This document shows positions 1 through 33,819 of a stretch of DNA of 33,819 nucleotides, piece by piece. Location of the stretch: positions 1 through 33,819 of the forward strand of contig DEUP01000043.1 in the NCBI GenBank assembly GCA_002362625.1, in the 5' to 3' direction. The notes beneath the pieces are model-generated. The model did no database searches, was not told the DNA's origin, and saw only the letters and a list, made by a program, of their open reading frames with translations. The position numbers and the translations under genes are program-made. This DNA is from Clostridiales bacterium UBA3259 (GTDB taxonomy: Bacteria > Bacillota_A > Clostridia > Oscillospirales > Oscillospiraceae). The number at the start of each line of letters is the position of its first letter. Within the stretch, counting starts at the first letter, position 1.

Positions 1-15
1 TTATGATCTTCATAT

Positions 16-49
16 AAAAAACTTCAATTCTTCCGAATTGAAGTTTTTT
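16..49. terminator. Bidirectional intrinsic terminator
   Basis: A perfect 15-base inverted repeat (16-30 with 35-49) around a TTCC loop. It has an A-run on the left and a T-run on the right, so it can end transcripts from either side. On the minus strand it lies beyond the AraC gene; on the plus strand it would serve a gene left of the window. Confidence 0.75.
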
Positions 50-78
50 ATTGAATATCAGCATAAACGTTTTGCAAG

Positions 79-156
79 GACCGGCGACAGGGAAAACCTG
101 CCGCCGGTCTTTTGGCGGGAGAAATCACGATTCCTCGCGGCTTCTCCCGCTTTTTT
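79..156 (+). terminator. Two consecutive stem-loops, second with T-run
   Basis: The first stem pairs 79-91 with 97-109 (one mismatch) and is followed by TCTTTT. The second pairs 115-123 with 142-150 and is followed by six T at 151-156, a good rho-independent shape on the plus strand. With the 16-49 hairpin this makes three stem-loops in 140 bases. The plus-strand gene they would terminate lies outside the window. No gene is supported in 1-159. Confidence 0.5.
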
Positions 157-159
157 GCT

Positions 160-1098
160 TTAGCTTTCCTTTGGCACTCCTTCATTTTCTTCCGAAATGT
201 TCCCCCAGGCATTCCAGGAATGGCTGCCCTTGTAAAAGATAATAGCGGACGCCTGTTCGCTGAACTGTCTCGGTGTCGCGCCATACATCTTTTGAAATGC
301 GCGATAAAAGGTAGTGTAGTTGGAAAAACCGCAGTTCTTATAAATTTTTGTTGGAGAAGCGCCATCATATAGCTTCTGCCGGGCAAGCGTCAAACGACGC
401 TGAACAATATAGTTGTGAACCGTAATACTCATCTGTTTTTTAAATATCCGTTCCAGGTGATATTTGCTGACGAAAAACCGCTCCGCGATCATATCCAGAG
501 ATAAATCCCCCTGGAGATTCTCATTGATATAGTCCACCACCTCTTTTATCAGTTTGGAGGTGTCTTCATTCTCCACTTCCTCGATGCCGGAGGAGTTCAC
601 AGCCCGGTAAATCCCCATAAGCACCAAAGAAGCCAATGCCGTGGTGATAAGGTCGCCGAAGGGTTTATCATAGTCCCGCTCACTGGCCAGTTGAAATACC
701 AGCCTGAAAATCTCGTTCTGGTAGCTATGGGCAAACCGGAACCGCGCGCCGGTTTTTGTCTCATCCAGTCTTTCATAAAAGCTCTTCAGCTTGCCGCTGG
801 GATCAATGGACAGCAGCAGTTCCTGAGTAAACCAGATGGCCAGACGGCGGTAGGGAAGCCGATTGGGGGAATAGGAATAGTAGGGAGTGTAACGGGGCGC
901 AATCAGAATATCGCCGGGGATCAGATCGTAGCGCTGATCCTGAATGATATAGTAGACATCTCCCTCCAGGAAAAACACGATTTTAAAGAACTGATGGGGC
1001 ACGATTCTGGAGGCGCTTTCCGGCGAATCGTCAATAAAATAAAAGGCGTCAAAGTACGGCGGGCGGATTGTTCTCAGGAAATCTCTCGTATTAGCCAT
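160..1098 (-). CDS. AraC-family transcriptional regulator with N-terminal cupin
   Basis: A 312-residue cytoplasmic transcription factor. The N-terminal half (about residues 30-85) looks like an AraC-type cupin ligand-binding fold, with GDILIAPRYTPYYSYS as the typical PGD-like turn. The C-terminal part (about 185-285) is the double helix-turn-helix AraC domain, with LSLDMIAERFFVSKYHLERI as first helix pair and the CGFSNYTTFYRAFQKMYGATPRQF signature at its end, written here only to locate it. The ATG follows GGAGG at a good distance. It is divergent from the sugar ABC operon across an AT-rich gap, the usual arrangement for a local activator, so it probably senses the imported compound or a breakdown product. 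The family assignment is secure; the ligand is inferred only from context. Confidence 0.93.
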   Translation of the reverse strand: MANTRDFLRTIRPPYFDAFYFIDDSPESASRIVPHQFFKIVFFLEGDVYYIIQDQRYDLIPGDILIAPRYTPYYSYSPNRLPYRRLAIWFTQELLLSIDPSGKLKSFYERLDETKTGARFRFAHSYQNEIFRLVFQLASERDYDKPFGDLITTALASLVLMGIYRAVNSSGIEEVENEDTSKLIKEVVDYINENLQGDLSLDMIAERFFVSKYHLERIFKKQMSITVHNYIVQRRLTLARQKLYDGASPTKIYKNCGFSNYTTFYRAFQKMYGATPRQFSEQASAIIFYKGSHSWNAWGNISEENEGVPKES

Positions 1099-1277
1099 TT
1101 TTACCTCCGCAATTTTTTCAATATCTTTTCATTATCGAATTAGAAAAATTATTTTGTTTCTATAATTTAGTGAAATTTAATAAAAAATAGAGTAGATATT
1201 TGTGCTATATGCCCATTTTCTATCAGGATTCTCTTGTTTTTTATTATCTCACAAAAAAGCAAGAAATGCAATATTTA

Positions 1278-1320
1278 CCAATGGATTTGGCAACAAAATT
1301 AATCACCGCCATGCTATACT
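1278..1320 (+). promoter_or_regulatory. Candidate activator-dependent promoter of the ABC/GUS operon
   Basis: TATACT at 1315-1320 is preceded by TGC, an extended -10 element. The hexamer 17 bases upstream (1292-1297, AACAAA) is a poor -35. A weak -35 with a divergent AraC gene fits activator control. CCAA at 1278-1281 and TTGG at 1287-1290 form a small inverted repeat that could be part of an operator. The whole gap 1099-1386 is strikingly AT-rich and holds no supportable gene. The operator is a guess. Confidence 0.4.
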
Positions 1321-1386
1321 TTATTACAACACCCGGAAATTGAAGCTACTGTGGCTGCGATACGCGAAAAGAAAGGATCTTCATTT

Positions 1387-2892
1387 ATGGCAGAAAAGTA
1401 CTTACTGGAATGCACCGGCATATCCAAATCCTTCGGGCCGACAAAAGCAGTCGTCAACGTGGATTTTACGATCCCCAGCGGCGAAGTACGGGGCCTGATC
1501 GGAGAAAATGGCTCCGGCAAGTCTACCCTGTGCAATATGATCACCGGTATTCTGAAGCCGGAAAGCGGCCATATGCTCTTCAAGGGCGCGCCCTTCGCTC
1601 CCGGCTCCCTGCTGGATTCCAAAAGTAAGGGAATTAGTATCCTGCTGCAGGAAACCGGCACCATCAGCGGTATGACCGTGGCTGAAAACATTTTTCTTGG
1701 GAAAGAGCACCTGTTCACCAAATGGGGCGCTGTGAACAAAAAGGCCATGAATGCCCAGGCCCAGGCGTTGGTGGATGAAATGGGGTTGGACATCGCCGCC
1801 ACCCAGGTCATTGATCGATTGTCCTTTGAGAACCGGAAGCTGGTGGAGGTCATCCGGGCCATGTCCGACCATCCGGATCTGCTGATCGTAGATGAAACTA
1901 CCACCGCCCTGTCCCAGTATGGCCGGGAAAAAATCTACAGCATTATCCGGAACATGAAGCAGGAAGAGCGATCCGTGATCTTTATCACCCATGACCTAAA
2001 CGAACTGATGGAGGTCTGTGACTGTGCCACAGTGCTCCGGGACGGCCACTACATCGACACCGTTCCCAAGGCCGAATTCAGTGAGGAACGGATCCGCCAG
2101 TGCATGATCGGCCGTGACCTGACCCACAGCTACTACCGCGATGACGCGGTGGGAGAAATTCCGGACAGCGACACCGTGGTGCTGGATGTGAAAAACGTCA
2201 GCATGGGCCGCAGTGTCCGCGGCGTCAATCTGCAGCTGCATCAGGGAGAGATCCTGGGCATCGGTGGTCTGACCGACTGCGGCATGCACGATCTGGCCCA
2301 GATGATGTTCGGCGCCCTGCCCTGTGACGAGGGTGAGGTGATCCACTGCGCCAGCGGACAGAAAATCACCCGGCCCCGTCAGGCCATTGATCTGGGAATC
2401 GCATACATTCCCAAGGATCGGGATCAGGCGTCTGTCTTCCTGTCCTCCTCCGTCCAGGACAACGTCACCGTCGCCGCCACCGACAAGTTGATGAAAAACG
2501 GCTTCCTGTCCAAGAAAAAGGAAACCGAAATGGCCTTGAGGGAAACGGACAAGCTGTCTGTCAAGATGCGGGATATCCGTCAGTATGTCCGGGATCTCAG
2601 CGGCGGAAACAAACAGAAGGTCGCTGTGGCGAAATGGCTGGCAAGCAACGCCCACATCCTTATTATGGACTGTCCCACCAGAGGCATCGATATCGGCGTG
2701 AAGGCCACCATCTACGCCCTGATGGAGCAGCTGAAGCTGGAGCAGAAATCCATTATTATGATCTCTGAGGAGCTTCCCGAACTGATCGGTATGGCTGACC
2801 GGCTCCTGATCATGAAAAACGGCAGGATCAACGGAGAGTTTTATCGGAAAGACGGCCTGACAGAAAGCGAAATCATTCGCAAGATGATTTGA
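1387..2892 (+). CDS. CUT2-type sugar ABC importer, two-domain ATPase (RbsA/MglA-like)
   Basis: This 501-residue cytoplasmic ATPase powers a CUT2 (ribose/galactose-type) importer and has two fused nucleotide-binding domains. Domain 1 has Walker A GENGSGKS (39-46), Walker B LLIVDE (165-170) and H-loop THD (201-203). Its signature is LSFEN rather than LSGGQ, and the residue after Asp-Glu is Thr where Pro is usual. Domain 2 has a degenerate Walker A (GGLTDCGMHD), typical of this family, and a canonical LSGGN (404-408). Its Walker B reads MDCPTRGIDIG, so Cys429 stands where catalytic Glu is normal. A GTG 36 bases upstream is in frame, but GAAAGGA sits just before the ATG at 1387, so that start is preferred. 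The permease gene follows after 9 bases. Substrate is inferred from the neighbouring glucuronidase. Confidence 0.95.
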   Translation: MAEKYLLECTGISKSFGPTKAVVNVDFTIPSGEVRGLIGENGSGKSTLCNMITGILKPESGHMLFKGAPFAPGSLLDSKSKGISILLQETGTISGMTVAENIFLGKEHLFTKWGAVNKKAMNAQAQALVDEMGLDIAATQVIDRLSFENRKLVEVIRAMSDHPDLLIVDETTTALSQYGREKIYSIIRNMKQEERSVIFITHDLNELMEVCDCATVLRDGHYIDTVPKAEFSEERIRQCMIGRDLTHSYYRDDAVGEIPDSDTVVLDVKNVSMGRSVRGVNLQLHQGEILGIGGLTDCGMHDLAQMMFGALPCDEGEVIHCASGQKITRPRQAIDLGIAYIPKDRDQASVFLSSSVQDNVTVAATDKLMKNGFLSKKKETEMALRETDKLSVKMRDIRQYVRDLSGGNKQKVAVAKWLASNAHILIMDCPTRGIDIGVKATIYALMEQLKLEQKSIIMISEELPELIGMADRLLIMKNGRINGEFYRKDGLTESEIIRKMI

Positions 2893-2901
2893 GGTGACAT
2901 T

Positions 2902-3843
2902 ATGATGAAAACGCTGAAAACCAGGATTGCCCAAAAATGGAACCCCTCCATCAAGGATCTGTTCCCCTATCTGGGCCTTATCCTGCTGATCGTACTGTTT
3001 GCCACAACGACCAATGGAAAATTCCTGCGCTCGTCCAATCTGATGACGATCCTGAGGCAGTCTGTGATCGTGATGATCGGCGCTCTTGGCTCGTCCTTCG
3101 TACTAGCCCATGGCAACATGGACTTCTCCATCGGCGGTGAAATGGCGCTATGTTGTCTGCTGAGCTATTATATTTCCCAACTGAATCCCTATCTGATGCT
3201 GCCCGCCTGCATTGTCATCGGCATGCTGCTGAGCTTTCTGGTCAGCATGGTGCATGTGGTCATCGGCGTGCCGGCCTTTGTATCCGGAATGTGCGTCATG
3301 TTCATTGGCAAGGGCATCGTCCAATCGGTTTCCGGCAGCGGACTGACCTGTCCGTCTATGTATGGCGCGCTGGATCAGACTCCCTTCTATGTTCTTACCC
3401 TCGCTCTGGTTCTGGCAATTACCTACGTCCTGTATAACTACACAAAGGTAGGACGCTACAACCGGCTCATCGGCTCCAATCCCACAGCTTCCTTCCTCAG
3501 CGGCATTGATACCAGGAAGTACAAGGTTCTGGCTTTTCTGACCTCCGGCTTCTGTGTGGGTATCGCGTCGTTTTTGACCATTGTCCGGGGCGGCGGCGTT
3601 TCCGCCCAGACCGGCGCCAGCTTTGAAATGGATACCATCATTGTTCTGACCCTGGGCGGCGCTCCTTTGTCCGGCGGCTCCGGCGTTAAGCTCCGCAGTG
3701 CGCTGCTGGGCGCCCTGACCTACTATATTCTCAGCAATGGTCTGGTCATCTGGGGCGTTCACGCGGAAATCATTTTCGCCATCAAGGGCATTCTGTTCCT
3801 GACCATTGTGGCCCTTACTTTCGACAGAAGCAATAAGGTCTGA
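2902..3843 (+). CDS. CUT2-type sugar ABC transporter permease (RbsC-like), first of two
   Basis: A 313-residue inner-membrane permease with many hydrophobic segments and the family hallmark for this class near residues 70-80 (AHGNMDFSIGGEMAL, compare the TGGIDLSVG motif of RbsC). Near the C-terminal half it has LTLGGAPLSGGSGV, the loop that usually contacts the ATPase in this family. GAGGTGACATT precedes the ATG and the ATPase stop is 9 bases upstream, so the two are co-translated. A second, different permease follows the binding-protein gene, so the channel is probably a heterodimer. Family is clear; substrate is not shown by the sequence. Confidence 0.92.
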   Translation: MMKTLKTRIAQKWNPSIKDLFPYLGLILLIVLFATTTNGKFLRSSNLMTILRQSVIVMIGALGSSFVLAHGNMDFSIGGEMALCCLLSYYISQLNPYLMLPACIVIGMLLSFLVSMVHVVIGVPAFVSGMCVMFIGKGIVQSVSGSGLTCPSMYGALDQTPFYVLTLALVLAITYVLYNYTKVGRYNRLIGSNPTASFLSGIDTRKYKVLAFLTSGFCVGIASFLTIVRGGGVSAQTGASFEMDTIIVLTLGGAPLSGGSGVKLRSALLGALTYYILSNGLVIWGVHAEIIFAIKGILFLTIVALTFDRSNKV

Positions 3844-3892
3844 TTTTAGAGCAACCGCTTTAAAATAAAAAAATTATAAGATGGAGGCAATT

Positions 3893-5014
3893 ATGAAAAA
3901 GTTTACAGCACTTATTCTTGCTCTGGTCATGGTTCTGTCCCTGCTGACAGGCTGCGGAGCATCCGGCGAAACCGCCAACAAAGACGGTAAGTACAGCGTC
4001 GGCGTCATTCTGTACGGCAAGGAAGATACTCTGGGCGGCAGAATCTACTCCCTGCTGAATGATGCCGCAGAAGCCCTGGGGTGCGAAATCACCTTCTCCC
4101 TGGGCGATTACGACACCACCGCTCAGATCACCGCCGCCGAAAACCTCATCGCCGCCGGCGTGGACGGCATCATCTGCCTGCCTCTTGCCGAGACCACCTC
4201 TCAGAAGCTGGGACAGCTTTGTGAAAGCAACGGCGTTTATTTCGGTTTGCTGCTTCGCACCATGAGCGACGAAACCATCAACAAAGAAGTCCGCGCCAAT
4301 CCCTACTTTGTGGGCAACATCCTGGGCGACGACATCGGCAACGCCAAGGAGCTGACCCGTATCCTCATGGAGGAATACGGCTGCAAGAATCTGTGCTCCT
4401 ACTACGCCCCGGAAGGCACCTCCATGGCTCTGCGCAATGACGGCATCCGGGAAGCCATTGCCGAATACGGCGGAAAGCAGCTGTCCGAGGCCACCACACC
4501 CAGCGATTCCAACATGGCCCCTGTGGCCGGCGTCATGCAGAACTTCGTAAACACCAACGCCGATTTCCAGGGCATCGTCTCCGCTGCCGGCTCCGGCGGC
4601 ATCGGTGAAACCATTGGCTCTACCATGCAGGCGATGAACGTGGAGGGAGCAAAGTACGCCTGCTTCGACACCTATGACGGCATGGTGGAATCCTTCGAGA
4701 GCGGATATCTGGCTGTCGTCTGCGGCGGTCAGGCTCCTGCCTGCGTTTATCTGTTCTCTATGCTCTATAACGCCATGGACGGCCACAAGCTCACCGAAAC
4801 CGGCGAGGAGCTGCTGATGACCTATATGTTTATCCGCTCCGCGGAGGAGGCACAGAACTTCCTAAAGTATATTGACAATCCCGAAGTGGACATCTACAGC
4901 GCTGAGGAAATCCAGAATATGACCGTTCGCCACAACCCCCAGTTCAACTGGGAGGGCCTGCACCAGGTCATGGAGGATTACACCTACGAAAATATTATGG
5001 CAAAGCTGAACTGA
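3893..5014 (+). CDS. Sugar ABC transporter substrate-binding lipoprotein
   Basis: A 373-residue extracytoplasmic binding protein. The N-terminus MKKFTALILAL leads into lipobox LLTGC, with the lipidated Cys at residue 21. The mature part follows the periplasmic-binding-protein type 1 plan of RbsB/LsrB relatives (KYSVGVILYG start, AAENLIAAGVDGIICLP, later FQGIVSAAGSGGIGET and YDGMVESFESGYLAVVCGGQ as hinge and ligand-loop regions, quoted only as landmarks). An upstream in-frame ATG at 3881 contains the GGAGG ribosome site itself, so the start at 3893 is preferred. It lies between two permease genes of the same importer. As the only binding protein it should set specificity, perhaps for glucuronides, but this is contextual. 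Confidence 0.93.
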   Translation: MKKFTALILALVMVLSLLTGCGASGETANKDGKYSVGVILYGKEDTLGGRIYSLLNDAAEALGCEITFSLGDYDTTAQITAAENLIAAGVDGIICLPLAETTSQKLGQLCESNGVYFGLLLRTMSDETINKEVRANPYFVGNILGDDIGNAKELTRILMEEYGCKNLCSYYAPEGTSMALRNDGIREAIAEYGGKQLSEATTPSDSNMAPVAGVMQNFVNTNADFQGIVSAAGSGGIGETIGSTMQAMNVEGAKYACFDTYDGMVESFESGYLAVVCGGQAPACVYLFSMLYNAMDGHKLTETGEELLMTYMFIRSAEEAQNFLKYIDNPEVDIYSAEEIQNMTVRHNPQFNWEGLHQVMEDYTYENIMAKLN

Positions 5015-5035
5015 ACGCACGCTCATCCACAGATT

Positions 5036-5066
5036 CTGCCGGGCCGGGGACTGCCCGACCCGGCAG
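5036..5066 (+). promoter_or_regulatory. GC-rich stem-loop after the binding-protein gene
   Basis: Positions 5036-5048 pair with 5054-5066 around GACTG, with one mismatch and no T-run. It lies between the binding-protein stop and the second permease. Such hairpins often protect the 3' end of binding-protein mRNA and give it higher expression than the membrane genes; that role is inferred. Confidence 0.55.
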
Positions 5067-5084
5067 CGCCCAAGGGGACTGATT

Positions 5085-6074
5085 ATGAAACTGACAAAAC
5101 ATCCCGCGTTTGTATCCCTCCTGGAAATTGCCAAGGCCTTCGCTATCCCCGCCATTATCTACCTGAGCCTGACGATCCTCCTTCCGGAGAAAATCTATCT
5201 GAGCAACGTAAAATTTCTGCTGATCCAGGCCGTGACTCCCGCCATATTGGCATGGGGCGCAAGCTTCAATCTGACGGCCGGGCACAGCGACTTTTCTGTG
5301 GGCGCCTCCATGCTGCTGGCAGCCATTGTAGGCGGCAATCTGGCTCTGAAATTTGATCTGGGCGTCTGGGGTTTGATTCTGCTGTGCCCCATTGTGGGTA
5401 TGCTGAGCAGCGGCCTCACCGGTTTTCTGTATACCACGCTGAAGATTCCCTCCATGATCGTTTCCGTGGGGGTCATGCTGATCGTGGAAAGCGTTTGCAG
5501 CATCATCTTCGGCGGCAACGGCATCAACCTTCCCTCCAGCTACATCGTCTTCGGCCCCTCCAACAATACGCTGATTTTTGGCGGGTTGGTTTTTCTGTTG
5601 GCCTACTATATGTTCAATTTCCGCACCTTCGGTGTCCATGTCCGGGCCCTGGGCAACAACGCGGGCGTCGCGGCGCAGTGCGGTCTGAACATCGACAAAG
5701 TACGCCTGAAATGCTTTATGTGCTACGGCTTCTTCGCCGGACTGTACGCTGTGGTCTCTCTGGGCACCTCCGGTGTGGCCAAGCCTGTATCCTCCATGGG
5801 CACCATGCGCACCGCCTTTGACGCCATGATGTGCTTCATGGTGGGCACCGCCCTGGCCCCCAGAATCAACACCATCATCGCCATCTATGTGGGGGCGCTG
5901 TATATGCAGATGGTGAATCTTTTCCTGTCCGCCATCAACTTCCCCAGCCTGTTCACCCAAGCCATTGTGGCTTTCTTTGTGCTGGTTGTTATGTGTTACT
6001 CCACCTGCAAGGAAGCGAAAGCCCTGAAGAAAGCGCATCGGCGCGAATTTGAGCTTGCCGCTGCCGAAGGGTAA
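5085..6074 (+). CDS. CUT2-type sugar ABC transporter permease, second of two
   Basis: A 329-residue polytopic membrane protein related to RbsC/LsrC permeases but clearly different from the first permease. The family motif appears near residues 64-76 as TAGHSDFSVGASM. The C-terminus is basic and charged (TCKEAKALKKAHRREFE), as expected on the cytoplasmic side. AAGGGGA precedes the ATG. The pairing of two permeases with one two-domain ATPase and one binding protein suggests a complete heterodimeric importer of Lsr/Xyl-like layout. The next gene begins 79 bases downstream; a short stem (6088-6093 with 6105-6110) lies in that gap without a T-run. Confidence 0.92.
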   Translation: MKLTKHPAFVSLLEIAKAFAIPAIIYLSLTILLPEKIYLSNVKFLLIQAVTPAILAWGASFNLTAGHSDFSVGASMLLAAIVGGNLALKFDLGVWGLILLCPIVGMLSSGLTGFLYTTLKIPSMIVSVGVMLIVESVCSIIFGGNGINLPSSYIVFGPSNNTLIFGGLVFLLAYYMFNFRTFGVHVRALGNNAGVAAQCGLNIDKVRLKCFMCYGFFAGLYAVVSLGTSGVAKPVSSMGTMRTAFDAMMCFMVGTALAPRINTIIAIYVGALYMQMVNLFLSAINFPSLFTQAIVAFFVLVVMCYSTCKEAKALKKAHRREFELAAAEG

Positions 6075-6153
6075 GCCCCGTCATCCCGGGAAAGCCCTCG
6101 CGGTTTTCCCCTCCTGTGAAAAGGATACAAATCCATTGAAAGGACCTGACAAA

Positions 6154-6972
6154 ATGAGTGGTGTAAAGATCCTGTACCGACATGTTCAAGAAGTTCCCGC
6201 CGACAAATGGCTGGAAAAGCTGGAGCTGGAGCGCCAGACCGACGCTCTGGAGGCCCAGCTGGGCTATCCCCTTCCCCGGCGGCTCCGCTCCCTGTTCTCC
6301 AGCGAGCACAGCTATACCGTCCGGGTCGAGGAGCGCGTATTTGACAGCTACGGCGATTTTGGCCGCAAGCTGGAAGAGCGTCACCAGAATAAACAGCTGA
6401 TGCAGCTGGATGCCAAGCGCCGGTCGATCATCAAGTGGGAACGGGAAGAGTTATTCTATGTGGATTCCGGAACGCCTGTTCCCCGGTGGATGCAGGCTGT
6501 CTCCCGGCGTCCCATGACCGAAGAGGAAATGAAGGAAGCCAACATTCCCGGCGATCCCATTTCTGTCTCCCCTTCCCAGATAGAAGAGAACATCCGCGCT
6601 GGCAAGCTGCGGATCCTATACCGCATTGTTCAGGAGGTTCCCAAGGACCGCTGGGCGGAAAAGCTGGAGCAGGAACGCTTCAGCGACGCTGCCGAAAAGT
6701 TCCGGGGGGATCCCCTCCCCACCCGCTACCGGGGCATGTTTGGCAGCGAGCATTCCCAGATCCGCATCAACGAGCGGGAATATGACGACTACGCTGCCTT
6801 CGCCAAGGATATGGAGTCCTTTATTGAAGATAGAAATCCAGGTGACAAAGCGGCTATGGACGCGGAGATCCGCCGTCAGGACTTCTTTCTGTGGGAACGG
6901 GAAGAGATCTACATTGTGGATTCCGACAGCTATACCCCCAAGTGGATGGCCTACGCCGCCTGTCCGCAATAA
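6154..6972 (+). CDS. Two-repeat protein of unknown function, possible NIPSNAP/Dabb-like fold (paralog A)
   Basis: A 272-residue soluble protein made of two copies of one domain, residues about 5-112 and 152-264, joined by a 40-residue linker. Both copies share ILYR-x-x-QEVP-x-x-x-W-x-EKLE at the start, PxPxRxRxxF in the middle, and KWEREELFYVDS or LWEREEIYIVDS followed by P-x-W-M at the end. The order beta strand, helix with conserved Trp, strand, then (V/S)-F/Y-D-S/D-Y with a helix and a final strand ending in VDS recalls NIPSNAP-like dimeric alpha/beta-barrel proteins, but this is fold inference. No signal peptide or membrane segment. The start follows GAAAGGACC; a longer in-frame upstream start overlaps the permease and lacks a ribosome site. 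I do not recognise the family; a role on the glucuronide aglycone is a contextual guess. Confidence 0.85.
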   Translation: MSGVKILYRHVQEVPADKWLEKLELERQTDALEAQLGYPLPRRLRSLFSSEHSYTVRVEERVFDSYGDFGRKLEERHQNKQLMQLDAKRRSIIKWEREELFYVDSGTPVPRWMQAVSRRPMTEEEMKEANIPGDPISVSPSQIEENIRAGKLRILYRIVQEVPKDRWAEKLEQERFSDAAEKFRGDPLPTRYRGMFGSEHSQIRINEREYDDYAAFAKDMESFIEDRNPGDKAAMDAEIRRQDFFLWEREEIYIVDSDSYTPKWMAYAACPQ

Positions 6973-6993
6973 TTAAGAAGGGAGAGAACGGAA

Positions 6994-7797
6994 ATGTCAG
7001 TTGCCATTATGTACCGTCAGGTACAGCAGGTGCCCGCTGCCGCCTGGCCCGCGTTCCTGGATTTGGAAAAGCGAATGGATGAAGCGGAACGGAAATTGGG
7101 ATATCCCATGCCCCGCCGTTACCGCTCCATGTTCGGCGGCGAAAGCAGCAACACACGGGTCTGCGTCCGAATTTTTGAAAGCTACGGGGAATTCGGCCGC
7201 CTGCTGTCAGAGCGCTTCTTAAATGACGAACTGCAAAAGCTGGACGCCGAAAAATTGAATATGATCGAATGGGATCGGGATGAACTATATTATCTGGACT
7301 CCGGCGCTCCGGTGCCCCGGTGGATGCAGGCCATCTCCCGCAAGCCCTTTGATCCGGAGCATGTCGCCTGCTGTATTCCCCGTCACGATTCCACGCCAAA
7401 GGATCCGGAGCACGTCCGCAAATGCATCGAATCCGGCAAGGTGCGCGTCCTCTACCGCCAGATTCAGCAGGTTCCCAGAGATCGGTGGGCGGAAAAAATG
7501 GAGCAGGAGCGCATCAGTGATGAAGCCGAACTTCACGCCGGCAATCCTCTCCCCCTGCGCTACCGTTCCATGCACTCCCCTATGGACTCCCATATCCGGG
7601 TCAGCGAACGGGAGTACGAAAGCATGGAGCATCTGTGCAGCACCACCGAGGACTTCTTCGCGGAAACCACGCCGGCGGATGCCAAGGTCATGGACGCGGA
7701 GGGTCGTCGTCAGGATTTCTTCACCTGGGAGCGGGAGGAGCTGTACTATGTGGATTCCGACAGCTTTGAGCCTGCCTGGATGTCCATGACGGAATGA
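6994..7797 (+). CDS. Two-repeat protein of unknown function (paralog B, tandem duplicate of the preceding gene)
   Basis: A 267-residue soluble protein, paralogous to the gene just upstream over its whole length. It again has two domain copies, about residues 3-110 and 150-262. Landmarks are IMYRQVQQVP and VLYRQIQQVP, GYPMPRRYRSMF and PLPLRYRSMH, EWDRDELYYLDS and TWEREELYYVDS, and PRWM or PAWM. First copies of A and B resemble each other more than the two copies inside one protein, and likewise second copies, so the internal duplication came before the gene duplication. AAGGGAGAGAAC precedes the ATG, 21 bases after paralog A. Two Cys (126-127) lie in the linker only here. The pair may form a heteromer. 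Function unknown; the nearest guess is a dimeric alpha/beta-barrel enzyme acting on the aglycone or substrate. Confidence 0.85.
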   Translation: MSVAIMYRQVQQVPAAAWPAFLDLEKRMDEAERKLGYPMPRRYRSMFGGESSNTRVCVRIFESYGEFGRLLSERFLNDELQKLDAEKLNMIEWDRDELYYLDSGAPVPRWMQAISRKPFDPEHVACCIPRHDSTPKDPEHVRKCIESGKVRVLYRQIQQVPRDRWAEKMEQERISDEAELHAGNPLPLRYRSMHSPMDSHIRVSEREYESMEHLCSTTEDFFAETTPADAKVMDAEGRRQDFFTWEREELYYVDSDSFEPAWMSMTE

Positions 7798-7846
7798 CCC
7801 CCACTTTCTCAACTTCTTAACTCTTAAAAAAGGATGGTGAGCGCCT

Positions 7847-9607
7847 ATGCTGCGCCCCCGCGACTCTCACACCCGCAGCGCGATCCAAATTGTGGGACTG
7901 TGGGATTTCTGCCTCGACCCCAATGACCAGGGCATTGAGGAGCAATGGTTTTCCAATGGGTTAAAGAACCCTGTCCGTATGACCACCGGCACCAGCTTCA
8001 ATGACATCTTTACCTCCAAGCTGATCCGGGACTACAGCGGCGCTTTCTGGTATCGCAAACAGATCAGGATCCCCTTCCTGCCTGCCGGGAACCGCCTGCT
8101 CCTGTATTTTGAATCCGTTACCCACGCCGCGCAGGTCTGGGTCAACGACACTTTGGTCTGTCAGCATTCCGGTGGATATCTTCCCTTTCAGGCGGATATC
8201 ACCGACACCGTCCGCTCCGGTGATTTCGCCTTTGTTACGGTTCGGGCGGACAATATTCTGAGCTTTGAAACCATTCCTCCCGGCATTGTTGTTCCGGAAT
8301 CGTCCGGCCCCAAGCAGCGTTATTGGCACGACTTCTTTAACTACGCCGGTATCCATCGGCCTGTATGGCTGTGCACCGTCCCCAGCCAGCACATCGAGGA
8401 TGTGACTGTGGTCACCTCCTTTGACGGCTCTGACGGCATCGTCCGGTATGAGGCAAGCTCTGTCTGCCCCGGTAATGTCACTATAAAGCTTTACGACAGT
8501 ACCGGTTCCCTGGTAGCCGCCGGCGCCTCCGGGGAAGCCCGAATCCCCAACGTTCACCCCTGGTCAGTGGGCGACGGATATCTGTACCGCGCGGAATTCT
8601 GTCTGGAAGCAGAAGGAAAAACCGTGGACATCTATCCTATGCGGGTAGGCGTGCGCACTGTGGAAGTAAAGGGCACCCAGATCCTGCTCAACGGGAAGCC
8701 GGTATACCTGAAAGGGTTTGGCATGCACGAAGACCTCGCGGTGATCGGCAAGGGACACCATGACGCCTTTATGCTCCATGATTTTGCCCTTCTCAAATGG
8801 ATCGGCGCAAACTCCTTCCGCACCTCTCATTATCCCTATTCCGAGGATGTTATGGACTATGCCGATGAACAGGGCTTCCTTGTCATCGATGAAACCCCTG
8901 CTGTAGGCCTGAATCTGGTCAACGGCGGTATTTTCCCCGGCGCGGATATGGTTACCTTCTCGCCGGATACCATCAGCGAAAAAACCCAGAGGGCGCACAT
9001 GCAGGTCATTGAGGAGCTGATCCGCCGGGACAAAAACCATCCCTGCGTAATTCTCTGGTCTATTGCCAACGAGCCGGAATCTCAGACCGACGCCGCTGCC
9101 GCCTACTTTGAACCTCTGTTCGCCGCCGCCCGGCGCTCTGACCCTACCCGGCCTGTGGGCTTCGTCAACATGGCCCTGGCCCCCTATGGACTGTGCAAGG
9201 TGGCACAGTTCTCCGATGTGATCATGCTGAACCGATACCATGGCTGGTATTCCTTCAATGACGACCTGACCGGCGCGGAGGCTGCCCTGCGGGAGGAGCT
9301 GGAGCTTTGGCAGCAGGTAGGGAAGCCCATTATCATGACAGAGTACGGCACCGACACCATGAATGGTCTCCACGCCGTAGTCCCGGAGCCTTGGACCGAG
9401 GAATACCAGGTAGCCTACTTACAGATGTACCACAAGGTCTTCGACGCCATCCCGGCTATGGCCGGCGAGCAGGTCTGGAACTTCGCCGACTTCGCCACCT
9501 TCCCCGGTACCATGCGCGTCGGCGGCAACCGCAAGGGCGTCTTCACACGGGATCGGCAGCCCAAATCTTCCGCCTTTACGCTGAAGCGCCGTTGGGCTGA
9601 GAAATAA
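7847..9607 (+). CDS. uidA: GH2 beta-glucuronidase, cytoplasmic, UidA-like with Loop 1
   Basis: Hydrolyses beta-D-glucuronides to glucuronate and aglycone. At 586 residues it matches E. coli UidA from the first residues (MLRPRDSHTR) to the end: sugar-binding domain, immunoglobulin-like domain, then the TIM barrel. The acid/base Glu is E409 in WSIANEPES and the nucleophile is E499 in MTEYGTD. The N-x-K glucuronate-carboxylate motif is present as N561-R-K563 in VGGNRKGVF, which separates it from beta-galactosidases. The segment 353-380 is about as long as Loop 1 of E. coli GUS, the class tied to hydrolysis of small drug glucuronides. No signal peptide, so it works inside the cell and needs an importer, fitting the ABC genes upstream. 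GGTGAG precedes the ATG. Confidence 0.96.
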   Translation: MLRPRDSHTRSAIQIVGLWDFCLDPNDQGIEEQWFSNGLKNPVRMTTGTSFNDIFTSKLIRDYSGAFWYRKQIRIPFLPAGNRLLLYFESVTHAAQVWVNDTLVCQHSGGYLPFQADITDTVRSGDFAFVTVRADNILSFETIPPGIVVPESSGPKQRYWHDFFNYAGIHRPVWLCTVPSQHIEDVTVVTSFDGSDGIVRYEASSVCPGNVTIKLYDSTGSLVAAGASGEARIPNVHPWSVGDGYLYRAEFCLEAEGKTVDIYPMRVGVRTVEVKGTQILLNGKPVYLKGFGMHEDLAVIGKGHHDAFMLHDFALLKWIGANSFRTSHYPYSEDVMDYADEQGFLVIDETPAVGLNLVNGGIFPGADMVTFSPDTISEKTQRAHMQVIEELIRRDKNHPCVILWSIANEPESQTDAAAAYFEPLFAAARRSDPTRPVGFVNMALAPYGLCKVAQFSDVIMLNRYHGWYSFNDDLTGAEAALREELELWQQVGKPIIMTEYGTDTMNGLHAVVPEPWTEEYQVAYLQMYHKVFDAIPAMAGEQVWNFADFATFPGTMRVGGNRKGVFTRDRQPKSSAFTLKRRWAEK

Positions 9608-9633
9608 GCGGTTTTCTGCCGGGAGGCTCTTTC

Positions 9634-10458
9634 ATGAAACTACAACAGGGAAAAATCGCTTTCATCACCGGCGGCGCCAATGGCATCGGCGCCGCCGCCG
9701 CAAGAATGCTGGCGGAGTACGGAGTGCAGGTGGTGAGCTTTGACCGGGATGATGCCGCCAATCAGAAGCTGGCAGCACAAAGCAGTCTGATTCACCCTGT
9801 CTCCTGCGACTGTACCGATTATTCCCAGATTCGCGACTGCTTTCAATTCGCTGTGGAGAAGCTGGGAGGCGTGGATATTTTGATTAACAACGCCGGGGAT
9901 TTTGTCTTCTCCAGCTTTCTGAAGGATTCCTACCCGGAAGGGCTCCAGGGATTGGAGCATATGCTGCGGCTGTTCGTTGGGAGCACCTACGCCTTTACCC
10001 TGCTGGCGGCGCCCATTCTGGCGGCCAGGCAGGGTGCGGTCATCAACGTGCTGACGAACCATGTTCATCGGGATATCTGCCGGGTCTCTCCGGAGGAGCA
10101 TTCCTATGACGCGGCGAAATACGCCCAGATGAGCCTGAACATGTCCATGGCCGCGGAACTGCATCCCATGGGTGTCCGGGTCAACGCCGTGGATCCCGCC
10201 GCCACCTACACAAAAATGCTCACGGATTTCTTCACCGCAAAGGGTATGCCCGCCACGGTAGAGAGCATTGCCAAAACAACCCGTGTCGGCTCGCTGATGC
10301 TTCCGGAGGATGTGGCCCTTGCCATCTGCAATCTCATTGGATGGGAAGACCCGGCTCCTGTTGGGCAGAATTACTTGCTCCGGTCTCAGGAAGACTGTAT
10401 AAGGCTGAAGCATCCTCCCCAGGAGGTATCGTGTGAAAAATCACACGATACTATTTAA
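9634..10458 (+). CDS. Short-chain dehydrogenase/reductase (SDR), NAD-type
   Basis: A 274-residue Rossmann oxidoreductase. The cofactor loop is TGGANGIG (12-19), an Asp at the end of strand 2 (D37, in SFDRDD) favours NAD(H) over NADP(H), NNAG is at 85-88, and the catalytic Y158-x3-K162 lies in SYDAAK. The usual catalytic Ser after strand 5 is not obvious; INVLTN offers Thr141, and the loop before Tyr is longer than usual. The C-terminal tail from about residue 245 lacks the common (V/N)VDGG ending. GGGAGG precedes the ATG, 26 bases after the glucuronidase. It probably oxidises or reduces a hydroxyl/keto group of the aglycone, but a sugar substrate cannot be excluded. Confidence 0.92.
   Translation: MKLQQGKIAFITGGANGIGAAAARMLAEYGVQVVSFDRDDAANQKLAAQSSLIHPVSCDCTDYSQIRDCFQFAVEKLGGVDILINNAGDFVFSSFLKDSYPEGLQGLEHMLRLFVGSTYAFTLLAAPILAARQGAVINVLTNHVHRDICRVSPEEHSYDAAKYAQMSLNMSMAAELHPMGVRVNAVDPAATYTKMLTDFFTAKGMPATVESIAKTTRVGSLMLPEDVALAICNLIGWEDPAPVGQNYLLRSQEDCIRLKHPPQEVSCEKSHDTI
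10427..10450. repeat. Perfect 10-bp inverted repeat at the end of the SDR gene
   Basis: TATCGTGTGA (10427-10436) and TCACACGATA (10441-10450) form a perfect hairpin or palindromic operator around AAAA. It overlaps the last codons of the dehydrogenase, whose tail is therefore encoded by the palindrome. No T-run follows. Confidence 0.6.
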
Positions 10459-10503
10459 ACGGCTTGCAGCTCGCCGCTTTCGCGGCAACCGCGGCACATG
10501 CCG

Positions 10504-10579
10504 AATAATCTCCATTCAGCCGCATATGGGGGTTTCATCGCAATTTGTGCTGTTGGCGCGCGGCAGAATGGAGATTAAT
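10504..10579 (+). promoter_or_regulatory. Inverted repeat that would sequester the SnoaL-gene ribosome site
   Basis: Positions 10504-10523 are complementary to 10560-10579 at 18 of 20 bases, separated by 36 bases. The right arm ends one base before the ATG at 10580 and contains the GGAG ribosome site (10570-10573). If the RNA folds this way, initiation would be blocked. A smaller stem GCCGC-TTTC-GCGGC lies just upstream, so alternative folds are possible. Seen directly; the regulatory role is inferred. Confidence 0.5.
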
Positions 10580-11053
10580 ATGTATACTTTACAGCAGCTG
10601 AGTGACCTGGAACAAATCCGCACCCTTCGTACCGTATATTCCCATTTCTATGACAGTCAGGATCTGGACGGCCTGTGCTCCCTGTTCGCGGATGACGCCG
10701 TCTGCCAGTGGGACGAACGCCATGGCGGCACCTGGCGGGGCATCCGGGAAATCCGGCAAAACTACCAGAACTATTTTGACCTGTACCCAGGCTGCTTTTC
10801 CGTCGTCCATTCCGTGACAAACCACTGGATCGATCTGACGGGAGACACTACCGCCCATGGCCGGTGCTTCTTGCTGGATTTCAATTTTCTGAAAACAGAA
10901 CGTGTTTCTCCTCTGGGAACCGTGGGTGTGTACGATGATTTCTATAGAAAGACCGCGGACGGATGGAAATTTCAGCGGGTCAGCTTGGATTTTCTTTGGC
11001 CGGAACGCGCGATTTTGAACCCGCCCGCTTTCGGCAGATCTCCCACAGTCTGA
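10580..11053 (+). CDS. SnoaL-like (NTF2-fold) protein, possible dehydratase/isomerase
   Basis: A 157-residue protein with the SnoaL_4-type NTF2 fold: N-terminal helix QLSDLEQIRTLRTVYSHFYD, then LFADDAVCQW, then HSVTNHWIDLTGDTTAHGR, and a C-terminal strand near GWKFQRVSLDF. Relatives include scytalone dehydratase and the bile-acid 7-alpha-dehydratase BaiE. Tyr20 and Asp25 fall in the same YxxxxD spacing as the BaiE active-site Tyr and Asp, as recalled from that family. An upstream in-frame ATG (10568) overlaps the GGAG, so 10580 is preferred. Last gene before a strong terminator. A lyase or isomerase step on the released aglycone fits the context; a non-enzymatic binding role remains possible. 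Confidence 0.85.
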   Translation: MYTLQQLSDLEQIRTLRTVYSHFYDSQDLDGLCSLFADDAVCQWDERHGGTWRGIREIRQNYQNYFDLYPGCFSVVHSVTNHWIDLTGDTTAHGRCFLLDFNFLKTERVSPLGTVGVYDDFYRKTADGWKFQRVSLDFLWPERAILNPPAFGRSPTV

Positions 11054-11095
11054 TTCCGATTGTCTCGCGGGCACGATACCAAAAAACAATACGCA

Positions 11096-11140
11096 AAAAC
11101 AAGGCGCCGGAAAGTCTTTTCCCGCCTTGTTTTCTTTTTT
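11096..11140 (+). terminator. Intrinsic terminator ending the glucuronide operon
   Basis: Arms 11096-11106 and 11123-11133 pair perfectly (11 bp) around a 16-base loop, followed by a T-rich tract to 11140. It marks the end of the run that begins with the ABC ATPase. Confidence 0.88.
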
Positions 11141-11181
11141 GACCACCTGCCCTCCCCCACAAACCATCCATTGAAAATCGC

Positions 11182-11210
11182 TTGCAATCCTTCTCTTCTT
11201 TTTCTATAAT
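11182..11210 (+). promoter_or_regulatory. Sigma-70-type promoter of the LytTR gene
   Basis: TTGCAA at 11182-11187, a 17-base spacer, and TATAAT at 11205-11210. The predicted start of transcription is near 11217, about 20 bases before the LytTR ATG. Confidence 0.8.
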
Positions 11211-11236
11211 GGCACTCACAGAAGGGAGGATTTCCA

Positions 11237-11677
11237 ATGCAGCTTGAAATCAAACTGGATCCGGCGTACCCGGAGCCGAAGGTCGTCCTGCTCACCGCCG
11301 CCATGACCGAGGAAGTCAACCGGATCGTGAGCCAGCTATCCGGCCAGCAGCCTCAGATTCTTTCGGGAATCCGGCAGGAAAAGCTGGAGATTATCGAGCA
11401 GGACGATCTCATTCGGGTATATGCCAGCGCGGGTAAGGTTTTCGCCGTGACAGGCAAGGGGGAATACATCCTGCGGCTGAGGCTGTACGAGGTGGAGGCG
11501 CGGCTCAATCCCAGTCAGTTTGTCCGCATCTCCAATTCCGAGATCATCAACATCCGGCGTGTGAGCAGCTTCGACCTGGGCTATACCGGAACCATCCGCG
11601 TGGCCCTGCAAAACGGCACCGTAACCTATGTGTCCAGGCGCTATGTTGCCCGGATCAAAAAACTTTTGGGAGTGTGA
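11237..11677 (+). CDS. LytTR-domain DNA-binding regulator
   Basis: A 146-residue transcription factor with no receiver domain. The LytTR DNA-binding domain covers about residues 45-145, with FVRISNSEIINIRRV (the F-x-R-x-H/N-x-S-x-I/L-I-N-x-x-x-I signature) and a final strand near VTYVSRRYVARIKKLL. GGGAGGA sits 6 bases before the ATG. The gene is followed after 7 bases by a DUF3021 membrane protein; such LytTR plus DUF3021 pairs are widespread in Firmicutes and the membrane partner is thought to control the regulator's activity. It probably autoregulates this small operon. Its targets are not visible here. Confidence 0.9.
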   Translation: MQLEIKLDPAYPEPKVVLLTAAMTEEVNRIVSQLSGQQPQILSGIRQEKLEIIEQDDLIRVYASAGKVFAVTGKGEYILRLRLYEVEARLNPSQFVRISNSEIINIRRVSSFDLGYTGTIRVALQNGTVTYVSRRYVARIKKLLGV

Positions 11678-11684
11678 CAGCATT

Positions 11685-12140
11685 ATGAAGAAGAAGATTT
11701 TATTCCGTACTTTATGGGGCTTCCCCTCCGGCATGGCTCTGGGACAGATCATTACCATTCTGACTTCCCTGGCCTTCGGAGACGGCGTCTACTATCCCTG
11801 CGTGCCGGAGCTGATTTCCATGACAGGAAGTGAGATCGGCGCGGTATCGCTCCAGGCGTTCCTCTGCGGCGCTCTGGGCGCCGGCTTTGCCGCCGCCTCC
11901 GTTATTTGGGAGATGGAAAGCTGGGGACTGGTGAAGCAGACCGGCATTTACTTCCTGATCATTTCCCTGATCATGATGCCCATTGCCTATGTTACCTACT
12001 GGATGGAACACAGCGTGAAGGGCGTACTTTCCTATTTTGGCATTTTCGTTTTGATTTTTGCCGTGATCTGGGTGATTGAGTACGCCGTTGCCTGGTGGAA
12101 TGTGAAGAAAATGAATCGGTCACTCCATCAAAAGCAATAA
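11685..12140 (+). CDS. DUF3021-family membrane protein
   Basis: A 151-residue protein with about four membrane segments (roughly residues 8-30, 52-75, 85-103 and 112-137) and a basic C-terminus (WNVKKMNRSLHQKQ). The pattern, including FGIFVLIFAVIWVIEY near the end, matches DUF3021 partners of LytTR regulators. GGGAG lies upstream of the ATG; it is translationally linked to the LytTR gene. Likely role: membrane sensor or antagonist that holds the LytTR protein. This is family knowledge, not shown by the sequence itself. Confidence 0.85.
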   Translation: MKKKILFRTLWGFPSGMALGQIITILTSLAFGDGVYYPCVPELISMTGSEIGAVSLQAFLCGALGAGFAAASVIWEMESWGLVKQTGIYFLIISLIMMPIAYVTYWMEHSVKGVLSYFGIFVLIFAVIWVIEYAVAWWNVKKMNRSLHQKQ

Positions 12141-12171
12141 GCAGATTTGGCAGGATATGCCAAAAGAAAAG

Positions 12172-12211
12172 GATACCGCGCAATAGAGGAATCCCTCCCT
12201 TGCGCGGTATC
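12172..12211. terminator. Bidirectional terminator between convergent genes
   Basis: A perfect 12-bp stem (12172-12183 with 12200-12211) is flanked by T-rich sequence on the right and A-rich sequence on the left. It separates the DUF3021 gene (+) from the GNAT gene (-). Confidence 0.82.
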
Positions 12212-12212
12212 T

Positions 12213-12731
12213 TCATATTTTCTTTTCCAAAAAGACCAGTTCCACGTTGGGGATTCCATGGAAGACGCACCCGGTTGTGCCTGCCTCTTCATATCCCAGC
12301 TTCTCATAAAATCTCCGGGCCGGTGTGTTCTGTCCCTGGGTGTTCAGGCGCAGGCACTTACAGCCGCTGTCTAAAGCGTATTGCTCATAAAAGCCCATCA
12401 TCCGGGTCCCGCAGCCCCTGCGGTCAAACCGGGGGTCTACCGCCAGGGTATGCAAAACCATGATCTCCTGCGGCTGGGCGGAATACCGCCAATTGCCATT
12501 GCCGTATTCCGGACCCTGCTTCCGATTGATGATCGCCGCAGCTGTGACCGTGCCGCTCTCGATCTCCACGAACAGTTCTCCTCTCTCCAGCGTCTGAACT
12601 GCCGTCTGCCTTGTGGGGTACACATTCCGCGCCCAATGCAGAGGAATCCGCCCCTCCTCGATGCCGCTGTGAATGGCATCGTAAATTTCCGCCACGGCGT
12701 CAATATCGCTTCTGACCGCTTTTCGTATCAT
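12213..12731 (-). CDS. GNAT-family N-acetyltransferase
   Basis: A 172-residue acetyl-CoA-dependent transferase. The fold runs from MIRKAVRSDIDAVAEIYDAI through VLHTLAVDPRFDRRGCGTRM, where R-R-G-C-G-T is the acetyl-CoA pyrophosphate loop, to RRFYEKLGYEEAG, the usual last helix and strand. The start codon overlaps the tcdA stop as ATGA, so it is translated by coupling from tcdA. The substrate cannot be told; small-molecule acetylation is the default. Composition matches its neighbours. Confidence 0.88.
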   Translation of the reverse strand: MIRKAVRSDIDAVAEIYDAIHSGIEEGRIPLHWARNVYPTRQTAVQTLERGELFVEIESGTVTAAAIINRKQGPEYGNGNWRYSAQPQEIMVLHTLAVDPRFDRRGCGTRMMGFYEQYALDSGCKCLRLNTQGQNTPARRFYEKLGYEEAGTTGCVFHGIPNVELVFLEKKI

Positions 12732-13462
12732 ATAGCACTTCCTGATTCTTTCAGTCCAATGTCCTTAATCACTTCCCCCGCCAGAATCAGCCCTGCCGCT
12801 CCCGGCACGAAGGACACGCTCCCCGGAATCTGCCGCTTCCCCAGCTGGGCAGCTTCCTCCTCCCAGCCCTTGGGGACCATGGCCTCCTCCTGGGAGTAAA
12901 CCACCTTCAAATGCCTGATGCCCCGCTTCCCCAGCTCCTTGCGCATGACCCGGGCCAGGGGACACATGGCGGTTTTGGAAATATCCGCCACCTGAAAAGC
13001 GGAGGCGTCCAGCTTGTTTCCCGTCCCCATGCAGGAGATAATGGGCGTACCCGCCGCGTAAGCCCGCTCCACCAGCTGAAGCTTTCCCGTCACCGTATCG
13101 ATGGCGTCCACAATATAATCGTATTCCCGGAAGTCAAACCGATCCGCCGTCTCCCGGGTGTAAAACACGTCACACACCCGGACAGTACACTCCGGATTGA
13201 TGTCCAGCACCCGCCGCCGGGCCGCCTCGGTTTTCATCAGGCCCACCGTGGAATGGGTGGCGAGAATCTGCCGGTTCAGATTGGAAACACTGATTCTGTC
13301 ATTGTCCACCAGTGTAAGCGATCCAATGCCGCCCCGTGCCAGGGCTTCCACCGTGTAGCCGCCCACGCCTCCCAGGCCGAAAACCGCCACTCTGGCCTTT
13401 CGCAGCCGCTCCATGGCTTCCTTTCCCAGGAGCATTTCCGTGCGAAAAAACTGTTCCTTCAT
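12728..13462 (-). CDS. tcdA: tRNA threonylcarbamoyladenosine dehydratase TcdA (ThiF/E1-like)
   Basis: ATP-dependent enzyme that cyclises t6A37 of tRNA to ct6A. The 244-residue protein has the ThiF/MoeB E1-like Rossmann fold: GLGGVGG (29-35), LVDND with D53, and NLNRQ (61-65) for ATP binding, then DYIVDAIDTVTGK and the C-terminal PGSVSFVPGAAGLILAG typical of YgdL/TcdA. Start chosen at the ATG preceded by GGGAGGAAG; a longer frame runs back into murA without support. A terminator sits between murA and this gene, so read-through or a promoter hidden in that short gap must supply its transcript. Downstream GNAT gene is coupled. Confidence 0.9.
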   Translation of the reverse strand: MKEQFFRTEMLLGKEAMERLRKARVAVFGLGGVGGYTVEALARGGIGSLTLVDNDRISVSNLNRQILATHSTVGLMKTEAARRRVLDINPECTVRVCDVFYTRETADRFDFREYDYIVDAIDTVTGKLQLVERAYAAGTPIISCMGTGNKLDASAFQVADISKTAMCPLARVMRKELGKRGIRHLKVVYSQEEAMVPKGWEEEAAQLGKRQIPGSVSFVPGAAGLILAGEVIKDIGLKESGSAI

Positions 13463-13486
13463 GCTTTCTTCCTCCCAGTAAACCAA

Positions 13487-13528
13487 AAAGCGGCTCAGGC
13501 ACTTCAGCCAGAGCCGCTTTCCTTTTTT
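13487..13528 (-). terminator. Terminator after murA
   Basis: Arms 13487-13496 and 13511-13520 pair over 10 bp. On the minus strand the stem runs into AAAGC-to-TTTTT sequence, and on the plus strand it is also followed by T residues, so it could work both ways. It lies in the 64-base gap between murA and tcdA. Confidence 0.7.
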
Positions 13529-14798
13529 ACGTTTCGTCTTCCAGCCGCCGGATATCCGCGCCCAGGGCTGTGAGCTTCTCAACCAGCTTTTCGTAGCCCC
13601 GTTCAATAAAGTGGATATTCTCCACATAGGTGGTTCCCTCTGCCGCGAGACCCGCGATCACCAGGGCCGCCCCTGCCCGGAGATCATGGGCGTATACCGT
13701 GGCTCCGTAGAGCTGCTCCACGCCGGTGACGGTGGCCGTCTTGCCGTTGACCTTGATATTGGCGCCCATGGTGTTCAGCTCATCGCAGTAGCCAAAGAAC
13801 CGGGTCTCATATACGCTTTCCGTCAAAAGGCTGACGCCGCTCGCCAACGCCATACACACACAGACCTGGGCCTGCATATCCGTAGGGAAGCCGGGATAAG
13901 GCCGGGTCTTGACTGTGGTTCGGCGGAGAGCCCCGCCGCACATGATCCGCACCGAATCGTCGTAGTTGATGACCTTTGCCCCCATTTCCTGAAGCTTGCT
14001 GGTGATGCAGTCCAGGTGCTTGGGGATCACGTTCTGGATCAGTACATTGCCTCCCGTGGCCGTTACCGCCGCGAGATACGTGCCTGCCTCGATCTGGTCG
14101 GGGATGATGGCATAGGTGCCGCCCCGCAGGGCGTTGACGCCCTTAATCTTCACCGTGTCGGTGCCCGCGCCGCTGACCCGCGCTCCCATGGTGTTCAGGA
14201 AGTTGGCAAGATCCACGATATGCGGCTCCTTGGCGGCGTTTTCTATGATGGTCTGACCGGGAATCAGGGTGGCCGCCAGCATAATGTTCACCGTAGCGCC
14301 TACAGAAGCCATATCCAGGCTGATCCGGCTGCCCTGCAGCCCTTCCTCACCTGGCTCCAACGCCACATATTCCTCCGTCTCGTCCACCTGAGCGCCCAGC
14401 CCCAAGAAGCCCTTGATGTGCTGGTCAATGGGACGGGAGGCGAAATTACAGCCGCCTGGGAGGGCCACATGGGCCTTTCCGAATCTGCCCAGCAGCGCTC
14501 CCATCAGGTAGTAGCTGGCACGCATCTGCCGAACCAGGTCGGCGTCCGGCTCTGTGCGCTGTACCTCCGAGCAGTCGATCTCCACGACCTCCGGCTCCGG
14601 CAGCTCCACCTTCGCGCCCATACCCTCCAAGATATTCAGCAGGATCCGGACATCGGAAATATCGGGTACATTCTCGATCCGGCACTTGCCGCTGACCAGC
14701 AGGGCCGCGGGCAGGATTGCCACTGCCGCGTTTTTTGCTCCGCTGATGGTAACGGTGCCGTTTAAGGGTCTGCCTCCGCAAATTTCATATCTGGCCAA
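13527..14798 (-). CDS. murA: UDP-N-acetylglucosamine 1-carboxyvinyltransferase MurA
   Basis: First committed step of peptidoglycan synthesis: transfers enolpyruvate from PEP to UDP-GlcNAc in the cytoplasm. The 423-residue protein has the EPSP-synthase-like double fold. SGAKNAA gives K22 and N23, and LPGGCNFASRP gives the catalytic Cys117 that fosfomycin alkylates. The start is taken as TTG at 14798, because AAGGAGAGG lies 7 bases upstream and this numbering puts Lys and Asn at the positions known in E. coli MurA. A TTG 24 bases further up would contain the ribosome site. Cys117 is present, so fosfomycin sensitivity is expected at the target. Confidence 0.95.
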   Translation of the reverse strand: MARYEICGGRPLNGTVTISGAKNAAVAILPAALLVSGKCRIENVPDISDVRILLNILEGMGAKVELPEPEVVEIDCSEVQRTEPDADLVRQMRASYYLMGALLGRFGKAHVALPGGCNFASRPIDQHIKGFLGLGAQVDETEEYVALEPGEEGLQGSRISLDMASVGATVNIMLAATLIPGQTIIENAAKEPHIVDLANFLNTMGARVSGAGTDTVKIKGVNALRGGTYAIIPDQIEAGTYLAAVTATGGNVLIQNVIPKHLDCITSKLQEMGAKVINYDDSVRIMCGGALRRTTVKTRPYPGFPTDMQAQVCVCMALASGVSLLTESVYETRFFGYCDELNTMGANIKVNGKTATVTGVEQLYGATVYAHDLRAGAALVIAGLAAEGTTYVENIHFIERGYEKLVEKLTALGADIRRLEDET

Positions 14799-14856
14799 GG
14801 AATATCCTCTCCTTGTGATCAATTAATGGAAAAGGCCGCTGTTCGGCCGCAGATGT

Positions 14857-14885
14857 TTTATAATTATAACATAGGATCCCGTCAA
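14857..14885 (-). promoter_or_regulatory. Promoter of murA
   Basis: Read on the minus strand: TTGACG (14885-14880), 17-base spacer, TATAAA (14862-14857). An overlapping alternative uses TTGACT further upstream with TATGTT. A small stem GGCCG-AACAG-CGGCC followed by TTTT lies in the leader. Confidence 0.6.
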
Positions 14886-14952
14886 TGTAAAGTCAAAAAA
14901 ATCCAGGCTGGTTCTTCCCTTTCCCGGTATCGCGCCGGAAATCGGAAGGGTT

Positions 14953-16242
14953 TTACCGCCGCAGTCCCTTGGGATAGTGGTTTTTCAGCATTTGACCGTC
15001 GCCCTTGCCCCAGCCGATGGAGTATCCGCCCGCCGTGACCAGGCACCAGCCCTTTTTCTCCGACGGTACCACCTCTCCATGGAGATAAGCCGCCATTTCC
15101 CGGCTTTCCGGCGGGTAGTCCTGAACGTTCTCACAGCTTTTCAGCCACAGGGCCAGGGCGTGGGCAGGCTCGAACCGATCCTTCTTCACCATACCCAGCT
15201 CCAGACCAGGCCGCAGCACCTTCAGTCCCCCCAGCTCCGGCAGCTCCGCAGGCGCCCAGTAAAGGCTGCTGCCAAAGGGAACGCACTTCCCATCCGGGAG
15301 CGTAATGCCCATAGACCGGGCAAATTCCTTCCAGGGCTTCGGAAGCGTCTCCCCCTTCATAGGGCTTATTTCTCCTTCCTCGCCCCCCTCTTTGCGCAGG
15401 ACGGCGGCAAAGTGTCCCTCTCCCAGCAGCTTGTGGGGCCACATCCGGTAGTTTCCCGGCTTACCGGGCGTGAACCAGGGCGCTTCCACGCTCTCCGGCG
15501 TGAACTCCGGATGCTCTTCCAGAAAGGACGCCACGGCTCCTTCGTCCTCCTCCGGGGCGAAGGTGCAGGTGGAATACACCAGCCGTCCGCCCGGTGCCAC
15601 CAGCCTGGCCGCGGAACGGAGAATCTCCCTCTGACGGCGGGCGCACATCTCCACCGTCTCGGGACTCCAATCCGTCACCGCCGCTTCCTCCTTCCGGAAC
15701 ATGCCCTCCCCGGAGCAGGGAGCGTCCACCAGCACCCGGTGGAAGAATCCGGGGAACCGGGCGGCCAGGGTTTCCGGATGCTCATTGGTCACCAGAGCAT
15801 TTGCCACCCCCATCCGCTCTATGTTCCGGGACAGGATCTTCGCCCGTTTGGGATTTATTTCGTTGCACAGCAGGAAGCCTTCCCCGCCCATGCGTCCGGC
15901 GATCTGGGTGGTCTTCCCCCCGGGCGCAGCGCACAGGTCGCAGACCCGCTCTCCCGGCTGGGGATCCAGGAGGACCACCGGTGCCATGGCACTGGCCTCC
16001 TGTAGATAATATACGCCGGCCTCATGGTAAACGTGCAGACCGGGCCGGGCCGTCGGGTCATAATAGCAGCCCATTTCCTCCCAGGGCACCTTGCCTCCCA
16101 CAAAGGGCAGGTCGGGCCTTTCTCCCTTCAGAGGGTTAAACCGCAGGGCCACCGCTCTGGGCCGTTCCAGGCTTTTGAGGTATTCCTCGTATTCCTCTCC
16201 CAGCTGATGTTTCATTCGCAGTAAAAAGGCTTCCGGCAGCAT
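14953..16242 (-). CDS. RsmF/RsmB-type rRNA (cytosine-C5)-methyltransferase
   Basis: SAM-dependent m5C RNA methyltransferase of the NOL1/NOP2/Sun family, 429 residues. The SAM site is CAAPGGKT (104-111). The two working cysteines are Cys176 in DAPCSGEGMF and Cys226 in YSTCTF; the latter normally forms the covalent RNA link. FRKEE and W-SPE after the first Cys are typical of RsmF. The region after about 290 looks like the RsmF C-terminal PUA-like part (LKVLRPGLELGMVKKDRFEP). It probably methylates 16S rRNA, though which cytosine cannot be read from sequence. A good minus-strand promoter precedes it; GGGGAG lies before the ATG. Confidence 0.9.
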   Translation of the reverse strand: MLPEAFLLRMKHQLGEEYEEYLKSLERPRAVALRFNPLKGERPDLPFVGGKVPWEEMGCYYDPTARPGLHVYHEAGVYYLQEASAMAPVVLLDPQPGERVCDLCAAPGGKTTQIAGRMGGEGFLLCNEINPKRAKILSRNIERMGVANALVTNEHPETLAARFPGFFHRVLVDAPCSGEGMFRKEEAAVTDWSPETVEMCARRQREILRSAARLVAPGGRLVYSTCTFAPEEDEGAVASFLEEHPEFTPESVEAPWFTPGKPGNYRMWPHKLLGEGHFAAVLRKEGGEEGEISPMKGETLPKPWKEFARSMGITLPDGKCVPFGSSLYWAPAELPELGGLKVLRPGLELGMVKKDRFEPAHALALWLKSCENVQDYPPESREMAAYLHGEVVPSEKKGWCLVTAGGYSIGWGKGDGQMLKNHYPKGLRR

Positions 16243-16273
16243 AACGTTCTCCCCTGTTTCCTAGGTTTTTCTT

Positions 16274-16302
16274 ATTATACCACAGCGGCCGGCCTTTTTC
16301 CA
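16274..16302 (-). promoter_or_regulatory. Promoter of the RsmF-type methyltransferase gene
   Basis: Minus strand: TGGAAA at 16302-16297, 17-base spacer, TATAAT at 16279-16274, about 30 bases before the ATG. Confidence 0.6.
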
Positions 16303-16450
16303 CCGTGAACTTTCCTTCCGGGGCAAAAAAGCGCGGGAGGTCTCTTGTACACAATGCCGGATTTTAAAACCATTTTTTGGTTGTTTTGCACAGGAAAGCA
16401 AGTGTCTCTCTGCTGTTTTACACAATTTTGCAATCTGCCGAAAAAAGACG

Positions 16451-16479
16451 TTGCATTCCCCTTTTCTTTCGTGTATAAT
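16451..16479 (+). promoter_or_regulatory. Promoter of the EF-G-like gene
   Basis: TTGCAT at 16451-16456, 17-base spacer, TATAAT at 16474-16479. The start of transcription would fall near 16486, leaving a leader of about 58 bases. Confidence 0.8.
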
Positions 16480-16543
16480 GTCATCATTCGGGTGTCCGCG
16501 CCCATATGGAAGGATCCCCTTCCCGAAAGGAGTAAGAACTACT

Positions 16544-18607
16544 ATGTATACCGTTAATTCCATCCGCAACATCTGCCTGCTCGGGCACAGCGGCAGCGGC
16601 AAGACCGCCCTGGCCGAAAGTTTGCTTTACATGACCGGTGCCATTGACCGGATCGGCCGGAACGCCGACGGCAACACCGTTTGCGATTATGATCCCGAGG
16701 AGATCAAGCGTCACATCTCCATCTCCACCTCCGTGGTGCCTCTGGAGTACAAGAACGTAAAGATTAACGTTCTGGATACCCCCGGTGCCTTTGACTTCTC
16801 CGGCGCCGTTATGGAGGCCCTCCGGGCCGCCGACGCCGCTGTGCTGGTGTGCTCCGCCAAGGACGGCATCACCGTTGGCTTTGAGAAGGCCTGGAAGTAC
16901 TGCGAACAGCGCAACATGCCCCGGTTTGTCTACATTTCCAAGGTGGACGAGGACAACTCCGACTACAACGCCACCTTCGAAGCCCTCCGGGAAAAGTACG
17001 GCAACAAGATCGCCCCTGTGGTGGTTCCCATCTGGGATTCTTCCAAGAAGGTCACCGGCATCATCGATGTGCTGAACAAGCGCGCCTACGAGATGCAGAA
17101 GCTGAAGCGGGTTGAAATCGCCGTTCCCGACGACAAGGCCGCTGTGATTGAAGAGTTCAACGACGCCCTGAAGGAAGCCGTTGCGGAAACTGACGAGGCT
17201 CTCATGGACCGCTTCTTCGAGGGTGACGACTTCACCTATCGGGAAATGCTGGACGGCCTGCACCAGGGCGTGAAGGACCTGAGCCTGTTCCCCGTGCTCT
17301 GCGGCTCCGGCGTCACCTGCCTGGGAAGCCTGATGCTCATGGATCACATCATCGACCTGCTCCCCAACCCTGTCCAGGGCAACTACCACAAGGCCACCAC
17401 CGCCGACGGCAAGGTGGAGGAATTCGTGGTCTCTCCTGGCGGCGTGCCCTCCGTCTTCGTATGGAAGACCGTTTCCGACCAGTACGGCAAGTATTCCTAT
17501 ATCAAGGTTCTCTCCGGTGAAATCACCTCCGACACCACTCTGGTCAACGCCCGTACCGGCGAGACCGAGAAGCTGGGACGGCTCTACACCATGTGCGGCA
17601 AGAAGGCCAGCGAGGCCAAGGTGCTCTCCTGCGGCGACATCGGCGCCATCGGCAAGATGGACAAGGTCAAGACCGGCGACACCCTCTGCGACCCCAGAAA
17701 GGTTGTCTCCCTGAAGCAGATCCCCTACGCCGCTCCCTGCTACTCCATGGCCATCGCCCCCAAGGTCAAGGGTCAGGACGACAAGGTTGGCACCGGCCTG
17801 AACCGCTTAAACGAGGAAGATCCCTCCTTCACCCTGGTCAACAACGCCGAAACCCACCAGTTCGTCCTTTCCGGCGCCGGCGACCAGCACCTGGATGTGC
17901 TGTGCTCCAAGCTGAAGAGCCGCTTTGGCGTGGAAGCCGTTCTCAGTCCCGCTAAGGTTGCCTACCGGGAAAAGATCAAGAAGACCGTTCAGGCTCATGG
18001 CCGTCATAAGAAGCAGACCGGCGGCAGCGGCCAGTTCGGCGACGTGTGGATCCGCTTCGAGCCTCAGGAGGAGCAGGATGATATGATCTTCGCCGAAGAG
18101 GTCTTCGGCGGCTCCGTGCCCAGAAACTTCTATCCCGCCGTGGAAAAGGGCATTCAGGAAGCCGTTCAGAAGGGCCCCCTGGCGGGCTATCCCATGGTGG
18201 GCCTGAAGGCCGTGCTGTACGACGGCTCCTACCACCCCGTGGACTCCAACGAAATGGCCTTCAAGCTGGCCGCCATTCTGGCTTACAAGGAAGCCATGCC
18301 CAACGCCAACCCCACCCTCCTGGAGCCCATCGGCGCTCTGGCGGTTTCCGTGCCGGACAGCTACGTAGGCGACGTCATGGGCGATCTGAGTAAGCGCCGC
18401 GGCCGTCCCATGGGCATGAACCCCGACCACGAGGGCAACACCGTTATCGAGGCCGAAGTTCCCATGGCGGAAATGAGCAGCTACGCCATCGATCTGCGGG
18501 CCATGACCCAGGCCAGAGGCTCCTTCACCCTGGAGTTCGTCCGGTACGAGGAAGTGCCCAAGGCCAACCAGGCAAAGATCATCGCCGATTCCAAGGAAAA
18601 CGAGTAA
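16544..18607 (+). CDS. Elongation factor G paralog with altered GTPase motifs
   Basis: A 687-residue translational GTPase of EF-G size and domain order (G domain, II, III, IV, V). G1 is GHSGSGKT (14-21). G3 reads DTPGAFDF (78-85), so Ala82 stands where EF-G has the catalytic His of DTPGHVDF. G4 reads SKVD (132-135) instead of NKxD. The SAx-like G5 is LCGSG. Domain IV and V are complete (HKKQTGGSGQFGDVWIRFEP landmark; RRGRPMG and PMAEMSSYAIDLRAMTQARGSF near the end). GAAAGGAG precedes the ATG. It belongs with EF-G-like paralogs common in Clostridia and Actinobacteria, not with tetM or the main fusA. No ribosomal protein genes lie nearby. Role in translation or ribosome rescue is unknown. Confidence 0.92.
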   Translation: MYTVNSIRNICLLGHSGSGKTALAESLLYMTGAIDRIGRNADGNTVCDYDPEEIKRHISISTSVVPLEYKNVKINVLDTPGAFDFSGAVMEALRAADAAVLVCSAKDGITVGFEKAWKYCEQRNMPRFVYISKVDEDNSDYNATFEALREKYGNKIAPVVVPIWDSSKKVTGIIDVLNKRAYEMQKLKRVEIAVPDDKAAVIEEFNDALKEAVAETDEALMDRFFEGDDFTYREMLDGLHQGVKDLSLFPVLCGSGVTCLGSLMLMDHIIDLLPNPVQGNYHKATTADGKVEEFVVSPGGVPSVFVWKTVSDQYGKYSYIKVLSGEITSDTTLVNARTGETEKLGRLYTMCGKKASEAKVLSCGDIGAIGKMDKVKTGDTLCDPRKVVSLKQIPYAAPCYSMAIAPKVKGQDDKVGTGLNRLNEEDPSFTLVNNAETHQFVLSGAGDQHLDVLCSKLKSRFGVEAVLSPAKVAYREKIKKTVQAHGRHKKQTGGSGQFGDVWIRFEPQEEQDDMIFAEEVFGGSVPRNFYPAVEKGIQEAVQKGPLAGYPMVGLKAVLYDGSYHPVDSNEMAFKLAAILAYKEAMPNANPTLLEPIGALAVSVPDSYVGDVMGDLSKRRGRPMGMNPDHEGNTVIEAEVPMAEMSSYAIDLRAMTQARGSFTLEFVRYEEVPKANQAKIIADSKENE

Positions 18608-18614
18608 TATGTGA

Positions 18615-18653
18615 AAAACATCCTGCACACCGAAGTGTGCAGGATGTTTTTTA
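18615..18653. terminator. Strong bidirectional terminator
   Basis: A perfect 16-bp stem (18615-18630 with 18635-18650) around CGAA, with A-run and T-run ends. It lies between the converging EF-G-like (+) and MATE (-) genes; the T-run touches the MATE stop codon. Confidence 0.92.
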
Positions 18654-20081
18654 TTCATATAAGCCGCTATTTCGCCCCTCGGAAGCGTACCGCAGCCAAA
18701 CATTGCCGCGATAGCGCAGCCAGAACACCAGACTCCGCACGGCCCATTCCAGTCCCATGCAGAGCCACAGCCCCGCAAGCCCCAGCGCTCTGGTGGCCGC
18801 GTATCCCATGCCCACGCGAATCACCCACATGGTAGCCAGGGAAAAATAGGAGGAAAACGCCGCGTCCCCTGCCGACCGCATGACGGATGGCATATTGTTG
18901 GACGCCGACCAGAACAGCAGCAGCATGACCGCCGCCAGATAAACCAGCCTGTAAATATCCCCTTGCAAGCCCTCCGGCGCGTGGAACAGCCAGAGAATCA
19001 CAGGCACCAGAGGCAGGAATATTGCCAGCGAGACTGCCACCAGCACCGTACCCAGATGCACCAGGTTTTTGCCGTACCGTTTTGCCAGATCCTTCCGGCC
19101 TGCCCCTACGCACTGTCCTACCACCGTAACCGCCAGGTTGCTCACTCCCATAGGCGCGGCGTACAGCAGGGACAAAATGGAATTGCAGGTGCCGTTGATG
19201 TACACATAGTCGTCGCCCAGCCGGGCCACGAAAATCTGTACCAGCATGGTGCCCGCATTCATGCAAAGGGACTCTACGCCGAAGGGGATGCCGATACGGA
19301 AAACTTCCTTCAGGATGGGCTTGTCAATCTGAAAGATGCTGCGCCATCTTACATTCAGATTTCCCCTGCTCCTGAGCAGCATGCCCACCGCGGCCAGCGC
19401 GCCCACCGCCCGGGCCAGGTTCAGGGACAGGGCCGTACCCATGATGTCCAGATGCATAAGGTTAATGAACACGAAGCTGGCACATAAATGGAGCACATTG
19501 ATTAAAATAGTGAGCACCAGGCACTTTTTTGTCTCTCCCAGGCCCCGGAACACGGCGAAGGCCCCCATATAGACCGCCAGAAAGAACATGGATACGGAAA
19601 TGCCGATCAGGTAATGCTGTGCCTTCACCAGCACCGCCTCGCTGGTGCCCGTGAACATAACCTCCAGCAGCTGCCGGGAAAACACGATCATGAGTGTGCC
19701 CGCAACCAGGGCCGACAGAGGCGTCGCCAGCAGGAGCTGACCCGCCGTATCGTTCACCCGGTCATATTCTCTCGCTCCCTGGAACCGGGCCACCACCACC
19801 GTTCCCCCCGCCGAGATGGCGTTATAGACGGAGTAGATCATCATGTACAGGGGACTTACCAGATTTACCGCCGTAAAGGAGTCGGCGCCGGAGGTGCTGA
19901 CCATAGCGTTGGTGAGCATGCCGATCATGAAGACGAAGAGGCCGTCCAGCATCAGGGGCAGCAGCATGGAAAAAATTTTCTGCCAGGGGAACAGTTCGCT
20001 TCCCAGCCAGCGGTTCAGCATCCGGAAAAGGATGTTTTTTTCTTGTCCAGGAGCTTCAAAGCTCCGGGTGGATTCATTCAT
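18651..20081 (-). CDS. MATE-family multidrug/cation antiporter
   Basis: A 476-residue inner-membrane protein with about twelve hydrophobic segments in two similar halves, the MATE plan. Landmarks are LPLMLDGLFVFMIGMLTNAMV in the first helix pair (only located, not full), FQGAREYDRVNDTAGQLL in the cytoplasmic loop, GIPFGVESLCMN at the start of the second half, and VVGQCVGAGRKDLAKRYG, the conserved NxxGQNxGAG-like loop of that half. Likely Na+ or H+ coupled drug efflux. The ATG at 20081 is preferred over one 39 bases upstream, because AGAAGG lies 8 bases before it and the promoter's transcript would start after the longer start. Confidence 0.9.
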   Translation of the reverse strand: MNESTRSFEAPGQEKNILFRMLNRWLGSELFPWQKIFSMLLPLMLDGLFVFMIGMLTNAMVSTSGADSFTAVNLVSPLYMMIYSVYNAISAGGTVVVARFQGAREYDRVNDTAGQLLLATPLSALVAGTLMIVFSRQLLEVMFTGTSEAVLVKAQHYLIGISVSMFFLAVYMGAFAVFRGLGETKKCLVLTILINVLHLCASFVFINLMHLDIMGTALSLNLARAVGALAAVGMLLRSRGNLNVRWRSIFQIDKPILKEVFRIGIPFGVESLCMNAGTMLVQIFVARLGDDYVYINGTCNSILSLLYAAPMGVSNLAVTVVGQCVGAGRKDLAKRYGKNLVHLGTVLVAVSLAIFLPLVPVILWLFHAPEGLQGDIYRLVYLAAVMLLLFWSASNNMPSVMRSAGDAAFSSYFSLATMWVIRVGMGYAATRALGLAGLWLCMGLEWAVRSLVFWLRYRGNVWLRYASEGRNSGLYE

Positions 20082-20121
20082 ACATGGTGCCTTCTTATCA
20101 CAAAGAGTTAAGCCAGGCACT

Positions 20122-20149
20122 ATACTAGCAGATTTATTTTAAAAATCAA
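20122..20149 (-). promoter_or_regulatory. Promoter of the MATE gene
   Basis: Minus strand: TTGATT (20149-20144), 16-base spacer, TAGTAT (20127-20122). The expected transcript start, near 20115, argues for the shorter MATE start. Confidence 0.5.
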
Positions 20150-20212
20150 GACCAAAAAATGTTTTTCCTGACACCCGGCTCACCCGTGACAAACGGCTGC
20201 CCTTTCTTTGGT

Positions 20213-20854
20213 TCATTCATACATTGTCAGCAGCTCCGCAAGCTCCATTGGCCCCAGATTTCGGCGGATGATATGGTATTCCATGTCAAGTGCCCCCAAA
20301 ATTCTCAGCTCCCTGATTTTCCGTTCTTCCAGACATTTGAGATAGCCCTCGTAACCGGAAAGGCCGTTCTGTTTCCCATACCCCTGTGAGACATGATAGT
20401 CAATCACAGCGTTCAGCCAGTCATTGCCCCGCTGGTGGATAACCCGCTCGATTGTCCCTCTGACGTCGGGCAGGTCTATATAAATGATAACCGGATGCAA
20501 GGGCCTGGTGATTTCCAATATTTCTGAAATATAGCCCAGGGAAGCCGCGCCATCCATGCCAAACCGCATCATCGTCTCGCACATTGGATTCTGTAAAAAG
20601 ATGCAGTTGAAAACATATATGGTGTCCGGATCCGCCTTCTGTGTAAAGGAACGCCACTTTTCCAGGATCCGCATCCGTTCCGTTTCAAAATCAGGGAAAT
20701 CATAATCGGCGTAATCCGCCGGATGCTCCTCCGCGCCCTCGTCCACGCAAACGATCTTTTTCCCTTTTTTCTTCAGTTCCTCCGCGATCATGGCCGCGGT
20801 TGTGCTTTTCCCACTGCCAGGGAGACCTTCTACTATAATCAAATTTGTTATCAT
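20213..20854 (-). CDS. P-loop kinase/NTPase of unknown substrate
   Basis: A 213-residue nucleoside/nucleotide-kinase-like P-loop protein. Walker A is GLPGSGKST (10-18), directly after a hydrophobic first strand, followed by KGKKIVCVDEG as strand 2. VIIYIDLPDVRGTIERV is a plausible strand with base-binding region, and RGNDWLN may contribute to the lid. The ATG at 20854 is chosen because the P-loop then sits at the normal distance from the N-terminus; a TTG 45 bases upstream overlaps the preceding acetyltransferase gene. No strong ribosome site, so coupling to the upstream gene is likely. Less GC-rich than its neighbours. Related proteins are annotated only as AAA-type or adenylate-kinase-like. 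Confidence 0.75.
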   Translation of the reverse strand: MITNLIIVEGLPGSGKSTTAAMIAEELKKKGKKIVCVDEGAEEHPADYADYDFPDFETERMRILEKWRSFTQKADPDTIYVFNCIFLQNPMCETMMRFGMDGAASLGYISEILEITRPLHPVIIYIDLPDVRGTIERVIHQRGNDWLNAVIDYHVSQGYGKQNGLSGYEGYLKCLEERKIRELRILGALDMEYHIIRRNLGPMELAELLTMYE

Positions 20855-20882
20855 ATGTGCCGCCCCAAACCGAAAGTTATGG

Positions 20883-21353
20883 TTAATTCTTAAACGCAAG
20901 CACAGTCTCTTCTTCGTTCAGCTGATAAACGCGAGGACTGTACGATGCAGTTACCGTCGTCCACAGATTTTTTGCTCCTAAGTTCTTCTCATTGTATTTT
21001 ATTTCCCATTGACCACGATAATTCGCTAAAATCAGCTTTGCCGCGTCAAATGCATAATGCTTTCTTCGATATGAGGGGAAAATTGTAAATTCCGCAATGG
21101 TATAGTCAGGATGATGTCCGATTGCTGAATAAGGATTGAGCATTACAAAACCAATCATTTTTTCATCATTTAAAATGAAAAAAGCCTTTCTCTCAGGATC
21201 AGAAAAGTAAGCATCAAAATATCCATAGTGGTAATTGCCCTGCTGATCCATCTCGTCGGGATAGTATGATGTCATTTCATACAAATATTTTTGATTTATA
21301 TTCCAGAAAAGCGCTTTGTCTTCTTCTCTCACATTCTGCAATCGAATCATCAT
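20883..21353 (-). CDS. AT-rich GNAT-like acetyltransferase
   Basis: A 156-residue protein resembling predicted acetyltransferases of the COG5628 type: MIRLQNVREEDKALFWNINQ at the start, KAFFILNDEKMIGFVML as the central hairpin, and FTIFPSYRRKHYAFDAAKLI as the acetyl-CoA loop and helix, though the R-x-x-G-x-G/A loop is weak (YRRKHYA). AGAAGG precedes the ATG. Base composition is very unlike its neighbours: 21121-21180 has 15 G+C in 60, against 35 in 60 at 22141-22200 in ftsH. With the following kinase gene this looks like a transferred cassette. Substrate unknown. Confidence 0.8.
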   Translation of the reverse strand: MMIRLQNVREEDKALFWNINQKYLYEMTSYYPDEMDQQGNYHYGYFDAYFSDPERKAFFILNDEKMIGFVMLNPYSAIGHHPDYTIAEFTIFPSYRRKHYAFDAAKLILANYRGQWEIKYNEKNLGAKNLWTTVTASYSPRVYQLNEEETVLAFKN

Positions 21354-21397
21354 TCAACCTTCTCTTTCTTCCGATTGATCCATCTGATTTTCCCGAA

Positions 21398-21600
21398 AAC
21401 AGGGACGATTCGACCTAAGGAAGCTCTGATTAAATCGGCAAGTGTTGGCAGCGAGAGATTTTGGCCTAGCCGAAGGTTCTAAAAATGCGGGAACACTGGA
21501 TGTATTTCCCATTTTTAGAACCGAACGGATGGGGCAAAAGATCCGCTGTCCAACCGCCGACGATTTATTCAGAGTTTCCCTTAGCCAAATCGTCCCTGTT
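21398..21600. mobile_element. MITE-like long imperfect palindrome
   Basis: The left half (from AACAGGGACGATT at 21398) and the reverse complement of the right half (ending AATCGTCCCTGTT at 21600) match along nearly their whole length with scattered differences. The core is ggttctaaaaat at 21475-21486 facing its complement at 21511-21522. Total about 203 bases. It has no credible coding capacity and no clear target duplication. It fits a miniature inverted-repeat element mobilised by a transposase elsewhere. It fills the gap between the ftsH stop and the AT-rich acetyltransferase gene, and on the minus strand would be transcribed as a long hairpin after ftsH. Confidence 0.7.
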
Positions 21601-21604
21601 CCGC

Positions 21605-23524
21605 TTATTCCTGAGTCTCTTCGGAGGCAGGTTCCTCCATCGCTTCCGCCTCAGCCTCTGGCAGCCGCTTGCTTTCCGCGTTCACATAGGCCATCAGCTC
21701 GTCGCCGGTAATGGTCTCCTTCACCAGCAGGAACTCGGAAATCTCGTCCAGCAGCGCCCGATGCTCCGTCAGCAGGTTCTTGGCCTCGGCGTAGGCCCTG
21801 TCCAGAATCTCCTTGACCTCCTGGTCAACTCCCGCGGCGGTCTCCTGGGAGCAGTCCATATAGGCCTGGCCGTCCAGATACTGGTTCTGCACGGAGGCGG
21901 TGGTCATCAGGCCGAACTTGTCGCTCATGCCGTACTGGGTCACCATGTTCCGGGCCAGAGCCGTGGCCCGCTGGATATCGTTGGCCGCGCCGGTGGTCTG
22001 GATGCCGAAGACTACCTGCTCGGCGGCCCGGCCGCCCACTAAGGTGCGCAGCTCAGTCCGCAGCTCGTCGGCAGTGGACAGGAATTTCTCCTCCTCGGGC
22101 ATCTGCATGGTGTAGCCCAGAGCGCCGGAGGTGTGGGGCACAATGGTGATCTTGGAGACAGGCTGGGAATGCTTTTCCAAAGCCGCCACCAGGGCGTGGC
22201 CCACCTCGTGATAGGCAACCAGCCGCTTTTCAATGTCAGTCAGCACCGTGTTCTTCTTTTCGGTGCCCGCGATAACGGTTTCAAAGGAAACCAGCAGATC
22301 CTCCTGGTTCACCGCCTTGCGGCCCTGCCGCACCGCCCGGAGGGCAGCCTCGTTGACCAGGTTTGCAAGATCCGCGCCCACCGCACCGGCGGTGGCCTGG
22401 GCGATCTTCCGCAGATCCACGTCGTCGCTGAGCTTGATCTTCCGGGTGTGGACCTTCAGGGTGTCCAGTCTGCCCTGGAGATTGGGCCGGTCCACAATGA
22501 TCCGGCGGTCAAACCGGCCGGGACGAAGCAGGGCCTTATCCAGAATCTCCGGGCGGTTGGTGGCCGCCAGGCATACGATGCCCTTGGAGGAATCAAAGCC
22601 GTCAATCTCGCTGAGCAGCTGGTTCAGGGTCTGCTCCTGTTCGGAGTTAGAGCCGTAGCGGTTATCCCGGGAACGGCCCACGGCGTCGATTTCGTCAATG
22701 AAGATGATACAGGGGGCCACCTTGGCCGCCTGTTGGAACAGATCCCGGACGCGGCTTGCGCCCATGCCCACGAACATCTCCACAAAGTCAGAGCCGGAGA
22801 TGAAGAAGAAGGGCACATCCGCCTCACCGGCCACCGCCTTGGCCAGCAATGTTTTGCCGGTACCGGGAGAACCCACCAGCAGCGCGCCCTTGGGGAGCTT
22901 CGCGCCGATGGCGGTGTACTTCTGGGGATTGTGGAGGAAGTCGATGATCTCCTGGAGAGATTCCTTGGCCTCGTCCTGGCCCGCCACATCTTTAAAGGTG
23001 ACGCCGGTCTGCTTCTCCATATAGACCTTGGCCTTGCTCTTGCCAAAGCCGCCCATCATGCCGTCGCCGCCCATGCGCCGGGTGAGCATGTTCATCACCA
23101 GGAACAGGCCGCCGATCATCACCACATACGAAAGGATCATGGTGATCATGGAGTTATCCTCCACGATGACCTTATTGACCTTGACCCCCATCTTATAAAG
23201 CTCGTTTGCCTCGGCCATCATGTCGCCGTTCTGGGGCAGGCCGGTAAAGCAGGCCTTCTGCTGGGCAGGCTCCTTGGCCGCTTCCTCCTTGGTCATGTAA
23301 ATGACCCGGTCGTACTGAATCTCCACCTCCGCAAGCTGGCCGCTTTCTTTTGCCGCCAGAAAATCATCCCAGGTGGTTTGGGTATACTGGCTGTTTCTCA
23401 CCGCGTTGAAGATCCAGCTGAACAGAAGCACCAGTGCCACTGTAATCAGCAGAGCGGTGCCGATACTCTTGGGCCGGTTGCCGTCCGGTTTTTTGTTTTG
23501 GTCATTGTTGCGATTCGGTTCCAT
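21605..23524 (-). CDS. ftsH: ATP-dependent zinc metalloprotease FtsH
   Basis: Membrane-anchored AAA+ protease that degrades misassembled membrane and some cytosolic proteins. The 639-residue protein has a hydrophilic N-terminus, membrane helices at about 22-41 and 126-147 with a short extracytoplasmic domain between them, Walker A GSPGTGKT (218-225), Walker B IIFIDEID (273-280), the second region of homology ending RPGRFDR, and the zinc site HEVGH (439-443; HEAGH is commoner). The end is acidic. AAGGAGG lies 10 bases before the ATG; a longer in-frame start would include it. Standalone, with its own promoter, and not next to tilS or hpt as is frequent in Firmicutes. Confidence 0.96.
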
Positions 23525-23574
23525 AGCCGTTTCGCCTCCTTGTATTTCCATATGTTGGGTACGTTAGCTTGGTT

Positions 23575-23603
23575 ATCATAACACATTTTTGCGCCGTAAG
23601 CAA
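23575..23603 (-). promoter_or_regulatory. Promoter of ftsH
   Basis: Minus strand: TTGCTT (23603-23598), 17-base spacer, TATGAT (23580-23575). No CIRCE element was seen in the leader. Confidence 0.6.
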
Positions 23604-23686
23604 TGAACGATTCCTTCCCGGCCCGTAAATTTTCTGTGAATTGCTGAAAAATCCGGCTGTTTTTCCCGGGGGGCGAAAAAAAGCAG

Positions 23687-23715
23687 TTGAGAAAATGGAG
23701 AAAATCTGATATAAT
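23687..23715 (+). promoter_or_regulatory. Extended -10 promoter of the RNA methyltransferase operon
   Basis: TTGAGA at 23687-23692, 17-base spacer, TATAAT at 23710-23715 preceded by TGA (extended -10). It is divergent from the ftsH promoter. Confidence 0.8.
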
Positions 23716-23779
23716 GCTACGGTATGTATCTATACCCCGGGAAAAGAATGATTATTTTTAAAATTGGAGATACGCTATT

Positions 23780-24595
23780 ATGAACGATAACCGCCGCCGA
23801 AAGGGCCCGGAACAGCGCCACGCTGACCGCACTCCCCAGAAAAGCGTCCCCGTGGAGGAAACGGAGGGTCAGCTGGAAGGCCGCAACGCCATTCAGGAGG
23901 CACTGAAAAGCGGACGCCCCATTGATAAGCTCTTTATTGCCTCCGGCGATGTGGACCGAGGTTTGCAGCACTTAGCCGCCCAGGCAAAGGAAGCCGGAGC
24001 CGTGGTGGTTCCCGTTGACCGGCGGAAGCTGGACGCCATGTCCTTCACCCACGCCCATCAGGGCGTCATCGCCCTGGCCGCCGCCCATGACTACTGCTCC
24101 ATTGACGATATTCTGGAGGAAGCCGCCGCCCGGGGAGAAAACCCGCTGATCGTCATTTGCGACGAGCTGTCCGATCCTCACAATCTGGGCGCTGTTTTAA
24201 GGAGCGCCGAGTGCGCCGGCGCCCATGGGGTTATCATCCCCAAGCGCCGCAGCGTGGGCCTGACCGCCACCGTAGCCAAGGCCTCTGCGGGGGCTGTGGA
24301 ATATATGAAGGTGGCGAGGGTCACCAACGTAAACGCCGCCATTGCCGAACTGAAGGAAAAGGGCGTCTGGGTCTTCGGCACCGCCGCGGAAGGGTCTGTG
24401 CCCATGTATAAGGCGGATCTGACCGGGCCTGCCGCCATTGTCATCGGCAACGAGGGCGAGGGCATGAGCCAGCTTGTCAGAAAGAACTGCGACATGCTGG
24501 TGCACATCCCCATGAAGGGAAAGATCAGCTCCCTGAACGCCTCTGCCGCCGCTTCCATTTTGCTTTACGAGGCGGTACGCCAGCGCCTTTTATAA
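23780..24595 (+). CDS. rlmB: TrmH/SPOUT-family 23S rRNA 2'-O-ribose methyltransferase (RlmB-like)
   Basis: SAM-dependent ribose methyltransferase, 271 residues. A basic, flexible N-terminus is followed by the SpoU substrate-binding domain (EGRNAIQEALKSG, HQGVIALAA), then the SPOUT knot with its three motifs: DPHNLGAVLRSAECAGAHG, IVIGNEGEGMS and IPMKGKISSLNASAAASI. This is the RlmB/YacO pattern, which in E. coli methylates G2251 of 23S rRNA. The family is certain; the exact site is by analogy. GGAG lies before the ATG. The next gene begins 12 bases after the stop, so the two form an operon. Confidence 0.9.
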   Translation: MNDNRRRKGPEQRHADRTPQKSVPVEETEGQLEGRNAIQEALKSGRPIDKLFIASGDVDRGLQHLAAQAKEAGAVVVPVDRRKLDAMSFTHAHQGVIALAAAHDYCSIDDILEEAAARGENPLIVICDELSDPHNLGAVLRSAECAGAHGVIIPKRRSVGLTATVAKASAGAVEYMKVARVTNVNAAIAELKEKGVWVFGTAAEGSVPMYKADLTGPAAIVIGNEGEGMSQLVRKNCDMLVHIPMKGKISSLNASAAASILLYEAVRQRLL

Positions 24596-24607
24596 GGAGG
24601 AACCCAT

Positions 24608-26797
24608 ATGGATCACAACGAAACCGAAGAATTTGAGGACTTCAGCCTGGAGGATATTCTCAACGAATTTCATACGGAGAAGCCTCCCGTGAAGCCGGCC
24701 TCTTCCGATACCGGCTCTATCCCAACCGCCGACGCGGCTCCCCATGTGGCGGTGAATCTGGAGGACACCGGCCCCATGGCCCCTCTTTCCAGCTCCCGGG
24801 ATCTGTTTTTCCAGGACGCTCCCGGGGACACCGCTTCCCCGGAGGAAGCCTCCCTCTCCCCTTCTGAGGAACCGGCCGATTCCGGCGACATTCTCAGCGA
24901 TCTGCCGGAGGGTGTGCTGGAGGAACCGGAGGAAAGCCCCTCCCAGCCGTCCGGGGCCGACGACCTGCCGGAGCTTCCGGAGGACGCGGAGGACACAAAA
25001 AATCTGGACACCGATGAATTGCTCAGCGGCATCCTGGAGGACAGCCCGGAAACCGACGAAAACGCCGACACCCTTCGCATCCCCTCGACCCCAGAGAAAG
25101 ATATCCAGCCGCCTCCCGGCCCCATCCCCTTTTCCAGCCCCCATTCCCGTCTCCGGGAGCTGAAGAAGAAGCTGGTAAACGGCCCTGAGAAACGGTATTA
25201 CGCCCTCTCCGAGGCCGGCATCGGCAAGCTTCAGGCGGCCATCTTTGTGAATGTCCTGGTGGTGCTGCTGTGCGCCGGTGTGACCACCCTGTTCGTTCTG
25301 GGCGCCGTGCCGGAAAACCGGCTGCGGCTGGTGATTTTCAGCCAGGTGCTGGCCATGCTCATTTCCGCCCTTATGGGCTGCCAGCTGATGCTGGACGCCT
25401 TTATCGACCTGTTCAAAGGGAAATTCACCGTCAACACGCTGCTCACCACATCCTTCTTTGTCTGCCTGGCGGATTCCTGGTACTGCCTTCAGGAGCTGCG
25501 GGTGCCCTGCTGCGCCGCCTTCTGTCTTTCCATGACCATGGCGCTTTGGGCCAGATATGAGCGGCACACCACGGAAATGGCCCGGATGGATACCATGCGC
25601 AAGGCCGTCCGGCTCAATGGCATTGTGCGCAAGGAGAATTACTGCAACGGGAACGCCGGCCTGCTGCGCATGGACGCTCAGGTGGAGGACTTTATGGACA
25701 CCTACAGCACCGTCTCCGGCCCGGAAAAGACGCAGAATGCCTACGCCTTCCTGAGCTTACTGGCCTGCATTGGCATCGCGGTGTTCGCGGGGCTTCAGCA
25801 CGGCACCAGCATGGGCGTGCAGATTCTCTCCACCAGCCTTCTGGTGGCGGTTCCCGCCAGCTTCTTCATCTCCATTTCCCGTCCCGCCGCCATTTTGGAG
25901 CAGCGGCTGCATATGGTGGGCGCGGTAATGTGCGGCTGGCAGGGCGTAAAGGCCCTGACCAAAAAAGCCTACTTCCCTCTGACTGACGCCGATCTCTTTC
26001 CCCAGGGCAGCACCAAGCTCAACGGCGTGAAGTTCTACGGCAGCCGGAACCCGGATGAAGTTGTCTCCTACACCACCTCCCTGATCTGCCACGCGGGCGG
26101 CGGTCTGGTGCCTGTGTTCCAGCATCTGCTTGCCAGCCGGGACGGCAGCCTCCAGGCCGTGGAAGGCTTCCGCAACTACGGCGGAGGCGGCATCGGCGGC
26201 ATGGTCTGCGGAGAGCCGGTGCTGCTGGGGGATATGGCCTTCCTCCGGGATATGGGCGTGGAGATTCCCGAGGGCACTATGGTAAACCAGGCGGTCTATG
26301 CCGCCATTGACGGTGAGCTTTGCGCCGTCTATGCCATCTCCTACGCGAAAATGCGTTCCACCTCCGCCGGTCTCGTGACCCTGAGCAGCTACCGCAAGCT
26401 CTATCCCATCATGGCCTGCAGTGATTTCATGGTGACGGAAGAATTCATTCAGAACAAATTCGGCATCAAAACCGGCCACATTACCTTCCCCGATCCAGAT
26501 ACCCGCCGGGCCTTGGCCAGCGTCCGGCCGGATTCCGACGCCCCTGTGCTGGCCATTGCCACCCGGGAGGAGCTGCTCAGCTCCGCCTATGCCGTCACCG
26601 GCTCCCGTGCCCTTGCCACCGCCACCCGGCTGGGTGTGACCATCCACCTCATCGGCGGCATTCTGGGTATGCTGATTATGCTGGTTCTGGCGTTCCTGGG
26701 CAGCACCGAGCTGCTGACCCCTACCAACGTGCTGCTGTATCAGATTATTTGGGCGGTTCCCGGTCTGCTGGTCACGGAATGGGCCAGGGCTGTTTAA
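24608..26797 (+). CDS. Degenerate P-type-ATPase-like membrane protein (pseudoenzyme)
   Basis: A 729-residue protein. Residues 1-175 are acidic, Pro/Ser-rich and probably disordered. The rest follows a P1B-type ATPase layout by eye, with every catalytic motif lost. Helices at about 210-235, 240-262 and 280-315 come first; the actuator domain with TGE seems absent. The CPC helix reads VPA (415-417) in LLVAVPASFF. The phosphorylation loop DKTGTLT aligns with TDADLFP (from T459). GGGGIGGMVCGEPVLLGD matches the nucleotide-domain strand pair, CSDF replaces TGDN, and PDSDAPVLA replaces GDGxNDAPALA. Two helices end the protein. AAGGAGG precedes the ATG. The frame is intact, so it is not simply decayed. 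Function unknown. Confidence 0.8.
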   Translation: MDHNETEEFEDFSLEDILNEFHTEKPPVKPASSDTGSIPTADAAPHVAVNLEDTGPMAPLSSSRDLFFQDAPGDTASPEEASLSPSEEPADSGDILSDLPEGVLEEPEESPSQPSGADDLPELPEDAEDTKNLDTDELLSGILEDSPETDENADTLRIPSTPEKDIQPPPGPIPFSSPHSRLRELKKKLVNGPEKRYYALSEAGIGKLQAAIFVNVLVVLLCAGVTTLFVLGAVPENRLRLVIFSQVLAMLISALMGCQLMLDAFIDLFKGKFTVNTLLTTSFFVCLADSWYCLQELRVPCCAAFCLSMTMALWARYERHTTEMARMDTMRKAVRLNGIVRKENYCNGNAGLLRMDAQVEDFMDTYSTVSGPEKTQNAYAFLSLLACIGIAVFAGLQHGTSMGVQILSTSLLVAVPASFFISISRPAAILEQRLHMVGAVMCGWQGVKALTKKAYFPLTDADLFPQGSTKLNGVKFYGSRNPDEVVSYTTSLICHAGGGLVPVFQHLLASRDGSLQAVEGFRNYGGGGIGGMVCGEPVLLGDMAFLRDMGVEIPEGTMVNQAVYAAIDGELCAVYAISYAKMRSTSAGLVTLSSYRKLYPIMACSDFMVTEEFIQNKFGIKTGHITFPDPDTRRALASVRPDSDAPVLAIATREELLSSAYAVTGSRALATATRLGVTIHLIGGILGMLIMLVLAFLGSTELLTPTNVLLYQIIWAVPGLLVTEWARAV

Positions 26798-26833
26798 GAA
26801 AACCTTAAGCTTTCTCTTTTTTCTTACAAGTTA

Positions 26834-26862
26834 TTGCAAATTGTTACCAATCGTGATATAAT
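26834..26862 (+). promoter_or_regulatory. Extended -10 promoter of the lipoprotein gene
   Basis: TTGCAA at 26834-26839, 17-base spacer, TATAAT at 26857-26862 preceded by TGA. Confidence 0.8.
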
Positions 26863-26940
26863 AGGAACCTGCAATTCCCGGACCTTTTGAAACCCCAGGC
26901 CTGTGGATCCTGGATATCCATTTATAAAGGAGGAACGATT

Positions 26941-27765
26941 ATGTTTCGCAAAAAAAGCTTCACGCTGATCGCTTTGCTTGCCGTTATGTCTCTGCTGTTC
27001 ACCGGCTGCGCCTTCGGCAAGAGCGACAAAAAGGTAGACGATGCCCCGATTTCCCAGTCCTCCACTGAAATTTTAAATCTGGCCGAGTGGGATCTGTCCG
27101 CCAGCACCTGGTCTAGCCCCAACGGCGCTACCGTCCATCTGGTTGCCACACCCGCGGGCTACGTGAAGGGGCAGACCGCTTCCTTTGTGGTTCGGCTGGA
27201 GGGCGAGGACGTAGAGAGCGTTCCCTGTGAGTGGGACGGCCAGCACTACACCGCTTCCGCTGACTTAAACGGCGAGGACGGCTACTGCTACTATGTGCTG
27301 CTCACCGGCTCCACCGGAGAAACCGCTGAGGTTCCTGTGAATGTCGCCTCTTCTCCCGTGGACGAAAGCCTGATTAACCTGGCCTCTTCCCTGGAATCCA
27401 CCTGCTCTCTGGTGGTGGAGTCCTCCGACTATGATGGCAGCCGGCTGACCATCACCGGCGGCACGGTCACCATCCAGCCTCCCAAGCTGAAAAACGACGG
27501 CGAAGCCGTCACCTGTGTCCAGGCCGTACTGGCCCTGTTCCGGGAGGATCAGATTGCCAGCATGGAGCTGGCTCTCCCCACCCCTGCCGCCGACGGCAGC
27601 TATTCCATCCCCCTGACGGACGCCTCCTTCCAGACCCCGGCCATGGAGGACGACCAGCAGCTTTCCATCCAGCTGTCCGTCACCCTTTCCAACGGACAGA
27701 TTCTCACCGCCTCCGGCGGCACCTGGTTCTATAACGACGGAAGCCTGATGATGAGCGTCGGCTGA
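26941..27765 (+). CDS. Lipoprotein of unknown function
   Basis: A 274-residue surface lipoprotein. Signal peptide MFRKKSFTLIALLAVMSLL leads to lipobox LFTGC with Cys23. The mature protein looks mostly beta-stranded, with repeated short strands (VVRLEGEDVESVPCEW, TGSTGETAEVPVNVASS) that suggest one or two Ig-like or similar beta-sandwich domains, and no enzyme motif. Start chosen at 26941 after AAAGGAGGAACGATT; an upstream in-frame ATG has no ribosome site. It has its own extended -10 promoter and a terminator after it, so it is a single-gene unit. I do not recognise the family. Confidence 0.88.
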   Translation: MFRKKSFTLIALLAVMSLLFTGCAFGKSDKKVDDAPISQSSTEILNLAEWDLSASTWSSPNGATVHLVATPAGYVKGQTASFVVRLEGEDVESVPCEWDGQHYTASADLNGEDGYCYYVLLTGSTGETAEVPVNVASSPVDESLINLASSLESTCSLVVESSDYDGSRLTITGGTVTIQPPKLKNDGEAVTCVQAVLALFREDQIASMELALPTPAADGSYSIPLTDASFQTPAMEDDQQLSIQLSVTLSNGQILTASGGTWFYNDGSLMMSVG

Positions 27766-27786
27766 TCTCACCCAAGTCACAACCAC

Positions 27787-27821
27787 AGCTGGCAGTTCCC
27801 CTCCGGAATTGCCAGCTTTTT
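27787..27821 (+). terminator. Terminator of the lipoprotein gene
   Basis: Arms 27787-27799 and 27805-27817 pair with one G-T wobble around CCTCC, followed by TTTTTA. It ends the transcript 22 bases after the stop, before the small SnoaL-like gene. Confidence 0.85.
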
Positions 27822-27862
27822 ATGGCATTGCAATTTTTTACCGGATTCCGGAGGCTAATTGT

Positions 27863-28237
27863 ATGGATTGGGATGTAAAACACTATTGGAATGCCGTCCT
27901 GCGGCAGGACGCAGAGGCCATCCGCACATTTTTTCACCCTGACGCCTGGGTGAACTGGCACAACACAAACGAGCACTTCACCCTGGAGGAGTTTATCCGG
28001 GCAAACTGTGAGTACCCAGGAGACTGGGACGGGACAGTGGAGCGGATCATCACCATGGACACCCAGGTAATCACCGCCGCCCACGTTTTCAGCATGGACG
28101 GCAGGCTCTCCTTTCACGTGGTTTCCTTTATACGCGTGGAAGCGGGAAGGATCCGCTCCATCGATGAATACTGGGGTGACGACGGTCTGCCTCCCCAGTG
28201 GCGGCAGGAAAAGGGGATCGGTACAGCGATTCCATAG
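27863..28237 (+). CDS. Small SnoaL/NTF2-like protein
   Basis: A 124-residue protein with the NTF2/SnoaL fold pattern: N-terminal helix WDVKHYWNAVLRQDAEAIRT, FFHPDAWVNWHNTNEHFT, then a strand run ending VEAGRIRSIDEYWGDDG, typical of SnoaL-like domain proteins. GGAGG lies 9 bases before the ATG. No catalytic set is obvious. It is not a close copy of the SnoaL-like gene in the glucuronide island. It sits alone between the lipoprotein terminator and the trmL promoter; no promoter of its own is clear. Role unknown, possibly a small-molecule binding protein or lyase. Confidence 0.8.
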   Translation: MDWDVKHYWNAVLRQDAEAIRTFFHPDAWVNWHNTNEHFTLEEFIRANCEYPGDWDGTVERIITMDTQVITAAHVFSMDGRLSFHVVSFIRVEAGRIRSIDEYWGDDGLPPQWRQEKGIGTAIP

Positions 28238-28367
28238 CAATTTGAAAACAATCCGCTTCCCCGGTTTTAATGTTATGTAAACCGCAACATTTTCCACAAA
28301 ATTCTTACGTTTCTGTTCTTTTTTATGTGGATACTATAAAAAAGTTTGAAAAAACGAATTTTTGAGA

Positions 28368-28396
28368 TTGATTTTACGGCTCATTTATCATACAAT
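28368..28396 (+). promoter_or_regulatory. Promoter of trmL-pgk
   Basis: TTGATT at 28368-28373, 17-base spacer, TACAAT at 28391-28396. Transcript start near 28403 excludes the longer trmL frame beginning at 28362. Confidence 0.65.
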
Positions 28397-28454
28397 AGGG
28401 GCTGAGCGGATTCCGGGCAACCCGCCTGTATTCTGGTGCCGCGAGGTGATGGTT

Positions 28455-28964
28455 TTGCTGAATATTGTTCTGGTAGAACCGGAGATTCCCCAAAACTGCG
28501 GCAACATCGCCAGAACCTGTGCCGCCACCGGGGCAAGGCTCCACCTGATCCGCCCTCTGGGCTTTGACATCTCGGAAAAAGCCGTCCGCCGGGCCGGTCT
28601 TGACTACTGGCACATGGTGGAGGTTCTGGACTACGAAAACCTGGAGGACTTCTTTTCCAGGAACGACGTCCGGGAAATGTGGTGCCTGTCCACCAAGGCG
28701 CCCAGGTGTTATACGCAGGCCGAATACCACGACGGCTGCTACCTGTTCTTCGGAAAGGAGACCAGGGGGCTGCCGGAGGATTTTCTCAATGCCCACTATG
28801 ACGCATGCGTCCGCATCCCCATGGCGGCGGATGCCAGAAGCCTGAATTTGAGCAACGCCGTGGCGATTACCGTCTATGAAGCTCTGCGGCAGCTCAACTT
28901 TCCCAATTTATTGGATTACGGCAAAATGCGGGGGAAAGTCCCGCTAAAGAATATGGAGGATTGA
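28455..28964 (+). CDS. trmL: tRNA (cytidine/uridine-34-2'-O)-methyltransferase TrmL
   Basis: SPOUT enzyme that 2'-O-methylates the wobble base of certain leucine tRNAs. The 169-residue protein starts [20 protein letters not shown], the TrmL signature, has [12 protein letters not shown] as second motif and [18 protein letters not shown] as the knot motif. TTG at 28455 is taken as start: GAGGTG ends 6 bases before it and the result matches the family N-terminus exactly. The ATG at 28449 is possible but sits only one base from the ribosome site. The stop is 2 bases from the pgk ATG, and the pgk ribosome site lies inside trmL, so they are coupled. Confidence 0.9.
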
Positions 28965-28966
28965 TT

Positions 28967-30166
28967 ATGAACTACAATAAGAAGTCCATTGAGGATATTG
29001 AAGTAGCTGGCAAGCGGGTTCTGTGCCGCTGCGACTTCAACGTTCCCACCAAGAACGGCGTCATCACTTCCGACAAGCGGATCGTTGCCGCCATGCCCAC
29101 CATCAAGTATCTGGTTGACCACAATGCCAGAGTCATTCTCTGCTCCCATATGGGCAAGCCCAAGAATGGTCCCGCGCCTGAGTTCAGCCTGTCTGTTGTC
29201 GCCAAGCGGATCTCCGAGCTGCTGGGCAAGGAAGTCGTCATGGCCGCCGACGTAGCCGGCGAGGACGCCAAGTTAAAGGCCGCCGCTCTGAAGGACGGCG
29301 ATGTCATGCTGCTGGAGAACACCCGGTTTGAGAAGGGTGAGACCAAGAACGATCCCGCGCTGAGCAAGGCTCTGGCGGACATGGCCGATATCTTCGTTAA
29401 CGACGCCTTCGGCTCTGCCCACCGTGCCCATTCTTCCACCGCCGGTGTGGCCGATTACCTGCCCGCCGTCTGCGGCTACCTGGTGCAGAAGGAAGTTTCC
29501 ATCATGGGCAAGGCTCTGGCCAACCCCGAGCGTCCCTTCGTTGCCATTCTGGGCGGCGCAAAGGTTGCCGATAAGCTCAACGTCATCAATAACCTGCTGG
29601 AAAAGGTGGACACCCTGATCATCGGCGGCGGCATGGCCTACACCTTCGCGGCTGCCAAGGGCTACTCCGTGGGTAAGTCTCTGCTGGACGAGAGCAAGAT
29701 CGACTACTGCAAGGACATGATGGCAAAGGCCGAACAGAAGGGCGTCAAGCTCCTGCTGCCCATCGACGTTGTCATCGCTCCCTCCTTCCCCTCCCCCATT
29801 GACGGCCCTGTGGAGGTTTCCACCGTTGCCATCGATGCCATTCCCGACGATATGGAGGGTCTGGACATCGGGCCCAAGACCGCTGAGTTGTTTGCCGACG
29901 CTGTCCGCAGCGCCAAGACCGTTGTCTGGAACGGCCCCATGGGCGTATTTGAGAACCCCACTCTGGCAAAGGGCACCATCGCCATGGCTCAGGCTCTGGC
30001 CGACTCCGACGCTGTGACCATCGTCGGCGGCGGCGACTCCGCGGCTGCCTGCGAGCAGCTGGGCTTTGCTGACAAGATCACCCACATTTCCACCGGCGGC
30101 GGCGCTTCCCTGGAGTTCCTGGAAGGTAAGGAACTGCCCGGCATTGCTTGTCTGCAGGACAAGTAA
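28967..30166 (+). CDS. pgk: Phosphoglycerate kinase
   Basis: Glycolytic enzyme: 1,3-bisphosphoglycerate + ADP gives 3-phosphoglycerate + ATP, cytoplasmic. The 399-residue length is normal. The N-terminal 3-PG domain shows [16 protein letters not shown] and the RAHSST motif with its arginine region, the hinge has [16 protein letters not shown], and the nucleotide domain ends with WNGPMGVFE and GGGDSAAA, then [19 protein letters not shown] lies before ATG at 28967; a TTG two codons earlier is in frame but unlikely. Followed by tpiA after a hairpin, so part of a glycolytic unit without gapdh next to it. Confidence 0.97.
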
Positions 30167-30185
30167 TTTCCACTTTGCGTTTTAT

Positions 30186-30214
30186 CCGGAGTGTCCGCAC
30201 TGCGGACACTCCGG
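30186..30214 (+). promoter_or_regulatory. GC-rich hairpin between pgk and tpiA
   Basis: A perfect 13-bp stem (30186-30198 with 30202-30214) around ACT. No T-run follows directly, so it is more likely an mRNA processing or stabilising element, or a weak terminator, than a full stop. Confidence 0.6.
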
Positions 30215-30331
30215 TGTCAAGACATCAAACTATTTTTCTCTGCTTCAGGCAGAAACGCGGCGTTGCCGTTTCACTTTGTAAAACCGCATCATACCCCAAG
30301 GTATTGGTGTTGAGATAAAGGAGAAAAAAAC

Positions 30332-31108
30332 ATGAACAGAAAGTACCGTAAGACCGTTATCGCCGGTAACTGGAAAATGAACAAAACTCCCTCCGAGACC
30401 AAGGAGTTTATGGCTCAGCTGAAGGCCATCATGCCCAAGGGCCGTTGGTGTGATGTTGCCCTGTGCGTACCCGCCGTTTGCATTCCCGCCGCTGTCCGCG
30501 CCATGCGGGAGACCCGGGTAGGCATCGGCGCCGAGAACTGCAACGCCAACGCCTCCGGCGCTTACACCGGCGAAATCGCCACCAATATGCTCACCGACGC
30601 TGGCTGCAAGTATGTCATCATCGGCCACTCCGAGCGCCGCGCTATGGGCGAGACTGACGCCGATATCAACGCCAAGGTTCTGGCCGCTCTGGACGCCGGT
30701 CTGATCCCCATTATGTGCTGCGGCGAGAGCCTGGAGCAGCGGGAAAGCGGCATCACCGCCGAGCATATCACCATGCAGATCAAGCTGGGCCTGAAGAACG
30801 TCCCCGAGGACAAGATCCGCAAGGTCATCATCGCCTACGAGCCCATCTGGGCCATCGGCACCGGCCTGACCGCCACCCCCGAGCAGGCTGAAGAGGTGTG
30901 CGAAATGATCCGCAGCGTGGTACGCAAGCTGTATTCCTCCAAGAATGCCCGTGCCATCTCCATCCTGTACGGCGGCTCCATGAACGAGAAGAACGCCTAC
31001 GAGCTGCTGGCTCAGCCCGACATCGACGGCGGCCTGATCGGCGGCGCTTCCCTGGTTCCCGAGAAGTTCGTGAAGATCATCGAGGCAGCCAACCAGCCCA
31101 CCGTGTAA
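30332..31108 (+). CDS. tpiA: Triosephosphate isomerase
   Basis: Interconverts dihydroxyacetone phosphate and glyceraldehyde 3-phosphate, a TIM barrel of 258 residues. Substrate-binding N13 and K15 lie in AGNWKMNKT, the catalytic His99 in IIGHSERR, and the catalytic Glu170 in AYEPIWAIGTG, followed by the phosphate-gripping loop and LYGGSM near the end. AAAGGAG precedes the ATG by 9 bases. It lies 165 bases after pgk with a strong hairpin between, and a terminator follows. No clear promoter was found in the gap, so read-through from trmL-pgk is likely. Confidence 0.97.
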   Translation: MNRKYRKTVIAGNWKMNKTPSETKEFMAQLKAIMPKGRWCDVALCVPAVCIPAAVRAMRETRVGIGAENCNANASGAYTGEIATNMLTDAGCKYVIIGHSERRAMGETDADINAKVLAALDAGLIPIMCCGESLEQRESGITAEHITMQIKLGLKNVPEDKIRKVIIAYEPIWAIGTGLTATPEQAEEVCEMIRSVVRKLYSSKNARAISILYGGSMNEKNAYELLAQPDIDGGLIGGASLVPEKFVKIIEAANQPTV

Positions 31109-31119
31109 TTCCAAAACCC

Positions 31120-31155
31120 CTGGGCAACTGCTTCGCAGTTGCCCAGTTTCTTTTT
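31120..31155 (+). terminator. Terminator of tpiA
   Basis: A perfect 12-bp stem (31120-31131 with 31135-31146) around TTC, followed by TTTCTTTTT. The next gene starts only 14 bases later. Confidence 0.88.
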
Positions 31156-31168
31156 CGAGGTGTTTCCT

Positions 31169-32203
31169 TTGCTGACACACGTTTATTCTTCGGAAAATCC
31201 CCAAACCCCAGCCCTGGCTGCCCGGCTGATCCGTCAGGGCGAGCTGGTGGCCATTCCCACAGAAACGGTCTACGGCCTGGGCGCCGACGGCTTAAACGAG
31301 GATGCCGTTGCCAAAATATTTGAAGCCAAGGGTCGCCCTCAGGACAACCCCCTGATTCTCCATATCTGCGACGCCTCCCAGATGGCTCTTTTCTGCCATG
31401 ATATTCCCAAGGCCGCCTATGATCTGGCGGAGGCCTTCTGGCCCGGGCCGCTGACCATGGTGCTGCCCGCCCGGGACTGCGTGCCTAGGCGCACCACCGC
31501 CGGGCTTTCCACCGTGGCCGTCCGGTGTCCGGACAGCCTCGTTACCCGGGAGATCATCCGCCTGGCCGGTGTCCCTATCGCCGCCCCCTCCGCCAATATC
31601 TCCGGCAAGCCCTCCACCACCACCGCCCAGCATGTCCTCCACGACCATGACGGGCATATTGCCGCCATCGTGGACGGCGGCCCCTGTCGGGTGGGCGTGG
31701 AATCCACCATTGTGGACCTGACGGAGGATCGTCCCCGGCTTCTTCGCCCCGGCGGCGTCACTCCGGAGCAGCTGATTTCCGTGCTGGGCGACCTGGTGGT
31801 GGACAAGGCCGTCACCGCTCAGATTGACAAGGACGCCGTGGTGAAAGCCCCTGGTATGAAGTACCGCCACTACGCCCCCGCCGAGCCGGTGGTCATCGTC
31901 TCCGGCAGCCGGGAAAAAGCCGCCGCCTATATCCATCGCCACTTCATCCCCGGCGACCGGGTGCTGTGCTTCCGGGAGGAGCTTCCTCTGTACGAAGACT
32001 GCAATCCCCTGGCCTATGGCGACGAGGCGGATGTCAATACCCTGTCCGCCGGGCTGTTTGCCGCCCTGCGGGAGCTGGACAACCCTGCCATTCATCAGGT
32101 CTATGCCCGGTGTCCCGAGGGCGGAGGCGTTGCCTACGCCGTCCAGAACCGGCTGAAAAAGGCCGCCGCCTTCCACATCGTGAACGCGGAGGAGGCGATA
32201 TGA
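31169..32203 (+). CDS. Threonylcarbamoyl-AMP synthase (Sua5/TsaC)
   Basis: Makes threonylcarbamoyl-adenylate from Thr, bicarbonate and ATP for the t6A37 tRNA modification. The 344-residue protein has the full Sua5 form: YrdC domain (RLIRQGELVAIPTETVYGLG, AKGRPQDNPL, SANISGKPSTT), the linker PGMKYRHYAP, and the C-terminal Sua5 domain. TTG at 31169 follows GAGGTG with a 7-base gap and is preferred; a longer frame starts inside the tpiA terminator. The coaE start overlaps its stop as ATGA. It supplies the t6A that TcdA, encoded at 12728-13462, later cyclises. Confidence 0.93.
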   Translation: MLTHVYSSENPQTPALAARLIRQGELVAIPTETVYGLGADGLNEDAVAKIFEAKGRPQDNPLILHICDASQMALFCHDIPKAAYDLAEAFWPGPLTMVLPARDCVPRRTTAGLSTVAVRCPDSLVTREIIRLAGVPIAAPSANISGKPSTTTAQHVLHDHDGHIAAIVDGGPCRVGVESTIVDLTEDRPRLLRPGGVTPEQLISVLGDLVVDKAVTAQIDKDAVVKAPGMKYRHYAPAEPVVIVSGSREKAAAYIHRHFIPGDRVLCFREELPLYEDCNPLAYGDEADVNTLSAGLFAALRELDNPAIHQVYARCPEGGGVAYAVQNRLKKAAAFHIVNAEEAI

Positions 32204-32781
32204 TTCTGGGCATCACCGGTGGAAGCGGCTGCGGAAAGACCACCCTGCTGAAGCTGATCCGGGAACAGGGCGGCATGGTGCTGGACTGCGATGAAATTTA
32301 CCACACGCTTTTACAGACGGACAAAGCCCTTCTTTCTGCCATTTCTGCCCGGTTCCCTGACACCGTGGAAAATGGCAGTCTGAACCGAAAGAAGCTGGGC
32401 GCCCTGGTCTTTTCCGACAAGGAGGCCCTGCTGGAGCTAAACCGGATCACCCATGCCGTTGTAAAACAGGCGGTTCTTCTTCGCCTGGAGGAGAAACCGG
32501 CCCTGGCCGCCATTGACGCCATCGCCCTGTTTGAGGGCGGCTTGGCTCCGCTCTGCGACCTGACCGTGGCCGTCACCGCCCGGCCAGAGGACCGGGTGAA
32601 GCGGCTCATGGCCCGGGACGGCATTTCCGAGGCCTACGCCCGCAGTCGCATTGCCGCCCAGCATCCCGAAGGCTGGTTTCGTCAGCGCTGTGACTATGTG
32701 CTGGAAAATTACGGAACGGAAGCGGCCTTTCGTGACAAATGCCTTGCTTTTTTGCGGCAGCAAGGTATAATGGTATCATAA
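32200..32781 (+). CDS. coaE: Dephospho-CoA kinase
   Basis: Last step of coenzyme A synthesis: phosphorylates the 3'-OH of dephospho-CoA. A 193-residue P-loop kinase with GGSGCGKTT (7-15), VLDCDEIYHTLL as the substrate-binding D-x-D segment, and a C-terminal lid and SR-x-x-x-Q-like region (ARSRIAAQHPEGWFRQRCDYVLENYG). Normal family length. GGAGG lies inside the end of the sua5 gene and the start overlaps its stop, so translation is coupled. The usual family ending with ADxVIxNxG is present here as CDYVLENYG. Confidence 0.9.
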   Translation: MILGITGGSGCGKTTLLKLIREQGGMVLDCDEIYHTLLQTDKALLSAISARFPDTVENGSLNRKKLGALVFSDKEALLELNRITHAVVKQAVLLRLEEKPALAAIDAIALFEGGLAPLCDLTVAVTARPEDRVKRLMARDGISEAYARSRIAAQHPEGWFRQRCDYVLENYGTEAAFRDKCLAFLRQQGIMVS

Positions 32782-32806
32782 AATTCACAAAGGAGATAGA
32801 ACCCAT

Positions 32807-33819
32807 ATGACCACCGAAGAACTCCGGGAGTCCCTGCTCATGGCTCCCAAGAACGGCTACACCCGTATCAACGCCGAGGACCGCACCGCCATGAACGAAT
32901 ACTGTCAGCGCTACATGGCCTTTATGGACGCCTGCAAGACCGAGCGGGAGGCCACCGCCTGGGCCGTGGCAAAGGCGGAAAGTCTGGGCTTCAAGCCCTT
33001 CGCCCCTGGCATGGACTGCAGGCCCGGTGACAAGATCTACTACAACAACCGTGGAAAGTCCATTGCTCTGGCCGTCATCGGCACCGAACCCTTAAGCAAA
33101 GGCGCCAACATCTGCGCCGCCCATGTGGATTCTCCCCGGCTGGACATAAAGCCCAACCCTCTCTATGAGGAGACGGAGATTGCCTACTTCAAGACCCACT
33201 ACTACGGCGGCATTAAGAAGTACCAGTGGCCCACCATCCCCCTGGCCATCCACGGCGTGGTATACCGCAAGGACGGCACCGTGGTCAATGTCACCATCGG
33301 CGAGGACGAGGGAGATCCCGTGCTGATGGTCACGGACCTGCTGCCCCACCTGGCTGCCGACCAGATGCAGAAGCCCCTGGCCAAGGGCATCGAGGGTGAG
33401 CAGCTGAACGTGGTACTGGGAACCGAGCCTCTGGAGGGCGAGGGCAGCGACCTGGTCAAGCTGCACATCATGCAGCTGCTGAACGAAAAGTACGGCCTGA
33501 TCGAGTACGACTTCCAGTCCGCCGAGCTGACCATGGTCCCCGCCGGACGGTGCCGGGAGGTGGGTCTGGACCGGAGCCTGATCAGCTCCTACGGCCACGA
33601 CGACCGGGTCTGCGCCTACGCGGAGCTGGAAGCCCTGTTCACCATCGACCAGCCTGAGAGGACCGCCGTGTGCATCCTGGCGGATCGGGAAGAGGTGGGC
33701 TCCATGGGCATCTCCGGTATGCAGAGCCACTACTTTGAGCATTTCATGGGCAATCTTTGCGCCGCTCAGGGTGTGGCTTTGGAGAACTGCTTCGCGAAGT
33801 CCTTCTGCCTCAGCGCCGA
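32807..33819 (+). CDS. M18-family aminopeptidase, cut by window end
   Basis: Zinc aminopeptidase of the M18 (aspartyl aminopeptidase/aminopeptidase I) family. The 337 visible codons contain AAHVDSPRLDIK with zinc-type His106 and Asp108, YGHDDRVCAYAELEAL with the bridging Asp265 or Asp266, and LADREEVGSMGISGMQS with catalytic Glu295 and zinc Glu296. The remaining roughly 120 residues with the last metal ligand lie past the window. AAAGGAG precedes the ATG, 25 bases after coaE, so it is the third gene of the sua5-coaE operon. Cytoplasmic; removes N-terminal residues from peptides. Confidence 0.92.
   Translation, partial: MTTEELRESLLMAPKNGYTRINAEDRTAMNEYCQRYMAFMDACKTEREATAWAVAKAESLGFKPFAPGMDCRPGDKIYYNNRGKSIALAVIGTEPLSKGANICAAHVDSPRLDIKPNPLYEETEIAYFKTHYYGGIKKYQWPTIPLAIHGVVYRKDGTVVNVTIGEDEGDPVLMVTDLLPHLAADQMQKPLAKGIEGEQLNVVLGTEPLEGEGSDLVKLHIMQLLNEKYGLIEYDFQSAELTMVPAGRCREVGLDRSLISSYGHDDRVCAYAELEALFTIDQPERTAVCILADREEVGSMGISGMQSHYFEHFMGNLCAAQGVALENCFAKSFCLSA

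Follow-up and report, generated by a model that had tools for sequence, protein, structure and literature searches.

Beta-glucuronidases of bacteria bring drugs, hormones and toxins back into active form, and the usual view of these enzymes is as sugar scavengers; in E. coli gusRABC the glucuronidase lies beside a dedicated carrier. The accessible portion of PMC4732671 describes gut loci that contain glucuronide transporters, glucuronidases and AraC regulators. BaiE is placed in SnoaL_4 in the available text of PMC10382948, where oxidation by BaiA/BaiCD comes before dehydration by BaiE, and the part of PMC13101464 at hand describes SteC of Comamonas testosteroni, a BaiE-like SnoaL/NTF2 steroid dehydratase (about 28% identity). 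In the window analysed here (the whole 33,819-nucleotide stretch of DNA), an AraC gene diverges from nine plus-strand genes that include a glucuronidase, an ABC importer and a BaiE-like SnoaL protein. We tentatively read this unit as an AraC-controlled glucuronide-salvage operon in which uptake and cytoplasmic hydrolysis would be followed by oxidation and dehydration of the aglycone, and we give this reading a little under an even chance.

Gene content and boundaries

The unit spans positions 160-11133, with the nine co-directional genes all open and followed by a terminator. Every gene named in the first-pass annotation is present, open and in the order it gave. Starts were refined from the sequence, relatives and ribosome-binding sites, which set ATG codons at 1387 (ATPase), 3893 (binding protein), 6154 (repeat A) and 10580 (SnoaL). 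The features are as follows:

160..1098, minus strand, AraC-family regulator, divergent (PF12833, PF00165, PF02311)
1099..1386, no strand, putative divergent promoter region, A+T-rich (sequence only)
1387..2892, plus strand, CUT2-type ABC ATPase with two ABC_tran domains (PF00005 x2; XylG/RbsA-like)
2902..3843, plus strand, CUT2 permease 1 (PF02653)
3893..5014, plus strand, lipoprotein sugar-binding protein (PF13407; lipobox LLTGC, by eye)
5085..6074, plus strand, CUT2 permease 2 (PF02653)
6154..6972, plus strand, repeat protein A, two modules (predicted internal dimeric alpha/beta barrel)
6994..7797, plus strand, repeat protein B, two modules (paralogue of A, 51% identical)
7847..9607, plus strand, GH2 beta-glucuronidase, signal-less, N-x-K kept (NCBIfam, alignment)
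9634..10458, plus strand, classical SDR oxidoreductase, YxxxK kept (PF00106)
10580..11053, plus strand, SnoaL_4 protein with BaiE-type Tyr/Asp/His/Asp positions (PF13577)
11096..11139, plus strand, intrinsic terminator (hairpin and T run, folding)

Judging from strand and spacing, the nine plus-strand genes are probably co-transcribed. The closing terminator claimed by the first-pass annotation is borne out by perfect 11-bp arms (11096-11106/11123-11133) and a T run, with a folding energy of -29.2 kcal/mol (z -2.84) for the surrounding 131 bases; a consensus terminator scan did not list the 11096-11139 hairpin. The terminator is followed on its 3' side by genes for LytTR and DUF3021 proteins; further on come, among others, murA, an rRNA methyltransferase gene, ftsH, pgk, a gene resembling that for EF-G and one for a triosephosphate isomerase, a setting that makes a chromosomal location of the unit probable. 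The phosphoglycerate kinase (PGK) encoded there matched 275 of 291 sampled genomes of the class of genome G001, with a best identity of 74%. The source bacterium is probably clostridial.

Glucuronidase and importer

The glucuronidase scores 803.1 bits against the NCBIfam UidA-type model PRK10150 (cut-off 544), and its alignments with GusA structures and with 5c70 cover almost the full length. Its residue 1 coincides in alignment with where E. coli-type GusA begins, and no signal peptide is seen, in agreement with its earlier description as a signal-less UidA-like enzyme; lacking an N-terminal extension, it is therefore read as cytoplasmic. Alignment to E. coli-type GusA shows that it keeps N-x-K, the glucuronate-recognition motif, and the catalytic motifs ANE/TEYG. 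A search in which 7994 candidates were scored gave 4456 matches at 1e-150, and among the best 120 of these the N-x-K pattern occurs in 120/120 and ANE in 118/120. Fifteen of the best 120 are 72-99% identical to the query, one is 65% and one 63% identical, and the rest level off at 56-60%, most of the named proteins at this level being from actinobacteria.

The importer has the duplicated ATPase, BPD_transp_2 permeases and Peripla_BP_4 binding protein by which CUT2 systems are recognized. The ATPase stays below the curated cut-off in the best 25 of its 188 NCBIfam matches, and none of the matches listed for the four importer genes is at or above cut-off. Against the PDB, the binding protein gave weak matches to 4yo7, 5hko and 4rs3, which are CUT2 binding proteins. 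Going by its genes, the importer is complete, with ATPase, two permeases and binding protein in one run with the glucuronidase. This arrangement lends partial support to the first-pass interpretation, specifically to the pairing of a cytoplasmic glucuronidase with a complete ABC importer.

Other glucuronidase loci

We compared the unit with 52 other loci whose glucuronidases are 38-58% identical, 38 of them from genome contigs and 14 fetched. No CUT2 permease, binding protein, repeat protein or SnoaL protein was found in these 52 loci, some of which are on short contigs. In the 38 genome-contig loci (tblastn, 1e-5) there were weak ATPase matches in seven and SDR matches in two, and no AraC counterpart. 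The 14 others were taken with flanks of as much as about 9 kb, shorter where the contig stopped, and at 1e-4 they yielded an AraC match in two (L061 and L064), a weak ATPase match in one and a weak SDR match in one. When neighbours in the fetched loci were scored (10 genes with Pfam, 6 with NCBIfam), 9/14 loci had uronate genes or a carrier of the GPH or PTS type. An MFS_2/GPH-type carrier adjoins the glucuronidase in six (L061, L064, L068, L070, L072 and L074; the L061 carrier is a fragment that reaches 205 of the gph cut-off of 231), and PTS genes adjoin it in two (L065 and L073). At 1e-100, glucuronidase matches occurred in 15/391 genomes of G001's class, one being the genome of L001 and the other 14 the source of the fetched loci.

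The canonical locus L063 combines the glucuronidase with a KDG-kinase-like gene, KDPG aldolase, an SDR mannonate oxidoreductase and UxuA, whereas no uxaC/uxuA/uxuB/kdgK-type hexuronate genes are among the Pfam and NCBIfam families of the window's unit, as the first-pass annotation had noted for uxaC/uxuAB. The L063 gene set implies that an SDR beside a glucuronidase can serve the sugar, and it thereby favours the main rival to our reading, a live one, in which the whole unit serves the sugar: the barrel proteins would be uronate mutarotases or isomerases, the SDR and SnoaL proteins would take glucuronate through oxidation and dehydration outside the canonical pathway, and the aglycone would be waste. 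We consider this sugar-side pathway rather unlikely, for reasons that lie in the SDR and SnoaL proteins.

Repeat proteins

The label of repeat proteins given to A and B in the first-pass annotation proved apt, each having two modules with 25 invariant columns common to all four. For repeat A a dimeric alpha/beta barrel with internal duplication, made of tandem ferredoxin-like modules, is predicted with confidence, and on this model the protein is a member of the dimeric alpha/beta barrel superfamily. A and B belong to a family that neither Pfam nor NCBIfam covers: the models of both databases gave nothing consistent, even with Pfam tried to E 5, and among 24 members compared with Pfam the commonest match was SMI1_KNR4 (5/24, best E 7.3e-4), and member 1 is not one of these five. 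A family profile found only three matches among PDB sequences, at E 0.8-0.95.

In the protein collection 73 repeat-type proteins were found, which fall into paired A and B clades. Pattern matches numbered 15 in the genome-contig collection and 33 in viral contigs, with 0 confirmed in either, and the plasmid collection had none. Searches run without a positive control found no member in 391 genomes of G001's class, nor in 16, 31 and 28 genomes from the family of G277, the order of G277 and the order of G012, respectively.

By Foldseek, the best fold match of repeat A is an anthrone-oxidase-like protein. Identities to 2pgc, 3f44, 3mcs, sulfur oxygenase reductase (SOR, 2cb2), chlorite dismutase and the anthrone-oxidase-like 5f9p are 6-13%. 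Chlorite dismutase and SOR have conserved His ligands to heme or iron; in the 68 repeat-family rows of alignment A3 no His or Cys column is conserved at 95%, so these ligands are missing, and we rejected the barrels as heme or iron enzymes. The conserved residues in the same 68 rows are rich in Arg and Glu, so a polar or acidic ligand would suit these proteins. This charged set also speaks for the sugar-side pathway, as does the fold of the rhamnose mutarotase RhaM, which is a single-module version of that of the barrels; a RhaM structure is not among the best 50 structure matches of repeat A, which excludes nothing.

SDR and SnoaL proteins

The SDR carries the TGxxxGIG, NNAG and YxxxK motifs of a classical SDR. 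The usual catalytic Ser is missing, its place being taken by Thr in the alignment to mannonate oxidoreductase and by His in that to borneol dehydrogenase; the L079 relative has the T-N-H stretch as well. We rejected mannonate oxidoreductase as its identity, since PRK08277 (cut-off 281) is absent from its best 25 NCBIfam matches, the last of which scores 81.9 bits, and it is only 23% identical to the true member in L063. The same observations weigh against the sugar-side pathway.

In the SnoaL gene, the codons at 10637, 10652, 10808 and 10877 encode the Tyr/Asp/His/Asp tetrad positions of BaiE. Both fold and tetrad positions match a BaiE-type SnoaL_4 dehydratase at 18-20% identity (structural alignment), and matches to ketosteroid isomerase cover only part of the profile (E 0.003 to 1.7) and are weaker than those to BaiE and LinA. 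The protein looks more like the BaiE/scytalone-type dehydratases than a ketosteroid isomerase, which shifts the 'lyase/isomerase' role first proposed towards a dehydratase. No BaiCD-, BaiH- or BaiB-like genes are among the unit's families, so the context of a bai operon is missing.

BaiE, scytalone dehydratase and LinA act on cyclic, hydrophobic substrates, which argues against a sugar-side role for their SnoaL relative here. A further alternative has an aldobiouronic acid or another glycoside as the importer's cargo, with an 'aglycone' that is itself a sugar and is processed by the SDR and SnoaL proteins. It is favoured by CUT2 being a family of sugar importers and opposed by the fact that BaiE/scytalone/LinA-like SnoaL proteins are not known to act on sugars, and we consider it improbable.

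An SDR-SnoaL-AraC module, partly broken, exists elsewhere without a glucuronidase. The SDR-SnoaL pair occurs in genome G009, where there is no glucuronidase match at 1e-100, a further point against the sugar-side pathway; at 1e-30 the SDR profile matched 137/391 genomes, all except G009 by general SDR likeness. That the two proteins form a module also apart from the glucuronidase gives partial backing to the first-pass idea of aglycone processing.

Linkage on other contigs

As a fingerprint of linkage between proteins we used an identical exact size of the longest source contig, with sizes shifted by 1-100 bases either way as the control. Among glucuronidases at least 63% identical, 6/17 share a size with a repeat protein (16720, 119938, 6857, 17978, 4005 and 5819; control mean 0.085, maximum 1). 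Below 63% only 2/103 do so (13034 and 10418), a count that shifted sizes also reach (mean 0.275, maximum 3) and that is weak as a number. SnoaL proteins share a size with a repeat protein in 3/15 cases (16720, 119938 and 8476; control 0.08, maximum 1), two of them also shared with a close glucuronidase. Source labels agree in 8/8 glucuronidase-repeat matches; they differ in one glucuronidase-SnoaL match (6988, P0195/P0079), which we took as chance.

Size coincidences so far above the shift control indicate that repeats, glucuronidase and SnoaL travel together, and this linkage, like the gene content and folds, was computed. The first-pass annotation held that it would be refuted if homologous loci lacked the SDR, SnoaL and repeat proteins, and the outcome is divided: repeats and SnoaL are missing from the 52 more distant loci, and contigs of the close clade keep both.

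Proposed pathway

We infer the substrate, the order of steps and the role of the barrels as follows. Under control of the AraC regulator, the CUT2 importer would take up a small glucuronide, which the GH2 enzyme would hydrolyse in the cytoplasm. On the cyclic aglycone thus released, the SDR may then turn a hydroxyl group into a ketone; with the leaving group (water or another) activated by this ketone, the SnoaL protein may carry out the elimination, so that the pair would act in succession as BaiA and BaiE do when bile acids are 7-dehydroxylated. A polar, acidic ligand of the pathway, whether the glucuronide, glucuronate or an acid intermediate, would be the substrate or cargo of the two alpha/beta-barrel proteins.

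The same genes would also suit detoxification; import of glucuronides would then supply carbon, and the only task of the SDR and SnoaL proteins (and barrels) would be to neutralize a toxic aglycone. Sequence cannot separate this from glucuronide salvage with aglycone modification; the unit's gene families include no exporter, which counts against detoxification, and we regard it as quite improbable.

A bolder version of the preferred reading is that the unit represents a new type of pathway, in a lineage unmet among the sequenced species searched, combining ABC import of intact glucuronides, cytoplasmic deglucuronidation, coupled remodelling of the aglycone by oxidation and elimination (dehydroxylation) through an SDR subfamily of its own and a BaiE-like dehydratase, and handling of the glucuronide or acid by two tandem barrels of a new family; this we hold to be doubtful. 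If it were true, glucuronidation would mark an aglycone out for modification and be more than a source of sugar. With aglycone-changing enzymes in such an operon, some bacteria would influence what becomes of the hormone, drug or plant compound itself. The SDR-SnoaL pair is directly assayable, and the gene order of the unit offers a marker for metagenome searches for such activity.

Comparison with known systems

In the literature searched, which mostly excluded subscription papers, this gene set was not described, and no paper brought together SnoaL, beta-glucuronidase and glucuronide. The combination of CUT2, glucuronide and ABC transporter returned only PMC8579813, whose available text concerns biomass degradation by Caldicellulosiruptor, and the accessible part of PMC12789469 contains no operon of this type.

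The unit resembles the bai operon in its SnoaL_4 protein with BaiE tetrad positions, and in bai, according to the text available, oxidation precedes dehydration; it differs in having a glucuronidase and ABC importer in place of BaiCD or BaiH counterparts. SteC, by its description likewise a BaiE-like SnoaL protein of low identity, acts in aerobic steroid degradation, as far as the available portion of its source goes, unlike the window's unit. With gusRABC and the gut loci in the portion of PMC4732671 cited above, the unit has in common a glucuronidase and a carrier, and with the latter also an AraC regulator. Unlike the loci described in these sources, it has a CUT2 ABC importer, an SDR, a SnoaL protein and two family-less barrel proteins.

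SDR and SnoaL genes

The SDR of the window (9634-10458) reads T-N-H-V around the site usually occupied by the catalytic Ser of classical SDRs. Because the same feature is found in its relative at L079, a locus from another genome that also carries relatives of the window's SnoaL and AraC proteins, the two may form an unusual SDR subfamily.

The neighbouring SnoaL gene was called mechanically as an ORF at 10433-11053, the 5' portion of which overlaps the end of the SDR gene; comparison with its relatives places the true start most likely at 10580. Incomplete copies were seen elsewhere. At L079 (3787-4739), back-to-back SnoaL and AraC genes each lack their 5' part, reflecting either a deletion spanning the divergent promoter or a misassembly. 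At L080 (15075-15328) SnoaL lies in two pieces with ~58 residues absent between them and is probably a decayed copy.

Other genes and loci

An EF-G-like protein encoded elsewhere in the window (16451-18607) scored above the PRK12740.1-5 subfamily cut-off and below the EF-G equivalog cut-off, and is probably a paralogue. In the repeat-protein alignment, the first module of the relative P0033 is B-like and the second A-like, suggesting a possible A/B hybrid or misassembly.

A Eubacteriales MAG (G001) contains a lone glucuronidase (L001, 1510-3297) that is 58% identical to the window's and flanked by aminotransferase-like and HAD-type genes, these neighbours being named by eye. On a different contig of this genome (L041), matches of CUT2-like ATPase and permease type adjoin an SDR match (26%).

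Finally, L081 (4969-9932) contains adjoining genes for a SnoaL_4 relative, an SDR, an OYE-type flavoenzyme and an MFS carrier. The flavoenzyme resembles, with scores below the cut-offs, mycofactocin OYEs, bilirubin reductase and BaiCD, an oxidation enzyme of the bile-acid bai operon, and L081 is possibly an unrecognised locus modifying steroids or tetrapyrroles.
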